A stretch of 64,000 nt of DNA from Blastococcus tunisiensis (GTDB lineage Bacteria; Actinomycetota; Actinomycetes; Mycobacteriales; Geodermatophilaceae), in NCBI RefSeq assembly GCF_900112815.1, contig NZ_FOND01000010.1:1-64000 (forward strand). Reading direction: 5' to 3'. Below, one piece after another: positions 1 through 64,000 of this stretch. The first letter of the stretch is position 1. Every line of letters starts with the position of its first letter. The translations under genes were made by a program, and so were the position numbers. The notes beneath the pieces are model-generated. The model worked only from the letters and a program-made list of their open reading frames with translations, did no database searches and was not told the DNA's origin.

Positions 1-334
1 ACTGCCGGCCCAGCTGCGCCGCTCCCTGGCCTGGGACCAGGGCCTGGAGATGCGCAACCACAAGAAGATCAGCATCGCCGCGGACTTGCCGATCTACTTC
101 TGCGACCCGCACAGCCCCTGGCAGCGCGGCACCAACGAGAACACCAACGGACTGCTCCGCCAGTACCTGCCCAAAGGCACCGACCTCTCGGTGCACAGCG
201 CCGAAGACCTCGCCGCCATCGCCGCCGAGCTCAACGATCGACCACGCAAGACCCTCGGCTGGCTCAAGCCCGACGAGGTCATCGGCCCACTACTGTCAGG
301 CGATCAAACCGCGGGTGCTGCGTCCGCCCCTTGA
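1..334 (+). CDS. IS30-family transposase, C-terminal part (cut by window edge)
   Basis: This is the C-terminal third of an IS30-family DDE transposase, which cuts and joins the ends of its own insertion sequence. The frame is open from base 2 and ends with TGA at 332-334. The part seen has the family's catalytic-core signature: DPHSPWQRGTNENTNGLLR, where the glutamate of NENTNG is the expected third DDE acidic residue, followed by QYLPKGTDLS and the NDRPRKTLGW segment. The start and the first two acidic residues lie outside the window. I could not find a convincing terminal inverted repeat just after the stop, so the right end of the element is not defined. It is the only mobile-element gene in the window. 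Confidence 0.9.
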   Translation, partial: LPAQLRRSLAWDQGLEMRNHKKISIAADLPIYFCDPHSPWQRGTNENTNGLLRQYLPKGTDLSVHSAEDLAAIAAELNDRPRKTLGWLKPDEVIGPLLSGDQTAGAASAP

Positions 335-353
335 ATCCGCCGTCGCTGATCAT

Positions 354-409
354 GGCGGGGCGGGATCGTGGCGGGCGGCAGCCGGGCGGGGCGGGATCGT
401 GGCGGGCGG
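354..409. repeat. 25-bp direct repeat, two copies
   Basis: An identical G-rich 25-bp sequence occurs at 354-378 and again at 385-409, a period of 31 bp. It lies just after the transposase stop codon. It may be a simple duplication, or it may mark the junction between the insertion sequence and the chromosome. No function is visible. Confidence 0.75.
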
Positions 410-457
410 GAGCGAGTGGCGGGGGCGCGACCCGGCGGCGACGATGGCCGGGTGACG

Positions 458-622
458 ATGCCCGACGAGGAGAACGCCGGTTCCGACCGGGACGCCGCTC
501 CGCTCGGAGCCGACACCGCACCACCGGGGGACCCCCGATCGCAGGGTGGCGAGCCCGGGCCGGCCGACGGCGTCGCCGGGCCGAGCTACCCGCCGGCGGA
601 GACCGAGCCCGACGCGAACTGA
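458..622 (+). CDS. small hydrophilic acidic protein (hypothetical)
   Basis: I do not recognise this gene. It would encode 54 residues starting MPDEENAGSD, rich in Asp, Glu, Pro, Gly and Ala, with no hydrophobic segment, so it is probably disordered. The open frame extends upstream into the G-rich direct repeat, so I chose the ATG at 458 as the first start after it. No good ribosome binding site is visible. It resembles in composition the small acidic proteins at 3184, 3432 and 39329 in this window. It could also be a chance frame in GC-rich DNA. If it is not real, 335-691 holds only the direct repeat and the promoter region of the next gene. Confidence 0.4.
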   Translation: MPDEENAGSDRDAAPLGADTAPPGDPRSQGGEPGPADGVAGPSYPPAETEPDAN

Positions 623-691
623 TACCGGATCGACGCCGACCGGGTGCGCGCAGGTGCTGCGCGGACCGGCCCCGAGCAGCACACTCATGGC

Positions 692-1066
692 GTGAGCACC
701 CCCGAACCGCGCCCCGCCGGAACGCCCGGATCCGACCCGACCCTCGGCTCGCCGGCGAGTGACCGGCCGAGCCCGCCGCCGGAGAACGGAGCGGGGCCGG
801 ACGGACCGGCGCCGGAGACCCGGCCCAGCCGGAGCCCCGGCCGCGCGATCGGGCGGACCCTCGCGCTCGCGCTGCTGCTCTTCGTCACCGTCGTCCTGGT
901 GCTGTTCGTCGTGTTCAACACGCAGACGGTGGAGATCAGCCTGGTCTTCACCGACGTCCGGGCACCGCTGGTCGTCGCCCTGCTCATCGCCGCCGCCCTC
1001 GGCGGCGCGATCGTCGGGCTGCTCGACGCGGTGATGACCGTGCGGGGACGCCGCCGCAACCGCTGA
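692..1066 (+). CDS. LapA-domain (DUF1049) membrane protein
   Basis: This encodes a 124-residue membrane protein with a LapA/DUF1049-like core. The first 55 or so residues are Pro/Gly-rich and hydrophilic. They are followed by two membrane helices, roughly residues 58-80 (LALALLLFVTVVLVLFVVF) and 90-112, and a basic tail. Between them sits the NTQTVEISLVF segment typical of the family, in which the two helices flank a short loop. In other bacteria LapA-domain proteins are linked to envelope assembly; a role here is not known. I chose GTG at 692 because CACACT lies six bases before it, the leaderless arrangement repeated at many genes here. An upstream in-frame ATG at 644 is possible but less likely. 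Confidence 0.75.
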   Translation: MSTPEPRPAGTPGSDPTLGSPASDRPSPPPENGAGPDGPAPETRPSRSPGRAIGRTLALALLLFVTVVLVLFVVFNTQTVEISLVFTDVRAPLVVALLIAAALGGAIVGLLDAVMTVRGRRRNR

Positions 1067-1125
1067 CCCGCAGGAGGGAGACGGGGTCGGCCCGGCGTGT
1101 TGCCGACCCCGGCTCTTGCCGTTGC

Positions 1126-1160
1126 TACCGGTGGGTAATAACGTTTGTTACTGGCGAGTA
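1126..1160. promoter_or_regulatory. pair of TetR-type operator-like palindromes before fadE5
   Basis: Two related 12-bp inverted repeats lie 23 bp apart, start to start. TACCGGTGGGTA is at 1126-1137 and TACTGGCGAGTA at 1149-1160. Both have the form TACY-N4-RGTA. They sit in the 135-bp gap before the acyl-CoA dehydrogenase gene. Palindromes of this size and spacing are typical of TetR-family repressors of fatty-acid genes. The identity of the regulator is inference, and no regulator gene is adjacent. Confidence 0.55.
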
Positions 1161-1201
1161 GGACTACGCCAGCCGCCGCACGGAGCACGGGAGCCAGCTC
1201 G

Positions 1202-3046
1202 ATGACGCACTACACCGCCAACCTCCGGGACCTCGAGTTCAACCTGTTCGAGTTCCTGGACACCAAGGACCGTTTCGGCACCGGGCCGTTCGAGCAGATG
1301 GACGCCGACACCGCCCGCGGCGTGCTGGCCGAGATCCGCAAGCTCGCGGAGGGCCCGATCGCGGCCTCCTTCACCGACGCCGACCGCAACCCGCCGGTCT
1401 TCGACCCGGCCACGCACTCGGTGACGCTGCCGGAGTCGTTCAAGAAGTCCGTCGAGGCGCTCAACGCCGGCGAGTGGTACCGGCTGGACCTCTCCGAGGA
1501 GCTCGGTGGCTTCGGCGCACCCGCGGCGCTGACCTGGGCCGCCTTCGAGATGGTGCTCGGCGCCAACCCCGCCGTCTTCATGTACGGATCGGGTCCCGCG
1601 TTCGGCCAGACGCTCTACGACCTCGGCACCGAGGAGCAGAAGAAGCTCGCCCGCCTGATGATCGACCGGGGCTGGGGCGCGACGATGGTGCTCACCGAGC
1701 CCGACGCGGGCTCCGACGTCGGCGCCGGCCGCACCAAGGCCGTGCAGCAGCCCGACGGCTCCTGGCACATCACCGGCGTGAAGCGGTTCATCACCTCCGC
1801 CGAGCACGACCTCAGCGACAACATCATCCACCTGGTGCTCGCCCGTCCGGAGGGCGCGAAGGCCGGCACCAAGGGGCTGTCGCTGTTCGTCGTCCCCAAG
1901 TTCCACGTCGACGTCGAGACCGGCGAGCTGGGCGAGCGCAACGGCGCCTACGTCACCAACGTCGAGAAGAAGATGGGCCTCAAGGTCTCCACCACCTGCG
2001 AGGTGACCTTCGGCGACGGCCCGGTGCCCGCCCAGGGCTGGCTCGTCGGCGACGTGCACGACGGCATCGCCCAGATGTTCAAGATCATCGAGTACGCCCG
2101 CATGTTCGTCGGCACGAAGGCGATCGCCACGCTGTCGGCCGGCTACCAGGTCGCGCTGGACTACGCGAAGAACCGGGTCCAGGGCGCCGACCTCACCGCG
2201 ACGAGCAAGGACGCGCCGCGGGTCACCATCACCCACCACCCCGACGTGCGCCGCTCGCTGATGCTGCAGAAGTCCTACGCCGAGGGCATGCGCGCGCTCT
2301 ACCTCTACGCGGCGAGCTTCCGCGACCAGGTGACCGAGGCCGAGGCGGCCGGCACCGCCGACAGCGAGCAGGCCGTGCTGGCCGCCAAGGTCAACGACCT
2401 GCTCCTGCCGGTCGTCAAGGGCTTCGGCTCGGAGCGGGCCACCCAGCTGCTGACCGCCGAGTCGCTGCAGACCCTGGGCGGCTCGGGCTTCCTGCAGGAC
2501 TACCCGATCGAGCAGTACATCCGGGATTCCAAGATCGACACCCTCTACGAGGGGACGACGGCGATCCAGGGGCAGGACTTCTTCTTCCGGAAGATCGTCA
2601 AGGACGGCGGGGTGGCGCTGACCTGGCTGGCCTCCCAGATCCAGTCGACGATCGAGGCGGAGGCGGGCAACGGCCGGCTCAAGGAGGAGCGGGCGCACCT
2701 GGCCGCCGCGCTGTCCGACGTCCAGGGCATGCTCACCGCGATGTTCGGCCACCTGTCGGCCGCGCAGGAGGACATGTCCAGCCTGTACAAGGTCGGCCAG
2801 AACACCTCGCGCCTGCTGCTGTCCGTCGGTGACCTGATCACGGCCTGGCTGCTGGTCCGCCAGTCCGAGGTGGCCCTGGCCGCGCTGTCGGGCGAGGTCC
2901 CGGAGAAGGACCGCCTCTTCTACGAGGGCAAGCTGGCCGCCACCCGCTTCTTCACCTCCCAGGTGCTGCCGCGACTGTCCTCCGAGCGGGCCATCGTGGA
3001 GAGCACCGACAACGCGCTGATGGAGATCGACGAAGCGGCGTTCTGA
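1202..3046 (+). CDS. fadE5: acyl-CoA dehydrogenase, FadE5-type
   Basis: This FAD enzyme catalyses the alpha,beta-dehydrogenation of acyl-CoA in the first step of beta-oxidation. The 614 residues and the opening [20 protein letters not shown] match the large mycobacterial FadE5 group, which is about 610 residues and longer than ordinary 380-residue acyl-CoA dehydrogenases. An N-terminal helical extension is followed by the flavin fold ([13 protein letters not shown] near residues 160-172) and the C-terminal helical domain. [12 protein letters not shown] contains the glutamate at the position of the catalytic base. ATG 1202 was chosen because it matches the family start; the upstream extension would read through the operator region. 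Regulation probably acts through the two palindromes at 1126-1160. The gene is monocistronic, with a strong hairpin after it. Confidence 0.95.
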
Positions 3047-3061
3047 GCCCGGCACCGCGGT

Positions 3062-3097
3062 GGAGGCCGCCTTCCCGACCGTGGGGAGGCGGCCTCC
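3062..3097 (+). terminator. hairpin terminator after fadE5
   Basis: A strong hairpin begins 15 bases after the fadE5 stop. Its arms GGAGGCCGCCTTCCC and GGGGAGGCGGCCTCC pair with one bulged base around a short loop. There is no clear T-run, as is usual in high-GC actinobacteria. Confidence 0.75.
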
Positions 3098-3183
3098 GCC
3101 GTTCCACGGCGGGCCGGCTCGGCCGTTTCACGGGGAGGACGGCGGGCATGGCCACGGGGACGACCCGACCGAAGGAGGCCGGC

Positions 3184-3435
3184 ATGACCGACCCGCAGGG
3201 CAGCGACCGCATCCAGCAGGACATCCCGACGTCGTCCGCCACCGGAGCCAACAGCGACCTGGACTCCTCGTTCGACGACGTCCCCCTCACCGCGGACGAG
3301 GCGGTCGAGCGCGACGCCGCGCAGGGCGACGACCTGCCCGCCGGCGCCGACGGTGACGTGGCCCGTGCCCGGCGGGCCGGCGCGTCGGGAGAGGTCCAGG
3401 CGCCGACCGACCGTTCCGGGGACGACGGCCGATGA
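3184..3435 (+). CDS. small acidic hydrophilic protein (hypothetical)
   Basis: The product is 83 residues, starting MTDPQGSDRIQQDIPTSSAT. It is rich in Asp, Ala and Gly with no hydrophobic segment, so it is probably soluble and disordered. ATG 3184 has a very good ribosome binding site (GAAGGAGG) seven bases upstream and is preferred over the in-frame ATG at 3148. Its last codons overlap the start of the next small gene (ATGA), so the two are probably translated together. Similar acidic small proteins are common in Geodermatophilaceae and their relatives. Function is unknown. Confidence 0.7.
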   Translation: MTDPQGSDRIQQDIPTSSATGANSDLDSSFDDVPLTADEAVERDAAQGDDLPAGADGDVARARRAGASGEVQAPTDRSGDDGR

Positions 3436-3587
3436 CCGAGTCGCAGCCGACCGGCTACCGCGAATCCCCCGACACCGCCGACGACGGGTCCACCGAGGAC
3501 CGCCACGACGACGACGTCGCCCTGACCACCGACGCCGACGCGCAGCGCGAGGACTCGGTGACCCGGCCCGGGAACGAGCCGGACTGA
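3432..3587 (+). CDS. small acidic hydrophilic protein, translationally coupled (hypothetical)
   Basis: This 51-residue product starts MTESQPTGYRESPDTADD and is strongly acidic and hydrophilic. Its ATG overlaps the stop codon of the gene before it as ATGA, so translation is probably coupled. It ends at TGA 3585-3587, directly before a terminator-like hairpin, which fits a two-gene unit with 3184-3435. It has no recognisable domain. The composition resembles its neighbour, so the pair may come from an old duplication, but the sequences are too short and biased to prove that. Confidence 0.6.
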   Translation: MTESQPTGYRESPDTADDGSTEDRHDDDVALTTDADAQREDSVTRPGNEPD

Positions 3588-3591
3588 GCCA

Positions 3592-3638
3592 GGCCCCTCC
3601 GCCCGCCGGCGCACCCGCGGGGCGCCGGGCGGAGGGCC
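3592..3638 (+). terminator. hairpin terminator after the small-protein pair
   Basis: A long GC hairpin pairs 3592-3612 with 3622-3638, with small bulges. It begins five bases after the preceding stop codon. The likely -10 box of the next gene (TACCCT, 3641-3646) follows at once, so termination and re-initiation are tightly packed. Confidence 0.6.
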
Positions 3639-3653
3639 CCTACCCTGGACGCC

Positions 3654-4538
3654 GTGCCGCCCCCGTCCCCGACCGTCCTGGCCGAGGGCGAGTGGCGGCC
3701 GCGCGCGCAGGCGCACGCCGAGCGGGTGGCCGTCTGGACCGTGCCGCACGGTGCGCGTCGCCGCGCCGGGGTGGCGCACCCGGTGCTGGACTTCCTGTTC
3801 ACCTACTACTCCGAGCCGCCGGGCCGGCTGGCGCGCTGGCACCCCGGGCCGGGTGTGTCGCTGACCGGGTCGGCGCCGCACGCCGGCTGGCGCTGGTACG
3901 GCCCCGACGGCGGCGGGGTGCGCCTGGACGTCGACGCCTTCCTCGCCGACCGCGGCGACACGGTCCGCTTCGTCCGCGGGCTGCTGGCCGCCACGGCTTC
4001 GCGGCCGGCCTTCACCGGCTGCCTCGGGCTGCACGAGTGGGCGATGGTCTACCGGGACACGGGCACCCGGCACGCCGTCCCGCTCCGCCTCGGGCAGGAG
4101 GGCACCGACGCCGTCGTGGAATCCCACCCGATCCGGTGCACGCACTACGACGCGTTCCGCTTCTTCACCCCCGCCGCCGTCCCCCGCAACCGGGTGCGAC
4201 CGACCCGCGAGACGCAGTCCCGGCTCGAGCAGCCCGGCTGCCTGCACGCCGGGATGGACCTCTACAAGTGGGCCTACAAGCTCAGCCCCGCGACGCCGGG
4301 TGAGCTGGTCGCCGACTGCTTCGAGCTGGCGGCGGAGATCCGGGTGCTGGACATGCGCGCCTCCCCGTACGACCTGCGCGACCACGGGTACGAACCGGTC
4401 GCGATCGAGACGGCGGAGGGCAAGGCCGAGTACGTCAGCGCGCAGCGCGGGTTCGCCGAGCGCGGCGCCGTCCTCCGCACCCGCCTCGTCGAGGTCTGCG
4501 ACGACCTGCTGACCGCGGGACGTACCGTCGTCGGGTGA
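3654..4538 (+). CDS. conserved actinobacterial protein of unknown function
   Basis: The product is 294 residues. It belongs to a conserved actinobacterial family that I recognise by HPVLDFLFTYYSEPPGRLARWHPG near residues 41-64 and by LHEWAMVYRD and HYDAFRFFTP further on. Database entries often label this family 3-methyladenine DNA glycosylase. I see no helix-hairpin-helix or other glycosylase motif that would support that, so I leave the function open. Many conserved His, Trp and Tyr residues suggest an enzyme. GTG 3654 was chosen because TACCCT lies seven bases before it, a leaderless arrangement. The stop overlaps the start of the phosphatase gene (GTGA), so the two form an operon. Confidence 0.7.
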   Translation: MPPPSPTVLAEGEWRPRAQAHAERVAVWTVPHGARRRAGVAHPVLDFLFTYYSEPPGRLARWHPGPGVSLTGSAPHAGWRWYGPDGGGVRLDVDAFLADRGDTVRFVRGLLAATASRPAFTGCLGLHEWAMVYRDTGTRHAVPLRLGQEGTDAVVESHPIRCTHYDAFRFFTPAAVPRNRVRPTRETQSRLEQPGCLHAGMDLYKWAYKLSPATPGELVADCFELAAEIRVLDMRASPYDLRDHGYEPVAIETAEGKAEYVSAQRGFAERGAVLRTRLVEVCDDLLTAGRTVVG

Positions 4539-5365
4539 CCTCCACGCGCACCGGCCGCTGGGTGCGGCTCGACGGCACCACCAACACCCGGGACCTGGGC
4601 GGGCTGCCCACGTCCGACGGCGGCCGCACCGCGGCCGGGCGCATCCTGCGCAGCGACAACCTGCAGACCCTGAGCGGCGACGACGTCGAGCGGCTGGTCC
4701 GCGGCGTCGGCCTGCGCCAGGTGATCGACCTGCGCACGACCGCGGAGATCCTGCTGGAGGGCCGCGGCCCCCTGCGCCGGGTCCCCGACGTCGAGCACCG
4801 GCACTTCAGCCTGCTCCCCGAGCGCGGGCACCACACGGACGTCTTCGCGGTGGAGGAGGACGACGTCGCCCTCGACCTCCCCGCCGGCTGGGCCGAGTCG
4901 CTGCTCCCCCGCCAGGTCGCCGAGCACGACGAGGGGGAGCACCCCGCCGTGCGCTCCTACCTGGGCTACCTCGGCCACCGCGCCGACAACGTGGTCGGCG
5001 CCCTGCGCGCCCTCACCCGCGCGCCCGGGGCGTCGGTCGTCCACTGCGCGGCGGGCAAGGACCGCACCGGCGTCGTGTGCGCGCTGTCGCTCGCGGTCGC
5101 GGGCGTGCCGCACGAGGAGATCGTCGCCGACTACGCCATGACCGCGGAGATCATCGACGCCCTGGTCGCGAAGCTCGCCGCGTCACCGACCTACGCCGAC
5201 GACATGGTCTCCCGGGACGTCGCCAGCCACACGCCGCGGGCGGAGACGATGGACCGCGTGCTCACCCTGCTCGACGAGCGGCACGGCGGCCCGATCGGCT
5301 GGCTGCACGCGCACGGGTTCGGCGCCGACGAGCAGGCGGCGTTGCGCGCCCGCCTGCGCGACTGA
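4535..5365 (+). CDS. tyrosine-protein/lipid phosphatase, PtpB-like
   Basis: This is a 276-residue phosphatase of the PtpB/DSP-like family (Y_phosphatase3). The P-loop HCAAGKDRTG carries the catalytic cysteine at residue 171 and arginine at 177, matching the HCX5R rule. An N-terminal GTTNTRDLGG segment and the DLRTTAEI strand are family hallmarks. The K-D-R sequence in the P-loop is the variant seen in PtpB-type enzymes, which act on phosphotyrosine and often also on phosphoserine or phosphoinositides. No signal peptide is seen, so it acts in the cytoplasm or is exported by another route. The GTG start overlaps the stop of the upstream unknown gene. Its substrate here is unknown. Confidence 0.85.
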   Translation: MTSTRTGRWVRLDGTTNTRDLGGLPTSDGGRTAAGRILRSDNLQTLSGDDVERLVRGVGLRQVIDLRTTAEILLEGRGPLRRVPDVEHRHFSLLPERGHHTDVFAVEEDDVALDLPAGWAESLLPRQVAEHDEGEHPAVRSYLGYLGHRADNVVGALRALTRAPGASVVHCAAGKDRTGVVCALSLAVAGVPHEEIVADYAMTAEIIDALVAKLAASPTYADDMVSRDVASHTPRAETMDRVLTLLDERHGGPIGWLHAHGFGADEQAALRARLRD

Positions 5366-5378
5366 GAGACACCCCCGG

Positions 5379-5477
5379 AAGGACCCCCCGTCCTCCTCCC
5401 CGCTCGCAGGCTCGCGTCGAGCCTCTGAACGGGGCCATCAGCCCTCGCCGGCTCGGGGCGAGCCTCTGGACGGGGCC
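5379..5477 (+). repeat. 3'-end composite hairpin repeat, one full and one partial copy
   Basis: A full copy (about 5379-5439) and a shortened second copy (5440-5477) of a dispersed repeat lie in the gap between convergent genes. The pattern starts with AAGGACC, has a distal arm ending GGACGGGGCC that can pair with the first arm, and contains an inner GC-rich dyad. The full copy has GAACGGGGCC and the partial one GGACGGGGCC. Related copies are at 21653-21709, 24573-24633, 46668-46724 and 50617-50679. Confidence 0.75.
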
Positions 5478-5495
5478 GGGGCGCGGGCGGGCGAC

Positions 5496-7568
5496 CTAGG
5501 GGGCTGCGCGGGTGGTCCGCCGACCGCGGCCGCCGCGCTGCTTGTGCCGGTACATCGCCGCGTCGGCCTCGCGGAGCAGCTGCTCGGCCGTGCGCGGTCC
5601 GCCGTCGCCGTGCACGGTGACGCCGACGCTCGTGCCCATCGTCACGTCGGTGCCCTCCAGGCGGAACGGCTCGTCGAAGCAGCCGGTCACGCGGGCGGCG
5701 AGCCCGTGCGCGTCGTCGGGGTGGACGAGGCCGGGCAGGACGACGGCGAACTCGTCGCCGCTGAGCCGGCCGACGGTGTCGCCCGGACGCACGGCCGACC
5801 CCAGCCGGGCCGCCACCTGACGGAGCAGCTCGTCACCGGCGGCGTGGCCCAGGGTGTCGTTGACGTCCTTGAAGCGGTCGAGGTCGCAGAAGAGGACGCC
5901 GAGGTGGGCCCCCTGGCTCGCGCCGGGCAGGGCGGCCTGGAGACGCTCCAGGAAGAGGACGCGGTTCGGCAGGCCGGTCAGCGCGTCGTGGGTCGCCTGG
6001 TGGCGGACGGTGTCCAGCAGCCGCGCCTTCTGCAGGGCGCTGGTCGCCTGGTCGCCGACACCCCGCAGCCGGGCGAGGACGTCGCCGTCCAGCCGGGTCG
6101 GCGCCTCCCCGGCGCGCCAGCCGGCCGTGGCCACGCCCAGGAACGTCGTCCCCGACAGCAGCGGCACGGCGACGACGTCCGCGGTGCCGGCGCCCCGCAG
6201 CAGGTCCCGCAGCGCCGGGCTGCTCGTGGCGGCGCTGATGATCCGGGGCTCCCGGTCGGTGAGCATGCCGACGAGCTCGGGGGCGTCCTCGGCCCGCAGC
6301 GTGGAGCCGAGCAGGAAGTCGGTGCCGTCGCCGGACAGCCCGACGGACGAGTGGGAGCGCAGCGAGGCGGTGGCGGCGTCCCAGAGCAGGATCCCGGCGC
6401 TGGTGCAGCCCACGATCCGCGGCAGCGCCTCGCTGACGACCTGCGTGACCGCGCCGGCGTCGGTGGTCGCGGCCAGCGCGTGGGCCAGCGACAGCAGGGC
6501 GCCCGCCCGGTCGGCCTGCTGGCGGGCGTCCTCCAGGGCGATGACCAGGTCCAGCGCGGCGGCCGCGTGGCCGGCGTAGGCGGCCAGCATCGAGGCCTCG
6601 TCACCCATCGCCCCGCCGTCGCTGGTGGGGTAGATCGCCGCGAGCCGGCCGTGGGAGTGCCTCGCGGAGGCGACGTCGACGACGACGGCGCCGGGGCCGA
6701 GGTCCCCGCCCGCGAGCAGCGTCGCCGCCATGCCGGCGACGTCCGCGGCCGGTAGCCCGGCACTGTGCACGTACGGCTCCCCGCGACCCGGCGGGCGCAC
6801 GGCGAGGAGGTAGGCCGGCGCCAGGACCGCCTCGGCGGCCCGGGCCACGATGCGCTGCAGGGCGGTGGCGACGTCGTCACTGGCGACCAGTTCCGTGGCC
6901 GCGGACTGCAGGATGCGCAGCTGGCCGCGGAGGGCGTGCAGCTCCAGGCTCTGGGCGGCCCGGTCGCGGCGACGCCGGGGCAGCCGGGTGCGCCGGTCCC
7001 ACGTGATGCGGTAGACGCACGCGCCGTGGCCGTCGGACTCGCACTCGTCGTGCTCGATCCGGGCGGCAGGCAGCCCGAAGACCGTGGGGACGACGCTGAA
7101 CAGGCCCTGGGCGTAGCTGCAGTCGAGGCGGGAGTGCCGGTAGCCGGGGTGCAGCGTGTAGCGGATGGTGGCCGACGTGGCACCGGAGTCCAGCACCTCC
7201 ATGGTGGACGTGGTGCTGAACTTGGCGACCGCCCGGGGCAACTGGTTGATCACCTGGCGCGGGCTGCCCAGCGCGCGCAGCAGGATGACGATCGAGTGGG
7301 CCAGACCGGTCTGCAGCGCCGCCGCGCCGACCTTGAACATCAGCGCCGGGTCGCCGACCACCTCGGTGGCCGCGGAGAACAGGCGGATCCGCGTCTCGTA
7401 GCTCCACCAGAGCGACTGGTCCTCGAGCTGCTCGGCCGTGTGCGGGACGCCGGACCGCGCCAGCAGGCGGTCGACCGCCTCGGGACCCGCGGTGGAACGG
7501 ACGTAGCGCAGCAGTCCACCGGTGGTCGCTCCCGAGGTCTCCCGGGGCTCGGCGACGGGGGCGGTCAT
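5496..7568 (-). CDS. diguanylate cyclase with V4R-like, GAF-like and GGDEF domains
   Basis: This 690-residue cytoplasmic protein probably makes cyclic di-GMP. Residues 1-190 form a sensor-like module ending in HDECESDGHGACVYRITW (about 173-190), reminiscent of V4R or heme-NO-binding-associated domains with conserved Cys and Gly. Two GAF-like regions follow (about 215-345 and 350-515). The C-terminal domain (about 525-685) has DALTGLPNR, FCDLDRFKDVNDTLGH and the active-site loop SGDEF at 603-607. This is GGDEF with the first Gly replaced by Ser, a change many active enzymes tolerate. An intact product-inhibition site RPGD (594-597) lies five residues upstream of it. No membrane helix is seen. 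The start is ATG 7568. A GTCAC-type direct repeat upstream (7698-7718) may control it. Confidence 0.9.
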   Translation of the reverse strand: MTAPVAEPRETSGATTGGLLRYVRSTAGPEAVDRLLARSGVPHTAEQLEDQSLWWSYETRIRLFSAATEVVGDPALMFKVGAAALQTGLAHSIVILLRALGSPRQVINQLPRAVAKFSTTSTMEVLDSGATSATIRYTLHPGYRHSRLDCSYAQGLFSVVPTVFGLPAARIEHDECESDGHGACVYRITWDRRTRLPRRRRDRAAQSLELHALRGQLRILQSAATELVASDDVATALQRIVARAAEAVLAPAYLLAVRPPGRGEPYVHSAGLPAADVAGMAATLLAGGDLGPGAVVVDVASARHSHGRLAAIYPTSDGGAMGDEASMLAAYAGHAAAALDLVIALEDARQQADRAGALLSLAHALAATTDAGAVTQVVSEALPRIVGCTSAGILLWDAATASLRSHSSVGLSGDGTDFLLGSTLRAEDAPELVGMLTDREPRIISAATSSPALRDLLRGAGTADVVAVPLLSGTTFLGVATAGWRAGEAPTRLDGDVLARLRGVGDQATSALQKARLLDTVRHQATHDALTGLPNRVLFLERLQAALPGASQGAHLGVLFCDLDRFKDVNDTLGHAAGDELLRQVAARLGSAVRPGDTVGRLSGDEFAVVLPGLVHPDDAHGLAARVTGCFDEPFRLEGTDVTMGTSVGVTVHGDGGPRTAEQLLREADAAMYRHKQRGGRGRRTTRAAP

Positions 7569-7697
7569 CGGGTCCGTCCGGCGGCGGGCGTGCCGGAGGG
7601 CGCCGGGGCGGGCCGCCGCTCAGGGGGCGCGCCGCAGCGGGTCGCCGTCCCTGCGAGGTGCACGTGGGGATGGTCGGCGGTCACGGCGTCCGACCTG

Positions 7698-7718
7698 AGC
7701 GCCGTGACCCGTTGTGAT
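7698..7718 (-). promoter_or_regulatory. GTCAC-type direct repeat and hairpin upstream of the GGDEF gene
   Basis: On the minus strand, TCAC and GGTCACGGCGCT form a direct-repeat-like site (plus-strand CGTGAC 7703-7708 and TGTGAT 7713-7718). The 12-mer AGCGCCGTGACC (7698-7709) occurs identically at 25843-25854, upstream of the NlpC/P60 gene. The same bases are part of a perfect 10-bp hairpin, 7679-7688 with 7700-7709. A shared response regulator such as MtrA is possible but unproven. Confidence 0.4.
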
Positions 7719-7780
7719 GAGCCGGTACACGCACCGCAGCAGCATGCCAGCACTGCCCGCCCCACCGGACGGGGCGCCCG

Positions 7781-7926
7781 CCCGGCTCCGGCGCGGACGG
7801 CCCCGGACAGCGAACGACCCCGGACAACGAACGACCCCGGACAGCCGCCGGCCCGGCTCCGGCGCGGACGGCCCCGGACAGCAGACGACCCCGGACAGCG
7901 AACGGCCCCGGACAGCGAACGACCCC
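7781..7926. repeat. 17-bp tandem repeats inside a 30-bp direct repeat
   Basis: Five 17-bp units close to GGACAGCGAACGACCCC lie at 7805-7821, 7822-7838, 7876-7892, 7893-7909 and 7910-7926. An identical 30-bp sequence at 7781-7810 and 7852-7881 links the two clusters, so the whole block looks like a duplicated array. The gap 7569-7972 is the longest stretch here without a gene. It also holds the upstream hairpin of the GGDEF gene and the terminator of the small gene. The repeats are too short and too tightly packed for CRISPR. Confidence 0.8.
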
Positions 7927-7950
7927 GGCCTCCAGGGGGAGGTCGGGGTC
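7921..7950 (-). terminator. hairpin terminator of the 43-residue protein gene
   Basis: A 13-bp stem, GACCCCGGCCTCC with GGAGGTCGGGGTC, pairs with one mismatch around a four-base loop. It lies 23 bases past the stop of the minus-strand small gene and abuts the last unit of the tandem repeat. Confidence 0.7.
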
Positions 7951-7972
7951 GTGCGGGGCCGGGCCCCGGGGG

Positions 7973-8104
7973 TCAGCGGTTGGCGAGCGTCAGGAGCTCG
8001 TCGCGCATCGCCGGGCTGCTCGTGCGCGCCAGGGCCTGGTTCAGGGCGCGCCGGGTACGCGCGGCCTGCCGCCGCTGCTGCCACCGGGTCGTCACGCTGC
8101 TCAT
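7973..8104 (-). CDS. 43-residue basic helical protein (conserved small actinobacterial type)
   Basis: This short gene encodes MSSVTTRWQQRRQAARTRRA followed by LNQALARTSSPAMRDELLTL and ANR, 43 residues in all. The arginine-rich helical first half and the closing PAMRDELL-LA segment match a class of small actinobacterial proteins I recognise by pattern, in which a basic helix is followed by a P-MRDEL motif. Function is unknown. Support comes from a good ribosome binding site on the minus strand (AAAGAGG upstream of the ATG) and from a strong terminator hairpin 23 bases after the stop. It is a single-gene unit between the tandem repeats and ptsI. A longer overlapping frame starting at 8123 runs into the repeat array and is unlikely to be the real gene. 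Confidence 0.7.
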   Translation of the reverse strand: MSSVTTRWQQRRQAARTRRALNQALARTSSPAMRDELLTLANR

Positions 8105-8212
8105 CTCGTACTGCCTCTTTCATCGGAGTGGTGCGCCTACACCCTTAGCAATGCAGGCTGACACCACTGTATTCCGACGAATCACAGGTAGAACTGAAGC
8201 TCGACCGACGTT

Positions 8213-8234
8213 CTCTCACCATTTCGGGTGAGAG
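8213..8234 (-). terminator. hairpin terminator after ptsI
   Basis: A perfect 8-bp stem, CTCTCACC at 8213-8220 with GGTGAGAG at 8227-8234, has a six-base loop. It lies four bases after the ptsI stop codon on the minus strand. Confidence 0.7.
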
Positions 8235-8237
8235 TGG

Positions 8238-9935
8238 TCACCCGGCAAGGATGGTCCGGGCGGCCGCCCGAGCCGCCTGGGGGTCGTCGGTGGCCAGCGC
8301 CGCCTCCGCCGCGCGCTCGCACGCGGAGCGGTCGACGGTCGACAGCCGGGCGCCGACCCGCGCCACGGCGGACGTGGCGCACGACAGCGAGCTGATGCCC
8401 AGACCGACGAGGACGCAGCCCAGCAGCGGGTCCGCGGCCGCCTCCCCGCAGACGCCCACCGGCTTGCCCGCCCGGCGACCGGCCGCCGCCGTGAGGGCGA
8501 CGAGCTCGAGGAGCGCCGGCTGCCACGGGTCGGTGAGCTCGGCCAGGTCGGCGGACAGCCGGTCGGCGGCCAGCGCGTACTGCGACAGGTCGTTGGTGCC
8601 GATGGACAGGAAGTCCACGTGCGCCAGCAGCCGCTCGGCGTGCAGCGCGGCCGAGGGCACCTCGATCATCACGCCGGGCACCAGCCCGCGGGCGCGGACG
8701 GCGGACGCGAAGCCGGCCGCCTCGGGGACCGTGGCCACCATCGGCGCCATGACCCACGGCGTCGACCCCGTCCGTTCCGCCGCCTCCGCCACGGCGTCGA
8801 GCTGGCGTTCCAGCAGCCCGGGATCCCGGCGGGCCACGCGCAGGCCACGGACGCCGAGCGCGGGGTTGGCCTCGTCGGGCGGCGTGGCGAAGGCCAGCGG
8901 CTTGTCCGAGCCGGCGTCCAGCGTCCGCACCACGACCTTGCGACCGGGGAAGGCGGCCAGGACCTCGGCGTAGCCGGCGGCCTGCTCCTCGACCGACGGC
9001 TCCTCCGGCCGCCCCAGGAAGGCGAGCTCGGTGCGGAAGAGCCCGACGCCCTCCGCGTGCGCGGCGACGGCCGCCCGTGCACCGGCGCCGTCCTGCACGT
9101 TGGCGAGCACCTGGACGACGTGCCCGTCCCGGGTGGCACCGGGGCCGCGGTAGCCGGCCAGCGCCTCGATGGCCACCCGCGCCGCCGCCACCCGCTCCTG
9201 CGCCTCCCCGGGGTCGGGATCCACGGTGACGGTGCCCTGCTCGCCGTCGATTAGCACCGTCGCCCCCGCCGGGACGTCGTCGAGGCCGCCGACGCCGACG
9301 ACGCAGGGCAGCCCGAGCTGGCGGGCGATGATCGCGGTATGGCTGGTGGTGCCGCCCAGCCGGGTCGCCAGACCGAGGATGCGGGCCGGGTCCAGGCCGG
9401 CGGTGTCGGCCGGCGCGAGGTCGTCGGCGAGGAGCACGGAGGGGATGTCGGGGGCGGGGACGCCCGGCTCCCCCTGCCCGGTGAGCTCGGCGACGATCCG
9501 GTCCCGCACGTCGCGCACGTCGGGCACCCGCTCGGCCATGAGGCCACCCAGCGCCGCGAACATGTCCATGAACTGCGCGGCGGCCTCCACCGCGGCGACG
9601 GGGGCGGGCGTGCCGCCGTCGATCCGCTGCTCCGCCGCACTGCGCAGCGCCCGGTCGCGGGCGATGCCGGCCGTGGTGCTGAGCACCTCCGCGCTCACCC
9701 CCGTCGCGGCGGCCGCCCGCGCGGTCAGCCGTTCGGCGACGGCCTCGGCGGCTGCGCCGTAGCGCGCCTTCTCCGCCTCCCGCCGATCCTCGGGGATCGC
9801 GGCGCCCGGCTCGTCCGGCAGGCGCACCGCACCCGTGGGCCGCACGGCGGGACCGACGGCCGCACCGGGCACCACCGGGGTACCGGTGAGGACGGCCGGC
9901 CCGAGGGTCGCGGGCGGGGAGACGGTGCTCGACAT
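8238..9935 (-). CDS. ptsI: PTS enzyme I (phosphoenolpyruvate-protein phosphotransferase)
   Basis: Enzyme I takes phosphate from phosphoenolpyruvate and passes it to HPr, the first step of sugar uptake by the phosphotransferase system in the cytoplasm. The product is 565 residues, the usual length. The phosphohistidine motif GGTTSHTAIIARQLGLP is near residue 190. The PEP-binding barrel follows, with the catalytic-cysteine segment KPVGVCGEAAADP and the GIGTNDLSQY-type segment SIGTNDLSQYALAADR. It lies divergent from fruR-fruK-fruA-ptsH, so together these genes form a complete fructose PTS. The ATG at 9935 is preceded by the shared promoter region 10002-10031, where the DeoR-family regulator may control both directions. 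Confidence 0.95.
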   Translation of the reverse strand: MSSTVSPPATLGPAVLTGTPVVPGAAVGPAVRPTGAVRLPDEPGAAIPEDRREAEKARYGAAAEAVAERLTARAAAATGVSAEVLSTTAGIARDRALRSAAEQRIDGGTPAPVAAVEAAAQFMDMFAALGGLMAERVPDVRDVRDRIVAELTGQGEPGVPAPDIPSVLLADDLAPADTAGLDPARILGLATRLGGTTSHTAIIARQLGLPCVVGVGGLDDVPAGATVLIDGEQGTVTVDPDPGEAQERVAAARVAIEALAGYRGPGATRDGHVVQVLANVQDGAGARAAVAAHAEGVGLFRTELAFLGRPEEPSVEEQAAGYAEVLAAFPGRKVVVRTLDAGSDKPLAFATPPDEANPALGVRGLRVARRDPGLLERQLDAVAEAAERTGSTPWVMAPMVATVPEAAGFASAVRARGLVPGVMIEVPSAALHAERLLAHVDFLSIGTNDLSQYALAADRLSADLAELTDPWQPALLELVALTAAAGRRAGKPVGVCGEAAADPLLGCVLVGLGISSLSCATSAVARVGARLSTVDRSACERAAEAALATDDPQAARAAARTILAG

Positions 9936-10001
9936 GGGGACCTCGCTGCAGGGGCCGGGTGCGGAATGGCGGGCTGGTGGTGACCAGAGTCACGAACAGG
10001 T

Positions 10002-10031
10002 GTTGACTTGTCAACGGAACAGACGTAAAAC
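10002..10031. promoter_or_regulatory. divergent ptsI / fruR promoter with overlapping -35 boxes
   Basis: GTTGACTTGTCAAC (10002-10015) has 6-bp inverted arms. For the plus strand, TTGACT (10003-10008), a 17-bp spacer and TAAAAC (10026-10031) form a good sigma-A promoter for the fru operon. On the minus strand, TTGACA (the complement of 10009-10014) can serve as the -35 for ptsI, with GACTCT as a weak -10. The A-rich CAACACAAAAGC segment just after the plus -10 resembles DeoR-family operators and may bind FruR. Confidence 0.6.
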
Positions 10032-10097
10032 AACACAAAAGCAATGGCAAGTCCACACGGTCGGACATCCCCCTCGCCGCGTCGGTCGGAGGACAGC

Positions 10098-10868
10098 GTG
10101 CTCTATCCCGAAGAACGCCAGCAGGCGATCGCGGCCCTGGCGAGCGACCGCGGGCGGGTCGCCGTCACCGCCCTCGCCGAGGAGTTCGGGGTCACCACCG
10201 AGACCGTCCGGCGGGACCTGGCGGTCCTGGAGCGGGCCGGGATGCTGCGCCGCGTGCACGGCGGCGCGGTGCCCTCCGGTGCCCTGACCCTGGCCGAGCC
10301 GGGACTCGGCGAGCGGCACCGGTCGCACGGCGAGCAGAAGCGGGCCATCGCCCAGGCCGCGCTCGACCTGCTGCCCGGCGCGGACGGGAGCATCGTCCTG
10401 GACGGCGGGACGACGACGGCCGCCCTCGCCGAACTCCTCGGCGCCGAGCACCGGCTGCTCGCCGTCACCTCCTCCATCCCGATCGCCTCCCGGCTCTCCG
10501 TCCCCGCCGGCGTGACCCTGCACCTGCTGGGCGGGCGGGTGCGCGGCGTCACCCAGTGCGCGGTCGGGGAGGCGACGGTCCGGACCCTGGCCGAGCTGCG
10601 GGTGGACGTGGCCTTCCTGGGCGCCAACGGCATCGCCCCCGACCACGGCTTCAGCACGCCGGACGACGCCGAGGCGTCGGTCAAGCGGGCGATGGTCCGG
10701 GCGGGCCAGCGGGTGGTGGTGCTCGCCGACAGCAGCAAGCTGGGCCGCGAGCACCTGGTCCGCTACGCCGCCCTGGAGGACGTCGACGTCCTGGTCACCG
10801 ACCAGGGCGCCGATCCGGGGATCGTCGCCGAGATCGAGAAGGCCGGCGTCGAGGTCGTGCTCGCATGA
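10098..10868 (+). CDS. fruR: DeoR-family transcriptional regulator of the fructose operon
   Basis: This is a 256-residue sugar-phosphate-sensing repressor. The N-terminal winged helix-turn-helix (about residues 1-57) reads ERQQAIAALASDRGRVAV and EEFGVTTETVRRDLAVLE, followed by the RRVHGGA hinge typical of DeoR proteins. The C-terminal DeoRC domain has the family pattern IVLDGGTTTAALAELL, the expected phosphosugar-binding loop. GTG 10098 was preferred because a GGAGG site lies five bases upstream and because family members begin at the YPEERQ segment. Its stop overlaps the fruK start (ATGA). By position and family it should sense fructose 1-phosphate and control fruK, fruA, ptsH and perhaps ptsI. 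Confidence 0.9.
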   Translation: MLYPEERQQAIAALASDRGRVAVTALAEEFGVTTETVRRDLAVLERAGMLRRVHGGAVPSGALTLAEPGLGERHRSHGEQKRAIAQAALDLLPGADGSIVLDGGTTTAALAELLGAEHRLLAVTSSIPIASRLSVPAGVTLHLLGGRVRGVTQCAVGEATVRTLAELRVDVAFLGANGIAPDHGFSTPDDAEASVKRAMVRAGQRVVVLADSSKLGREHLVRYAALEDVDVLVTDQGADPGIVAEIEKAGVEVVLA

Positions 10869-11887
10869 CCGCCCGGGGGATCCCGGGCCGGGTGGTCACG
10901 CTGACCGCGAACCCGAGCCTGGACCGCACGCTCGAGCTCCCCGCCCCGCTCACGGCGGGCGGCATCGTGCGGCTGGCCGGCAGCGGCACCGAACCCGGCG
11001 GCAAGGGGGTCAACGTGGCCCGCGCGCTGGCCGCGGCCGGCGGTGACGTGGTGTCGGTCCTGCCCGCCGCCGCGTCGGACCCGATCGTCTCGGCGCTGCG
11101 CGCCATCGGCCTCGAGCTGGCCACCGTGCCGGTACCGACCCCGGTGCGCACCAACTACACGCTGGTCGACCCGGCCGGCACCACGACGAAGCTGAACGAG
11201 CCCGGCGCCCCGCTGACCGAGGCCACGCGGGCGGCGCTCTCCGACGCCCTCCACCGGCACGCCGCCGGCGCACGGTGGGTCGTGCTCTCCGGTTCGCTGC
11301 CGCCGGGGACGCCGGTCGGCTGGTACGCCGACCTCGTCCGCTCGCTGCGCGACACCGGGGCGCGGATCGCCGTCGACACCAGCGAGGCACCGCTGCTCGC
11401 GCTGCTGGCGGCAGGGCCCGCCGCCGCCCCCGACCTGCTCAAGCCCAACGCCGAGGAGCTGGCCCAGCTGGCCGGCGTGCCCGAGGGCGACCTGCTGGGC
11501 GACCCCGCCGCGATGCTCTCGGCGGTGCGCTCGCTGCACGACCGCGGGGTCGCCGAGGTGCTGCTCACGCTCGGCGGCGACGGGGCGGTGCTCGCCACGG
11601 CCGACGGCCGGCTCTGGTCGGCCCGGCCGCCGGAGATCACCGTCCGCAGCACGGTCGGTGCCGGCGACTGCAGCCTGGCCGGCCACCTGCTCGCCTCCCT
11701 CGCCGGACAACCTCCCGCCGAGCGGCTGCGCAGCGCCGTCGCCTACGGAGCGGCCAGCGCATCGCTGCCGGGCTCCGCCGTGCCCGCCCCCGCCCAGGTG
11801 GACGGCTCCGCCGTCCGGATCACCGCCGGATTCCCCGGTTCCGCACCGACCGCTCCCGTTCCGGCCGCCGGCCGGGACGCCCGCTGA
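10865..11887 (+). CDS. fruK: 1-phosphofructokinase
   Basis: FruK is a PfkB-family kinase that converts fructose 1-phosphate, made by the PTS during uptake, to fructose 1,6-bisphosphate. The product is 340 residues, slightly longer than usual because of an Ala/Pro-rich tail. Family signatures are TLTANPSLDRTLEL at the start, GGKGVNVARALAAAGGDV near residues 46-63, and STVGAGDCSLAGHL, in which Asp268 is the expected catalytic base. The ATG overlaps the fruR stop, so the genes are translationally coupled. fruA follows after 20 bases. Confidence 0.95.
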   Translation: MTARGIPGRVVTLTANPSLDRTLELPAPLTAGGIVRLAGSGTEPGGKGVNVARALAAAGGDVVSVLPAAASDPIVSALRAIGLELATVPVPTPVRTNYTLVDPAGTTTKLNEPGAPLTEATRAALSDALHRHAAGARWVVLSGSLPPGTPVGWYADLVRSLRDTGARIAVDTSEAPLLALLAAGPAAAPDLLKPNAEELAQLAGVPEGDLLGDPAAMLSAVRSLHDRGVAEVLLTLGGDGAVLATADGRLWSARPPEITVRSTVGAGDCSLAGHLLASLAGQPPAERLRSAVAYGAASASLPGSAVPAPAQVDGSAVRITAGFPGSAPTAPVPAAGRDAR

Positions 11888-11907
11888 CCCCTCCGGGAGA
11901 GGACCCC

Positions 11908-14010
11908 ATGCCCGCACTCATCACCCCGGACCTCGTCGCGCTCGACGCCGATCTGGGCACCGACAAGGCCGCGGTCGTCGGCCGGCTGGCCCACCTGGTC
12001 GCCGCGGCCGGCCGGGCCACCGACGCCGCCGCCCTGCAGGCCGACGTCCTGGCGCGCGAGGCGCAGGCGGCGACCGGGCTCCCCGGCGGCATCGCCATCC
12101 CGCACTGCCGCTCGGAGGCCGTGACCGAGGCGTCCCTGGCGTTCGCCCGGCTCTCCCCGGCGGTCGACTTCGGCGCGCCGGACGGCCCGGCGGACCTCGC
12201 GTTCCTCATCGCCGCGCCGGCGCACGGCGACGCCGACCACCTGACCCTGCTGACCGCCCTGGCCCGGGCGCTCGTACGCCCGGAGTTCGTGGCCTCGCTG
12301 CGGTCGGCGAGCTCCGACGCGGAGATCGTGGCCCTGGTGGAGGACGTCGTCTCCCCCGCCCCGGCCGGGCCGTCCGCGGGAGCCACCGCAGCCACGGAGG
12401 CCGCACCGGCCGCGGAGGCCGCACCCGCCGGGCGCAGGAGCATCGTGGTGGTCAGTGCCTGCCCGACCGGCATCGCGCACACCTACATGGCCGCCGACAA
12501 GCTCGCCGCCGCCGGCGAGGCCGCCGGTGTGGACATCCACGTGGAGACGCAGGGCTCATCGGGGTCGACCCCGCTGGACCCGGCCCTCATCCGGACCGCC
12601 GACGCCGCGATCTTCGCCGTCGACGTCGGGGTGCGGGACCGGGAGCGGTTCGCCGGCAAGCCGCTCGTGCAGAGCGGCACCAAGCGGGCGATCAACGAGC
12701 CCGACGTGATGATCCGCGAGGCGCTCGCCGCGGCGGACGACCCGAACGCCCGCCGGGTGCCCGGCACGGCCGCCGCCGAGGCCCCGGCCGCCGGCGGTGG
12801 TGGCGGGGCGCGCACCGCCACGGAGATCCGCCGCTGGCTGCTCACCGGCGTCAGCTACATGATCCCGTTCGTCGCGGCCGGTGGCCTGCTGATCGCGCTG
12901 GGCTTGGCCCTCGGCGGCTACCAGATCGTCAACGGCAACCCCGACGTCGAGGGGCAGAGCTACGCCCTCAGCTGGGTGCTGAACAACTCGCTGTTCGACC
13001 TCCCGGCCGGCTCGAGCACCGAGGAACTGCGGTTCGGCATCCTCGGCTACCTGGGCGCGGTCTGCACGGTCCTGGGGCAGGCGGCGTTCGCGTTCCTCGT
13101 CCCGGCGCTGGCCGGGTACATCGCCTACGCCATCGCCGACCGGCCGGGCATCGCGCCCGGCTTCGTCATCGGCGCGGTCTCGCTGACCGTGGGCGCCGGC
13201 TTCCTCGGCGGCCTGGTGGGCGGCATCCTCGCCGGGCTCGTGGCGCTGTGGATCAGCCGCTGGCGGCTCCCCGCCGGCGTCCGCGGGCTGCAGCCGGTGG
13301 TGATCATCCCGCTGCTGGCCACGCTGATCTCCAGCGGCATCATGGTGATGGTGCTCGGCCGACCGCTGGCGGCGGCCCTCGAGGGCCTCGGCGACTGGCT
13401 CAACGGCCTCAGCGGCTCCTCCGCCATCCTGCTCGGGATCATCCTCGGCCTGATGATGTGCTTCGACCTCGGCGGCCCGGTCAACAAGGCGGCCTACCTC
13501 TTCGCCACGGCGGGCCTGGCCTCCCAGACCAGCGGTTCGTTCGTGATCATGGCGACCGTGATGGCGGCCGGGATGGTGCCGCCGCTGGCGATGGCCCTCA
13601 GCACCGCCGTCCGCGGACGTCTCTACACCGCCGCCGAGCGGGAGAACGGCAAGGCGGCCTGGCTGCTCGGACTCTCGTTCATCTCCGAGGGCGCGATCCC
13701 GTTCGCCGCGGCCGACCCGGTCCGCGTCATCCCGTCGATGATGCTCGGCGGCGCCACCACCGGGGCGATCGTGGCCGTCCTGGACATCGAGGCGCGGGCG
13801 CCGCACGGCGGGGTGTTCGTCTTCTTCGCGATCAGCAACGTGCTGCTGTGGCTGCTGGCGATCGCGATCGGTGCCGTCGTCGGGGGAATCGCGGTCACCG
13901 TCGCCAAGAGCATCGGCCGCAGCGACGCCGACGACGCCCCCGAGGACGCCGTCGACCTGCAGCACGCCCACACCCCGGGCGTCGTCCCGGCGCGCGCCGC
14001 CGGCGCGTGA
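11908..14010 (+). CDS. fruA: PTS fructose transporter, fused EIIA-EIIB-EIIC
   Basis: This membrane permease imports fructose and phosphorylates it at C1. The 700 residues carry three units in one chain. EIIA (about 1-145) has the phosphohistidine His66 in GIAIPHCRSE. After an Ala/Pro linker comes EIIB (about 178-275), with phosphocysteine Cys185 in VVSACPTGIAHTYMAADKL. EIIC (about 305-675) has eight or more membrane helices, including the MMCFDLGGPVNKAAYLF and SEGAIPFAAADP segments. The start ATG follows GGGAGAGGA. It lies between fruK and ptsH. The chain order A-B-C is that of many actinobacterial fructose permeases. Confidence 0.95.
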   Translation: MPALITPDLVALDADLGTDKAAVVGRLAHLVAAAGRATDAAALQADVLAREAQAATGLPGGIAIPHCRSEAVTEASLAFARLSPAVDFGAPDGPADLAFLIAAPAHGDADHLTLLTALARALVRPEFVASLRSASSDAEIVALVEDVVSPAPAGPSAGATAATEAAPAAEAAPAGRRSIVVVSACPTGIAHTYMAADKLAAAGEAAGVDIHVETQGSSGSTPLDPALIRTADAAIFAVDVGVRDRERFAGKPLVQSGTKRAINEPDVMIREALAAADDPNARRVPGTAAAEAPAAGGGGGARTATEIRRWLLTGVSYMIPFVAAGGLLIALGLALGGYQIVNGNPDVEGQSYALSWVLNNSLFDLPAGSSTEELRFGILGYLGAVCTVLGQAAFAFLVPALAGYIAYAIADRPGIAPGFVIGAVSLTVGAGFLGGLVGGILAGLVALWISRWRLPAGVRGLQPVVIIPLLATLISSGIMVMVLGRPLAAALEGLGDWLNGLSGSSAILLGIILGLMMCFDLGGPVNKAAYLFATAGLASQTSGSFVIMATVMAAGMVPPLAMALSTAVRGRLYTAAERENGKAAWLLGLSFISEGAIPFAAADPVRVIPSMMLGGATTGAIVAVLDIEARAPHGGVFVFFAISNVLLWLLAIAIGAVVGGIAVTVAKSIGRSDADDAPEDAVDLQHAHTPGVVPARAAGA

Positions 14011-14072
14011 CGGGCATCCTTCCGCCCACACCCATCGTCCGGTCCCCCGTCCCAGCAGCGAGAAGAGGAACG

Positions 14073-14333
14073 ATGCCCAGTCAGACCGTCCCCGTCGGAT
14101 CACGGGTAGGGCTGCACGCCCGGCCCGCAGCGCTGATCGCCGAGGCCGTGGGCAAGGCCGGCGTGCCGGTCACCCTGGCCACGGTCGGAGGCAACCCGGT
14201 CGACGCCGGATCGCCGTTGATGATCATGACGCTCGGCGCCAAGCAGGGCATGGACGTCGTCGTCACCAGCGAGGACGAGGCCGTGCTCGACCGGATCGCC
14301 GGCATGGTCGCGCAGGACCTGGACGCGGAATGA
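14073..14333 (+). CDS. ptsH: HPr phosphocarrier protein
   Basis: HPr carries phosphate from enzyme I to the EIIA domain of FruA. It has 86 residues, with the active-site histidine at the classical position 15 in VGLHARPAA. The segment NPVDAGSPLMIMTLGAKQG takes the place of the regulatory-serine region. Ser47 is near the position phosphorylated in Firmicutes, but without a visible HPr kinase gene this cannot be assumed to matter. A ribosome binding site (AGAAGAGGAA) precedes the ATG. It is the last gene of the operon and is followed by a perfect terminator hairpin. Confidence 0.95.
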   Translation: MPSQTVPVGSRVGLHARPAALIAEAVGKAGVPVTLATVGGNPVDAGSPLMIMTLGAKQGMDVVVTSEDEAVLDRIAGMVAQDLDAE

Positions 14334-14347
14334 GCTGAGCGACGACG

Positions 14348-14380
14348 ACGGCGCCCGTCCCCTCGAGGGACGGGCGCCGT
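14348..14380 (+). terminator. perfect 14-bp terminator hairpin after ptsH
   Basis: ACGGCGCCCGTCCC (14348-14361) pairs perfectly with 14367-14380 around the loop CTCGA, and TT follows. It ends the fructose operon. Confidence 0.9.
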
Positions 14381-14383
14381 TTC

Positions 14384-14475
14384 CGCGCCATGATCAGCTG
14401 ACCTGATCGTGGCGCGTCCTCCCTCACGGCAGACGGTGAGGGAGGACGCTCGATGATCAGGTCACCTGATCATCG
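14384..14475. repeat. triple-hairpin intergenic repeat, copy 1
   Basis: Three hairpins follow each other. Bases 14384-14397 pair with 14403-14416 (one mismatch). Bases 14414-14427 (GCGTCCTCCCTCAC) pair perfectly with 14436-14449. Bases 14451-14461 (CGATGATCAGG) pair perfectly with 14465-14475. The same arrangement, with an identical central stem and GATCAG-containing flanking stems, is at 35720-35803. This copy lies between the convergent ptsH and SRPBCC genes. Confidence 0.85.
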
Positions 14476-14482
14476 AGGGGGG

Positions 14483-14950
14483 TCAGGACTCGTCGGGGCG
14501 CTGCACGTCCCCGCGCCAGGCGCCGGTCTCGGTGCCCTGGCTCTCGATGAACTCCTTGAAGCGCTTGGCGTCGGCCTTGACCTGGTGGTCGTCGATGCCC
14601 ACGGCCGCGCCCGCCTTCTCGACCAGGCCTTCGGGCTCCCAGTCGATCTGGATCATGACGCGGGTCTTCGCGTCGTCGAGGCGGTGGAAGGTCACCACAC
14701 CGGCGTGCTTGGCCTCACCGGTCGTGCTGGTCCAGGCGACGCGCTCCTCGGGGTGCTGCTCGGTGATCTCGGCGTCGAACTCCCGCTCGACCCCGCCGAT
14801 CTTCGTCACCCAGTGCGTGTGCGTGTCGTCGAGCTGCGTGATGCGCTCGACCCCGCCCATGAACTGGGGGAAGGACTCGAACTGCGTCCACTGGTCGTAG
14901 GCGACCCGGATGGGGACGTCGACGTCGACGGACTGCTGCACGCTGGCCAC
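14483..14950 (-). CDS. SRPBCC-family (polyketide cyclase/dehydrase-like) protein
   Basis: This is a 155-residue single-domain START/SRPBCC protein, a helix-grip fold with an internal cavity for a hydrophobic ligand. The family pattern is VDVDVPIRVAYDQWTQFESFPQFMGGVERI at the N-terminus, with a long C-terminal helix (DAKRFKEFIESQGTETG). GTG 14950 was chosen because GAGGAGTGAG lies just upstream. A longer frame from 15016 has no such site. The ligand is unknown. Paralogues in actinobacteria are often annotated as cyclases, but I see no evidence of a polyketide pathway here. It may be the last gene of the minus-strand group that starts at 20227, although an 80-bp gap precedes it. Confidence 0.85.
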   Translation of the reverse strand: MASVQQSVDVDVPIRVAYDQWTQFESFPQFMGGVERITQLDDTHTHWVTKIGGVEREFDAEITEQHPEERVAWTSTTGEAKHAGVVTFHRLDDAKTRVMIQIDWEPEGLVEKAGAAVGIDDHQVKADAKRFKEFIESQGTETGAWRGDVQRPDES

Positions 14951-15029
14951 GTTCTCACTCCTCTGTGTCGCGAACTCGATCGCGCACCACCTACCCCGGT
15001 GCCCGCCCCCCGACACCTGTACGGGCAGG

Positions 15030-16196
15030 TCAGCGGAGCGCGGCCGCCACGCTGCCCCGCACGGGGCGGCCGTCGAGCAACAGCATCTGGGCCAGGTGGT
15101 AGGCGTCCGGCTGACCCGCCCAGGTGCCGGTCGCGACCTGCCCGTCCGGCGTCAGCTCGTGGTGCCAGCTGCCCGTCCGCGGGTCGGCGAAGCGCCGCTC
15201 GCCGTGCTCCCGCCAGCTCCGCGCGAGCTCCCGGTACCGCGGCTCGCCGGTGACCTCCGCCAGCACGGCGGCGGCGGCCACGGCCTCGCACAGCACCCAG
15301 TGCATGCGCGCCCCGACGACCGGCCGGCCGTCCCAGCCGAGCGTGTACGGAAAGCCGTCATGCCCGTCCGCCGCCCAGCCGCGGGACGCCGCCGCGTCGA
15401 ACAGACCCACCGCGTCGGGGAGGAGCCAGCCCGGCGGGTCGTCGACGACGGCGCGCAGGTGCAGGGCCAGCCGGGCCCATTCGAACTGGTGCCCCACCGT
15501 CACGCCGTACGGGCGGAACGGGTCTGCCGGGCGCTCGCGGTTGTAGTCGGGCAGCGGCTCCCAGTCAGCGGTGAAGTGCTCCGGCAGCCGCCAGTCGCGC
15601 TCGCGGGCCCAGCCGTGGACCACCCGCTCGGTCGCCCGGAGCGCCTGTCCGCGCAGCCGTCGGGCGGTCGCCGCGTCGTCCACCGCGTCGGCGGCGGCCA
15701 GCATCGCCTCGACGCCGTGCATGTTGGCGTTGGCGCCGCGGTAGTCCGCGCACGTGGTCCACGCCCGGTCCCACTCCTCGACCGCCAGGCCGGCGTCGTC
15801 GTCCCGGAACCGGCGCTGCCAGACCTCCAGCGCCTCGTCGAGAAGTGCGCGGCCGCCCGGGATGCACGCCGTGGTCGCCGTGGCGCCGGCCAGGACGACG
15901 AAGGCGTGCGCGTAGGCGGCCTTCGCGTCGTCGTCGGTGCTCCCTCGCCAGCCACCGTGCCCGGCGTCGTGCAACGGACCGTCGAGCAGCGCGCCGACCC
16001 CGTGCGCGGCGAGGTCGTGGGCGCCCGGTCGGCCCAGCAGGTGCGCCAGCCCGAAGACGTGCGTCATCCGCGCGACGATCCAGGTCTCCTGGGGCCGGTC
16101 GGGCAGCACCCGGCCGTCGGCCCCGAGGTAGCCGAAGCCCCCGCCGGCCAGCCGGGAACGGGCGGCGAAGGCCAGCAGCCCGTCCAGGTCGGTCAC
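15030..16196 (-). CDS. AGE-family sugar isomerase/epimerase
   Basis: This 388-residue protein has an (alpha/alpha)6-barrel of the N-acylglucosamine 2-epimerase family. These enzymes interconvert free or N-acyl sugars, for example mannose and fructose, glucose and mannose, or sulfoquinovose. Family marks are KAAYAHAFVVLA, GANANMHGVEAMLAAAD, VTVGHQFEWARLALH and SWREHGERRFAD. The His residues of NMH, GHQ and the WREHGE region are at positions used for ring opening and proton transfer in the family. The specificity cannot be read from sequence. The GTG start overlaps the stop of the membrane-protein gene before it by four bases (GTGA). Confidence 0.85.
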   Translation of the reverse strand: MTDLDGLLAFAARSRLAGGGFGYLGADGRVLPDRPQETWIVARMTHVFGLAHLLGRPGAHDLAAHGVGALLDGPLHDAGHGGWRGSTDDDAKAAYAHAFVVLAGATATTACIPGGRALLDEALEVWQRRFRDDDAGLAVEEWDRAWTTCADYRGANANMHGVEAMLAAADAVDDAATARRLRGQALRATERVVHGWARERDWRLPEHFTADWEPLPDYNRERPADPFRPYGVTVGHQFEWARLALHLRAVVDDPPGWLLPDAVGLFDAAASRGWAADGHDGFPYTLGWDGRPVVGARMHWVLCEAVAAAAVLAEVTGEPRYRELARSWREHGERRFADPRTGSWHHELTPDGQVATGTWAGQPDAYHLAQMLLLDGRPVRGSVAAALR

Positions 16197-16558
16197 CGGG
16201 CGCGCTCCCCGGCGATCCCGAGGGCGAGCCGGATGGTGGCCACCATGATCACGACGAGCCCGACCAGCTGGACGAAGCCGGCCCCGATGTTCGGCCCGGG
16301 CTCGGCGAGGAGATCGAGCAGGACGAGGACGGCGAGCGAGCCGAGCACCACGCCGCCCAGCCGGCTGCCGTTGCGCTCGTCCGCCGAGGAGACGAGGAGC
16401 AGGCCGGCGACCAGCGCGAACCCGTAGCCGACGGACTGGACCAGCGCCGGCGCGAGGCCCTGCTCGAGCCCCGGCCGGCTCCCGCTCACCACGATCGCGA
16501 CCCCGCTGCAGAGGACGAAGAGCAGCAGGAGCACGAGGGACGTGCGGCGTCGATCCAT
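16193..16558 (-). CDS. small membrane protein, four helices (hypothetical)
   Basis: The product is 121 residues with four predicted membrane helices, approximately 7-24, 39-57, 68-85 and 93-115, separated by short loops. I do not recognise the family. A basic start (MDRRR) suggests the N-terminus is inside. It lies 25 bases after the E2 gene and overlaps the AGE-family gene by four bases, so it is very probably transcribed with the 2-oxoacid dehydrogenase operon. Nothing in it points to a function in that pathway. Confidence 0.75.
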   Translation of the reverse strand: MDRRRTSLVLLLLFVLCSGVAIVVSGSRPGLEQGLAPALVQSVGYGFALVAGLLLVSSADERNGSRLGGVVLGSLAVLVLLDLLAEPGPNIGAGFVQLVGLVVIMVATIRLALGIAGERAR

Positions 16559-16583
16559 CAGGTCACCTTCGGTCAGGGCCCGG

Positions 16584-18113
16584 TCAGAACGCCAGTGCCG
16601 CCCCCGGATCGTGCAGCAGCGCGCCGATGTCGGCGAGGAACCGGGAGCCCAACTCGCCGTCGACGATCCGGTGGTCGAAGGACAGCGCCAGCTGGGTGAC
16701 CTGCCGGGGCACGATTCTCCCCTTGTGCACCCAGGGCATCTCGCGGACCGCCCCGAAGGCCAGGATCGCCGACTCCCCCGGGTTGAGGATCGGCGTCCCG
16801 GTGTCGACGCCGAAGACGCCCACGTTGGTGATCGTGATCGTCCCGCCGGTCATGTCCGCCGGTGCGGTCCTGCCCTCGCGTGCCGTGGCGGTCAGGTCGG
16901 CCAGCGCCTGCGCCAGCTCGGGCAGGGTCATCCGCCCGGCGTCCTTGATGTTCGGGACGACGAGGCCGCGCGGGGTGGCCGCGGCGATGCCGAGGTTGAC
17001 GTCGTCCTTGACGACGATCTCCTGCGCCGCCTCGTCCCAGGAGCTGTTGACCATGGGGTGCCGGCGGACGGCGAGCAGCAGCGCCTTCGCCACGAAGAGC
17101 AGCGGGCTGACCTTCACGTCGGCCAGCTCCGGGCGCGCGGCGAGCCGGGCGCGCAGCTTCATCGTCCGCGTCACGTCGACCGTGAGGAACTCCGTCACGT
17201 GCGGTGCGGTGAACGCGCTGGCCACCATCGCGGCAGCCGTGTGCTTGCGCACGCCCTTGATCGGGATCCGCTGCTCGCCGCCGGTCGAGCGGCTCTCCGC
17301 GCCGGACGTGCCCTGCGCGACGACCTCGGTGCCGCCGTCCGCAGCCGCCGCGTCGACGTCTGCCCGGGTGATCACGCCGCCGTTCCCGGTCCCGGCGACG
17401 GTGGTCAGGTCCACGCCGAGGTCCTTGGCGTACTTGCGCACCGGCGGCTTGGCCAGCGGGCGCGGCCGGCCGCGGCCGGGTGCGGCCGCGACGACCGGTG
17501 CGCCGGCGGCGCGGGCGGCGTCCGCGCGGAGGGCGGCCGCCTCCGCCTGCCGGCCGACCTCGAGACCGCCGTGCCGGACCGGCTTGGAGCCGGCGTCGGG
17601 CGCGGTGCTGAGCAGTGGCGGGCGGTCACCGCCGCCGGAGCCGTAGTCGGCGCCGGGCGCGGGCGCCTCCTCCGGCGCGGCCGCCGCCACCGGGGCGTCG
17701 GTGCGGCGGGGGCGGCGGCGGGCCTCGGTCGTGCGCGGGCCGTAGCCGACCAGCACGGCCGTCCGCCCGCCCGGGGCCGAGCCGCCGATCAGCCCGGCGG
17801 CCGGCTCGGCATCCGCTGCGGGCGGGGCTTCGGCCGCAGCGGGTTCCGCGGCGGGGGTTCCTCCGCCCTCGCCACCGACGTCGATGGTGATGATCGGCGT
17901 GCCGACGTCCACCATCGTGCCGGCCTCGAACAGCAGCTCGGTGACCGTGCCGGCGAACGGCGAGGGCAGCTCGACGGCGGCCTTGGCCGTCTCCACCTCG
18001 CACAGCGGCTGGTTCACCGTCACCGTGTCCCCGACGGCCACGAGCCACTGCAGGATCTCGCCCTCGGTGAGTCCTTCACCGACGTCGGGCAGCTTGAACT
18101 GTCTGGTGGCCAT
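16584..18113 (-). CDS. bkdC: 2-oxoacid dehydrogenase E2, dihydrolipoamide acyltransferase (branched-chain type)
   Basis: E2 is the core of the 2-oxoacid dehydrogenase complex and moves the acyl group from lipoamide to CoA. It has 509 residues. One lipoyl domain (1-78) carries the lipoylated Lys44 in EVETAKAAVELPSP. A Pro/Ala-rich linker follows, then a peripheral subunit-binding domain (VRKYAKDLGVDLTTVAGTG, about 220-255). The catalytic domain ends with LSFDHRIVDGELGSRFL, containing the catalytic His and Asp of HRxxDG. It lies four bases after E1 beta. No E3 (lipoamide dehydrogenase) gene is in the window. The divergent Lrp-type gene supports a branched-chain substrate, but pyruvate cannot be excluded. 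Confidence 0.9.
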   Translation of the reverse strand: MATRQFKLPDVGEGLTEGEILQWLVAVGDTVTVNQPLCEVETAKAAVELPSPFAGTVTELLFEAGTMVDVGTPIITIDVGGEGGGTPAAEPAAAEAPPAADAEPAAGLIGGSAPGGRTAVLVGYGPRTTEARRRPRRTDAPVAAAAPEEAPAPGADYGSGGGDRPPLLSTAPDAGSKPVRHGGLEVGRQAEAAALRADAARAAGAPVVAAAPGRGRPRPLAKPPVRKYAKDLGVDLTTVAGTGNGGVITRADVDAAAADGGTEVVAQGTSGAESRSTGGEQRIPIKGVRKHTAAAMVASAFTAPHVTEFLTVDVTRTMKLRARLAARPELADVKVSPLLFVAKALLLAVRRHPMVNSSWDEAAQEIVVKDDVNLGIAAATPRGLVVPNIKDAGRMTLPELAQALADLTATAREGRTAPADMTGGTITITNVGVFGVDTGTPILNPGESAILAFGAVREMPWVHKGRIVPRQVTQLALSFDHRIVDGELGSRFLADIGALLHDPGAALAF

Positions 18114-18116
18114 GGC

Positions 18117-19094
18117 TCAGAACCCCATCGAGCGGTCGACGGCGTCGAGGACCCGGTCCAGGTCGGGCAGGTACTCCTCCTCGAGCTTCGACGGCGGGTA
18201 CGGGGTGTCGTAGCCGCCCACCCGCAGCACCGGCGCCTCCAGCGAGTGGAAGCAGGCCTCGGTGACGCGGGCGGCGATCTCCGCGCCCACACCGAGGGTC
18301 ACGGCCGCCTCGTGCACGACGACGCATCGGCCGGTGCGGCGGACCGACTCGAACACCGGGACGAGGTCCAGCGGCGAGACGGTGCGCAGGTCGATGACCT
18401 CCAGCGACCGCCCCTCCTCCTCCGCGGCCTGGGCGGCCTGCAGCGCCGTCTTCACCATCGGCCCGTAGGCCAGGACCGTGACGTCGTCACCGCCGCGCAG
18501 CACGCGGCTGGCGAACAGCGGCTCGGGGGTGGCGTCGGTGTCGACCTCGGCCTTCTCCCAGTACCGGCGCTTGGGCTCGAGGAAGACGATCGGGTCGGGG
18601 TGGGCGATGGCCTGCTGGATGCCCCAGTAGGCGTCGACCGGGTTGCTGACGGCGACGACCTTGAGTCCGGCCGTGTGCGCGAAGTAGGCCTCGGGGCTCT
18701 CGCTGTGGTGCTCGACGGCGCCGATGCCGCCGCCCATCGGGATCCGGATGACGATCGGCATGGCCAGGGTGCCCTTGGAGCGGGCGTGGATCTTGGCGAC
18801 CTGGGTGACGATCTGGTTGTAGGCGGGGAAGACGAAGCCGTCGAACTGAATCTCGCACACCGGGCGGTAGCCGCGCATGGCCAGGCCGACGGCGGTGCCG
18901 AGGATGCCGGCCTCGGCCAGCGGGGTGTCGACGACGCGGTCCTCGCCGAAGTCCTTCTGCAGGCCGTCGGTGATCCGGAAGACGCCGCCGAGCTTGCCGA
19001 TGTCCTCCCCCATGAGCACGACCTTGGCGTCGTCCTCCATCGCCTTGCGCAGGCCCAGGTTGAGCGCCTTGCCGATGGTGAGGGTCTGGGTCAC
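18117..19094 (-). CDS. bkdB: 2-oxoacid dehydrogenase E1 beta subunit
   Basis: The beta subunit of the thiamine-diphosphate E1 component binds the cofactor and, with E1 alpha, decarboxylates the 2-oxo acid. The product has 325 residues, the usual length. MGEDIGKLGGVFRITDGLQ, DTPLAEAGILGTAVGLAMRG, QFDGFVFPAYNQIVTQVAK and GGGIGAVEHHSESPEAYF are classic segments of the pyruvate and branched-chain E1 beta family. The GTG start at 19094 overlaps the E1 alpha stop by four bases, so the two subunits are coupled. E2 follows after three bases. Confidence 0.93.
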   Translation of the reverse strand: MTQTLTIGKALNLGLRKAMEDDAKVVLMGEDIGKLGGVFRITDGLQKDFGEDRVVDTPLAEAGILGTAVGLAMRGYRPVCEIQFDGFVFPAYNQIVTQVAKIHARSKGTLAMPIVIRIPMGGGIGAVEHHSESPEAYFAHTAGLKVVAVSNPVDAYWGIQQAIAHPDPIVFLEPKRRYWEKAEVDTDATPEPLFASRVLRGGDDVTVLAYGPMVKTALQAAQAAEEEGRSLEVIDLRTVSPLDLVPVFESVRRTGRCVVVHEAAVTLGVGAEIAARVTEACFHSLEAPVLRVGGYDTPYPPSKLEEEYLPDLDRVLDAVDRSMGF

Positions 19095-20227
19095 TTCTCC
19101 CCCTCGAAGCTCGCGTGGTAGGCCTCGAACTCGGCCTGCTGCGCGGCCAGCGGCGGGGTCTTCTCGGCGTAGACGTGCTCGAACATCGAGCTGGGCGCCG
19201 GGTCGGGCATGTCCACCGTGCCGCTGCGGATGCGCGCGGCCAGCTCGTCGCCCTCGGCGTCGACGGCGGTGAAGAAGGCCGCGTCGGCGATGCCGCTGCG
19301 CGCGAGGTGCGCCTTGAGCCGGGCGACCGGGTCGCGCAGCTTCCACTCCTCCAGCTCGCTGGCGAGCCGGTAGCGGCTGGGGTCGTCGGAGGTGGTGTGC
19401 GCGCCCATCCGGTAGGTGAAGGCCTCGATGAAGGTGGGCCCCTGCCCCTCGCGCGCGGCCTGCAGGGCGGCCCGCGTCACGGCCAGGACGGCGAGGACGT
19501 CGTTGCCGTCGACCCGGACCCCGGGGAAGCCGAACCCCGCGGCGCGCTTGAACAGCGGCACCCGCGACTGGCGCTCGAGCGGCACGCTGATGGCGTACTG
19601 GTTGTTCTGGCAGAAGAAAACCACCGGGGCGGAGAAGCTCGCGGCGAAGATGAGCGCCTCGTTGACCTCGCCCTGGCTGGTCGCGCCGTCGCCGAGGAAG
19701 GCGAGGACGGCGTTCTCGGCGCCGTCGCGCTGGATGCCCATGGCGTAGCCGGTGGCGTGCAGGCACTGGGAGCCGATGACGATCGTGTACAGGTTGAACG
19801 CGTGGTCGACCGGGTTCCACCCGCCGTTGTCGACGCCGCGGAACAGGCTCATCACGTGCAGCGGGTCCACGCCCCGGGTCCAGGCGACCCCGTGCTCGCG
19901 GTAGGTCGGGAAGGCCATGTCGCCGTCGACGAGCGCGCGGCCGGCCCCGACCTGGGCGGCCTCCTGACCCAGCAGCGAGGCCCAGATGCCGAGCTCGCCC
20001 TGGCGCTGCAGCGCCGTCGCCTCGACGTCCCACCGGCGGACGAGGGCGAGGTCGCGGTACAGGCCGCGCAGCTCCTCGTCGGAGATGTCGAGGGCGTAGT
20101 CGGGGTGCTCGACCCGCTCGCCCTCGGGGGTCAGCAGCTGCACCAGGTCCGGCTGCTGCGGGAGGTGGGGGGATGAGGCCCCCGGGACGGGATCGACCAC
20201 TTCGGTGGCCTGACGCATCGCGGTCAT
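19091..20227 (-). CDS. bkdA: 2-oxoacid dehydrogenase E1 alpha subunit
   Basis: The alpha subunit of E1 binds thiamine diphosphate and starts the oxidative decarboxylation of branched-chain 2-oxo acids, or perhaps pyruvate. It has 378 residues. The thiamine motif starts GDGATSQGEVNEALIFAA and ends at CQNN, about 30 residues in all. The phosphorylation-loop region is YRMGAHTTSDDPSRYR. ATG 20227 was chosen because GAGGAGAG lies five bases upstream; the family N-terminus also starts at about this point. It is the first gene of a minus-strand operon running through E1 beta, E2, a membrane protein and an AGE isomerase. The Lrp-type regulator diverges from it. Confidence 0.92.
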   Translation of the reverse strand: MTAMRQATEVVDPVPGASSPHLPQQPDLVQLLTPEGERVEHPDYALDISDEELRGLYRDLALVRRWDVEATALQRQGELGIWASLLGQEAAQVGAGRALVDGDMAFPTYREHGVAWTRGVDPLHVMSLFRGVDNGGWNPVDHAFNLYTIVIGSQCLHATGYAMGIQRDGAENAVLAFLGDGATSQGEVNEALIFAASFSAPVVFFCQNNQYAISVPLERQSRVPLFKRAAGFGFPGVRVDGNDVLAVLAVTRAALQAAREGQGPTFIEAFTYRMGAHTTSDDPSRYRLASELEEWKLRDPVARLKAHLARSGIADAAFFTAVDAEGDELAARIRSGTVDMPDPAPSSMFEHVYAEKTPPLAAQQAEFEAYHASFEGEK

Positions 20228-20371
20228 GGGGCTCTCCTCGCCGTCTCCCGCGGCTGCCGGGGTCTCCGGCGGGTGCGGTCGGTGGACGTGTCGCGGACGC
20301 CGGGGTGTGGCGCCACTCACACATGGTGCACGTCACCCCGGTGCGAGGACAAGACCACCCCGATATCGATC

Positions 20372-20400
20372 TGCGCAAGATCCCGCGTGCTGATTGCGCA
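20372..20400. promoter_or_regulatory. inverted repeat, probable Lrp operator between bkdA and lrp
   Basis: TGCGCAA (20372-20378) and TTGCGCA (20394-20400) form a 7-bp inverted repeat with a 15-bp spacer in the 217-bp gap between the divergent genes. Lrp/AsnC proteins bind such spaced palindromes. I infer that the adjacent regulator uses this one to control itself and the dehydrogenase operon. Confidence 0.5.
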
Positions 20401-20444
20401 CTTGTGGCACTACTAGGACGTCCACGCATGTCAGACTGAGCACC

Positions 20445-20927
20445 ATGGCCGATGTGGACGCCACCGACGCCCGGTTGCTGCTCGCCCTGGGCGAAGACCC
20501 CCGGGCGAGCGTCATGGCCCTCTCCCAGCGGCTCGGCCTGGCCCGCAACACCGTGCAGAGCCGGCTCGCCCGGCTCGAGACCAACGGCGTCCTCGCCCCG
20601 CTGGACCGGCGGGTGCGGCCGGAGGCCCTCGGCTACCGGCTCAGCGCCTACGTCACGGTGCAGGTGGTGCAGCGCAGCCTGGCCGACGTCAGCGGCGCGC
20701 TGGCCCAGATCCCCGAGGTCGTCGAGGTCACCGGCCTGTCCGGGGTCGCCGACCTGCTGGTCGAGGTCGTGGCCACCGACGCCGACGACCTGTGGCGGAT
20801 CACCGAGCAGGTGCTGGCCATCCCGGGCGTGCAGCGCACCGACACCGCGCTGGCCCTGCGCCGCTTCGTCGAGCACCGCGTGGCTCCGCTGCTGGAGCGG
20901 GCGGCGGGCGGGGCACGCGACGAGTGA
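20445..20927 (+). CDS. Lrp/AsnC-family transcriptional regulator
   Basis: This is a 160-residue regulator of the Lrp/AsnC family. The N-terminal helix-turn-helix reads LLLALGEDPRASVMALSQRL and GLARNTVQSRLARLE, and the C-terminal RAM (ACT-like) domain (about 65-145) binds amino acids and forms oligomers. ATG 20445 was chosen because CAGACT lies seven bases before it, a leaderless arrangement, and because ADVDATDARLL is the normal family start. It is divergent from the 2-oxoacid dehydrogenase operon, as BkdR-type regulators usually are, so branched-chain amino acids or their keto acids are the probable signal. Confidence 0.88.
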   Translation: MADVDATDARLLLALGEDPRASVMALSQRLGLARNTVQSRLARLETNGVLAPLDRRVRPEALGYRLSAYVTVQVVQRSLADVSGALAQIPEVVEVTGLSGVADLLVEVVATDADDLWRITEQVLAIPGVQRTDTALALRRFVEHRVAPLLERAAGGARDE

Positions 20928-20935
20928 CGTCGGCC

Positions 20936-20996
20936 GTCGAGTCCTGCGAACTCGTGGCCATCAGCCGCTGATCACCACGAGTTCGCATGACTCGAC
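20936..20996. terminator. 22-bp-arm hairpin, terminator or structured repeat
   Basis: Bases 20936-20957 pair with 20975-20996 over 22 bp with a single mismatch. The 17-base loop itself contains the small dyad TCAG-CCG-CTGA. It starts nine bases after the Lrp-gene stop and probably terminates that transcript. The length of the arms is unusual for a simple terminator. Confidence 0.75.
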
Positions 20997-21136
20997 ACGC
21001 CCACGCCGTCGTCAGCCGGGCCGGCGGATGCGTACCGGCCCGCCGGCGGTAGCGACGCCGCCCGTGACCGGCGACCGAGGTGCGGGATGTGCCGGCCCCG
21101 GTGTGCTGGCGGGACACCACGGGTAGGCCAGGGCCC

Positions 21137-21652
21137 ATGGCGAAGAAGACCCGGATCGGCACCGTGGGCAAGGGCAGGCGCGGGATCAGCACGGCGGGCT
21201 GGGCGCTGCGCGGAGCGGCGGCGGGCGCCGCGGGCACCACCGCCCTCAACGCCGTCACCTACCTCGACATGGTCGTGCGCGGCCGCGGCAGCAGCTCCAC
21301 CCCCGAGGAGACCGTGGAGAAGCTGGCGGAGAAGGCGCACGTACCCATCCCCGGGGACGAGCAGACCCGGCAGAACCGGGTGCAGGGCCTCGGCCCCATG
21401 ACCGGCCTGCTGGCCGGCGTCGGCGTCGGGGTGCTGACCGGACTGGTCCGCGCGGCGGGCTACCGCTCGGCGCCGCCGGTCGGCGTGCTGCTGACCGGCC
21501 TGGGCGCCATGCTCGCCGGCAACGGCCCGATGACCGTGCTGGGCATCACCGATCCGCGGAGCTGGTCGGGCACCGCCTGGGCCAGCGACGTGGTGCCCCA
21601 CCTCGCGTACGGCGCCGTCGTCAAGGCCACGATGGACGCGTTCGACCGATGA
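21137..21652 (+). CDS. conserved hypothetical membrane-associated protein
   Basis: The product is 171 residues and I do not recognise a family with certainty. It starts MAKKTRIGTVGKGRRG (basic), followed by an Ala/Gly-rich segment (WALRGAAAGAAGTTALNAVTYLD) that looks like one membrane helix or a glycine-zipper. A charged loop comes next, and then two more weakly hydrophobic helices (about 95-115 and 120-140). ATG 21137 was chosen because the basic N-terminus then precedes the first helix. The stop codon is joined directly to a dispersed hairpin repeat, which fills the whole space to the convergent beta-lactamase-family gene. Confidence 0.65.
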   Translation: MAKKTRIGTVGKGRRGISTAGWALRGAAAGAAGTTALNAVTYLDMVVRGRGSSSTPEETVEKLAEKAHVPIPGDEQTRQNRVQGLGPMTGLLAGVGVGVLTGLVRAAGYRSAPPVGVLLTGLGAMLAGNGPMTVLGITDPRSWSGTAWASDVVPHLAYGAVVKATMDAFDR

Positions 21653-21709
21653 AGGACCCCGTCCTTCTCACCCCTCGCGAGCTCGGGGCGAGCCTCGGGA
21701 CGGGGCCCG
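21653..21709 (+). repeat. 3'-end composite hairpin repeat
   Basis: A copy of the AAGGACCCCGTCC repeat, ending GGGACGGGGCCCG, exactly fills the gap between two convergent stop codons (TGA ending at 21652 and the complement of TGA starting at 21710). The outer arms can pair, and an inner GAGCTCGGGGCGAGC dyad lies between them. It probably serves as a terminator. Confidence 0.8.
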
Positions 21710-23035
21710 TCAACTGCGCCACCCGGCCTCGTCCACCCCGCCGGGCACCGGCCCCTGCGGGTCGTAGGGCGTGCGGGTGAAGATGAACGTGCCCACGTCG
21801 AGGTGGTCCTCGGCGATGCGCAACCGCTCGCCGGCGTAGTACCCGTCCAGGCCGCGCCAGGTGCCGTCGTCCAGCGGGGCGAACCGGCTGGCGCGGCCGC
21901 CTCGACCCGGCAGCGGCCCGAGGTGCAACAGCCCGCCGGCGACGGCCCGCAGCATCAGCGGCGAGGGGCCCCAGAACCAGACACCGAGCCGGTCCAGCGG
22001 CACCGGCGACGGCGAGGGCGTCCACGGCTCGACGATCCGCGGCTCGGCCGCCCGCAGGTCGGCAAGCAGCCCGAACACCACCGCGTCCAGCCCGGACGTC
22101 GTGTTCGCCAGCGACACCGCGCCGGTCTGCTCCTCGCGGTCGACGAAGACCCCGGCGAGGAAGCCCGGCATCGACCCGCCGTGCCCGATCAGCGTCCGCC
22201 CGTCGACCCGCAGCACCTGGACACCCAGGCCGTAGGCCGACCAGCCCGGCGCCGAGGAGTCCACGCCCGCGGGCACCGTCATCTCCTCCAGCGTCCCGGC
22301 GTCCAGGACGTCGCCGGTGTCCCCGAGCAGGAACGCGGCGAACCGGCCCAGGTCGCTCAGCGGCGCCCAGAGCTGCCCGGCCGCGGCCATGACCCCGGCG
22401 TGGTGCTCGGGCTCCGGGAGGACGACGTCGGCCCACGGGTGCACCGCGCCGCCCTCGGCCGCGGGCCCGTCCGGACGGGGCGTCGTCCGGCTCATGCCGA
22501 GGGGCGCCAGCACCTCGGTGGCGACGGCGTCGTCCCAGGAGGTGCCGCGCAGCCGGGCGACCAGCTCGCCCAGCAGCCCGAACCCGAGGTTGGAGTAGTG
22601 GAAGCGGCGCGCGGCACCGAGGACGACGTCGTCGTGCCCGAGCGCGAGGTCCGCCAGCGAGCCGCCCGGGGTGCGCTCCCACCAGCCGCCTGGGCTCTCG
22701 GCCGAGGCACCGGCGAGGTGGGAGAGCAGCTGCCCGATGGTGCGGTCCCCGAACGGCGTGCCGGGCAGATGCCGGTCGAGCGGGTCGTCCAGGCCCAGCC
22801 GGCCCTCGTCGCGCAGCCGCATGACGACGACGGCGGTGACGGTCTTGCTGATCGATCCGAGTCGGTACTGGACGTCGGTGTGCGGCTCGGGCACGTTCCC
22901 GCGCCCGGCCGACCAGGCCAGCCCGCCGTCCCGCACGACGCCGGCGACCAGGGACGGCGCCCGGCCCTCGCGCTGGGCGCGTGCGGTCCGCGCGAGGAGG
23001 AGGCGGGCGGTCGTCGGCAGGACGGGCTCGGACAT
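21710..23035 (-). CDS. serine hydrolase, class C beta-lactamase/DD-peptidase family
   Basis: This 441-residue enzyme has the serine beta-lactamase-like fold (Pfam Beta-lactamase). The family covers D-alanyl-D-alanine carboxypeptidases, esterases and beta-lactamases. The active-site tetrad S61-I-S-K64 lies in LGSISKTVTAVVV, the YSN motif in FHYSNLGFGLLGE, and the third motif is HGG in LIGHGGSMPGF. No signal peptide is visible from the chosen ATG 23035, so it may be cytoplasmic, and an esterase or peptidase role is more likely than drug resistance. A C-terminal domain of about 110 residues (from DRLGVWFWGP) resembles the lipocalin-like extension common in this group. Confidence 0.85.
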   Translation of the reverse strand: MSEPVLPTTARLLLARTARAQREGRAPSLVAGVVRDGGLAWSAGRGNVPEPHTDVQYRLGSISKTVTAVVVMRLRDEGRLGLDDPLDRHLPGTPFGDRTIGQLLSHLAGASAESPGGWWERTPGGSLADLALGHDDVVLGAARRFHYSNLGFGLLGELVARLRGTSWDDAVATEVLAPLGMSRTTPRPDGPAAEGGAVHPWADVVLPEPEHHAGVMAAAGQLWAPLSDLGRFAAFLLGDTGDVLDAGTLEEMTVPAGVDSSAPGWSAYGLGVQVLRVDGRTLIGHGGSMPGFLAGVFVDREEQTGAVSLANTTSGLDAVVFGLLADLRAAEPRIVEPWTPSPSPVPLDRLGVWFWGPSPLMLRAVAGGLLHLGPLPGRGGRASRFAPLDDGTWRGLDGYYAGERLRIAEDHLDVGTFIFTRTPYDPQGPVPGGVDEAGWRS

Positions 23036-23073
23036 GACGGGGACCGTATCCAGCCGCCCGGGGGCACCGCAGG

Positions 23074-23397
23074 TCAGGCGGCGATGGCCTCGCTCCGCGG
23101 CAGCCGCCCCGTCCGGGTGGCCCGGCGCTCGAACCAGATGGTCGCCAGCGGCGGGATGGAGGCCAGCAGCGCCAGGAACGTCGTCCCCAGGGACCACCGC
23201 AGGACGCGGGCGGCCAGCAGCGCGACGACGACGTAGGCGACGAAGACCCCGCCGTGGATCGGGCCGAAGATCTGCACGCCCAGCTCGGTCGTCCCGAGCA
23301 CGTACTTGACGAACATGCCGATGAGCAGCCCGATCCAGGAGAGGGCCTCGGCGACGGCGACGATGCGGAACGCGGTGGCGACGGTGCTCGGGTTCAC
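23074..23397 (-). CDS. DUF3817 membrane protein
   Basis: This is a 107-residue integral membrane protein of the DUF3817 type, common in actinobacteria and related to the MmpS-independent YdzA-like group. Three hydrophobic segments are visible: about 8-30 (FRIVAVAEALSWIGLLIGMFV), 45-63 (FGPIHGGVFVAYVVVALLA) and 72-90. The IHG motif in the second helix and FRIVAVAEALSW in the first are the family marks. GTG 23397 is preferred over the longer frame from 23442 because VNPSTVATAFRIV is the usual family start. The function is unknown. Confidence 0.8.
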   Translation of the reverse strand: MNPSTVATAFRIVAVAEALSWIGLLIGMFVKYVLGTTELGVQIFGPIHGGVFVAYVVVALLAARVLRWSLGTTFLALLASIPPLATIWFERRATRTGRLPRSEAIAA

Positions 23398-23419
23398 GCC
23401 ACCGATCCTCCCCGAGGCG

Positions 23420-23986
23420 TCAGCCGAGGTACGCCCGCCCACGGTGTGAGATCTCGTACCCCACGGCCCGGCTGACCGTGAGCCCCAGCTCCTTGAGCTT
23501 CCGGACGTCCCGCTTGAACGGCAGCGTCTCGCGTCCGAGCGAGGCCGCGAGGTCGGGCGCCCGCACCCCGGGGTGCTCGGCGATCAGCCGCAGCGCCTGC
23601 CGCGTCCACGGTGCGCCGCATGCGGCGTCCCAGCGGTCCAGCCGCTCGTCGATCGCCCGCCGGTCCGCCTCGGACAGCTCGCCCTGCTCGCGCAGCGCGA
23701 CACGGGGATCCGCGCCCGCGAGGGACACCGTCATCCGGTACACGTGCGCGCCTTCTCGCCGGCCGAGCAGACGCAGCAGTTCCTCGAGCGAACGGACGCC
23801 GGCCCGCCGGGCGTCCTCCTCGGTCAGGGCCGCGGGATCGACCTCGTCGACGGTCCCGATCCGGACGACGCCGGCCCCCGTCCGCTGGGTGCTCCCGGGC
23901 CGCATCCGCGGCCGGTCCCAGCGCCGGAACGCGAGCGTGACGGAGCCGTCCGCTACGCCAGCGGCGGTGGCCGGCGGGATCAGCAC
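23420..23986 (-). CDS. ASCH-domain protein with C-terminal winged-helix-like region
   Basis: The product is 188 residues. The first 110 form an ASCH-type (PUA-like, RNA-binding) domain, with [20 protein letters not shown], the [17 protein letters not shown] core and the [11 protein letters not shown] strand. The last 70 residues ([40 protein letters not shown]) look like a winged helix-turn-helix. The combination suggests an RNA- or nucleotide-sensing regulator, but no direct function is known to me. Its start is 27 bp from the divergent gene at 24013. Confidence 0.75.
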
Positions 23987-24012
23987 GCTCGCATGGTGAC
24001 AGGGTCGGCCGC

Positions 24013-24567
24013 GTGCGGGGACTGGCGCGGCGGGAGTTCTGCCTCGTCCTGCTGCGCCGCATGGCCGATCTGCGCCCCGACCTGGTGGCGGAGGCCCTCC
24101 CCCGGCTCGGTGCCACGCGGGCCGAGGCGCACGCCGCGCACACCCGCTGGCAGGCGCTGCACCACGCGCCGCGGGCGCCCCGAGGACTGGCGCTGCGGAC
24201 GGCGGTGCTCGGCCCGCCCGACGAGCTGGAGGACCGCCGGTTCGGCGACCTGGACGTGCAGGTCCGGCGCTGGCCGCTGCCGCTGTGGCCGCACCTCTAC
24301 TGGGAGGTGCTGAGCGGGCCGGGCGGCTCGGTGCTGCACGAGCACCTGGTGCCGATGCCCGGCTCCCCCGTGCCGCCGGCGTCCCCGACCGGGCTGCTGG
24401 TGTGGCAGCACGTGCTGGACGACGTCGTCGGGCTCCCGGGCGCGGTGGGCGTCGACCCCGGCGTGGTCACCCGCTGGGAGATCCACCTCCCCGGGGTGCG
24501 GGCGGTGTTCGTCTGGGGCCTGCTCCAGCAGGTCGTCCCTGTCCAGGACACCGCCCCGAACCCGTGA
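24013..24567 (+). CDS. hypothetical protein
   Basis: I do not recognise this 184-residue protein. It starts with a basic, helical segment ([20 protein letters not shown]), has a middle region rich in Trp and Pro ([18 protein letters not shown]), and ends with [23 protein letters not shown]. No signal peptide or clear membrane helix is seen. GTG 24013 is supported by CAGGGT seven bases upstream, as in other apparently leaderless genes here. It is convergent with the NlpC/P60 gene, separated by a hairpin repeat. Confidence 0.6.
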
Positions 24568-24572
24568 GGGCA

Positions 24573-24633
24573 GATGGCCCCGTCCAGAGGCTCGCCGCGA
24601 GCGTGCGAGCGGTGAGGAGGACGGGGTCCTTTC
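24573..24633 (-). repeat. 3'-end composite hairpin repeat
   Basis: This copy reads on the minus strand GAAAGGACCCCGTCC at one end and GGACGGGGCCATC at the other, with a GCTCGCGGCGAGC dyad inside. It begins at the base after the NlpC/P60 stop codon. It is the best example of the consensus, since the outer arms pair over ten bases. Confidence 0.8.
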
Positions 24634-25692
24634 TCAGGCGGCGATGCGGCGGGCGCCGCTGTAGCCGCTCATCAGCGGGGCCACCTTCACCACGTCGCCG
24701 GAGGTGGGCGCGTGCACCATCTGGCCGTTGCCGATGTAGATGCCCACGTGGCTCACCGGGCTGTAGAAGAAGACCAGGTCGCCCGGCTGGAGCTGGTCGC
24801 GGGAGACCGCCTGCCCCATCCGCGACTGGAGCCGGCTCGAGTGCGGCAGGTTGATGCCGGCGGCCCGGAAGGCGTAGGCGGTCAGGCCCGAGCAGTCGTA
24901 GGCGTTGGGGCCGCCGGCCGCCCAGACGTAGGGCTTGCCACGCTGGGCCATGGCGGTGTCGATCGCGATCTGCGCCGCGTTGCCGTTGGCGACGACCGGG
25001 GCGTCGGCGGCTGCCGGCTCGCGGTCGGCCGACCGGCTGGCCCGGTCCTCCTCGCCGTGCGCGGCGACGGCTGCCTGCTGCTCCTGCGTGCTCAGCTGGG
25101 AGAACGCCGCCCGGTAGCTGTCGACCTCGGCCTGCAGCGCGGCCTGCTGGGCCGCCACCGCGTCGTACTGGGCCTGCGCCTCGGTCGTGGCCTGCGCCGC
25201 GGCGGCCTGCGCCTGGGCGGCGGCCACGTTGGCCGCGGCGGCCCGCTCGAGGATGCCGTTCTGGTGCCCGGCCACCATCTGCAGGGTGGCCATGCGGTCG
25301 ACGAAGGCGTCCGCGGAGTCGCTGGTCAGCAGCGCCTGGACGGACCCGAGGCCCTCGCCCGTGTACGCCGTCCGGGCCAGCCCGCGCACGTACTGCTGTG
25401 CGGCGGCCAGCTCGGCCGTGGCCTGCTCCATCACCGCGGCGGCGGCCCGGGCGGCGTCCTGCTGCGCCGTCAGGGCGACCCGCGCCTCGTTGAACTCCTC
25501 GGTGATCACCTCGAGCTCGTGCCCGCGGGACGCGACCAGCTGGGCGGCCTCGGCGGACGTGGCCGGTGCGGCCTGCGCCGGGACGGCGACGAGGACGGTG
25601 CCCAGGACGGCGAGGAGGGCGAGCGCGCCCCGTGCGACGAGCGCCGGACGGCGGGGCGACGTGCGGTGCGCACGGCCGAGGGGGGACGCCAT
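24634..25692 (-). CDS. secreted NlpC/P60 peptidoglycan endopeptidase, RipA-like
   Basis: This 352-residue secreted hydrolase should cut peptide stems of peptidoglycan (D-iGlu to meso-DAP bond), as RipA and related enzymes do in cell division. A signal peptide covers about residues 1-45 (basic start, GALALLAVLGTVLVAVPAQAAP). A long Ala/Gln-rich coiled coil follows (about 50-215). The NlpC/P60 domain is at 235-345, with the catalytic Cys in AYDCSGLTAYAF, the His in VSHVGIYIGNG and the third residue in VHAPTSGD. ATG 25692 was chosen because the signal peptide then starts correctly. The region at 25837-25866 holds a promoter overlapping a GTCAC direct repeat. Confidence 0.92.
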   Translation of the reverse strand: MASPLGRAHRTSPRRPALVARGALALLAVLGTVLVAVPAQAAPATSAEAAQLVASRGHELEVITEEFNEARVALTAQQDAARAAAAVMEQATAELAAAQQYVRGLARTAYTGEGLGSVQALLTSDSADAFVDRMATLQMVAGHQNGILERAAAANVAAAQAQAAAAQATTEAQAQYDAVAAQQAALQAEVDSYRAAFSQLSTQEQQAAVAAHGEEDRASRSADREPAAADAPVVANGNAAQIAIDTAMAQRGKPYVWAAGGPNAYDCSGLTAYAFRAAGINLPHSSRLQSRMGQAVSRDQLQPGDLVFFYSPVSHVGIYIGNGQMVHAPTSGDVVKVAPLMSGYSGARRIAA

Positions 25693-25836
25693 GATGCGGC
25701 GCTCTCCGTTTCTTCGGTTCTTCCACGGTCTGCCGCCGGGTCGTCTGACCGGTGCGGGCCCTCTGCCGGGCCCGGCTCGACGGTGTTCGGGGGGGGCCGG
25801 CGGCCTCAGTGACTGACCGCCCCTGCGAACACACAG

Positions 25837-25866
25837 ACCGTAAGCGCCGTGACCGGGTCGTGACAA
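25837..25866 (-). promoter_or_regulatory. promoter of the NlpC/P60 gene with GTCACG direct repeat
   Basis: On the minus strand, TTGTCA (complement of 25861-25866), an 18-bp spacer and TACGGT (complement of 25837-25842) form a plausible promoter. Two GTCACG units, 11 bp apart (complements of 25859-25864 and 25848-25853), overlap the -35 region. Repeats of this kind are reported as MtrA sites before ripA-type genes in mycobacteria. Whether MtrA binds here is inference. Confidence 0.55.
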
Positions 25867-26065
25867 TGACAAAGATGTTTTTTGTTTGCGTTTCGCCTAT
25901 ACCGGGCATGGCTCCGCCTCGGCCGTCGTCCCGTGCGCCCCAGGTGCCCCGACTGCCCCGTCCGCCGGCCGCTCCGCGCGGTGACCGGTGCGGGGGATGC
26001 GGGCACGGCCCAGCCATGGACGCCCGCACGATGACGGCGGACGGGCGGCTCGGTACCGTCCGCCG

Positions 26066-27628
26066 GTGACGCGCAGCAGGTACGACGTCGTGGTCGTGGG
26101 CGGGGGCCACAACGGCCTGGTGGCCGCCGCCTATCTGGCGGGAGCCGGGCGGTCGGTGCTCGTCCTCGAACGGCTCCCCCAGGTGGGCGGGGCCGCGGTG
26201 AGCCGGCAGGTCTTCGACGGCGTCGACGTCCGGCTGTCCGCCTACTCCTACCTCGTCAGCCTCCTGCCCGACCGGATCGTCGACGACCTCGGCCTCGACC
26301 TGCGCCTGGCTGACCGCGCGGTCGCCTCCTACACCGCGGCCGTGCGGGACGGGCGTCCCACGGGTCTGCTGGTCGAGCGCGACGAGGGGCCGGCCACCGC
26401 GACCTCCTTCCGGCAGCTGACCGGGTCCGACGCGGAGTTCACCGGCTGGCAGCGCTTCTACGGCCGGCTGTCGACGCTGGCCGAGGACCTCGCGCCCACG
26501 CTCACCGAGCCGCTGCTGTCCGCCGACGAGCTGACCGGGCGGCTCCGCGACCCCCAGCTGTGGCACGACCTGCGGGAGCGGCCCCTCGCCGACGTGGTGG
26601 CCGACCACCTCGCCGACGACGTCGTCCGGGGGATCGCGCTGACCGACGGGCTGATCGGGACGTTCGCCGACGTGCACGCCGCCGACGGGCTGGCCGGACG
26701 CTGCTTCCTCTACCACCTGGTGGGCAACGGCACCGGCCGCTGGCGGGTGCCGGTGGGCGGCATGGGCGCGGTCAGCGGCGCCATGGCGGCGGCCGCCCGC
26801 CGGAGCGGTGCCGAGATCGCCACCCGGGCCACCGTCACCGCGCTGGAGACGACGGCGTCCGGGGTGACGGTGCACTGGACCGACGAGGACGGCGGGGCGC
26901 AGGCCGTGGACGCCGGCCACGTGGTCTGCGGGACCGCGCCGAGCGTCCTCGAGGAGCTCACCGGCAGCGAGCCCGGGCCGCGCCCGTCCGGGTCCCAGCT
27001 CAAGATCAACATGGTCCTCTCCCGGCTCCCGCGGCTGCGGTCGGGCGCGGACCCGGCGACCGCGTTCGGCGGCACGTTCCACGTCGACGAGGCCGCCGCC
27101 CAGCTCGACGACGCCTACCGGCAGGCCGCCGCCGGGCGACTGCCCGAGGTCATCCCGTTCGAGGTCTACTGCCACTCCCTCAGCGACCCGTCGATCCTCG
27201 GCCCGGTCGAGCGGGCCACCGGTTCGCACACCCTGACCCTGTTCGGTCTGCACACCCCCGCCGAGCTCTACCGCGCCGACCCGGTGGGCACCCGCCGGGA
27301 GGCGGTCCGCCGGGTGGTCGCCCAGCTCGACGCCCACCTCGAGGAGCCGCTGCTCGACTGCCTCGCCCGCGACGCCGCCGGGGACCCGTGCCTGCAGGCC
27401 GCCTCACCGCTGGACGTCGAGGAGTCCCTCGCGATGCCGGGCGGGCACATCTTCCACGGGGACCTGGCGTGGCCGGTCGCCTCGACGACGGACGAGGTCG
27501 GCACCTGGGGCGTCGCCACCGCGCACCCGCGGATCGTGGCGGCGTCCTCCGGCGGGACCGTGCGTGGCGGCGCGGTCAGCGGCCTCGGGGGCTACGCGGC
27601 CGCCCGCCACCTGCTGGACGCGCGCTGA
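26066..27628 (+). CDS. FAD-dependent oxidoreductase, phytoene-desaturase/PYROXD2-like
   Basis: This flavoprotein of 520 residues belongs to the amine-oxidase/phytoene-desaturase superfamily. The N-terminal dinucleotide-binding fold is DVVVVGGGHNGLVAAAYLAGAG with the acidic end of strand 2 at VLVLERLPQVGGAA. The C-terminal FAD segment is VRGGAVSGLGGYAAARHLL. The GGHNGL variant and overall length match the PYROXD2-like group of uncharacterised oxidoreductases rather than the true carotenoid desaturases. GTG 26066 is chosen because TACCGT lies six bases upstream (leaderless). The stop overlaps the likely start of the next gene. Confidence 0.85.
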   Translation: MTRSRYDVVVVGGGHNGLVAAAYLAGAGRSVLVLERLPQVGGAAVSRQVFDGVDVRLSAYSYLVSLLPDRIVDDLGLDLRLADRAVASYTAAVRDGRPTGLLVERDEGPATATSFRQLTGSDAEFTGWQRFYGRLSTLAEDLAPTLTEPLLSADELTGRLRDPQLWHDLRERPLADVVADHLADDVVRGIALTDGLIGTFADVHAADGLAGRCFLYHLVGNGTGRWRVPVGGMGAVSGAMAAAARRSGAEIATRATVTALETTASGVTVHWTDEDGGAQAVDAGHVVCGTAPSVLEELTGSEPGPRPSGSQLKINMVLSRLPRLRSGADPATAFGGTFHVDEAAAQLDDAYRQAAAGRLPEVIPFEVYCHSLSDPSILGPVERATGSHTLTLFGLHTPAELYRADPVGTRREAVRRVVAQLDAHLEEPLLDCLARDAAGDPCLQAASPLDVEESLAMPGGHIFHGDLAWPVASTTDEVGTWGVATAHPRIVAASSGGTVRGGAVSGLGGYAAARHLLDAR

Positions 27629-28611
27629 CCGCGCGCCCCGCCGGTGCGCGCCGTCCCCGGGGCGCCCCCGCAGAGCTCCTGGCCGGCGTCCGCCGGCGGC
27701 TGGAGGGCCGCGATCTCGCGCTGATCGCCGCCGGTCTCACCTTCTACGCCGGCATCGCCGTCGTCCCCGTGCTCGTGCTGGCCTTCGCCCTCACCGCCTG
27801 GCTGACGTCCCCGGAGCGGGTGCAGGAGCTGGGCGGCCGGCTGGCCGAGCTGCTGCCGGCCGAGCTCGGCGCCCCGGACGCCGTCGAGGCCCTGGTCGCC
27901 GCGGGGGTCGGGCTGTCGCTGCTCAACGGGGCCCTGGCCGTGCTGCCCATGTCCTTCTACGGCGAGGGGCTGCGGCGCGCCCTGCTGCGGTTCGGCGGCC
28001 GCCCGGAGGGACTGACCGGGTGGAAGGGCCGGCTGGCGGCGGTGCCCGTGGTGCTGGTGACCCCGCTGCTGCTCTACCCGCTGCTGCTGACCGTGCCGGT
28101 CATGGCCGACCTGGCCGGGGCCGACGGGGCCGGCCCCCTGATCGGGCGGGTGGCCATCGGCTTCTACGGGGTCATGGCCGCCCTGACCGTGCCGCTCGCG
28201 TGGGGGTTCCGCGTCGTCGGGGCCGGGCGGGTGCGCTGGTCCTCGCTCGCGGTCGGCGCCCTGTTCACCGCGGCCTGCGTCTCGGGCTTCCTGCAGGGCT
28301 TCGTGCTCTTCCTGGCCCTGCCGCTGGACCTGGGCGCACCGTTCGGCGGTCTGGACGTCGTGGGCGGGGTGGTCGCGCTCGGCCTGTGGCTGTTCCTGCT
28401 GCACCTGGTGGTGATCGGCGGCTGGCTGGCCACCCAGTCGCTGGACGAGCTGCTCGCGCGCCGCTCAGCGGCCCGTGCCGGGGCCCGGCCGGAGGTGCGC
28501 CGCGGTCAGGCCGGAGCGCCCGGGGTGCCGGGCGGCGGGGGCTCCGGCGGCGGTGGGCCCGGTGGCGGCGGGACCGGCGGGGGCGGCGGCTCGGGGACGG
28601 GCTCCACGTAG
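27625..28611 (+). CDS. YihY/BrkB-family membrane protein
   Basis: The product is about 328 residues with six membrane helices and belongs to the YihY/virulence-factor BrkB (UPF0761) family, whose function is not settled. The family start DLALIAAGLTFYAGIAVVPVLVLAF and the helix near VIGGWLATQSLDELLAR are clear. There is no ATG or GTG in frame before the first helix. The only useful start is CTG 27625, which overlaps the previous stop as CTGA, so I infer a CTG start with translational coupling. The last 40 residues are almost only Gly, Pro and Ser, and this part overlaps the 3' end of the convergent penicillin-binding-protein gene by 106 bp. Confidence 0.75.
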   Translation: MTARPAGARRPRGAPAELLAGVRRRLEGRDLALIAAGLTFYAGIAVVPVLVLAFALTAWLTSPERVQELGGRLAELLPAELGAPDAVEALVAAGVGLSLLNGALAVLPMSFYGEGLRRALLRFGGRPEGLTGWKGRLAAVPVVLVTPLLLYPLLLTVPVMADLAGADGAGPLIGRVAIGFYGVMAALTVPLAWGFRVVGAGRVRWSSLAVGALFTAACVSGFLQGFVLFLALPLDLGAPFGGLDVVGGVVALGLWLFLLHLVVIGGWLATQSLDELLARRSAARAGARPEVRRGQAGAPGVPGGGGSGGGGPGGGGTGGGGGSGTGST

Positions 28612-30821
28612 TCGGCACCGTTGCTGATCAGGATGGACACCACCTGCAGCGGGACGGCCCGCCCACCGCGGCCCGGGCTGGTGCCCAGGAAGGTGCCGTC
28701 GGGGCGGTCGCTGTCGACCCGCAGCTGGACGCTCTGGAAGCCCGCCGCGGCCAGCACCTGGACGCAGTCGGACACCGAGCCGCAGCCGGGCACCGGCTTG
28801 GTGTTGCCCCGGACGACGGCGGGATCGGCGGGTGGGAAGGGACTGCTGCCCCGCGCCTGCAGGATCGGGGCCATCGCGTCCCGCCAGATGGTCGCGCCCT
28901 TGCCACCCCCGAAGCCGCCGACGTTCCGGTTCCGCTTCGGGTCGAACACCATGACGCTCGCGGCGATCTCCGGCGTGTAGCCGACGAAGGTCACCGAGAC
29001 GTTGCCCTGGGTGGTCCCGGTCTTGCCGGCGATCTGGTGGCCGCTGACGTAGGCGCCGGGCGCGGTCTGGCCCGGGTTCCCCGGCTCGACGTCCTTGCGC
29101 AGCATCTGGTTGAGCGTGTTCGCCACGCCGGCCGGGATGGCCTCCGGCGTGCAGTTGTCGACCGGGACCAGCGGCTGGCCGTCCTCGCCGAGCAGGGGCC
29201 GGCCGAACCGGTCGAGGATCGCCGTCACGGGGACGACGTCGCACTGCGTCCCGCCCGCGGCCAGCGTGGAGTATGCGCTGGCCAGCCCGAGCGGGCTCGT
29301 CGCGTCCGGGCCGAGCGTGAACGACCCCCGGTTCTCGTCGATGATCTTCTGCGCGAAGCCGTCCGGGCTGAACTGGTAGAGGCCCATGCGCTCGGCCATC
29401 CGCACCGGCTCCTCGACGCTGCCCAGGGTGTCCTCGAGCGCGACGAAGTAGGTGTTCGAGGACTGGTAGAGCGCCGTCGTCAGGTCCAGCACGGAGCGGT
29501 AGGAGCCGGCGTTCTCGACGGTGTACGGGCCGCCCCGTTCCCGGTAGACGCGGGACCGGTAGGGGCTCGGCGCGTTCAGGGTGAACTCGCTGGAGAGTCC
29601 CCGGGCGAGCGCGGCGGCGGCCACGAAGACCTTGTACGTCGATCCCGCGCCGCGGCTGGGTGCGCGGTTGAGGTTGTAGGACTCCTGGGTCGGGTCGTCG
29701 AGGTCGTAGCCGAACGTCCGGTTGATGCTGAGCGCCAGCAGGTGGCCGGTGCCCGGCTGCACCGCGTTGAACGTGGCGACCCGCGGGTCGCCGAGGGGCA
29801 GCGTGTTCAGCACGGCGGCGTCACCGGCGCGCTGCAGCTCCGGGTCGAGCGTGGTCTGGACGACCAGGCCGCGGGTCTCCAGGTCCCGCTGCGTCAGGCC
29901 GAGCTCCTGCGTCAGGTACTGCTGGACGAAGTCGCAGACGTAGGGGCCGACGGTCGCCTCGACGCAACCCCGGCGGGGAGCGGGGGCCGGGGCCAGCCCC
30001 AGCGGTGCCGCGGACGCCTCCGCCTCCTGCTCCGGGGTGATGTAGCTCTGCTCGGCCATGCGGTCGAGCACCTGGTTGCGGCGGACGGTCGCGGCCTCGG
30101 GGTTGGTGAACGGGTCGTCGCGGGACGGGCTCTGCACCAGGCCGGCCAGCAGCGCGGCCTGCGGCAGCCCCAGCGCGGCGGCGTCCACGCCGAAGTAGGC
30201 CCGCGCGGCCGGCTGCACGCCGTAGGCGTTCTGCCCGAAGTAGACGATGTTGAGGTAGCGGGTGAGCAGGTCGTCCTTGCTGTACCGCTCCTCGAGGTCG
30301 AGGGCGAGCCGGGCCTCGCGGATCTTGCGGCCCACGCTCTCCTCGACGGCCGCGGCCCGCTCGGCCGGGTCGTCGGTCGACTGCAGCAGCGTCTGCTTCA
30401 CCAGCTGCTGGGTCAGCGTCGACCCGCCCTCCATCACCTCGCCGGCCGCGAGGTTCCGGACCAGTGCACGCAGCGTGCCCTGGATGTCGACGCCACCGTG
30501 CTCGTAGAAGCGGGCGTCCTCGATGGCGACGATCGCCTGCCGCATCACCTCGGCGATCTGCTCGGTGGCGACCGGAGCGCGGTTCTCCCGGTAGAACGAG
30601 GTGATCAGCTCGCCGTTCCCGGCCAGCATGACGGTGTTCCCGGGCGGTGGCAGATCGGTCAGCTCCTCCGGCGGATCGCCCAGGAGACTGGTGGAGTGCG
30701 AGGCCGTGAGGGCGGGGCCGCCCACCCACGGCAGCAGGAGCCCGGCCAGGAGAGCGCCGGCGAGCACGATGCTGAGGGCCAGCGCACCCAGGGTGCGCAC
30801 CGTGCCGGCGCGCTCGCGCAT
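28506..30821 (-). CDS. class A penicillin-binding protein with PASTA domain
   Basis: This bifunctional cell-wall synthase polymerises glycan strands and cross-links peptides outside the membrane. It has 771 residues. One membrane helix (about 12-34) is followed by the transglycosylase domain (about 70-245), with the catalytic glutamate in AIEDARFYEHGG (Glu101) and EGGSTLTQQLVKQ. The transpeptidase domain (about 345-640) has STYK (394-397), SSN (454-456) and KTGT (600-603). A PASTA-like domain at about 655-735 is followed by a tail of almost only Pro, Gly and Glu. ATG 30821 has GAGGAGGG just upstream and is preferred over 30875. It resembles mycobacterial PonA2. Confidence 0.93.
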   Translation of the reverse strand: MRERAGTVRTLGALALSIVLAGALLAGLLLPWVGGPALTASHSTSLLGDPPEELTDLPPPGNTVMLAGNGELITSFYRENRAPVATEQIAEVMRQAIVAIEDARFYEHGGVDIQGTLRALVRNLAAGEVMEGGSTLTQQLVKQTLLQSTDDPAERAAAVEESVGRKIREARLALDLEERYSKDDLLTRYLNIVYFGQNAYGVQPAARAYFGVDAAALGLPQAALLAGLVQSPSRDDPFTNPEAATVRRNQVLDRMAEQSYITPEQEAEASAAPLGLAPAPAPRRGCVEATVGPYVCDFVQQYLTQELGLTQRDLETRGLVVQTTLDPELQRAGDAAVLNTLPLGDPRVATFNAVQPGTGHLLALSINRTFGYDLDDPTQESYNLNRAPSRGAGSTYKVFVAAAALARGLSSEFTLNAPSPYRSRVYRERGGPYTVENAGSYRSVLDLTTALYQSSNTYFVALEDTLGSVEEPVRMAERMGLYQFSPDGFAQKIIDENRGSFTLGPDATSPLGLASAYSTLAAGGTQCDVVPVTAILDRFGRPLLGEDGQPLVPVDNCTPEAIPAGVANTLNQMLRKDVEPGNPGQTAPGAYVSGHQIAGKTGTTQGNVSVTFVGYTPEIAASVMVFDPKRNRNVGGFGGGKGATIWRDAMAPILQARGSSPFPPADPAVVRGNTKPVPGCGSVSDCVQVLAAAGFQSVQLRVDSDRPDGTFLGTSPGRGGRAVPLQVVSILISNGADYVEPVPEPPPPPVPPPPGPPPPEPPPPGTPGAPA

Positions 30822-30939
30822 GGCCCTCCTCCCTCCGGATCGTTGATCACCCCAACAGAGAACGGCGCGGCCCACAATCCCCCGCGCCGGTCGTGTTCGG
30901 CCCGTGACAGAACGCGACGGACGGGTGGGAAGGCCGAGG

Positions 30940-32976
30940 TCAGGGCGCCGGGAGGTCCGCGAGGGGCGCCGGGAGGTCCTCCCGGTGGAGGACGACGAGG
31001 GTGCTCACGGCGCGGGTGAGGACGACGTAGAGCCGGTGCAGGCCGCGCGGCTCGGCCGCCACGATCGCCGCCGGTTCCACCACCACGACCGCGTCGAACT
31101 CCAGCCCGTGCGCCAGGCCGGCGGGCACGACGGCGATCCGCGTGACCTCCGCACCGTCGTCGGCCAGCACCGCCGCGGGCAGTCCCGCGCCGGCGAGCGC
31201 GGTCGCGACGTCGTCCACCGCGGCGTCGGCGCAGATGATCCCGACGGAGCCCGGGGCCTCGCTCAGCTCCGCGACGACCTGGACGACCGCACCGTCCGGA
31301 TCCGTCACCCGGCGCACCCGCAGCGAACCCGGATCGGCGCGGACGGCCGTCGCCGGTGAGAGGTCGGGCGCGATGAGCGGCAGGAGCCGGTTGGCGAGGT
31401 CCAGCACCTCCCCGGGCACGCGGTAGCCCCGGGTCAGGGGACGGATCACCGTGTCGGGGCGCCCGAGAGCGGCGAGCGTGTCCCGCCAGTCCGCCGGCGA
31501 CCAGGGGCTGGTGGCCTGGGCCAGATCGCCCAGCACGGTGAGCGAGCCAGCGGCCAGCCGGCGGGCGACGGCGCGGCACTGCATCGGGGAGAGGTCCTGC
31601 GCCTCGTCGACGACCACGTGCCCGTAGCCGGGCGTGCGCTCCAGCAGTCCGGCCAGCTCGTCGGCCAGCACCGCGTCGGCGGCCGTCCACGGCGCCGATC
31701 GGACCGAGCGCGGCGGCACCGGCCAGTGCAGCAGCGCCATTTCGCCGTCGTCCAGGATGCCCCGCGCCGCCCGGGCCAGCCGGACCGGATCGCGCCAGAG
31801 GTCGCCCAGGAGACCGGCCGCATCCCGGACCGGCCAGACCTCGTCGCAGAAGGCGCGCACCTCGGCGCTGCGCGCGGCCCGGTGCGTCTCGGCGTCGGTG
31901 GGTGTCCCGGCGGCCTCCTCGCTCTGCCGCCGGGCATCCTCGGCCACCAGCAGCATCAGCCGTTCCCGGCCCGCCACGTAGTGCAGCATCTGCTGGTCGT
32001 CGTCGGCCCGGGCCCGGCGCCGGACGTCGTCGACGTAGCGCTTGAGCCGCTCGACCGGAACGCGGTACCGGCGCCCGGCCAGCGGCACCTGCACCGAGTC
32101 GGCGGGCTTGCGGATCTCGCCCCAGAGCGCCCGGCGGAGCACCTCCGCCATGCGGGCGTCGCCCTTGAGGACCGCGGCCTCCGGGCCGTCCTCCGCGCGC
32201 ACCGGCACGCGGGCGGTGAGGTCGGCGACCGTCGTCTGCTCGACGTCGACCTCCCCCAGCGTGGGCAGGACCTGCTCGATGTAGCGCAGGAAGGCACGGT
32301 TCGGCCCGACGACGAGGACACCGGTGCGGGCCAGCTGCCCGCCGTGCGTGTAGAGCAGGTACGCCGCCCGGTGCAGGCCGACGGCCGTCTTCCCGGTGCC
32401 CGGCGCCCCCTGCACGCAGATCGAGTCCGTGAGGGGTGCGCGGACGATGTCGTCCTGGTCGGGCTGGACGGTGGCGACGATGTCGCGCATCGGCCCCGAC
32501 CGTGGCCGCTCGATCTCCTGCCGGAGGAACTCCCCGCCCTCCTGCCCCGCCCCGAGGAGCTCGTCCTCGTAGCCGGTCAGCTGCCCGTCGGCGAAGCCGA
32601 AGCGACGGCGGCGGACCAGGCCCTGGGGATCGGCGGCGGTTGCCTGGTAGAACGGCCGGCTCATCGGCGCCCGCCAGTCGATGACGACGGGGTCGCCGAC
32701 GGCGTCCCGGACGTGCCGGCGGCCGATGTGGAAGGACTCCCGGGATCGGTCGATCCGGCCGAAGAACGGCGGGACGCCGGGATCGGCGGCCAGCGCGCGG
32801 AGCCGTTCCGCGCGGGCGGCACCGAGGCGTTCCGACGCCCAGGCGTCGACGCCGGCGTCGACGGCGGCCGACGCCGCGGTGCGCATCTGCGCGAGGCACT
32901 CGGCGGCCCGGGCGAGGTGGGCCCGCTCGGCGGTCAGGACGGGCTCGGCGGTGTCGGGCTCAGCGGGGGGAGACAC
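30940..32976 (-). CDS. HelD-like UvrD/Rep-family ATPase (RNA polymerase recycling type)
   Basis: This 678-residue superfamily 1 ATPase is of the HelD type, which releases RNA polymerase from stalled complexes rather than unwinding DNA. The N-terminal coiled-coil arm (about 12-70) is followed by GDPVVIDWRAPMSRPFYQA, a segment typical of HelD proteins. The Walker A motif is GAPGTGKTAVGLH (from residue 190). The Walker B/DEAQ box is VVVDEAQDLSPMQCR, and late motifs include LTRGYRVPGEVL and LHRLYVVLTRAVSTLVV. In actinobacteria a subgroup (HelR) protects RNA polymerase from rifamycins; whether this protein belongs there cannot be told from sequence alone. It is divergent from a lipoprotein gene. 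Confidence 0.85.
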   Translation of the reverse strand: MSPPAEPDTAEPVLTAERAHLARAAECLAQMRTAASAAVDAGVDAWASERLGAARAERLRALAADPGVPPFFGRIDRSRESFHIGRRHVRDAVGDPVVIDWRAPMSRPFYQATAADPQGLVRRRRFGFADGQLTGYEDELLGAGQEGGEFLRQEIERPRSGPMRDIVATVQPDQDDIVRAPLTDSICVQGAPGTGKTAVGLHRAAYLLYTHGGQLARTGVLVVGPNRAFLRYIEQVLPTLGEVDVEQTTVADLTARVPVRAEDGPEAAVLKGDARMAEVLRRALWGEIRKPADSVQVPLAGRRYRVPVERLKRYVDDVRRRARADDDQQMLHYVAGRERLMLLVAEDARRQSEEAAGTPTDAETHRAARSAEVRAFCDEVWPVRDAAGLLGDLWRDPVRLARAARGILDDGEMALLHWPVPPRSVRSAPWTAADAVLADELAGLLERTPGYGHVVVDEAQDLSPMQCRAVARRLAAGSLTVLGDLAQATSPWSPADWRDTLAALGRPDTVIRPLTRGYRVPGEVLDLANRLLPLIAPDLSPATAVRADPGSLRVRRVTDPDGAVVQVVAELSEAPGSVGIICADAAVDDVATALAGAGLPAAVLADDGAEVTRIAVVPAGLAHGLEFDAVVVVEPAAIVAAEPRGLHRLYVVLTRAVSTLVVLHREDLPAPLADLPAP

Positions 32977-33103
32977 GATCGGAGGACGCTACGCCGCAGG
33001 CGGCGCCCGGTCGACGCACTTCCCGCCCGGCTCTCCGGAACACGGCGGTATCGGTCCGGTCTCGGGGCTTGGCCGGCCGGGCCCGACGGTCCAGCCTGAG
33101 GCG

Positions 33104-33715
33104 GTGACCCGTAGGCGCCAGGTGCTGCTGCCGCTGGCGGGCGTCGTCCTCGTGGTGACCGGCTGCGCCGACCGGGCGTCCACCGCCGCACCGCCGTCGG
33201 TCTCGCTGCAGCCGATGCCACCCGCGCCGGGTCCCCTGCCGCACGGCCTGCTGCCCGAGGGCTCGCTCGCGCCGGAGGAGCTCGGGGCCGAACCGGCCCC
33301 GTACGAGCAGAGCGCGCTGAACGAGCGGCTGCACGCCCTCGTCGGAGGGTCGCCGGACTTCGGCGGACTCGATGCCCGGGACCGGGCCGTGCTCGTCGTG
33401 CGCTGGTTCGGGGACCCCCCTGCGGAGCTCCTGGCGCTCGTCGACGAGTACGCCGATGCCCCGTTCGACGTCCGGGTGGAACCGACGACGTTCCGCCCCG
33501 GGGACCTCGCGGACGAGGCGCGGCGGCTGCTCCAGGACCACCCCGGCGTCGTCACCGGAACGTTCCCGAGGACCACCGGCGACGGGATCGGCGTGGGAAT
33601 CGACCCGTCGGTCGCCACGGATCCCGACCGGGCCGACCTGGACCGGCTCGGCGTCACCAGCCGCTTCCCGCTGTTCCCGGAGCCGATCGGCCGTCCGGTG
33701 CCGGCCACCGGCTGA
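33104..33715 (+). CDS. putative lipoprotein (hypothetical)
   Basis: The 203-residue product starts VTRRRQVLLPLAGVVLVVTGC, a lipoprotein signal peptide with lipobox VVTGC, so Cys21 would be lipidated and the protein anchored outside the membrane. A Pro/Ala-rich linker follows, then a domain of about 130 residues (ALNERLHALVGGSPDFGGLD, RAVLVVRWFGDPPAELLALV) that I do not recognise. It resembles small mixed alpha/beta sensor-like domains. GTG 33104 was chosen because CAGCCT lies six bases before it and the signal peptide begins there. Confidence 0.7.
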   Translation: MTRRRQVLLPLAGVVLVVTGCADRASTAAPPSVSLQPMPPAPGPLPHGLLPEGSLAPEELGAEPAPYEQSALNERLHALVGGSPDFGGLDARDRAVLVVRWFGDPPAELLALVDEYADAPFDVRVEPTTFRPGDLADEARRLLQDHPGVVTGTFPRTTGDGIGVGIDPSVATDPDRADLDRLGVTSRFPLFPEPIGRPVPATG

Positions 33716-33720
33716 CCGGG

Positions 33721-34389
33721 TCAGGCGCGCGCCTCACCCGGTTCGGTGATGTGCACCTGGACGGCGCGGAACTGCGCCGGGGTCTCGAGCAGGACCGCCT
33801 TGGTCGGCTCACCCACGTCGAGGGCGGGCTCGCGGCGCAGCGCGGTCAGTGGCGCCAGGCGCGGATCGGCGAGGACGTCGTCGACCAGGCCACGGTCGCC
33901 GCCGGTGAACAGGGCGTCGACCGACCCCGCGTGCGGGAGCAGCACCCGCACCGCCGTCTCGACGGCATGGGCGACGACGGCGTCGGTCTGGTGGCCGCGG
34001 CGTCGGGCGAACCGCTGCTGGGACCAGCCCCCGGCCGCCGTCCGGCCCTGCACCTGCCGGGCGTCGACCTTGGAGACGACCAGGCCCGGCCCGTCGAACA
34101 CGCCCACGGCCCAGCGGCCGCGGCGGACGAGGAGCACGGCGGCCCGGTGCGGCTGCCGCGCGGCGGCGGCGAACGTGCCCAGCAGCGGCGGCTGCGGTGT
34201 CCACGCGAACGGGGCCCGGAGGACGACGGTCGTGGTGTCGGTGCAGGCGATCCGGACCGCCGCCCCGTCGAGGCCGACGTCGGCGAAGCTGCCGTGCCGC
34301 TCGGCCACGCCGTCCAGCCAGCGGCCCAGCCGTTCCGGTGCGATCCCCAGGATGCGTCCTCCGCCGGCGGCCGGACGGGCGCGGGTCAT
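33721..34389 (-). CDS. acVLRF1-family peptidyl-tRNA hydrolase
   Basis: This 222-residue protein belongs to the actinobacterial VLRF1 group. VLRF1 proteins cleave peptidyl-tRNA on split, stalled large ribosomal subunits during ribosome quality control. The family signature is QGRTAAGGWSQQRFARRRGH (about residues 115-134), where the Gly-Gly-Trp-Ser-Gln stretch forms the active loop. The C-terminal DALFTGGDRGLVDDVLADPRL segment also fits. It lies 18 bases after the MFS gene on the same strand, so they may be co-transcribed, although no shared function is obvious. Confidence 0.85.
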   Translation of the reverse strand: MTRARPAAGGGRILGIAPERLGRWLDGVAERHGSFADVGLDGAAVRIACTDTTTVVLRAPFAWTPQPPLLGTFAAAARQPHRAAVLLVRRGRWAVGVFDGPGLVVSKVDARQVQGRTAAGGWSQQRFARRRGHQTDAVVAHAVETAVRVLLPHAGSVDALFTGGDRGLVDDVLADPRLAPLTALRREPALDVGEPTKAVLLETPAQFRAVQVHITEPGEARA

Positions 34390-34407
34390 CGGCGGGAGCT
34401 CAGGCCG

Positions 34408-35643
34408 TCAGCGGACGAGGGCGGGCGCGGCGGCGTGCTCGGCCGGGACGTGCAGCAGCCGCTGGAACGCGCCGACGACGACCGCGGCGATCACCGCGGC
34501 GACGGTGGCCACCAGGAAGGCGGTGTTGGCGCCGTAGACGTCGACCAGCTTGCCGGAGACGGAGGCGCCGACGGCCACGCCCAGGCCCAGGGCGGTCCCG
34601 ATCCAGGTGAACGCCTCGGTGACCGCCGCCCGCGGGACGAGCAGCTCGGCGAGGGTGAAGGAGCTGATCAGCGACGGCGAGACCGCGATCCCGGCGATGA
34701 CGACGAAGGGCACCATCAGCCACACGTCGGTGACCACGAGCAGCGGGAGGCTGCAGACGGCCAGGAGCGCCAGCGAGCCCACCAGCCGGTGCCGCAGCGG
34801 CATCCGCCAGTGCACCGTCCCCCAGCCGATGCCGCTGGCCATGGACCCCACGGCGAGCCCGGCGATGAGGACCCCGGACAGGGACTTGGCGCCCTCCTGG
34901 TCGGCGAAGGCGACCAGGGCGATCTCCAGCGTGCCGAGGACGGCGCCCACGGCGGCACCGACGACGAACAGCACCCGCAGCCCGCGGGTGCGGATCGCCG
35001 AGGGGCCGTTGCGGTGCTCGTGCGGGGTCACCGGCGGTTCCGTCCGCCGCTGGGCGGCGAACAGCAGGCTGCCGATGGTGGCCAGGGTGAACGCGGTGAC
35101 GACGCCGCTCGTGGCGTGGCCGGTGGTCGAGAGGAACGTGACGAGCACCGGACCGACGATGAACACGAACTCGTCGACGACGGACTCCATCGCCAGCGCC
35201 GTCGGCAGGCGGTGGCTGCCGCGCAGCAGATGGGTCCAGCGCACCCGGATCATCGAGGAGACCGGGGGGATGCAGGCACCTGCGAGGCCGGCCGAGGCGA
35301 ACACCGTCCACAGCGGCCAGTCCTGCTTCACCGCGGCCAGGAAGGAGCAGCCCGCCGCGACGAAGACGACGAGCACCGGCAGCAGGACCTTCCGCTGGCC
35401 GTGACCGTCGGCCCAGCGGCCCAGCAGCGGGCCCGCGGCGGCGGTGGTGACCGCGCCGGTCGCGGCGACCGCGCCACCGAGTCCGTAGGAGCCGGTCTCG
35501 TCGGCGATGAGCAGGACGCTGCCCAGGCCGACCATCGACAGCGGCAGCCGGCCGATGAACGCGGCGAGCACCATGGGCAGGGCATGCGGGGTCCGCAGCA
35601 CCTGGAGGTAGGGATTCGCCACGAGCGGGGGAGCCTCCGTCAC
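34408..35643 (-). CDS. MFS transporter, probable drug/solute exporter
   Basis: This 411-residue protein of the major facilitator superfamily has 12 predicted membrane helices. The first helix pair (LPMVLAAFIGRLPLSMVGLGSVLLI) and the loop after helix 2 (GPLLGRWADGHGQRKVLL, a variant of the GxLaDrxGrr motif A) fit exporters of the DHA1/SET-like kind. The substrate is not known. The GTG start at 35643 has no strong ribosome binding site. The upstream gap of about 230 bp to pckG holds the triple-hairpin repeat. Confidence 0.82.
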   Translation of the reverse strand: MTEAPPLVANPYLQVLRTPHALPMVLAAFIGRLPLSMVGLGSVLLIADETGSYGLGGAVAATGAVTTAAAGPLLGRWADGHGQRKVLLPVLVVFVAAGCSFLAAVKQDWPLWTVFASAGLAGACIPPVSSMIRVRWTHLLRGSHRLPTALAMESVVDEFVFIVGPVLVTFLSTTGHATSGVVTAFTLATIGSLLFAAQRRTEPPVTPHEHRNGPSAIRTRGLRVLFVVGAAVGAVLGTLEIALVAFADQEGAKSLSGVLIAGLAVGSMASGIGWGTVHWRMPLRHRLVGSLALLAVCSLPLLVVTDVWLMVPFVVIAGIAVSPSLISSFTLAELLVPRAAVTEAFTWIGTALGLGVAVGASVSGKLVDVYGANTAFLVATVAAVIAAVVVGAFQRLLHVPAEHAAAPALVR

Positions 35644-35719
35644 ACGTAGGGGGGCACCGTCACGCTAACCGACACCCCGCCGGCCCGCCCCGGAGCGCCA
35701 CCGCCACGCTGCCCCGGCG

Positions 35720-35803
35720 ATGATCAGCTTCCCTGATCATGGAGCGTCCTCCCTCACGGTGTGCGGTGAGGGAGGACGCCGCACGATCAGGTTCCCTGAT
35801 CGT
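35720..35803. repeat. triple-hairpin intergenic repeat, copy 2
   Basis: Bases 35720-35727 pair with 35733-35740 (ATGATCAG). Bases 35744-35757 pair with 35766-35779 (GCGTCCTCCCTCAC, perfect). Bases 35783-35791 pair with 35795-35803 (ACGATCAGG). The central stem is identical to that of copy 1 at 14384-14475 and the outer stems are near-identical, while the loops differ. It lies upstream of the MFS gene and downstream of pckG. Confidence 0.85.
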
Positions 35804-35828
35804 CGCCGGGCGGGGCTCGGACGACGAG

Positions 35829-35862
35829 AGGCCCGGATCCGCCACGCTGCGGATCCGGGCCT
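35829..35862 (-). terminator. perfect 14-bp terminator hairpin after pckG
   Basis: AGGCCCGGATCCGC (35829-35842) pairs perfectly with 35849-35862 around a six-base loop. It lies 14 bases after the pckG stop on the minus strand. Confidence 0.85.
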
Positions 35863-35876
35863 TCGTCTGCCGGCAG

Positions 35877-37691
35877 TTACGCCAGGCGGCTCTTGAGGAT
35901 CTCCAGCTCGTCCCACATGGTGCTGGGCAGCTTGTCCCCGAACTTCTCGAACCACTCGGTGATCTGCGGGACCTCCTCCCGCCACTCCTCGGGCTTGACG
36001 GCGAGGGCCTGCTCCACCTGCTCCGGGGTCATGTCGAGGCCGGAGACGTCGAGGGAGTCGACGGTCGGCACGTGGCCGACCGGCGTCTCGACGGCGGCCG
36101 CGGTGCCCTCGAGGCGCTCGACGACCCACTTGAGGACCCGGCTGTTCTCGCCGAAGCCCGGCCACAGGAAGCCGCCGTCCTCGTCCCGGCGGAACCAGTT
36201 GACGTAGAAGATCCGCGGCAGCTTGGTCGAGTCGTGCTGCTTGCCGGTGTCGACCCAGTGGGAGAAGTAGTCACCGGCGTTGTAACCGATGAACGGCAGC
36301 ATCGCGAACGGGTCGCGGCGGACGACGCCGACGGCGCCGGTGGCCGCGGCCGTGGTCTCCGAGGAGAGCGTGGCGCCCATGAACACGCCGTGGTTCCAGT
36401 CCCGGGCCTCGCTGACCAGCGGGATCGTGGTCTTGCGGCGGCCACCGAAGAGGATCGCCGAGATCGGCACGCCCTTCGGGTCGTCGTACTCCGGCGCCAG
36501 GATCGGGCACTGGGTGATCGGCGTGCAGAACCGGCTGTTGGGGTGCGACGAGGGCTCGTCGCTCTCCGGGGTCCAGTCCCGGCCCTTCCAGTCGGTGAGG
36601 TGGGCGGGGGCGTCGTCGGTCATGCCTTCCCACCAGATGTCGCCGTCGTCGGTGAGGGCGACGTTGGTGAAGACCGAGTTGCCCTTCTCGATCGTGCGCA
36701 TCGCGTTGGGGTTGGTGTCCCAGCCGGTGCCGGGCGCGACGCCGAAGAGGCCGAACTCGGGGTTGAGCGCGTAGAGCCGGCCGTCCTCGCCGAAGCGCAT
36801 CCAGGCGATGTCGTCGCCCAGGGTCTCGACCTTCCAGCCCGGGATGGTCGGCTCCAGCATCGCCAGGTTCGTCTTGCCGCACGCCGACGGGAACGCGGCG
36901 GCGACGTAGTAGACCTTCTGCTGCGGGCTGGTCAGCTTGAGGATGAGCATGTGCTCGGCGAGCCAGCCCTCGTCGCGGGCCATCACCGAGGCGATGCGCA
37001 GCGAGTAGCACTTCTTGCCCAGCAGCGCGTTGCCGCCGTACCCGGAGCCGTAGGACCAGATCATCCGCTCCTCGGGGAACTGGACGATGTACTTGGTGTC
37101 GCTGCAGGGCCACGGCACGTCGGCCTGGCCGGGGTCCAGCGGGGCGCCGAGGGAGTGCATGGCCGGCACGAACGGCCGGTCCTCACCCATGGCGTCGAGG
37201 ACGTAGCTGCCGATGCGCGCCATGACCCGCATGGAGACGACGACGTACTCGGAGTCGGTGAGCTCCACACCGAACATCGGGTTCTCGGCCTCGACGGGGC
37301 CCATGCAGAACGGGATGACGTACATCGTCCGGCCGCGCATGCACCCCCGGTACAGCTCGGTCATGACCGACTTCATCTCGGCCGGGTCCATCCAGTTGTT
37401 GGTCGGGCCGGCGTCGGCCTCGTCGACCGAGCAGATGTAGGTGCGGTCCTCGACCCGCGCGACGTCGCGCGGGTCGGAGGCGCACCAGAACGAGTTGGGC
37501 TTGGCGTCGAGGCGGCGGAAGGTGCCGGCGTCGACGAGCTGCTGGGTGAGCCGCTCCCACTCCTCGTCGCTGCCGTCCACCCACACGACCCGGTCCGGGG
37601 TCGTCAGCTCGGCCATCTCCCGCACCCAGGCCAGCAGGCGGGCGTGCGTGGTGGGGGCGTTCTCGAGACCGGGGGTGGCCACGGAAGTCAC
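35877..37691 (-). CDS. pckG: phosphoenolpyruvate carboxykinase (GTP)
   Basis: PckG interconverts oxaloacetate and phosphoenolpyruvate using GTP, the first committed step of gluconeogenesis from citric-acid-cycle intermediates. The 604 residues match the GTP-dependent family. The P-loop is [13 protein letters not shown] (about 270-282). The substrate region is [20 protein letters not shown] and the metal/nucleotide segment [16 protein letters not shown] 37691 ([20 protein letters not shown]) is chosen because it matches the mycobacterial enzyme's start and has GATGGAG upstream; a GTG at 37730 would add 13 residues. The gap upstream holds a palindrome at 37788-37816. A perfect terminator follows the gene. 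Confidence 0.95.
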
Positions 37692-37787
37692 GGCGTCTCC
37701 ATCCTCTGGGTAGCCGGGCGGGTCTGACACCGGCGTTGGTGCGAGCGACCCGGCATCGGTGCTGGTGCAACGATCCGGATCGGCTCA

Positions 37788-37816
37788 GGTTACCGGCGGT
37801 TCGCACCGCTGTAACC
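37788..37816. promoter_or_regulatory. palindrome in the pckG upstream region
   Basis: GGTTAC (37788-37793) and GTAACC (37811-37816) flank an inner GCGGT-TCGC-ACCGC dyad, so the whole block is an imperfect palindrome. A direct repeat ACGTCT-AGG-ACGTCT follows at about 37830-37844. Both lie in the 305-bp gap 37692-37996 between the divergent pckG and hypothetical genes. The gap holds no gene I can support. Confidence 0.45.
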
Positions 37817-37996
37817 GTGAGAGATGTTACGTCTAGGACGTCTGGTTCTCAGGTCGGAAGACCCTGGTGACCAGCGGGGCAGGCCACGCGGCGGGATCTT
37901 CCGGGCGCCCGCACGGGCACCGCGCACGGCCACCCGGTCGCGGCCGGTGCTCGGAACTGCCCCGCGACGGCGGGCGCAGCCCTACGGTGCGCCGCC

Positions 37997-38401
37997 ATGG
38001 GGAAGACCTCGGCGCTCGTCGGCGCCGCCACGCTGCAGCTCGCCGCCGGCCTGGCCGGCCAGGTGGTCGCCCTGCGCCGGAGACACCACTACGACGTCCC
38101 CTTCATGACGGGCAGCCCGGAGCACGTCGGCCGCGACTCCTGGTGGTTCGGGACGGCGATCAGCGCACCGTCCTCCATGCTCGCGACCCAGGCCTGGGCG
38201 ATCCACCGGCTGCGCCGGGGCCCCGACGACCGCGCCCGGCGGGCGCTCCGCCGGCTCGGCACCGGGATGGTGTGCGGCTACCTGTCGGAGCGCCTCTGCC
38301 GGCACCGGCTGACCCCGGCGGGACTCGATCCCGTGGAGACGCCGATCGTGGCCGCCGGCTTCGCGGGCACGGTGGCGATGGCGCTGCTCAGCCGGCCGTG
38401 A
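37997..38401 (+). CDS. hypothetical membrane-associated protein
   Basis: The product is 134 residues and I do not recognise its family. An N-terminal hydrophobic segment (ALVGAATLQLAAGLAGQVVAL) is followed by a loop with HHYDVPFMTGSPEHVGRDSWWFGTA, a second weak helix, and a C-terminal helix (VAAGFAGTVAMALLS). A leaderless start is likely because TACGGT lies eight bases before ATG 37997. The last 14 bases overlap the 3' end of the convergent AHSA1-type gene. Confidence 0.6.
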   Translation: MGKTSALVGAATLQLAAGLAGQVVALRRRHHYDVPFMTGSPEHVGRDSWWFGTAISAPSSMLATQAWAIHRLRRGPDDRARRALRRLGTGMVCGYLSERLCRHRLTPAGLDPVETPIVAAGFAGTVAMALLSRP

Positions 38402-38924
38402 CCGGCCCTCCGGACGGCGGGCGGCCGTAGGCCGGGCCGACCCCGGCGGAGAAGGCGTCCCAGTCCTCGGGCGGGGCCGGGTCCCCCAGCTCGGCGCCGA
38501 GCTTCTCCAGGTACCAGTGCCAGCCCATCGCGAAGTCGACGACGTCGGCGTCGGCGGGGAAGACCTGGACGAAGCTCAGGTGGGTGCGGCCACCCTCCCT
38601 CCACAGGTCCAGGTCGACCCGCCAGTCCTCGGTGTCCTGCTGGGTCCACTCGACCACCAGCCGCCGCGGGGGGTCGCACTCGAGGATCGTCATGGGCTCG
38701 CCGACCGGTTCCCCCTCCTCGTGCGTCATGACGAACGTGCCCGTGGCGCCCACGCCCCGCTCGCCCTCGTAGCGGCCGATCCAGCGGGCGAGGCGGTCCG
38801 GTCCGGTCAGCGCCCCCCACACGTCCTCGATGGGATCGGGCCAGGAGCGGCGGAACTCCAGGCGTTGCCGCCCGTCCTCCAGCCGGGTCACCGAGCCGCG
38901 GCGGGTGGCGAGGTCCTCGGTCAT
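38388..38924 (-). CDS. AHSA1/SRPBCC-domain protein
   Basis: This 178-residue protein has an activator-of-Hsp90-ATPase-1-like (SRPBCC) fold, with FRRSWPDPIEDVWGALTGPDRLARWIG near the N-terminus and a helix FAMGWHWYLEKLGAEL near the C-terminus. Such proteins are often encoded directly after ArsR-type repressors, with overlapping frames, and form a regulator/effector pair whose ligand is unknown. The ATG at 38924 overlaps the ArsR stop (ATGA). Confidence 0.85.
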   Translation of the reverse strand: MTEDLATRRGSVTRLEDGRQRLEFRRSWPDPIEDVWGALTGPDRLARWIGRYEGERGVGATGTFVMTHEEGEPVGEPMTILECDPPRRLVVEWTQQDTEDWRVDLDLWREGGRTHLSFVQVFPADADVVDFAMGWHWYLEKLGAELGDPAPPEDWDAFSAGVGPAYGRPPSGGPVTAG

Positions 38925-39271
38925 GCGTCGTCTCCTGTTCGTCGCGCCCGCCGTCCGCGGGCGATCTCGGTGTCCAGTGCGTCCAGCCGCCGGGCCCAGA
39001 GGTCGCGGTAGGGCTCCAGCCAGTCGTCGATCTCCCGCAGGGGTGCCGGGTCGAGGGCGTAGAGCCGCCGCTTCCCCTCCGCCCGCGCGGTGACCAGGCC
39101 CGCCTCGCGCAGCACGCGCAGGTGCCGGCTGATCGCCGGCCGGCTGACGGGGAACCGTGCGGCGAGCTCGCCCGCGGCCAGCTCCCCCCGACGGGCGAGC
39201 AGCCCGACCAGCTCCCGGCGGACGGGGTCGGCCAGGGCCGCGAGGGCTTCCACGTCGCATGCGTAACGCAT
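38921..39271 (-). CDS. ArsR-family transcriptional regulator
   Basis: This is a 116-residue winged helix-turn-helix repressor of the ArsR/SmtB family. The start is EALAALADPVRRELVGLLAR, the recognition region FPVSRPAISRHLRVLREAGLV, and the wing AEGKRRLYALDPAPLREIDDWL. No metal-binding cysteine pairs are present, and the pairing with an AHSA1 gene is typical of the non-metal ArsR subgroup. It likely controls its own two-gene operon. The ATG is at 39271. Confidence 0.88.
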   Translation of the reverse strand: MRYACDVEALAALADPVRRELVGLLARRGELAAGELAARFPVSRPAISRHLRVLREAGLVTARAEGKRRLYALDPAPLREIDDWLEPYRDLWARRLDALDTEIARGRRARRTGDDA

Positions 39272-39328
39272 CGGTTACGGGTATGCCCAGAGGTTTCCGC
39301 GCGGTCCCGGCCGGGGCACTCGACCGGC

Positions 39329-39538
39329 ATGACGGTCACCGACCCCGACGTCCCCGATCCGCTCAACGACCCGCGCACCCTGCAGGCCGACCCCGGCGCG
39401 CACGGCCAGGGCGCCGACCTCGCCTCGGCCGAGGACGACCCGGCGGCCACGGGCGAGGAGGAGCTCGCCACCAGCGAGAACCCGGCCGACGAGGCCGGTG
39501 GCGGTGACGTGACCGGAGGCGCGCTCTCCGAATCCTGA
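39329..39538 (+). CDS. small acidic hydrophilic protein (hypothetical)
   Basis: The 69-residue product starts MTVTDPDVPDPLNDPRTLQA. It is strongly acidic (Asp, Glu, Ala, Gly), has no hydrophobic segment and is probably disordered. It resembles the small acidic proteins at 3184 and 3432 in composition. ATG 39329 lies eight bases after GGCACT, a possible leaderless start. The next gene, also small, follows 67 bases later on the same strand. Confidence 0.55.
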   Translation: MTVTDPDVPDPLNDPRTLQADPGAHGQGADLASAEDDPAATGEEELATSENPADEAGGGDVTGGALSES

Positions 39539-39605
39539 TGTGAGGGAGCGGTCCGTCGCGGGTACGGCGACGACGTCCCCACCGCAACGGATCGAGGAGG
39601 ACCGG

Positions 39606-39848
39606 ATGGCCACCGGCGAGACCGGCTTCGAGGACGTCTACTACGACCTCATCTCCGTCCAGTACCACTCCCTCAAGGCCGGGCACGACTACGGCCAGTA
39701 CGTCCGGGACGCCGAGAACGCCGGCCTGGACGACGTCGCGAACTTCTTCCGCCAGGTCATGGACGAGGACTCCGCGCGCGCCAAGCGCTGCCACGAACTC
39801 CTCGGCCGGCTGCAGGGCACCGACCAGGCCGGCCCCGCGGCGCAGTAG
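39606..39848 (+). CDS. small helical conserved actinobacterial protein
   Basis: The 80-residue product reads YDLISVQYHSLKAGHDYGQY followed by VRDAENAGLDDVANFFRQVM, two amphipathic helices in a ferritin-like pattern, and ends QAGPAAQ. Similar short proteins are common in actinobacteria, where they are annotated as hypothetical. ATG 39606 has a strong ribosome binding site (GAGGAGG). No metal-ligand set is complete, so a ferritin-like role is only a guess. Confidence 0.75.
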   Translation: MATGETGFEDVYYDLISVQYHSLKAGHDYGQYVRDAENAGLDDVANFFRQVMDEDSARAKRCHELLGRLQGTDQAGPAAQ

Positions 39849-39869
39849 CCGACGGGGCACGATGGGCCG

Positions 39870-40832
39870 GTGATCCGGACCCCGCTGACCCGCTGGTTCG
39901 ACCTGACGACGCCGGTCATCGGTGCGCCGATGGCCGGTGTCTCCGGCGGTGAGCTCGCCGCCGCCGTCTCTCGCGCGGGCGGGCTGGGGATGATCGGCGT
40001 GAGCGGCTCGCACCCCGCGTCGTTCGTCACCGAGCAGTGCGCCCTGCCGGTCGCCGAGCAACTCCCGTTCGGCGTGGGCCTCATGATCTGGGTCCTCGAG
40101 ACCCGGCCCGACCTGCTCGAGGCCACGATCGCCGCCGAACCCAGCCTCGTCTCGGTGTCCTTCGGAGACCCGGCGCCCTACGTCGGGCCGCTGCACGACG
40201 CGGGGATCGCCGTCTGCGCCCAGGTCAACACCACCGCCGACGTCCATCGGGCCCTCGACGCCGGAGTCGACATCCTGGTCGCCCAGGGAACCGAGGCAGG
40301 AGGCCACACCGGCCACCGCGCGACCCTCCCACTGCTCCAGGAGGTGCTCACGCTGACCGACCGGCCGGTGGTGGCCGCCGGTGGCATCGCCACCGGCGCC
40401 GGGATGGCGGCCGCCCTCGTCGCCGGTGCGGCCGGCGTGTGGATCGGGACGCCGCTGCTGTCGAGCACCGAAGGCCTCAACGCGCCCGCACTGCGGGAGC
40501 GGGTCCGGTCCGCCTCGGGCGAGGAGACGGTGCTGACCCGGGCGTTCGACGTCGCGGAGGGCGCCGCCTGGCCGGAGCGGTGGCCCGGCCGGGCGCTCGT
40601 CAACGACTTCAGCCGGGAGTGGCACGGTCGGGAGGACGAGTTGCGCGAGACGCCGGAGGCACGCCGGCGGGTGGTCGACGGACGTCGCACCGGGAACCCC
40701 GGCGACGCCCCCGTCTATGCAGGCGAGTCGGTCGGGCTGGTGACCACCGAGCGATCGGCGACCGACGTCGTCCGGGACCTCGATGCGGAGGCCGAGAAGG
40801 CGCTGCGGAAGGTGCCGAAGCTCTTGGCCTGA
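39870..40832 (+). CDS. nitronate monooxygenase-type flavoprotein
   Basis: This is a 320-residue FMN-dependent TIM barrel of the nitronate monooxygenase (2-nitropropane dioxygenase) family. The FMN-binding start is PVIGAPMAGVSGGELAAAVS. The motif AQGTEAGGHTGHR contains His146, at the position of the catalytic histidine. VAAGGIATGAGMAAALVAGAAGVWIGT is the phosphate-binding loop. These enzymes detoxify propionate 3-nitronate and related compounds; related flavoproteins include enoyl-ACP reductases (FabK), so the substrate is not certain. GTG 39870 fits the family start. A long bidirectional hairpin follows the gene. Confidence 0.85.
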   Translation: MIRTPLTRWFDLTTPVIGAPMAGVSGGELAAAVSRAGGLGMIGVSGSHPASFVTEQCALPVAEQLPFGVGLMIWVLETRPDLLEATIAAEPSLVSVSFGDPAPYVGPLHDAGIAVCAQVNTTADVHRALDAGVDILVAQGTEAGGHTGHRATLPLLQEVLTLTDRPVVAAGGIATGAGMAAALVAGAAGVWIGTPLLSSTEGLNAPALRERVRSASGEETVLTRAFDVAEGAAWPERWPGRALVNDFSREWHGREDELRETPEARRRVVDGRRTGNPGDAPVYAGESVGLVTTERSATDVVRDLDAEAEKALRKVPKLLA

Positions 40833-40849
40833 CCGGCCGACCGAGATCA

Positions 40850-40899
40850 CTGTGCAGTTCGCGGCCCTTCGATCAGCCGAAGGGCCGCCAACCGCACAG
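40850..40899. terminator. bidirectional hairpin terminator, 22-nt arms
   Basis: Bases 40850-40871 pair with 40878-40899 at 20 of 22 positions around a six-base loop. It lies between the convergent nitronate-monooxygenase and DsbA genes and can terminate both. Confidence 0.8.
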
Positions 40900-40907
40900 C
40901 CGCGGTC

Positions 40908-41600
40908 TCAGACGGCGCAGCTGTCGTCGGTGCAGCCGTCGGCCGCGGGGACGGTGACCAACGGGTTCGCGTCGGCCCAGGCCCGCGCGAGGATCTGCAG
41001 GAGCAGCTCGGCGGGCTGGGCACCTGCCGCGCCGTACTTCCGGTCGACGACGAAGAACGGGACGCCGGTCGCGCCGAGCGCCTGGGCGGTGGCGCCGTCC
41101 TGCCGCACGGCCGCCAGGTAGCGGCGGTCGGCGAGCGCGGCGCGGACCTCGGCCTCGTCGAGGCCGGCCTCCACGGCGAACGGGACGAGGGAGTCGACGT
41201 CGAAGACCGGGCGCCCCTCCTCGAAGTAGGCGTGCAGGAGGCGCTCCTTGAGCTCGTTGCGCTTCCCGTGCTCGGCGGCGAGGTGCAGCAGCTCGTGCGC
41301 GAGCAGGGTGTTGCCGCTGACGGCGTCGGCCAGGTGATACTCCAGGCCCTCGTCGGCGGCGACCTGCTCGACCCGGGCCATGTTCGCGCGCATCGACTCG
41401 ACGTCGGTGCCGTACTTGGCGGCCAGCGCCGGCAGCGTCGGGTGCGTCTGGCCCTCGGGGACCGACGGGTCCAGCTCGAAGGACCGCCAGACGACCTCGA
41501 CGGAGTCCCGGTGCGGGAACTGCTCGAGGGCGCTCTCCAGGCGGCGCTTGCCGATGTAGCACCAGGGGCACACGACGTCGGACCAGACCTCTACCTGCAT
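40908..41600 (-). CDS. DsbA-family oxidoreductase, FrnE-like
   Basis: This 230-residue thioredoxin-fold protein belongs to the FrnE/DsbA group. The active site is C11-P-W-C14 in VWSDVVCPWCYIGKRR, and the cis-proline segment is GATGVPFFVVDRKYGAAGAQ. An extra C-terminal cysteine pair, GCTDDSC, is typical of FrnE proteins. No signal peptide is present, so it works in the cytoplasm, perhaps in oxidative-stress defence or as an isomerase. ATG 41600 is chosen as the family start. It is convergent with the nitronate-monooxygenase gene. Confidence 0.9.
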   Translation of the reverse strand: MQVEVWSDVVCPWCYIGKRRLESALEQFPHRDSVEVVWRSFELDPSVPEGQTHPTLPALAAKYGTDVESMRANMARVEQVAADEGLEYHLADAVSGNTLLAHELLHLAAEHGKRNELKERLLHAYFEEGRPVFDVDSLVPFAVEAGLDEAEVRAALADRRYLAAVRQDGATAQALGATGVPFFVVDRKYGAAGAQPAELLLQILARAWADANPLVTVPAADGCTDDSCAV

Positions 41601-41749
41601 GCCCGGCCCAACGTCGTTGTCCGTTCGACGATTCCCACCGAGCGCGTCGTGCCGAGTGGGGCCCGGAGGGATCCGCGCAGGCGCGACGAAGCGGCTCAGC
41701 TCGACGGGGGACGGCTCGTGGCCGCGGTGCGATCCGGAGGATCGCAGTG

Positions 41750-42127
41750 TTACCGCACCCCGACCAGGTCCACCACGAACACCAGGGTCGCGCCGGGCTT
41801 GATCACGCCGCCGGCGCCGCGGTCGCCGTAGGCCTTGTGCGGCGGGATGGTGAGCCGGCGGCGGCCGCCGACCTTCATGCCGGCCATGCCCTCGTCCCAG
41901 CCCTGGATGACCATGCCGACGCCCAGCCGGAACTCCAGCGGGTCGCCCCGGTCCCAGGACGCGTCGAACTGCTCGCCGCCGTCGTGGGTGACGCCGACGT
42001 AGTGCGCGCTGATCAGGCTGCCGGCGGTCGCCTCGGGCCCGTCGCCGACGACGATGTCCTCGATGACGAGGTCGTCCGGGGCGGGCCCGGTCGGTGGCTC
42101 GACGTCCGGTCGGGTCAGCTCGGCCAC
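41750..42127 (-). CDS. FKBP-type peptidyl-prolyl cis-trans isomerase
   Basis: This is a 125-residue single-domain FKBP, a cytoplasmic proline isomerase that helps proteins fold. The family pattern is SAHYVGVTHDGGEQFDASWD, LEFRLGVGMVIQGWDEGMAGMKVGGRRRLTIPPHKAYGD and LVFVVDLVGV. Aromatic residues of the drug-binding pocket (Tyr, Phe, Trp) are in place. GTG 42127 was chosen because GGAGGGAG lies upstream. No signal peptide or lipobox is seen. Confidence 0.92.
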   Translation of the reverse strand: MAELTRPDVEPPTGPAPDDLVIEDIVVGDGPEATAGSLISAHYVGVTHDGGEQFDASWDRGDPLEFRLGVGMVIQGWDEGMAGMKVGGRRRLTIPPHKAYGDRGAGGVIKPGATLVFVVDLVGVR

Positions 42128-42254
42128 GGGGTGCTCCCTCCTGCGCCGAGGCTCTCCCGGCACCGGCCCCATCCAAGCAGCGGACCCCCGGACCCGCGCG
42201 AGCCGCTCCTCGCCCGGATGCCGGGTGGCCCCGGTCGCCGCTAGCGTCGCGGGC

Positions 42255-42644
42255 ATGCTCGATCACCTCGCCCTGCAGTGCACGGACGTCGGCGCCGCGT
42301 CGGACTTCTACACGCGGGTGTTCGCCCCGTGCGGGGTGCGCGAGCTGATGCGGCACGACGCACCGGGGACCGGTCCGATCATCGCCCTCTGCGGCCCGGA
42401 CAGCTTCCCGCGGCTGTGGCTCGGCAGCGCCGTCGACACCGGGCACCGCCCCGTCCACCTGGCGATCACGGCCCCGACCCGCGAGGCGGTCGACGCCGTG
42501 TTCGGGGCCGCGACAGACGCCGGTGCCGAGGTGCTGCACGAGCCGCGGGTCTGGCCCGAGTACCACCCGGGCTACTACGCGGTCTTCGTCCGCGACCCCG
42601 ACGGCAACAACGTCGAGGCCGTCCACCACACGTTCCCCGGCTGA
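42255..42644 (+). CDS. VOC-family (glyoxalase-like) protein
   Basis: This 129-residue vicinal-oxygen-chelate-fold protein starts MLDHLALQCTDVGAASDFYT and contains HEPRVWPEYHPGYYAVFVRDPDGNNVEAVH. The His of LDHLALQC and the Glu of NNVEAVH are at metal-ligand positions, so a metal-dependent lyase, isomerase or dioxygenase is possible. The substrate is unknown. TAGCGT lies seven bases before ATG 42255, a leaderless arrangement. The stop overlaps the start of the alpha-glucosidase gene (TGATG). Confidence 0.85.
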   Translation: MLDHLALQCTDVGAASDFYTRVFAPCGVRELMRHDAPGTGPIIALCGPDSFPRLWLGSAVDTGHRPVHLAITAPTREAVDAVFGAATDAGAEVLHEPRVWPEYHPGYYAVFVRDPDGNNVEAVHHTFPG

Positions 42645-44353
42645 TGGCCACCGAGAACGCCCCGTGGTGGACCAGCGCCGTGGTCTACCAGGTCTACCCG
42701 CGCTCGTTCCAGGACTCCGACGGCGACGGGATCGGCGACCTCGGGGGGATCCTGCAGCGGATCGACCACCTGGCCGACCTCGGCGTCGACGTCCTGTGGC
42801 TCTCGCCGATCTACGCCTCGCCACAGGCCGACAACGGCTACGACATCAGCGACTACCAGGCCATCGACCCGCTGTTCGGCACGCTCGAGCAGCTCGACGA
42901 GCTGATCGCGGCCCTGCATGCGCGCGGCATGAAGCTGCTGATGGACCTCGTGGTGAACCACACCAGCGACGAGCACCCGTGGTTCGTGGAGTCACGGTCG
43001 TCACCGACGTCGGCCAAGCGCGACTGGTACTGGTGGCGGCCGCCGCGCGGCGGCTTCGCCGGCGGCGACCCCGGGGCGGAGCCGACCAACTGGCAGTCGT
43101 TCTTCTCCGGGCCGACGTGGGAGTACGACGAGGCCAGCGGTGACTACTACCTGCACCTGTTCGACCGCAAGCAGCCCGACCTCAACTGGGAGAACCCGGA
43201 GGTCCGGCAGGCGGTCCACGCGATGATGCGGTGGTGGCTCGACCGCGGGGTCGACGGCTTCCGGATGGACGTCATCAACATGATCTCCAAGGACGTCGCC
43301 GAGGACGGCCACCTGCACGACGGCCCGCCCATCCCGGGGACGTCGCTGGGCGACGGCTCGGCGTCCTACCTCTGCGGCCCGCGCATCCACGAGTTCCTGG
43401 CCGAGATGCACCGCGAGGTCCTCGCCGGGCGCGAGGGGACCTTCCTGACCGTCGGGGAGATGCCCGGGGTCACCGTCGAGCAGGCGCAGCTGTTCACCGA
43501 CCCGGCGCGGGCCGAGGTGGACATGGTGTTCCAGTTCGAGCACGTCGGGCTCGACCACGGGACGTCGAAGTGGGACGTCCGCCCGCTGCTGATGCGCGAC
43601 CTCAAGGCCTCCTTCGGCCGGTGGCAGGCCGGGCTGGCCGACGTCGGCTGGAACTCCCTCTACTGGGACAACCACGACCAGCCCCGCGCGGTCTCCCGGT
43701 TCGGCGACGACTCACCCCGGTACCGCCGCGACTCCGCCACCTGCCTGGCCACGCTGCTGCACCTGCACCGGGGGACGCCGTACGTCTACCAGGGCCAGGA
43801 GCTGGGGATGGCGAACTACCCGTTCCGGAGCGTCGAGGACTTCCGCGACGTCGAGTCGGTCAATCACTTCTCGGCGGCGACGGGGGCCGGCGAGGACCCG
43901 GCGCACCTGCTGGACACGATGCGCCGGATGAGCCGGGACAACGCACGCACCCCCGTGCAGTGGGATGCGTCGCCGCACGCCGGCTTCACCACCGGGACGC
44001 CGTGGCTGCCGGCCAACCCCGACCACGTCGAGTGGAACGCCGAGTCCCAGCGGGCCGACGCCGACTCGGTGCTCGCCCACTACCGGCGGCTGATCGCCCT
44101 GCGGCACGAGAACCCCGTCGTGGCCCTGGGGGACTTCGCGATGTTGCTGCCCGAGCACGACGACGTCTACGCGTTCACCCGCACCCTCGACGGCGAGGTG
44201 CTGCTCGTCGTCTGCAACGTCAGCGCGACCCCGTACCCGCTGACGGAGCTGTTGCCGCAGGCCCGCGACGGCCGGCTGGTCCTCGGCAACCTGCCCGACG
44301 AGGACCCCGACCGGCTGCGCCCGTGGGAGGCCCGCGTCCTGCAGATCCGCTGA
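42644..44353 (+). CDS. GH13 alpha-glucosidase / oligo-1,6-glucosidase
   Basis: This 569-residue enzyme of glycoside hydrolase family 13 should release glucose from maltose-type or isomaltose-type oligosaccharides in the cytoplasm. The early barrel strand is VYQVYPRSFQDSDGDGIGDL, a conserved segment of oligo-1,6-glucosidases and related enzymes. Catalytic residues are Asp209 (GFRMDVIN), Glu272 (TVGEMPG) and Asp345 (WDNHDQPR). VVNHTSDEHPWF is the conserved region I. A trehalose synthase would be longer, so hydrolase is more likely, although trehalose-6-phosphate hydrolase cannot be excluded. It forms an operon with the upstream VOC-family gene (1-base overlap). Confidence 0.9.
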   Translation: MATENAPWWTSAVVYQVYPRSFQDSDGDGIGDLGGILQRIDHLADLGVDVLWLSPIYASPQADNGYDISDYQAIDPLFGTLEQLDELIAALHARGMKLLMDLVVNHTSDEHPWFVESRSSPTSAKRDWYWWRPPRGGFAGGDPGAEPTNWQSFFSGPTWEYDEASGDYYLHLFDRKQPDLNWENPEVRQAVHAMMRWWLDRGVDGFRMDVINMISKDVAEDGHLHDGPPIPGTSLGDGSASYLCGPRIHEFLAEMHREVLAGREGTFLTVGEMPGVTVEQAQLFTDPARAEVDMVFQFEHVGLDHGTSKWDVRPLLMRDLKASFGRWQAGLADVGWNSLYWDNHDQPRAVSRFGDDSPRYRRDSATCLATLLHLHRGTPYVYQGQELGMANYPFRSVEDFRDVESVNHFSAATGAGEDPAHLLDTMRRMSRDNARTPVQWDASPHAGFTTGTPWLPANPDHVEWNAESQRADADSVLAHYRRLIALRHENPVVALGDFAMLLPEHDDVYAFTRTLDGEVLLVVCNVSATPYPLTELLPQARDGRLVLGNLPDEDPDRLRPWEARVLQIR

Positions 44354-44383
44354 CGCGCGCGCCGCCCGTCGCCGGGGATCGCA

Positions 44384-44397
44384 TACCCTGGCGGGTA
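44384..44397. promoter_or_regulatory. CsoR/RicR-type copper operator
   Basis: TACCC (44384-44388), four bases and GGGTA (44393-44397) form an inverted repeat 30 bases before the DUF6153 gene. The pattern TACCC-N-GGGTA is the core of copper-sensing CsoR/RicR operators in actinobacteria. Together with the His/Met-rich DUF305 product downstream it suggests copper control. This is inference from pattern. Confidence 0.55.
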
Positions 44398-44426
44398 CCT
44401 GCTCCACGACCGGCCGAGGGGGTGCC

Positions 44427-44849
44427 ATGCCGGGACGGCGCTTCTGGGCGGTACTCCTGCTCGCGGCCGTGTTCGCGATGCACGGCCTGCAGTGCGCGGC
44501 CGGGATGCTCCCCGCGGGCGGCGCCCACCACACCGCTCCAGCTCTGGCGGTTGCGGCCGTGGGCCCGGTGGGCCACGTCACCGCCGGGGCACCGACCCCG
44601 GACGGTCCCGAGCACCTCGGGACGACGGAGGCCGCGCGCGACACCCCGTCCCCCGCCCCCTCCGGGCATCTCGAGGCGCTCTGCCTGGCCGTCGCGGCCG
44701 CGGGCCTGGCCGTGCTCCTCCTCGCGCTCGGGCTGCCGTCCCGCGGCGTGCCCCTGTCGCCGCGGTGGCACCGCGCCATGCGGCGGCCCGGGTGGCTGCG
44801 GCCACCGCGCCCCCCGGATCTCCACGCTCTCTGCCTGCTGCGGACCTAG
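44427..44849 (+). CDS. DUF6153-like membrane protein
   Basis: This 140-residue protein of the DUF6153 type has an N-terminal membrane helix (FWAVLLLAAVFAMHGLQCAAGM), a Pro/Ala/His-rich outside loop (HHTAPALA to APSGHLEA, about residues 35-80) and a second helix (LCLAVAAAGLAVLLLALGL). The Cys, His and Met residues near the first helix could bind copper. Similar proteins in actinobacteria are often next to DUF305 genes. A ribosome binding site (GAGGGGG) lies four bases before ATG 44427. The operator at 44384-44397 lies just upstream. Confidence 0.75.
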   Translation: MPGRRFWAVLLLAAVFAMHGLQCAAGMLPAGGAHHTAPALAVAAVGPVGHVTAGAPTPDGPEHLGTTEAARDTPSPAPSGHLEALCLAVAAAGLAVLLLALGLPSRGVPLSPRWHRAMRRPGWLRPPRPPDLHALCLLRT

Positions 44850-44940
44850 GCCGGCCCGCTGGCCGCCCCGCCCCGGTACGACCGGCTGCGGCGGCGGTGC
44901 ACGGCCTGCCCGACGACCACCGCAGAGAGAGAAGCACGCC

Positions 44941-45576
44941 ATGACCCGCACGACCGCACGCCTGGCCGGCGCCCTCGTCGCCGGCACCCTCGTCCTCGCC
45001 GGCTGCTCCGGCGACGACCGCCCCCGCAGCAGCATGGACGGCTCCATGATGGGCGGCTCGGAACGCGCGCCGTCCACCGGCCAGCCGGAGGACGGCGCCA
45101 CGTTCAACGACGTCGACGTCACCTTCGCCCGGGACATGGTCCCGCACCACCGGCAGGCGATCGGAATGGCGCGGCTCGCGGAGGGACGGGCCGCGGACCC
45201 CCGCGTCCTCGACCTCGCCGACCGCATCGAGGCGGCCCAGGAGCCGGAGATCGGCATCCTCACCGGCCTGCTCGCGGAGTGGGGCGCGGGCGGCGGCGGA
45301 GGTCACATGGGCGGGGGCATGGGGCATCCCGGGGACGATCCCGGCGGGATGATGTCGCCGGAGGACATGCACGGCCTGATGGCCGCCTCGGGTGCCGAGT
45401 TCGACCGGCTGTTCCTGGAGCAGATGATCGACCACCACTCCGGCGCCGTCAGGATGGCCGAGACGGTGCTCTCCGACGGCCGCAACACCGAGCTGAGCGG
45501 GCTCGCCGAGACCATCCGGGACGCTCAGACGGCCGAGATCGCGGAGATGGAGCAGCTCCTCACCGAGCTCGGGTGA
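44941..45576 (+). CDS. DUF305 lipoprotein, His/Met-rich
   Basis: This 211-residue lipoprotein has the signal peptide ending LVLAGC (Cys22 is the lipidated residue), so it is anchored outside the membrane. Two DUF305 repeats, FARDMVPHHRQAIGMARLA and FLEQMIDHHSGAVRMAETVL, each carry the HH pair of the family. A Met/His/Gly-rich segment lies between them (GGGGHMGGGMGHPGDDPGGM). DUF305 proteins are often found near copper-resistance genes and are thought to bind copper outside the cell. It follows DUF6153, and the MerR-type gene follows after a separate promoter. Confidence 0.85.
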   Translation: MTRTTARLAGALVAGTLVLAGCSGDDRPRSSMDGSMMGGSERAPSTGQPEDGATFNDVDVTFARDMVPHHRQAIGMARLAEGRAADPRVLDLADRIEAAQEPEIGILTGLLAEWGAGGGGGHMGGGMGHPGDDPGGMMSPEDMHGLMAASGAEFDRLFLEQMIDHHSGAVRMAETVLSDGRNTELSGLAETIRDAQTAEIAEMEQLLTELG

Positions 45577-45595
45577 CCCGTGCGCACCGTCCTGC

Positions 45596-45626
45596 TTGAC
45601 TCTCGACCTGGTCGAGGCCGGAGGGT
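45596..45626 (+). promoter_or_regulatory. MerR-type autoregulated promoter
   Basis: TTGACT (45596-45601) and GAGGGT (45621-45626) are separated by 19 bp. The spacer carries a perfect dyad CTCGAC-CTG-GTCGAG (45602-45616). A long 19-bp spacer with a central palindrome is the hallmark of promoters that MerR proteins twist into activity. The MerR gene starts 19 bases after the -10, so autoregulation is expected. Confidence 0.7.
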
Positions 45627-45645
45627 CGTCGGTGTGGAGGAACGC

Positions 45646-46656
45646 GTGCGCGGGATCGGTCGGATGGCCCGGGAGACCGGGCTGACCGTCAGCGCGCTGC
45701 GGTTCTACGACGGCGCCGGGATCCTCGTGCCGGCCCGCGTGGACCCGCACAGCGGCTACCGCTGGTACGGCGACGACCAGGTCGCCCCCGCCCGGCTCGT
45801 CGCCCGGCTGCGGCGGGTCGGCCTGCCGCTCGCCGACATCCGCCGGGTGCTCGAGCACCGTCGGGACCCCGCGGTGGTGGACGAGATCCTCGGGGCGCAC
45901 CTGGTGCGCCTCGAGGACGGCCTGGCCGACGCCCGCCGCGAGCTCTCCGCAGCCCGAGCCCTACTCGACCTGGAGCTGCCCGTGCCCACCGTCCTGCGCA
46001 CCACCACCACCGAGCTGGCCGCCGCCCTGCGCGCCGTCCGCTACGCCGTCGGCGCCGATCCCGGGCTGCCGATGCTCACCGGCGTCCTGCTGGACGTCGA
46101 TGACGACGCCGTCCGGCTGGCGGCGACCGACCGGTACCGGCTCGCCGTCGCTACGCTCCCCGACGCGTCGGTCACCGGTCCGGCGTGCAGCGCCCTCCTC
46201 CCGGTCGACCTGGCCGACGAGGTGCTGGCCGCGCTCGGCACGGACGGATCCGTCACGGTCGCCGTCGACGGCCCGGTGATCACCGTCGAGCTCCCCGGGG
46301 GCACCGTGCGGGGGCGACGGCTGGACCACGACTTCCCCGACTACCGGCGGATCCTGCGCCCGAGCAGCGCGCACCGCATCGACACGGACGCCGCCGAGCT
46401 CCGGGCCGCGCTGGAGGCAGCGCCCACCCGCACGGTGCCGCACGGACCGGACGGAGCGGAGCAGACCGCCAGCGTGCTGAGCCTGGGCGAGGTGGAGATC
46501 GGCGTGAACCGCGAGTTCCTGCTGGAGGCGCTGGACGCCGGGGCCGCCGGGCAGCTGGTGCTCGAGCTCGACGGGCCGATCACCCCGCTGGCACTCCGTG
46601 ACCCCGCGCGCCCGGGGAACGTCAGCATGCTGATGCCCGTCCGCCTGCCCGCGTGA
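45646..46656 (+). CDS. MerR-family regulator fused to DNA sliding-clamp (DnaN) domains
   Basis: The product is 336 residues. Residues 1-70 are a MerR winged helix domain (IGRMARETGLTVSALRFYDG, GYRWYGDDQV). Residues 75-110 form the dimerisation helix. The rest (about 119-336) matches domains 2 and 3 of the DNA polymerase III beta clamp: LPMLTGVLLDVDDDAVRLAA, TDRYRLAVATLP, the interdomain segment DFPDYRRILRPSS, VNREFLLEALDAGAAGQLVL and the end MLMPVRLP. Clamp domain 1 is missing, so it cannot be the replicative clamp. In classical MerR proteins this position holds a drug- or metal-binding domain. GTG 45646 was chosen because GGAGG lies five bases upstream. A MerR-type promoter lies at 45596-45626. 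Confidence 0.9.
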   Translation: MRGIGRMARETGLTVSALRFYDGAGILVPARVDPHSGYRWYGDDQVAPARLVARLRRVGLPLADIRRVLEHRRDPAVVDEILGAHLVRLEDGLADARRELSAARALLDLELPVPTVLRTTTTELAAALRAVRYAVGADPGLPMLTGVLLDVDDDAVRLAATDRYRLAVATLPDASVTGPACSALLPVDLADEVLAALGTDGSVTVAVDGPVITVELPGGTVRGRRLDHDFPDYRRILRPSSAHRIDTDAAELRAALEAAPTRTVPHGPDGAEQTASVLSLGEVEIGVNREFLLEALDAGAAGQLVLELDGPITPLALRDPARPGNVSMLMPVRLPA

Positions 46657-46667
46657 CCGGTGCGCGC

Positions 46668-46724
46668 GGCCCCGTGCAGGGGCCCGCGGCGAGCGTGTGA
46701 GCCGTGGGGGGCAGGGGGTGTTTC
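46668..46724 (-). repeat. 3'-end composite hairpin repeat, second subtype
   Basis: Read on the minus strand, GGAAACACCCCCTGCC follows the TAG stop of the acyl-CoA dehydrogenase gene directly, and the distal arm ends GCACGGGGCC. The outer arms are CCCCCTGC and GCACGGGG, changed together compared with the CCCCGTCC/GGACGGGG type. It fills most of the gap to the convergent MerR-type gene. Confidence 0.7.
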
Positions 46725-47987
46725 CTAACTCAGCGGGCTGCGCGGGAGCAGGCGGTCGCTGATGATCCGCTTCTGGATCTCGCTGGTGCCCTCGAAGATC
46801 GTGGTCAGCCGGGCGTCGCGCCAGTGCCGCTCGACCTGCCGCTCGGTGGTGTAGCCGTTGCCGCCGTGCAGCTGCATGGCCTGGTTGGTCACCCGCACCG
46901 ACATCTCGGTCGCCTCGAGCTTCACCATCGAGGCCTCCTTGTGCACCGGCAGCCCCAGGTCGAGCAGGTGGGCGACCTGGCGGTAGAAGGCCCGCGCCTG
47001 CTCGATCTGCGCGGCCATCTCCGCGACGGCGAACCGCAGGGCCTGGAAGTCGCCGATCGGGTGGCCGAACTGCTCGCGCTCCTGCAGGTAGTGGATCGAG
47101 TCCTCCAGCGCCGCACGGGCCAGCCCGACGGCGCGCGCGGCGGTGTGCACCCGGGCGGTGTTGAGGAACTTCTGCGCCTCGGCGAACCCGGCCTGCTTCG
47201 CGGCCTCCCCCTCCTCCGCGCTCTCCTCCCGCGCGGCCCGTGCCTCGTCGATCACGTTCTCCCGGGGGATGCGGACGCCGTCGAACTCCAGGTCCCAGGT
47301 GAGGAAGCCGTGGTAGCCGACCTTGTCGATCGGGTAGCCGCTGAGCCCGGGCGGGAACGCCCCGCGCTCCTTCTCCAGCAGCAGGTTCACCAGGCCGGCC
47401 GAGCGCGACTCCCCTTCCTCCGGGTCGCGCTCGCGCACCAGCACCTGGATGAAGTCGGCCGCCTTGGCGTTGCCGCACCAGCGCTTGTGCCCGGTGACCA
47501 CCCACTCGTCCCCGTCGAGGACGGCGCGGGTCTGCACCCCGGCCAGGTCGGACCCGGCGTCGGGCTCCGACAGCGCGATGGCGCCGATCCACTCGCCGCG
47601 GGCGCTGCGGCCCAGCAGCTCGTGCCGGCGGTCGGCGTCGGCCACCGCGGTCCCCAGGCCCTGGGAGCGGGCCAGGATGCTGGCCGTCGACATCCAGGCC
47701 CGGGCCAGCTCCTCGCTGACCATGCAGTACTCGAAGACGCCCAGCCCGAGGCCGCCCTGCTCCGCGGGCACGGTGAGGCCGAACCAGCCTCGCTCGGCCA
47801 TGCCGGCCAGCAGCGACGCCGGGATCTCGCCCTTCTGCGGGTCGAGCTCGTTCGCGACGGGGAGGACCTCGTCCATGGCGAAGCGACGGGCCTGCTCCTG
47901 CAACTTCTCCCGCTCGGGCGTGTGCCACGGCGGCAGCAGCACCGGCGGTTCGGCCTGCCAGGTCTCGGTGCTGTCGGTCGACGTCAT
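46725..47987 (-). CDS. acyl-CoA dehydrogenase
   Basis: This 420-residue FAD enzyme belongs to the common acyl-CoA dehydrogenase family, here possibly glutaryl- or isovaleryl-type because of its neighbour. Family segments are LTVPAEQGGLGLGVFEYCMV, ALSEPDAGSDLAGVQTRA (flavin contact), QLHGGNGYTTERQVERHWRD and TTIFEGTSEIQKRIISDRLL, in which the Glu of FEGTSE is at the catalytic-base position. ATG 47987 is the family start. It follows the acetoacetyl-CoA synthetase gene by 157 bp with a small inverted repeat (GGTGAG-N4-CTCACC, 48074-48089) between them, so the two may be separately promoted. Confidence 0.9.
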   Translation of the reverse strand: MTSTDSTETWQAEPPVLLPPWHTPEREKLQEQARRFAMDEVLPVANELDPQKGEIPASLLAGMAERGWFGLTVPAEQGGLGLGVFEYCMVSEELARAWMSTASILARSQGLGTAVADADRRHELLGRSARGEWIGAIALSEPDAGSDLAGVQTRAVLDGDEWVVTGHKRWCGNAKAADFIQVLVRERDPEEGESRSAGLVNLLLEKERGAFPPGLSGYPIDKVGYHGFLTWDLEFDGVRIPRENVIDEARAAREESAEEGEAAKQAGFAEAQKFLNTARVHTAARAVGLARAALEDSIHYLQEREQFGHPIGDFQALRFAVAEMAAQIEQARAFYRQVAHLLDLGLPVHKEASMVKLEATEMSVRVTNQAMQLHGGNGYTTERQVERHWRDARLTTIFEGTSEIQKRIISDRLLPRSPLS

Positions 47988-48144
47988 CGTCGGTCGTCTC
48001 CACTCTCGGGGCGAGATGATTCCGTACAACGTGGCCGGTGGTGGTTCCCCGCGCATGTCGTGGCCATCCGGAAGGTGAGCGGCCTCACCCGTCCGCCATA
48101 GCCGCTCGGCCCGACGTGCGGCCGCGCCGTGACGCGGCTGGACG

Positions 48145-50128
48145 TCAGCCGGGGCGGCTCCACCCACGCCGGCGCGCGAGCTCGATGTAGTGGTCGACGA
48201 GGCTCGCGTCGTCGACGGCGCCGGGGTTGACCGCCTTCGCCGGGGTCCACGCCCTGGAACAGCTTCTTCAGCGGCACCTCCAGCCGCTTGCCGGTGCGGG
48301 TGTGCGGCACCCCGGGGACGGCGATGATCTCGTCGGGCACGTGCCGCGGCGAGGCCTGCTCGCGGATCGCCGTCCGCAGTCGGTCCCGCAGCTCGTCGGT
48401 CAGCTCCTCCCCGGGCGCCAGCTGCACGAACAGCGGCATCCAGTAGCCGCCGTCGGACAGCTCCACCCCGAGCACGACGCAGTCGAGCACGGCGGGGACG
48501 GACTCGACCGCCGCGTAGATGTCCGCCGTCCCCATCCGGACCCCGCCGCGGTTGAGCGTGGAGTCCGACCGCCCGGTGATGAGGCAGGTGCCGCGCTCGG
48601 TGATCTCCAGCCAGTCGCCGTGCCGCCACACGCCGGGCCACGGCTCGAAGTAGGCCTCGCGGTACCGGGCGCCGTCCGGGTCGTTCCAGAAATGCAGCGG
48701 CATCGAGGGCATGGGCTCGGTGATGACCAGCTCCCCCAGCTCCCCGACCACCGGCTCGCCGTCCTCGTCCCACGCGGCGGCCGCCACCCCGAGCATCGGC
48801 CGCTGCAGCTCCCCGGTGGTGACGGGCAGCAGCCGCGAGGCCCCGATGAAGCCGGTCGCGACGTCCGTCCCGCCCGACAGCGAGCCCAGGAACACGTCGG
48901 GCTTCACCGCGTCGTAGACCCAGCGGAACGCCGAGGCCGGCAGCGGGGAACCGGTCGACCCGACGGCCTCCAGCGCCGAGAGGTCGTGGGTCTCCCCCGG
49001 CCGGATGCCGGCCTTCTCGCAGGCGATCAGGTATCCGGCGCTGGTGCCCAGGTAGGTCATCCCGGTGCGTGCGGCGAGGGCGAACTGCGCATCGACCGAC
49101 GGGTAGGCCGGTGCCCCGTCGTAGACGATCACGGTGGCGCCGACGAGCAGCGCGCACGCGGAGATGTTCCACATGATCCAGGCGGTCGACGCGTACCAGA
49201 AGAAGCGGTCGCCGACGCCGATGTCCATGTGCAGCGCGGCCTGCTTGTGCTGCTCGACCACCACACCGCCGTGCCCGTGCACGATCCCCTTGGGCAGCCC
49301 GGTGGTCCCCGACGAGTAGACGATCCACAGCGGGTGGTCGAACGGGAGCTGCTCGAACTCCGGCTCCTGCTCCTCGGCGACGGCGTCGGCCCACGCCAGG
49401 GCACCGGAGGGCAGCTCGGTGGGGAACAGCCGCGGTACGGCGATCGTCGTCCGCACGCTCGGCATCGCGGCCCGCAGCTCGGTCACGACGTCCCGCCGGT
49501 CGTAGTCCCTGCCGTTGAACCGGTAGCCGTCGACGGCGACCAGCACGACCGGCTCGATCTGCACGAACCGGTCGAGGACGGCGCGGGTGCCGAAGTCCGG
49601 CGCGCACGAGGACCACACGGCGCCGATCGAGGCCGCTCCCAGGAAGGCGACGATCGCCTCGGGCACGTGCGGCAGGTAGCCCGCGATCCGGTCCCCCGGC
49701 TGCACGCCGAGCCGGCGCAGGGTCGCGGCGAAGGCGCCGACCTGCCGCCGGAGCGACGTCCAGGAGATCTCCACCGGGTCGCCGTCCTCCGCGACGGCGA
49801 TGAGCGCCGGGTGATCGGGGGTCGCCTTCCGCAGGGCCTGCTCGGCGAAGTTGAGCGTCGTGCCGGGGAACCACTCGGCACCGGGCAGCTGCCGCCGGGG
49901 GAGCACCCGGTCGTCCGCGACGCCGGGCAGCGCACCCGACCACTCGGCGACGTCGGCCCAGAACTGGTCGAGGTGCTCGACCGACCAGCGCCACACGGCG
50001 TCGTAGTCGGTGGGTTCCCCGAAGGAGAGGCCACGCTTCGCGGTCACCCAGGCAGCGAACTGCGCGAGGTTGGTCTGCCCGATGCTGTCGGCTGTCGGGC
50101 TCCAGAGGATCTCGGGTTCGACGCTCAC
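48145..50128 (-). CDS. acetoacetyl-CoA synthetase with late frameshift
   Basis: This AMP-forming ligase activates acetoacetate to acetoacetyl-CoA in leucine and ketone-body use. The AMP motif is IVYSSGTTGLPKGIVHGHGG, and the GRSDSTLNRGGVRMG and TRTGKRLEVPLKKLFQG motifs carry the A8 region and the catalytic Lys. At 48242-48245 a run of four G on the plus strand appears to have one extra base. The frame after LFQGVDP becomes an Arg-rich tail that runs on to 47984. Removing one base restores the expected ending (AKAVNPGAVDDASLVDHYIE, then LARRRGWSRPG) and a stop at 48145. The restored length is 660 residues, as usual. GTG 50128 matches the family start. Confidence 0.9.
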
Positions 50129-50190
50129 GGACGCACGATGCCATCCTGGGCGCGCGCCGACCACGTGCGCACCGACCGCCGAGGAGCACC

Positions 50191-50586
50191 GTGGAGCCCG
50201 ACGAGCGCAACGTGCTGGACGGCCCGCTGGAACCGTGCGGGACGGAGCCGCTGACCGGCTTCTACCGGGACGGCTGCTGCAGCACCGGCCCCGAGGACCT
50301 GGGGTCGCACACCGTCTGCGCCGTCGTCTCCGCCGACTTCCTCCGGATGCAGCGCGACCTGGGCAACGACCTGTCCACGCCGCGCCCCGAGTACGGGTTC
50401 CCCGGCCTGCGGCCCGGCGACCGCTGGTGCGTGGTGGCGGTGCGCTGGCTGCAGGCCTACCAGGCGGGTGCGGCCGCCGGCGTCGTGCTGGCCGCGACCA
50501 ACGCCCGCGCGCTGGAGATCGTGCCGATGGAGGCGCTGCGCCAGCACGCCGTCGACGTCCCCGACGACGTCAGCGGCCTGGAATGA
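50191..50586 (+). CDS. DUF2237 family protein
   Basis: This 131-residue protein of the DUF2237 family is recognised by NVLDGPLEPCGTEPLTGFYR, DGCCSTGPEDLGSHTVCAVV and FPGLRPGDRWCVVAVRWLQA. The three conserved cysteines suggest metal binding or redox chemistry, but the function is unknown. GTG 50191 has GAGGAG upstream. It is divergent from the acetoacetyl-CoA synthetase gene, with 62 bp between the starts. Confidence 0.85.
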   Translation: MEPDERNVLDGPLEPCGTEPLTGFYRDGCCSTGPEDLGSHTVCAVVSADFLRMQRDLGNDLSTPRPEYGFPGLRPGDRWCVVAVRWLQAYQAGAAAGVVLAATNARALEIVPMEALRQHAVDVPDDVSGLE

Positions 50587-50614
50587 ACGTCCGCCCCGCG
50601 ACGCTGCCGCCGGA

Positions 50615-51169
50615 ATGGAGAAGGACCCCCCTGCCCCCCACCCCTCGCACGCTCGCGGCGGGCCCCTGCACGGGGGCCACCCGTCGCTCCTCGACGTCCC
50701 GCTGTCCACCCTCCAGGGCGAGCCGACGACGCTGCGCGACCTGACCGGCGGCCGGCCGGCGCTGGTCGTCAACGTGGCCAGCCGGTGCGGGCTCACCCCG
50801 CAGTACGCCGGCCTCGAGTCGCTGCACGAGGAGTACGCCGCCCGCGGCTTCACCGTCGTCGGGGTGCCGTGCAACCAGTTCATGGGGCAGGAGCCGGGCA
50901 CCGCCGAGGAGATCGCCGAGTTCTGCTCCGCCACCTACGGCGTCACCTTCCCCATGACGGAGAAGGTCGAGGTCAACGGCCCCGCCGCGCACCCGCTCTT
51001 CCGGCAGCTCACGGCGATCCCGGACGTGGACGGGAAGGACGGCGAGGTCGCCTGGAACTTCGAGAAGTGGGTGCTCAGCGGGCAGGGCGAGGTCGTGGCC
51101 CGGTTCCGCCCCCGGACCGAGCCGGACGCCCCCGAGGTGCGCGCCGCGATCGAGTCCGTCCTGCCCTGA
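50615..51169 (+). CDS. glutathione peroxidase family thiol peroxidase, repeat-encoded N-terminus
   Basis: This 184-residue peroxidase of the GPx family reduces hydroperoxides, in actinobacteria probably with thioredoxin or mycothiol. The catalytic set is visible: Cys58 in NVASRCGLTPQY, Gln in PCNQFMGQEPG and Trp/Asn in AWNFEKW. A normal family start would be Met-Ser/Thr-Leu-Leu-Asp-Val-Pro-Leu. Here the codon before SLLDVPL is CCG (Pro), and the only ATG in frame is 50615, 23 codons earlier. The extra residues (MEKDPPAPHPSHARGGPLHG, then GHP) are encoded by the hairpin repeat at 50617-50679. So the repeat appears to supply the start of this gene. Confidence 0.85.
   Translation: MEKDPPAPHPSHARGGPLHGGHPSLLDVPLSTLQGEPTTLRDLTGGRPALVVNVASRCGLTPQYAGLESLHEEYAARGFTVVGVPCNQFMGQEPGTAEEIAEFCSATYGVTFPMTEKVEVNGPAAHPLFRQLTAIPDVDGKDGEVAWNFEKWVLSGQGEVVARFRPRTEPDAPEVRAAIESVLP
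50617..50679 (+). repeat. 3'-end composite hairpin repeat at the gpx start
   Basis: This copy of the second subtype (ACCCCCCTGCCCCCC, dyad GCTCGCGGCGGGC, distal arm GCACGGGGGCC) starts about 30 bases after the DUF2237 stop. Unlike the other copies, it overlaps the first codons of the next gene. Confidence 0.75.
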
Positions 51170-51210
51170 CCCGAGGGGTGACCGGACCGCTCGCGGGTTA
51201 CGTTCGGGAC

Positions 51211-51927
51211 ATGGCCGACGCCGATCTGCGCTTCTGGTTCGACCCGGTCTGCCCGTTCGCCTGGATGACCAGCAAGTGGGTCCGCACGGTGGCCGCCCGG
51301 AAGGACTATGCCGTCGAGTGGCGGTTCATCTCGCTGCGGCTGCTCAACGCGCACGTCGACTACGACGCGCACTTCCCGCCCGAGTACGAGGCCGGGCACA
51401 CCGACGGCCTGCGTCTGCTCCGGGTGGCGGCGCGCGCCCGCGCCGAGCACGGCCGCGAGGTGGTCGGCCCGCTGTACGAGGCACTGGGCCGGCGGATCTT
51501 CGAGGTGGCGGCCGCACCGGGTGCGGGCGAGCGGAGCACGGCCGGGTTCCTGGCCCCCGCGCTGGCCGAGGCGGGCCTGCCGGCGGACCTCGCCGACGCC
51601 CTGGACGACGGGACGCGGGATCCGGAGCTGCGGGCGGAGACCGACGAGGCCCTGGCCCTGACCGGCAAGGACGTCGGCACCCCGATCCTGCACTTCCGCC
51701 CGCCGGACGGGGTGGCCTTCTTCGGTCCGGTCATCAGCCGGCTCCCCGACGAGGACGACGCCGTGGAGCTGTGGGACCACGTCGTCGCCCTGGCCGGCTT
51801 CCCGGGGTTCGCCGAGCTCAAGCGCAGCCTGCGCGAGCGTCCGCAGCTGCCCGCGTTCGGCGTCCGGCCGGGCGCCGCGGGCGTCGAGGAGGACTGGCAC
51901 GGCGGCAGCCGCCGGCAGAAGCGGTGA
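51211..51927 (+). CDS. Rv2466c-type (mycothiol-linked) DsbA-fold protein with altered active site
   Basis: This 238-residue DsbA-like protein belongs to the family of the mycobacterial mycothiol-dependent nitroreductase Rv2466c. The family start is MADADLRFWFDPVCPFAWMT, with SKWV following. The usual CPWC site is C14-P-F-A17 here, so the second cysteine is replaced by Ala. That would leave a one-cysteine (monothiol) mechanism or a different activity. ATG 51211 is preceded by TACGTT six bases upstream (leaderless). It follows the peroxidase gene by 41 bases, which fits a redox role. Confidence 0.85.
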   Translation: MADADLRFWFDPVCPFAWMTSKWVRTVAARKDYAVEWRFISLRLLNAHVDYDAHFPPEYEAGHTDGLRLLRVAARARAEHGREVVGPLYEALGRRIFEVAAAPGAGERSTAGFLAPALAEAGLPADLADALDDGTRDPELRAETDEALALTGKDVGTPILHFRPPDGVAFFGPVISRLPDEDDAVELWDHVVALAGFPGFAELKRSLRERPQLPAFGVRPGAAGVEEDWHGGSRRQKR

Positions 51928-51995
51928 CCCCGGAACCCGTCGCGGCGGGTGGGCCGCCACCATCGTGATCGCGAGGACCCGGACGGACGCCCGAG

Positions 51996-52010
51996 AGGTA
52001 AGGTAAGCCT
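51996..52010. promoter_or_regulatory. iron box (IdeR/DtxR-type operator)
   Basis: AGGTAAGGTAAGCCT matches 11 of the 15 central positions of the DtxR/IdeR consensus and lies 34 bases before the first FecCD gene. It predicts repression when iron is sufficient. The exact length of the site is not certain. Confidence 0.7.
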
Positions 52011-52043
52011 TTCTTTCTCGTCCGACGTCCCCCGGAGCCGCAC

Positions 52044-53105
52044 GTGACCGCGACCGTCGCCCCCGTGCGGGGCTCCGGGGCAGCTGCGTCCGGACCGCGG
52101 CGGCTGGGACGGTCGTCCCGCTGGATCGCGCTGCTCGTCCTCGTCGTGCTGACGCTGGCCGCCTGCCTGGCGAGCATCGCGATCGGCACCCGCGCCATCG
52201 GGCTCGGCGAGGTCTGGCAGGTGCTGTTCGACAGCGGCCTGAGCAGCGAGGAGGCGGTGATCGTCCGGCAGCTGCGCGTACCGCGCACCGTGCTCGGGCT
52301 GATGGTCGGCATCGCGCTCGGCGTGGCCGGCGCCCTGATGCAGGGCCACACCCGCAATCCACTGGGCGACCCCGGCCTGCTGGGCGTCACGGCCGGGGCC
52401 AGCCTCGCCGTCGTCCTCTCGATCGTGCTCCTGGGCATCGGCACGCCGTCGGGCTACGTCTGGTTCGCCTTCCTCGGCGCCCTGGTCGGCACCGTCCTCG
52501 TCTACGCGATCGGATCCGCCGGCCGCGGCGGCGCCACCCCGGTCACGCTGGCGCTGGCCGGCGCCGCGCTGTCGGCACTGATGTACGGCCTGGTGCGGGC
52601 CGTGCTGGTCAGCGACCAGCAGACGCTGGACTCCTTCCGGTTCTGGGTGGTGGGCGCGCTGGCCGGCCGGGACGCCGACGTCGCGTGGCAGGTCGCGCCG
52701 TTCATCGCCCTGGGCCTGCTGCTGGCCCTGGCCAACGCCCCCGCGCTCAACCTGCTCGGCCTCGGGGAGGACGTCGCCCGCGGGCTGGGGCAGCGCATCT
52801 GGCTGGCCCGCACGGTGGGGCTGGCGTCGATCACCCTGCTGGCCGGCGCCGCGACCGCGGCCTGCGGCCCCATCGCCTTCGTCGGGCTGGTCGTGCCGCA
52901 CGCCGTCCGGGCCGTCACCGGCCCCGACCACCGCTGGCTGGTCCCCGGGTCCGCCCTGGCCGGCGCCGTCCTGCTGCTGACCGCGGACGTGGTCGGGCGG
53001 ATCGTCGCCCGCCCCGGCGAGCTGCAGGTCGGCATCGTGCTGGCCCTGATCGGCGCCCCGTTCTTCATCGCCCTGGTCCGCCGGCGGAAGACGGCCGGCC
53101 TGTGA
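52044..53105 (+). CDS. iron-siderophore ABC transporter permease (FecCD type) 1
   Basis: This 353-residue FecCD-family permease has nine or ten membrane helices. It forms half of the channel that carries iron-siderophore complexes inward. Family segments are RVPRTVLGLMVGIALGVAGALMQ, RNPLGDPGLLGVTAGAS and the C-terminal GPIAFVGLVVPH. GTG 52044 has CCGGAG upstream, and an iron box lies at 51996-52010. The next permease overlaps it by four bases (GTGA). No substrate-binding protein gene is in the cluster. Confidence 0.93.
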   Translation: MTATVAPVRGSGAAASGPRRLGRSSRWIALLVLVVLTLAACLASIAIGTRAIGLGEVWQVLFDSGLSSEEAVIVRQLRVPRTVLGLMVGIALGVAGALMQGHTRNPLGDPGLLGVTAGASLAVVLSIVLLGIGTPSGYVWFAFLGALVGTVLVYAIGSAGRGGATPVTLALAGAALSALMYGLVRAVLVSDQQTLDSFRFWVVGALAGRDADVAWQVAPFIALGLLLALANAPALNLLGLGEDVARGLGQRIWLARTVGLASITLLAGAATAACGPIAFVGLVVPHAVRAVTGPDHRWLVPGSALAGAVLLLTADVVGRIVARPGELQVGIVLALIGAPFFIALVRRRKTAGL

Positions 53106-54187
53106 GCGCCCCCGCCATCGACCCGCCGGCGACCACGGCGCGGACGGGCACCGTCGTCCGGATCGGCCGCGTCTCGGGCATCGTGCGCTGGCGGCAGCTG
53201 GTCGTGCCGCTGACCGCGGTCGTCGTCCTGGTGCTGCTGTCGGCGGTCAGCCTGGGCCGCGGCGACTTCCCGATCGGCGTCCCGGACGTGCTGCGCACCC
53301 TGGCCGGGCTGGGCGACGGCACGCAGGACTTCATCATCCTCGAGCTGCGCGCCCCCCGAGTCGTGGTGGGCCTCCTGGTCGGCCTGGCCCTCGGCGTCGC
53401 CGGCGCGCTCTTCCAGACCTTCGCCCGCAACCCGCTGGCCTCCCCGGACACGCTCGGCATCACGATGGGCGCCTCGGTGGGCGCGGTCGCGGCCATCGTG
53501 CTCAGCTCCGGCGGGGCCTTCGGCGGGGCGCTGGCCACCCTCGGCATCCCGCTCGCCGCGCTCCTGGGCGCGCTGCTGGTCGGGGTCCTGCTGTTCGGGC
53601 TCACCTGGCGGGCCGGCATCGACGGCTACCGGCTGGTGCTCATCGGCATCGCCCTGTGGTCGGTGAGCACCGCCCTGGTCGACTGGCTGCTGACCCACGC
53701 CGAGATCTACGACGCGGCGGCGGCCTACGTCTGGATCACCGGCTCGCTGAACGCCCGGACCTGGGACGACGCCGCCCCCCTCGCGGTGGCCCTGGTCGTG
53801 CTCCTCCCGCTCGCGCTGGGGGCCAGCCGGGCCCTCGGCGTCCTCCAGTTCGGCGACGACACCGCCCGCGGGCTCGGCGTGCGGCTGCAGACCGCGCAGG
53901 CCGCCGTCGTCCTGATCGCCATCGGGTGCGTCGCCTTCGCCGTGTCGGCGGCCGGCCCGATCACCTTCGTCGCGCTCGTGGTGCCGCAGATCGCCCTCCG
54001 CCTCACCGGGGGCTCCCGGCCGCCGCTGCTGGCCTCGGGGCTGCTCGGCGCCGTGCTGGTGGTCGGCGCCGACCTGGTCACCCGCACGGTGCTGCCCCAG
54101 GCCCTGCCCGTGGGCATCCTCACCGCCGTCCTCGGCGCCCCGTACCTGCTCTGGCTCCTCGTCCGCGGAAGGCGGCAGTTCACATGA
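53102..54187 (+). CDS. iron-siderophore ABC transporter permease (FecCD type) 2
   Basis: This second FecCD permease has 361 residues and pairs with the first. Segments ELRAPRVVVGLLVGLALGVAGALFQ, RNPLASPDTLGITMGAS and AGPITFVALVVPQIALRLTGG are typical. GTG 53102 overlaps the stop of permease 1. A short reading frame (MRTIRL) bridges its stop and the ATPase gene, so translation may be coupled there too. Confidence 0.93.
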   Translation: MSAPAIDPPATTARTGTVVRIGRVSGIVRWRQLVVPLTAVVVLVLLSAVSLGRGDFPIGVPDVLRTLAGLGDGTQDFIILELRAPRVVVGLLVGLALGVAGALFQTFARNPLASPDTLGITMGASVGAVAAIVLSSGGAFGGALATLGIPLAALLGALLVGVLLFGLTWRAGIDGYRLVLIGIALWSVSTALVDWLLTHAEIYDAAAAYVWITGSLNARTWDDAAPLAVALVVLLPLALGASRALGVLQFGDDTARGLGVRLQTAQAAVVLIAIGCVAFAVSAAGPITFVALVVPQIALRLTGGSRPPLLASGLLGAVLVVGADLVTRTVLPQALPVGILTAVLGAPYLLWLLVRGRRQFT

Positions 54188-54200
54188 GGACGATCCGGCT

Positions 54201-55055
54201 GTGACCCTCGACCACGTGCTCCGGGAGAACCCCGTCCTGGACCGGCCGGTGGCCCCGCCACCGGCCGGCCCGGTCCGGCTGGCCGCCGAGCAGGTCACCC
54301 TCGCCTACGACGACCGCGTCGTCGTCCGGGACCTGGACCTGCAGCTCACCGAGGGTTCGTTCACCGCGATCGTCGGCCCGAACGGCTGCGGCAAGTCCAC
54401 GCTGCTGCGCGCGCTCGGCCGGCTGATGCGCCCCACCGGCGGGCGGGTGCTGCTGGACGGGCAGTCGATCGCGCGGACGCCGACCCGGGACGTCGCCAAG
54501 GTGCTCGGCCTGCTGCCCCAGGCCCCGATCGCGCCCGAGGGGTTGACCGTCGCCGACCTGGTCGCCCGTGGGCGGCACCCGCACCAGACCTGGCTGCGGC
54601 AGTGGTCCCGGGACGACGAGGCGGTCGTCGCCGAAGCGCTGGCCTGGACGGACATGGCGGGGCTGGCCGACCGGCCGGTGGACGAGCTCTCCGGCGGCCA
54701 GCGGCAGCGCGCCTGGATCTCCATGGCCCTGGCCCAGGGCACCGACCTGCTGCTGCTCGACGAGCCGACGACCTACCTCGACCTGTCGCACCAGATCGAC
54801 GTCCTCGAGCTGGTCAGCCGGCTGCACGCCGAGCGCGGCCGTACCGTCGTCGTCGTCCTGCACGACCTCAACCTGGCCGCCCGCTACGCCCACCGGCTGA
54901 TCGCCATGAAGGACGGCGACCTGGTCGCGTCCGGCCGCCCGGGCGAGGTGCTCACCGAGCGGTTGCTGGCCGACGTCTTCGACCTGGAGGCGCGGATCGT
55001 GCCCGACCCCGTGGCCGGCACGCCGATGGTCGTCCCGGTGCGCCGACTGCGCTGA
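54201..55055 (+). CDS. iron-siderophore ABC transporter ATP-binding protein
   Basis: This 284-residue ATPase (FepC/FecE type) drives siderophore import. The Walker A motif is GPNGCGKSTLLRAL, the signature LSGGQRQRAWISMAL, and Walker B LLLLDEPTTYLDLSHQ with the switch His following in VVLHDLNLAARYAHRL. GTG 54201 is the only good start. The closest neighbour downstream is an adenine/adenosine deaminase gene of unrelated role. Confidence 0.95.
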   Translation: MTLDHVLRENPVLDRPVAPPPAGPVRLAAEQVTLAYDDRVVVRDLDLQLTEGSFTAIVGPNGCGKSTLLRALGRLMRPTGGRVLLDGQSIARTPTRDVAKVLGLLPQAPIAPEGLTVADLVARGRHPHQTWLRQWSRDDEAVVAEALAWTDMAGLADRPVDELSGGQRQRAWISMALAQGTDLLLLDEPTTYLDLSHQIDVLELVSRLHAERGRTVVVVLHDLNLAARYAHRLIAMKDGDLVASGRPGEVLTERLLADVFDLEARIVPDPVAGTPMVVPVRRLR

Positions 55056-55108
55056 ACCGAGGGGCACCACCCCTCCTCACGCGGGGCCGGCGATGGCAGA
55101 GTCCGACC

Positions 55109-56140
55109 ATGGCCGGCGACAGCGACAGCGACACGGACGTGGCGAGGTTCATCGCCGAGGTGCCCAAGTGCGAGCTCCACCTGCACATCGAGGGAACGCT
55201 CGAGGGCGAGCTCGTCTTCGAGCTCGCCCGGCGGAACGGCATCGAGATGCCCTACGCCCACGCCGAGGAGATGCGGCGCGAGAGCCCGTTCCACGACCTC
55301 ACCAGCTTCCTGGTGGGCTACTACCGCAACATGCAGGTGCTGGTCACCGAGCAGGACTTCTACGACCTGGCGACCGCGTACTTCACCCGGGCCGCGGCGC
55401 AGAACGTGCGCTACGCCGAGATCTTCTTCGACCCCCAGGCACACACGTCACGCGGTGTGGAGTTCGGCACCGTCGTCCGCGGGCTGCGCCGGGCGGTCGT
55501 CGACGCACGGCGCACGCTCGACCTGCACGCGGAACTGATCATGTGCTTCCTCCGCGACTTCTCCGCCGAGTACGCCATGGCCACCCTGATGGAGTCGCTG
55601 CCGCACCGGGACTGGATCATCGGCGTGGGGCTGGACTCCGACGAGCGCGGCAACCCGCCGGTCAAGTTCGAGAAGGTCTTCGCCAGGGCGCGGGCCGAGG
55701 GCTACCTGCTCACCATGCACTGCGACCTGGACCAGCCCGGCACGCTGGACCACATCCGGCAGGCGCTGGACGTCATCGGGGTCGACCGGATCGACCACGG
55801 CGTGAACGTCCTGGACGATCCGACGCTGCTCGCCGAGGTCGTCGAGCGGGGCATCGGGCTCACGGTCTGCCCGATCTCCAACGGCTTCGTGCGCGGCTCC
55901 GCCTGGGAGGGCGCCACCAAGCGGCTGCTCGACGCCGGCGTGCTGGTCAGCGTCCACTCCGACGACCCGGCGTACTTCGACGGCTACGTCGCCGAGTGCC
56001 TCGCACGGGTGCACCAGGAGACTCCGCTGACCATCGAGGAGATCGCCACCCTCGCCCGGAACGCCTTCGAGACCGCCTGGCTGCCGGCGACCCTGCGGGC
56101 CCGCTTCCTGGCGGAGATCGACGCCGCTCTCCCCGGTTGA
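55109..56140 (+). CDS. adenine/adenosine deaminase
   Basis: This 343-residue metal-dependent amidohydrolase belongs to the adenosine/adenine deaminase family, which turns adenine or adenosine into hypoxanthine or inosine in purine salvage. ELHLHIEGTLEGELVFELARR gives the two zinc-binding His, and the later conserved motifs are HCDLDQPGTLDHIRQAL, DRIDHGVNV and SVHSDDPAYFDGYV. The DDPAYF-GY form is typical of adenine deaminases of the Aah1/ADE type, while adenosine deaminases have DDP-MF, so adenine is the more likely substrate. ATG 55109 lies six bases after CAGAGT (leaderless). Confidence 0.88.
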   Translation: MAGDSDSDTDVARFIAEVPKCELHLHIEGTLEGELVFELARRNGIEMPYAHAEEMRRESPFHDLTSFLVGYYRNMQVLVTEQDFYDLATAYFTRAAAQNVRYAEIFFDPQAHTSRGVEFGTVVRGLRRAVVDARRTLDLHAELIMCFLRDFSAEYAMATLMESLPHRDWIIGVGLDSDERGNPPVKFEKVFARARAEGYLLTMHCDLDQPGTLDHIRQALDVIGVDRIDHGVNVLDDPTLLAEVVERGIGLTVCPISNGFVRGSAWEGATKRLLDAGVLVSVHSDDPAYFDGYVAECLARVHQETPLTIEEIATLARNAFETAWLPATLRARFLAEIDAALPG

Positions 56141-56175
56141 GCCGGCCGGGCTCCTGATCGACCGCAGGACGCCCG

Positions 56176-57141
56176 TCAGCTGGACAGCGCGGCGGGGGTC
56201 TCGCCCATCGGTGTCGGTGAGGGGGCGGTGCGCGCCGTCTGGGCGAGCAGGATGCCGGTGAGGACGACGGCGCCGCCGACGATCTGCCAGCCGGAGAGCA
56301 CCTGCTCCACCCACAGCCAGGCGACCACGGAGGCGAGCACGGGCTCGGCCGTGGCCACCAGCCCGGCGGCCGTCGGCGGCAGGTGGCGCAGCGCCGCGAT
56401 GGACAGCCAGAACGGCATGATCGCGCCCATCACCGCGATCCAGGCGACGAGGACCCAGAGCGGCAGCTCCAGCGAGCCGATCGAGACGGGCACGCTGCGG
56501 GCGAGCACGCCGGCGTCGAACTGCCACCACGGCGCGGCCACCGCCCAGAAGACCGCCGCGGCGACGAAGGCCCAGCAGGTGAGGGTGACCGGGTCGCGGG
56601 TGACGGTGCCGCGCTCGCCGATGAGGTAGTAGGTGGCCAGGGCGAGGGCCGCCCCGAGGCCGGCCGCGACGCCCACCGCGTCCAGCGAGCCGCCACCCGT
56701 CCAGATCTCGGTGACCAGCGCCAGCCCCGACAGGGACAGCACCAGGGCCAGCCACACCCGACTGCGCACCTTCTCCCTGCGCACCAGCCAGACGTAGAGG
56801 GCGATGAACACCGTCCCGGTGAACTCGAACACCAGCGCGATGCCCACCGGCAGCCGGCCGATGGCCACGTAGAAGAGGTACTGCGTCATGGCGATGCCGA
56901 TGACGCCGAGGACGGCCAGCAGCGGGAGCTCCCGGCGGCTCACCCGCAGCCGCCCCGGGGAGACCACCAGGAGCACGGCGAGCAGGCCCACGGCCGCCCC
57001 GGTGCACCGGAGGGCGGTCAGCCGGGGAGCGGAGATGCCGGCCTCGAGCGCGAGCGCCGACACGGTGCCGTTGACGGCGAAGAAGCCCGCCGCGGCCAGG
57101 GTGAGGCCGTAGCCGAGCGCGGGGCGGGCGGTGCGGGGCAC
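56176..57141 (-). CDS. EamA-family (DMT) transporter
   Basis: This 321-residue protein has two EamA repeats, ten membrane helices in total. GYGLTLAAAGFFAVNGTVSAL begins repeat 1 and LWVLVAWIAVMGAIMPFWLS lies in repeat 2. Family members export amino acids or metabolites; the RhtA/YedA-like subgroup is nearest by pattern. The substrate is unknown. GTG 57141 is the family start. The short gap to the BCCT gene holds a 16-bp tandem duplication. Confidence 0.85.
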   Translation of the reverse strand: MPRTARPALGYGLTLAAAGFFAVNGTVSALALEAGISAPRLTALRCTGAAVGLLAVLLVVSPGRLRVSRRELPLLAVLGVIGIAMTQYLFYVAIGRLPVGIALVFEFTGTVFIALYVWLVRREKVRSRVWLALVLSLSGLALVTEIWTGGGSLDAVGVAAGLGAALALATYYLIGERGTVTRDPVTLTCWAFVAAAVFWAVAAPWWQFDAGVLARSVPVSIGSLELPLWVLVAWIAVMGAIMPFWLSIAALRHLPPTAAGLVATAEPVLASVVAWLWVEQVLSGWQIVGGAVVLTGILLAQTARTAPSPTPMGETPAALSS

Positions 57142-57164
57142 GACGGCAATGTAGTCCCCGTCGC

Positions 57165-57196
57165 GCCCCTAGCCGCCTACGCCCCTAGCCACCTAC
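57165..57196. repeat. 16-bp tandem duplication
   Basis: GCCCCTAGCCGCCTAC (57165-57180) and GCCCCTAGCCACCTAC (57181-57196) differ at one base. The second copy contains the stop codon of the BCCT gene (complement of 57193-57195). Confidence 0.85.
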
Positions 57197-59064
57197 TGGG
57201 TCGGCCGCCCGTCGGCTGCCGGATCCGCACCACGCGGGGGGATCGGCGAGCCGACGTCCTCGACACCCGCCGTGCCGTCGGAGGTCTCGCGGCGCGCCGC
57301 CTCCCCGGGCGAGGTGCCCGAGCCGTCGGACGGCTCCACCACGAGGGAGAAGTCGTCCCCGTGCCGGCTGATCCCGTCCACCACGGCCTGCCGGACGGCC
57401 TCCAGCGCGGCCGTGCGGCGCAGCATGATCGGGTCGTGCCGGATGTCCCGGGTGAGCGACACCGCCAGGCCGGCGATCACGATGGCGAACGGCAGCGCGC
57501 CGATGATCGTGAGGTTCCGCAGGCCCTGCAGGCCGACATCGCCCCCGGAGAGCAGCATCACCGCCGCCACGCCGCCGGTCAGCACGCCCCAGAAGATGAC
57601 GATCTTCGACGACGGCTCCCGGTTGCCCCGTTCGGACAGCGACGCCATGACGATCGAGGCGGAGTCGGCGCCGGTCACGAAGAAGATGGCCACGAGCAGC
57701 ATCACGATGACCGTCATGACGCCGGTCCAGGGGAGCGTCTCGAGCAGCCCGAAGAGCTGGGCCTCCTCGCTGGCCGCGCCGGCCAGGTCGACCCCGTCCT
57801 GCTGAGCCGACAGGGCGGAGCCGCCGAAGACGGCGAACCAGAACAGCGTGACCACGCTCGGGACGAGCAGCACGCCGGTCACGAACTCGCGGATGGTGCG
57901 GCCCCGGCTGATCCGGGCGATGAAGACGCCGACGAACGGCGTCCAGGAGATCCACCACGCCCAGTAGAAGACCGTCCACCCGGACAGCCAGGTGGCCATC
58001 GCGTCGCCGCCGACGGCCTCGGTGCGGGCCGCCATGTCGGCCAGGTCGCCGAAGTAGGCGCCCAGCGCGGTCGGCACCAGGTTGAGGATCAGCACGGTCG
58101 GGCCGACGAGGAAGACGAAGAACGCCAGGACGAACGCGAGCACGACGTTGATGTTGGAGAGCCACTGGATGCCCCGGGCGATCCCGGAGAAGGCCGAGGC
58201 GACGAACGCCGCGGTCAGCACGGCCAGCACGCCCACCACGACGGCGTTGCCGGCCTCGCCGACCCAGCCGATGATCTCCAGCCCGCTGCCGATCTGCAGC
58301 GCGCCGAGGCCGAGCGAGGCCGCGGTGCCGAACAGCGTGGCGAAGATGGCGAGGACGTCGATGACCTTGCCGGCCGGCCCGTCGGTCGCCTTCCGCCCGA
58401 GCAGCGGGGTGAACGCCGAGGACAGCAGCTGGGAGCGCCCCCGCCGGTAGGTGCCGTAGGCCACCGCGAGGCCGACCAGGGCGTAGAGCGCCCACGGGTG
58501 CAGCGTCCAGTGGAACAGCGTGGTGGCCATCGCCGTCGTGACGGCCTCGTCCGTCTCGCCGGCCACCGTGCCCGGCGGCGGTGACACGTAGTGCGCCAGC
58601 GGCTCGGCGACCCCGAAGAACATCAGGCCGATGCCCATCCCGGCGCTGAACATCATCGCGACCCAGCTGATCGTGCGGAACTCCGGCGGCTCGCCGTCGC
58701 GACCCAGCGGGATCCGGCCGTACTTGCTGGCCGCCAGCCACAGGATGTAGACGACGACGGCCGAGGCGAGCAGGACGAAGAACCAGCCCAGGTTCCGCTC
58801 GATCCAGGTGAGCGCGGAGCTGCTGGCGTCCCCCAGGCCGGTGGGGGAGAAGAAGCCCCACGCGACGAATGCGAGGGCGAGCACCCCGGACACGCCGAAG
58901 ACGACCGTGTCCAGGCCGCGACTGTCGTCGGCGGCGGACGCGGGCGGCTCGGCCAGAGCGGGGTGCGGGCGGCGGCGGCGGCGGGAGGAGGCGGGCTCCT
59001 CGGCGGCTGCGGTCGGGTCGGTCGGGGTAGTCGTCACAGTGGTGTGGCGTCGGGAGCGACGCAT
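57193..59064 (-). CDS. BCCT-family transporter (betaine/carnitine/choline type)
   Basis: This 623-residue transporter of the BCCT family imports compatible solutes such as glycine betaine for osmotic protection. The substrate-site segment GMGIGLMFFGVAEPLAHY and the helix WTVFYWAWWISWTPFVGVFIARISRG with its Trp cage are diagnostic. Twelve helices fit between about residues 50 and 545. A charged C-terminal region (about 80 residues) probably acts as an osmosensor, as in BetP. ATG 59064 is the first start, but a GTG at 59037 (VTTTPTDPTAAAEE) is also possible since no ribosome binding site separates them. Confidence 0.92.
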   Translation of the reverse strand: MRRSRRHTTVTTTPTDPTAAAEEPASSRRRRRPHPALAEPPASAADDSRGLDTVVFGVSGVLALAFVAWGFFSPTGLGDASSSALTWIERNLGWFFVLLASAVVVYILWLAASKYGRIPLGRDGEPPEFRTISWVAMMFSAGMGIGLMFFGVAEPLAHYVSPPPGTVAGETDEAVTTAMATTLFHWTLHPWALYALVGLAVAYGTYRRGRSQLLSSAFTPLLGRKATDGPAGKVIDVLAIFATLFGTAASLGLGALQIGSGLEIIGWVGEAGNAVVVGVLAVLTAAFVASAFSGIARGIQWLSNINVVLAFVLAFFVFLVGPTVLILNLVPTALGAYFGDLADMAARTEAVGGDAMATWLSGWTVFYWAWWISWTPFVGVFIARISRGRTIREFVTGVLLVPSVVTLFWFAVFGGSALSAQQDGVDLAGAASEEAQLFGLLETLPWTGVMTVIVMLLVAIFFVTGADSASIVMASLSERGNREPSSKIVIFWGVLTGGVAAVMLLSGGDVGLQGLRNLTIIGALPFAIVIAGLAVSLTRDIRHDPIMLRRTAALEAVRQAVVDGISRHGDDFSLVVEPSDGSGTSPGEAARRETSDGTAGVEDVGSPIPPRGADPAADGRPTQ

Positions 59065-59236
59065 CTCCGTTCACGGTCGACGATCGGGATCTGATTGCGG
59101 CCCGGAGGGGGCGCGGCGCGGTCCACCCTGCTCCAGGACACCGGTCGGGCGCACATTCCCGTGACCGCATCGCGACCGTCCAAACCTCGACCACCCGACG
59201 AATCCACCGTGTGGAGGAGCGGTCAGACTGCAGCCC

Positions 59237-60028
59237 ATGGATCTGCCCGCTGCCCTCTACGAGCCCACGGACGACGGCTACCTGGCCACGGCGCTGACCA
59301 TCGGCCCGTGGGACGCCGGCCTGCAGCACGCCGGGCCGCCGGCAGCGCTGCTGCTGCGCGAGGCCGAGCGGGCCGGCGGCATCGAGGGCGGGCAGACGGT
59401 CCGGCTGGCCTACGACATCTTCGCGCCCGTCCCGGTCGGGCCGGTCCGCCTCCGGTCCTCGGTGGTCCGCCCCGGACGGCGGATCGAGCTGGTGGAGACC
59501 GTGCTCACCGCGGGCGACGAGCGGCCGCTGATGCGGCTGTCGGCCTGGCGGATGCGGACCCGGCCCGACGGCGCCGCCCCTCCGACGCCGGCACCGCACC
59601 CGGCCGCGGCCGGGCCGGAGGACAGCCGCAGCGAGCAGGCCGCCTTCTTCAGCACCGACGTCGCCTACCACCGGGCGCTGGACTGGCGGTTCCCCACCGG
59701 CAGCTTCAACGCCCCCGGCCCGGCCTCGGCGTGGACGACCCCGCGGTGCAGCCTGGTCGCCGGGGAACCCATGACGCCACTGCAGCACCTGCTCGTCATG
59801 ACCGACGCGGCGAGCGGCATCTCGGCGGAGCTGGACTGGACCACGGCGACGTTCGCCAACGTCGACCTGATCGTCTCCCTGCACCGGGCCCCGCGCGGGG
59901 AGTGGGTCGGGATGGACGCCGTCACCACCCTGGGCGGCAGCGGTGCGGCGCAGTGCACGGCGGTCCTCTTCGACGCCGAGGGCGCCATCGGCCGCTCCGC
60001 GCAGTCACTGTTCGTGGAGCCCCGATGA
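59237..60028 (+). CDS. acyl-CoA thioesterase-like (double hotdog) protein
   Basis: This 263-residue protein looks like a TesB/4HBT_3-type double hotdog thioesterase. The first hotdog has GPWDAGLQHAGPPAALLLRE and RLAYDIFAPVPVGPVRLRS, and the second has LIVSLHRAPRGEWVGMDAVT and GAIGRSAQSLFVEP. It should release fatty acid from acyl-CoA. The substrate range is unknown. CAGACT lies seven bases before ATG 59237 (leaderless), and the start of the BCCT gene lies on the other strand. Confidence 0.85.
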   Translation: MDLPAALYEPTDDGYLATALTIGPWDAGLQHAGPPAALLLREAERAGGIEGGQTVRLAYDIFAPVPVGPVRLRSSVVRPGRRIELVETVLTAGDERPLMRLSAWRMRTRPDGAAPPTPAPHPAAAGPEDSRSEQAAFFSTDVAYHRALDWRFPTGSFNAPGPASAWTTPRCSLVAGEPMTPLQHLLVMTDAASGISAELDWTTATFANVDLIVSLHRAPRGEWVGMDAVTTLGGSGAAQCTAVLFDAEGAIGRSAQSLFVEPR

Positions 60029-60095
60029 CGGTGTGGCGCCGGCCGGACCGACCGGCCACAGTGGGCAGGACGACGGATCGAGGAGCGGGAGCGGC

Positions 60096-60983
60096 ATGGA
60101 CGCGCTGATCGAGCTGCGGGACTGGCTGTCCGGCCGCGGTCTCGAGGTCGTGCTGATCATCATCGGCTCGGTGCTGCTGGCCCGACTCGTCTCCTGGGCG
60201 GGCGGCCGGATCACCGACCGGATCGACGCGCGGTACACCGGCGGTGACGCCCTCGTCCGGACCGAGGCGGCCAAGCACCGGCACTCGCTGACCCAGGTGC
60301 TGACCTGGGCCGCCGTCGTCCTCATCTACTCGATCGCCGTGTTCTTCGTGCTCGACCGGCTCGGGGTGCCGATCACCGGGCTGGTGGCGCCCGCCACGGT
60401 GCTGGGCGTCGGGCTCGGCTTCGGCGCGCAGCGGATCGTCGGCGACGTCCTGGCCGGGTTCTTCATCATCACCGAGCGGCAGTACGGTTTCGGGGACGTC
60501 GTCGCCATCCAGGTGCTGGGTGGGATGGAGCCCGCTGCCGGCACGGTCGAGGACGTGACGCTGCGGATCACCCGCGTCCGCTCCGCCGACGGCGAGGTCC
60601 TCACCGTGCCGAACGGGCAGATCGTCAAGGTCACCAACCTCTCCCGCGACTGGGCCCGGGCGGTCGTCGACGTGCCGGTGCCGACCAGCGTCGACATCAA
60701 CCGGGTCAACGAGGTGCTGCGCGAGGTGGGCCGGGAGGCCTTCCGCGACCCCGCGCTGCGGCCCCTGCTGCTCGACCCGCCCAGCGTCATGGGGGTGGAG
60801 AGCCTCGACCTCGAGCAGGTGAACGTCCGGGTGGTCGCCCGCACGCTGCCGGGCAAGCAGTTCGAGGTGGGCCGCGACCTGCGCGCCCGCGTCGTCCAGG
60901 CCTTCCGCAGCCAGGGCATGAAGGTGCCGACGGCGCCCAGCGTCGCGGCCGACGGCGAGCAGGCGCAGGAGGGGGACTCGTGA
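60096..60983 (+). CDS. MscS-family mechanosensitive channel
   Basis: This 295-residue small-conductance mechanosensitive channel releases solutes on hypo-osmotic shock. Three N-terminal helices (about 14-34, 66-86 and 94-120) are followed by the pore helix (TGLVAPATVLGVGLGFGAQRIV), the beta domain (FGDVVAIQVLGGMEPAAGTV, LTVPNGQIVKVTNLSRDW) and the C-terminal alpha/beta domain. The pairing with a BCCT transporter nearby fits osmotic-stress response. The ATG at 60096 has GGAGCGGGAG upstream. Confidence 0.93.
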   Translation: MDALIELRDWLSGRGLEVVLIIIGSVLLARLVSWAGGRITDRIDARYTGGDALVRTEAAKHRHSLTQVLTWAAVVLIYSIAVFFVLDRLGVPITGLVAPATVLGVGLGFGAQRIVGDVLAGFFIITERQYGFGDVVAIQVLGGMEPAAGTVEDVTLRITRVRSADGEVLTVPNGQIVKVTNLSRDWARAVVDVPVPTSVDINRVNEVLREVGREAFRDPALRPLLLDPPSVMGVESLDLEQVNVRVVARTLPGKQFEVGRDLRARVVQAFRSQGMKVPTAPSVAADGEQAQEGDS

Positions 60984-61477
60984 GCGACCACGACCGCCGG
61001 CCCACGGCCGAGCAGCCGACGGTGCAGCAGCCCGAGGTCCGTGCGGACTCCACCACCGACCGGCCCGGCTCCTCGTTCCGCTCCCGGATCCCCTCGCACC
61101 TGGGCCGCGCGCGCACGTCCACGGTGGTGCTGTCCGTGCTCTTCCTGGCCATCGGGACGCTGTACCTCAACATCCGCCCGGATTCCCCCGGACCGGCACC
61201 GACGAGCGACACGCAGACGGAGCAGCCGGCGGAGACCCCCGACGTCCCGGAGCCGACGCCGACCGAGGAGCCCGCCGAGCCGACGCCCACCACCCCCGGG
61301 ACGACGACGCCCTCCACCCGGACGCCCACCGGCTCGACGACCACGCCGCGGGACACCACGCCGGACGAGGACACCCCGACGACGTCGGCGCCCGACGAGG
61401 GGACGGGCACCGGCACGGACGGCGGCACGGGAACGGACGGCGGCACGGGCACCGGCACGGGGGACGCGCCGGGCTGA
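60980..61477 (+). CDS. single-pass membrane protein with Pro/Thr/Gly-rich external tail
   Basis: This 165-residue protein has one membrane helix (about 46-65, STVVLSVLFLAIGTLYLNI) after a hydrophilic cytoplasmic start, and a long external tail of Pro, Thr and Glu followed by Gly/Thr repeats. The tail contains a near-perfect 18-bp period (61415-61449) giving TDGGTG twice. Low-complexity extracellular tails of this kind occur in cell-wall-associated proteins. The GTG start overlaps the MscS stop (GTGA), so the two are translationally coupled. Confidence 0.75.
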   Translation: MSDHDRRPTAEQPTVQQPEVRADSTTDRPGSSFRSRIPSHLGRARTSTVVLSVLFLAIGTLYLNIRPDSPGPAPTSDTQTEQPAETPDVPEPTPTEEPAEPTPTTPGTTTPSTRTPTGSTTTPRDTTPDEDTPTTSAPDEGTGTGTDGGTGTDGGTGTGTGDAPG

Positions 61478-61481
61478 CGCC

Positions 61482-62510
61482 TCAGAACGAGGTGACCACG
61501 GCGATCCCCGGGCGGCGGCCGATCGCGGCCAGCGCGGCGGGCGCGTCGTCGAGCGGGAGCTCGCGGGTGATCAGCCGGCCGGGGTCGAGCCGGCCGGCCG
61601 CGACGAGCCCGAGCAGCTCGGGATAGGCGTGCGCGGCCATGCCGTGGCTGCCGAGCACCTGCAGCTCCAGGGCGAGCACCCGTTCCATGGGCACCTCCGC
61701 CCGCCCCTGTCCGGGAGGCAGCAGCCCCACCTGCACGTGCCGGCCACGGGGGCGCAGGCAGCGGACCGAGTTCGCGCAGGTGACCGGCGAGCCCAGGGCG
61801 TCGAGCGAGACGTGCGCACCGCCGGACGTCAGCGCGTGGACCGCCGCCGGCACGTCGTCGGCCGCGCGCACCACCTGCTCCGCGCCGAGCCCGCGGGCCA
61901 GTTCCAGCGCATCGGCCGACACGTCGACGGCGACGACCCGCGCGCCGGCGGCGACCGCGATCTGCACGGCGGAGAGCCCGACCCCGCCGCAGCCGTGCAC
62001 CGCCACCCACTCCCCCGCCCGCACCCGGGCCACCTGCGTGACGGCCCGGAAGGCGGTGGCGTAGCGGCAGCCCAGCGCCGCGGCGGTGGCGAGGTCGAGC
62101 GCCTCGGGCACGGCGACCAGGTTGACGTCGGCGGCGTCCAGGGCGACGAACTCCGCCAGCGACCCCCAGTGGGTGAACCCGGGCTGGGTCTGGCGCACGC
62201 ACACCTGGTGCTCGCCCGCCGCGCACTGGGTGCACCGCCCGCAGGCGTTGACGAACGGCACGGTCACCCGGTCACCGGCCCGCCAGCGCCGGACCCCGTC
62301 GCCGACCGCCGCGACGGTGCCCGCCAGCTCGTGCCCCGGCACGTGCGGCAGGACGACGTCGGGGTCGTGGCCCTGCCAGGCGTGCCAGTCGCTGCGGCAG
62401 AGGCCGCTGGCCGCGACGCGGACGACGACGCCGCCCGCCGGCGGCGCCGGCTCCGGCACCTCCCGCACCGACAGCGGACCGGCGAAGGACTCGAAGAGCA
62501 GCGCGCGCAC
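61482..62510 (-). CDS. zinc-dependent alcohol dehydrogenase
   Basis: This 342-residue medium-chain dehydrogenase has catalytic-zinc ligands in SGLCRSDWHAWQGHDP and the GHELAGTVAAVGDGV glycine segment. The structural zinc lobe CGRCTQCAAGEHQVC has four Cys residues. The NAD(P) motif is VAVHGCGGVGLSAVQIAVAAG. The pattern is close to the AdhC/zinc-binding alcohol dehydrogenase group; the substrate is unknown. GTG 62510 was chosen as the family start (VRALLFESFAGPLSVREV). Confidence 0.9.
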   Translation of the reverse strand: MRALLFESFAGPLSVREVPEPAPPAGGVVVRVAASGLCRSDWHAWQGHDPDVVLPHVPGHELAGTVAAVGDGVRRWRAGDRVTVPFVNACGRCTQCAAGEHQVCVRQTQPGFTHWGSLAEFVALDAADVNLVAVPEALDLATAAALGCRYATAFRAVTQVARVRAGEWVAVHGCGGVGLSAVQIAVAAGARVVAVDVSADALELARGLGAEQVVRAADDVPAAVHALTSGGAHVSLDALGSPVTCANSVRCLRPRGRHVQVGLLPPGQGRAEVPMERVLALELQVLGSHGMAAHAYPELLGLVAAGRLDPGRLITRELPLDDAPAALAAIGRRPGIAVVTSF

Positions 62511-62586
62511 GGGGACAGCCTGCCCCGTCCCTCCCGTCGACCGGACCGACACCCTCCCCGGAGCACCGGCACACCAGACTGGCGGC

Positions 62587-63657
62587 GTGCACGACATGGA
62601 CACCCTCCGCCGGGCCTGCGACCGCGCACTGACCGGGCACGGCCCGCAGAGCGCCGCCGACCTGCTCGCGAGCATCCCCGCCGACACCGTGACGGACCGG
62701 TACGGCGACGGCGGCGTCGTGGCCGAGCTGGAGGAGGAGGTGGCCGCGGTGCTCGGGCTGCCGGCCGCGGTGTACCTGCCGAGCGGGGTCATGGCGCAGC
62801 AGTCGGCGCTCCGGGTGCACGCCGACCGGCGGGGCCGGCGCACCGTCGTCCACCACCCCGAGTGCCACCTCGAGCGGCACGAGGGCCGGGCGCTGGAGCG
62901 GCTGCAGGGCCTGATCGGCCGCCCGACCGGTGACCGGGACCGGTTGCTGCTCCGGGCCGACCTGGAGCCGGTCGCCGAACCGCCCGCCGCCCTGGTCGTG
63001 GAGCTGCCCCAGCGCGACCTCGGCGGGCAGCTGCCGCCCTGGGACGACCTCCTCGCCCAGGTCGCCTGGGCGCGTGACCGCGGCGCCGCCGCACACCTGG
63101 ACGGCGCCCGCCTGTGGGAGGCGGCCGCGGGCTACGGGCGCCCGCCGGCCGACGTCGCGGCGCTGTTCGACACCACCTACGTGAGCTTCTACAAGGCCCT
63201 CGGGGCGCTCCCCGGGTGCTGCCTGGCCGGCCCGGTCGACGTCGTGGCCGAGGTCCGCGAGTGGCGGAAGCGGATGGGCGGCACCCTGTTCGGCCTGTGG
63301 CCCGGCGCCGCCTCGGCGCTGAGCTGCCTGCGCCGCCGCCTCCCACTCATGGCCGGCTACCTGGAGCGGGCCCGCGAGATCGCCGCCACGGTGCGCGACC
63401 TGCCCGGCGTCACCGTCGTCCCCGACCCGCCGCAGACGCCGATGCTGCACCTGCTGCTGCGCACCGGCGCCGACGAGTTCCGGGCCGGCGCCCGTGCGCT
63501 CGCCGAGGGTGGGCTGTGGACCTGGGAGCGGCCGGCGGCGACGGGGGACCCGGCCGTGCAGCGGGTGGAGCTGGCGGTCGGCGACGCCACCATGGCCCTG
63601 ACCCTGCCGGAGATCCGCGACGCGGTCCGGTCACTCGCCGGCGGACAGCGCCCGTAG
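62587..63657 (+). CDS. threonine-aldolase-like beta-eliminating lyase
   Basis: This 356-residue PLP enzyme belongs to the aromatic amino acid beta-eliminating lyase/threonine aldolase family. SIPADTVTDRYGDGGVVAEL and AVYLPSGVMAQQSALRVHAD give the phosphate-binding end, and AAAHLDGARLWEAAAGYGRP the PLP-ring Asp. VSFYKALGALPGCCLAG contains the Lys that forms the Schiff base. The closest known activity is low-specificity L-threonine aldolase, but the exact substrate is uncertain. GTG 62587 was chosen because CAGACT lies six bases upstream (leaderless); ATG 62596 is the alternative. The 3' end overlaps the DUF167 gene by 27 bp. Confidence 0.88.
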   Translation: MHDMDTLRRACDRALTGHGPQSAADLLASIPADTVTDRYGDGGVVAELEEEVAAVLGLPAAVYLPSGVMAQQSALRVHADRRGRRTVVHHPECHLERHEGRALERLQGLIGRPTGDRDRLLLRADLEPVAEPPAALVVELPQRDLGGQLPPWDDLLAQVAWARDRGAAAHLDGARLWEAAAGYGRPPADVAALFDTTYVSFYKALGALPGCCLAGPVDVVAEVREWRKRMGGTLFGLWPGAASALSCLRRRLPLMAGYLERAREIAATVRDLPGVTVVPDPPQTPMLHLLLRTGADEFRAGARALAEGGLWTWERPAATGDPAVQRVELAVGDATMALTLPEIRDAVRSLAGGQRP

Positions 63658-63891
63658 CCGCTCGGGGGTGGCGCCGTCGACGTCGACGACCTTGGTGCGC
63701 GAGGTCGCCCCGGTGACCAGCACGACGGACGACCGCCGGACCCCGAAGGCCTGCGCGACGGCGGCGAGCGCCGCGTCCGTCGCCTTGCCGTCCACCGCCC
63801 GGGCCGCGACCCGGACCACCAGGGCGCCGTCGTGCTCGCCGCCCACGACGGTCCGCCCGGCGCCGGGCCGCACCCGGATGGTCACGCGCAC
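63631..63891 (-). CDS. DUF167 (YggU-like) protein
   Basis: This 86-residue protein of the DUF167/YggU family has VRVTIRVRPGAGRTVVGGEH at the start and VRRSSVVLVTGATSRTKVVD in the middle, both family hallmarks. The family is widespread and of unknown function. GTG 63891 was chosen because CACACT lies seven bases before it (leaderless). Its 3' end overlaps that of the convergent lyase gene by 27 bp. Confidence 0.85.
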   Translation of the reverse strand: MRVTIRVRPGAGRTVVGGEHDGALVVRVAARAVDGKATDAALAAVAQAFGVRRSSVVLVTGATSRTKVVDVDGATPERLRALSAGE

Positions 63892-63924
63892 GGGGGCCAG
63901 TGTGACGCCTGTGATCGCGCGTCC

Positions 63925-64000
63925 TAGGATCGGCGGTGGCTCACGAGAGGCAGCGACAAGCACCTGGCTGGCTGCCCGGCAACCTCAACTCCGTCTGAGG
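63925..64000 (+). promoter_or_regulatory. SAM-IV-like riboswitch with promoter, cut by window edge
   Basis: TAGGAT (63925-63930) can serve as a -10 box. From about 63938 the sequence GGCTCACGAGAGGCAGCGAC and then AAGCACCTGGCTGGCTGCCC followed by GGCAACCTC matches the S-adenosylmethionine riboswitch pattern of actinobacteria (SAM-I/IV clan). The core TCACGAG-GGCAGCG-CAAGC and the CCGGCAACC turn are recognisable. The window ends before the last stem and the gene, which is probably one of methionine or sulfur metabolism. Confidence 0.8.

Follow-up and report, generated by a model that had tools for sequence, protein, structure and literature searches.

The stretch from 45646 to 46656 of the window (the whole 64,000-nucleotide stretch of Blastococcus tunisiensis DNA analysed here) is one intact gene, in which a MerR DNA-binding domain is joined to domains 2 and 3 of the sliding clamp DnaN. 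The clamp part has kept its ligand pocket and lost its ring interface, a conserved operator has its good matches, in the genomes scanned, at the gene's own promoter alone, and a conserved internal ribosome-binding site and start codon lie at the junction of the two parts. We lean, though not firmly, towards reading it as a self-inducing ligand-capture gene of the TipA/AlbA type, in which a mimic of the replication clamp serves as a decoy ligand domain. The gene and its domains are arranged as follows.

45636..45639, + strand: Shine-Dalgarno GGAG of the outer start, from ortholog comparison
45646..46656, + strand: coding sequence of the MerR-clamp regulator, 336 aa, GTG start
45655..45855, + strand: MerR winged helix-turn-helix domain, residues 4-70, PF13411 (MerR_1), E 2e-13
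45868..45969, + strand: long dimerisation helix, from the predicted structure
46006..46341, + strand: clamp domain 2, residues 121-232, PF02767 (DNA_pol3_beta_2), E 1e-13, and fold match
46396..46653, + strand: shortened clamp domain 3, about residues 251-336, from Pfam scan, family profile and fold match

The original prediction had described this open reading frame as a MerR protein fused to DnaN domains 2-3 without domain 1. The frame, its coordinates and all motifs quoted for it are present, and Pfam, profile and model agree. The N-terminal winged helix-turn-helix is followed in the model by the dimerisation helix, as in MerR proteins, and clamp domain 1 is absent. The objection that DnaN similarity might prove insignificant fails on the domain 2 match and on a profile of 21 orthologs, which extends over domains 2 and 3 of the clamp with E values as low as 9e-35; in the single-sequence Pfam scan, DNA_pol3_beta_3 at residues 281-333 gave E 0.004, below the cut-off. 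A frameshift or chimera joining two separate genes is ruled out as well, because dozens of independent genomes carry this fusion as an uninterrupted, full-length frame. Residues 118-339 of the AlphaFold2 model (mean pLDDT 79) fit beta clamps at Z 21-23, with an rmsd of about 2.5 A. The fold matches include clamps bound to griselimycin (5ah2, 6ptv) and to mycoplanecin (8ciz), and the complex of a clamp with the phage protein Gp168 (7evp). A separate and complete canonical DnaN is present elsewhere in the same genome.

The outer start at GTG 45646 is supported by the upstream GGAG (45636-45639), followed by a start codon at Shine-Dalgarno-like spacing in 43 of 44 orthologs. GTG 45634 was considered as a leaderless start and ruled out, since the GTGGAG found there is the Shine-Dalgarno sequence of the 45646 start. 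Metal sensing was also rejected, as the invariant columns contain no cysteine. The gene immediately upstream (window 44950-45575) encodes a DUF305 protein (E 2e-48), and no such gene adjoins the MerR-clamp gene at the other loci that were compared.

We took 18 pocket and seven dimer-interface residues from a review (PMC11139829) and aligned domains 2-3 of the fused proteins to E. coli DnaN and to the canonical clamps encoded by genomes of the same group. In the subfamily to which the window's protein belongs (subfamily A), identity to canonical actinobacterial DnaN is 74% over the 18 pocket residues, 24% over other columns and 1% at the interface. At columns invariant in canonical clamps the figures are 93% for the pocket, 32% elsewhere and 0% for the interface (p 6e-5). 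Two further subfamilies, B and C, likewise keep the pocket and lose the interface. The interface region corresponding to E. coli 299-306 and the I272/L273 core are deleted or replaced in the fused proteins, with exact gap placement around the interface varying between alignments. Four pocket segments can be located in the window by alignment to DnaN.

46066..46083, + strand: pocket segment LPMLTG
46126..46143, + strand: pocket segment TDRYRL
46330..46350, + strand: pocket segment DFPDYRR
46630..46647, + strand: C-terminal pocket segment LMPVRL

Measured against DnaN, the fused protein shares the domain 2-3 fold and the peptide and griselimycin pocket between these domains. It lacks domain 1, the head-to-tail ring interface and part of domain 3, has gained a DNA-binding domain, and forms no canonical ring. 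Since the pocket is kept and the interface lost, clamp domains 2-3 can probably bind clamp ligands yet cannot close the usual ring. The suggestion that the two clamp halves of a dimer might pair in a ring-like manner is thus unlikely, the interface for it being deleted. In contrast, the idea that the clamp pocket acts as a sensor is strongly supported by its selective retention. The P and R of E. coli pocket positions P242 and R246 are retained in the fused protein, whereas the hosts' own canonical DnaN in Geodermatophilaceae (L089-L095) has V and A there.

The region 45596-45626, singled out in the original prediction as possible target DNA of the regulator, proved to be a real and deeply conserved MerR promoter/operator with these elements.

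45596..45601, + strand: -35 element TTGACT, conserved in nearly all orthologs
45602..45616, + strand: MerR operator palindrome CTCGACC-T-GGTCGAG, lying within the 19-bp spacer; conservation extends from Blastococcus to Streptomyces
45621..45626, + strand: -10 element GAGGGT (CAGAGT in Streptomyces), assigned by its spacing of 19 bp past the -35

The over-long 19-bp spacer and the palindrome within it, both conserved upstream of orthologs, are what would be expected of a MerR-controlled promoter, where -35 and -10 stand 19-20 bp apart. We scanned 13 genomes for the operator (seven Geodermatophilaceae, five Streptomyces and the divergent G051), allowing at most three mismatches on a 22-23-base pattern, so that diverged sites could escape. 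Good matches occurred solely before the MerR-clamp gene in 12 of the 13 genomes, and G051 gave none. Streptomyces griseosporeus has two copies of the gene and two operator sites. A wider regulon was considered and rejected: the remaining matches carry two or three mismatches and nearly all are without an intact TTGAC -35 element. Because good matches are confined to its own gene, the regulator probably controls only itself, a one-gene regulon predicted from operator sequences. For the same reason the proposed link of the sensor to replication or repair state is unsupported, with no such regulon visible. The promoters of subfamilies B and C differ from this one but are likewise conserved and palindromic, again with a 19-bp spacer.

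The junction between the MerR and clamp parts reads GGAG-N6-GTG (window 45972-45984), and we predict that it directs a second product.

45943..45948, + strand: CTCTCC, predicted hairpin partner of the internal Shine-Dalgarno sequence, modest support
45972..45975, + strand: internal Shine-Dalgarno GGAG, in 44/44 orthologs plus 41/41 new ones
45982..46656, + strand: predicted second product, clamp domains 2-3 alone, 224 aa, from internal GTG; start codon ATG, GTG or TTG in 85/85 orthologs

Among 44 distinct orthologs the internal start column holds 39 ATG, four GTG and one TTG, and GGAG precedes it in every one. The base before GAG is always G, whichever of R, Q, L, K, E or T is specified by the codon that it closes; the rare arginine codon AGG stands at this site in 23 of the 44, against 3.8% of arginine codons overall. 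A second set of orthologs, not used in the discovery and searched over a 45-codon stretch with spacings of 5-9 nt allowed, has GGAG and a start codon in 41 of 41 (N6 in 38, N9 in three), and it keeps the signal despite changes in linker length. The orthologs are related by descent, so that 44/44 and 41/41 do not count independent events. Apart from this site, the gene's own start is the one alignment column where nearly all sequences show the signal, and in the model the internal start falls just ahead of the first strand of the clamp fold. A conserved ribosome-binding site with a start codon is the expected trace of selection for internal initiation, and if it is used the likely function shifts from a sensor only to a sensor plus a free clamp fragment. 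Initiation at the internal start may be infrequent, as its Shine-Dalgarno sequence is predicted to lie inside a hairpin; support for this hairpin is modest (z about -1, one covarying pair). The rare codons CGA and CTA recur across orthologs 20-30 nt ahead of the internal start (window 45915-45975), a conservation that the hairpin explains only in part.

Full-length fused orthologs (43-81% identity) occur in Geodermatophilaceae including Blastococcus, in Streptomyces and in some other actinobacteria. The distribution is patchy: matches were found in 13 of 61 relatives, some of them partial, and in seven of 396 genomes sampled across the phylum, while at least one subfamily is represented in 130 of 296 sampled Streptomyces genomes (44%). 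Of these Streptomyces matches, about 75 belong to subfamily A, the remainder being more divergent; subfamilies B and C were assigned from the 20 divergent Streptomyces sequences read (L151-L170), which split into these two. The three subfamilies and canonical DnaN form separate groups in a tree built from the clamp domains, whose long branches and rooting are compatible with one or two fusion events. The PLSDB gene table labels three plasmid copies merely as MerR regulators. Phage records gave no match, and a phage origin was dropped. One Streptomyces copy is decayed, its MerR part broken and its clamp part still readable. In another MerR protein, related to this one with 44% identity over residues 3-115, the C-terminal domain is different and apparently helical; the ligand domain may thus be swapped among close MerR relatives.

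No neighbouring gene is conserved between genera, and within Blastococcus only the downstream, acyl-CoA dehydrogenase side is common, so gene neighbourhood was dropped as a clue to function. Among the B and C loci, a tetratricopeptide-like gene follows on the same strand in seven of 20. The patchy spread and the lack of a conserved neighbour would fit a stand-alone resistance gene.

Known systems suggest how such a gene might work. TipA and AlbA each make two in-frame products from one gene and sequester drugs, and drug binding to TipA raises its own expression (PMC7762955, PMC6078987). TipA of Streptomyces lividans (TipAL/TipAS) and AlbA of Klebsiella oxytoca (AlbAL/AlbAS) combine a MerR domain with a ligand domain and control their own promoter, and at the sequence level the gene described here does the same, with its operator at its own promoter. 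An internal in-frame start for the lone ligand domain is described for TipA and predicted here. TipAS and AlbAS are all-helical drug-binding domains, whereas the ligand domain here is sliding-clamp domains 2-3, with a clamp ligand that we infer from the pocket; a Pfam scan of the MerR-clamp protein gave no match to the TipAS domain (PF07739). The gene may therefore be TipA-like in its working, yet it stands outside the TipA family. BmrR and other MerR multidrug regulators also have a MerR domain and a C-terminal ligand domain; that of BmrR is GyrI-like, while that of the MerR-clamp protein derives from the drug target itself.

Natural ligands for such a pocket exist. Griselimycin and mycoplanecin, both actinomycete products, bind the clamp pocket, and extra dnaN copies in their producers, griR and mypR, have been linked to self-resistance (PMC10817943). 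GriR and MypR resemble the MerR-clamp protein in being an additional copy of the clamp pocket tied to coping with clamp inhibitors. They are described as second DnaN genes inside producer clusters, whereas the MerR-clamp protein is a regulator with a clamp fragment, and the neighbourhoods compared revealed no linkage to a clamp-inhibitor gene cluster.

The TipA/AlbA-like logic, the binding of these compounds to the pocket and the extra dnaN genes together lead us to favour the clamp decoy. We propose that a MerR dimer would occupy its own promoter with the 19-bp spacer. When a ligand fills the domain 2-3 pocket, the dimer would switch on its own transcription. The ligand would most likely be a natural product aimed at the clamp, of the kind of griselimycin or mycoplanecin; failing that, it might be a phage protein or a peptide that binds the clamp. 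The resulting mRNA would be translated from two starts, GTG 45646 giving the regulator and GTG 45982 giving free, monomeric clamp domains 2-3. These would mop up the ligand and spare the real DnaN. Several points count against the decoy. Free clamp domains 2-3 could titrate host polymerases, which would be costly if they were made without ligand, and 44% of sampled Streptomyces seems frequent for resistance to compounds known from few producers. The possibly weak use of the internal start, its lack of conservation in subfamilies B and C and the missing linkage to an inhibitor cluster weigh on the same side.

An unlikely, though not negligible, alternative is that the pocket senses clamp-binding proteins (host repair or translesion proteins, or a phage protein that attacks the clamp) and that the free fragment is a decoy for them. 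All known clamp partners bind this one pocket (PMC11139829), and the Gp168 complex is among the fold matches. However, constitutive host partners would fill the pocket permanently, and no operator was found before repair genes in the genomes scanned; that phage records hold no relative of the protein also counts a little against it, though it says nothing on phage ligands. With its intact pocket and lost interface, the fragment could also bind partners without encircling DNA. It might then vie with the clamp for polymerases and hold back replication under some condition that the MerR part senses, a replication brake that we regard as very improbable: it leaves unexplained both the control of nothing but its own promoter and the use of a clamp pocket as sensor.

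The internal start might, on the other hand, be left over from two ancestral genes that read-through joined, only the fused regulator being made. It sits exactly at the domain junction, and no internal start is conserved among the 20 sequences of subfamilies B and C. Still, its retention in 85 of 85 orthologs, GTG and TTG included, the third-base G across six amino acids and its persistence through linker-length changes argue for present selection, and we consider a relic quite improbable.

We found no description of MerR-clamp fusions in the open-access literature (PMC), the scope of our search. Beyond the fusion itself, this analysis adds the selective conservation of the pocket, the internal start, the promoter confined to one gene and the two further subfamilies. 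No earlier transcriptional sensor based on a sliding clamp is known to us, and the MerR-clamp protein, if our reading is true, would be the first described. It is tempting to go further and see here a family of transcription factors that use a drug-target decoy as sensor, a self-inducing clamp sponge with its own internal start that protects actinobacteria from clamp-targeting antibiotics; this we hold tentatively, as a real possibility that falls just short of our endorsement. DnaN inhibitors are a class under study against tuberculosis. If our assumptions are true, the gene would offer a ready biosensor for new ones and would show that natural tolerance to them already exists. A transcription factor would then have taken its sensor domain from the replication clamp, clamp inhibitors would probably be common in soil, and the wide spread of the family among the Streptomyces sampled would mark the pressure exerted by clamp-binding molecules.
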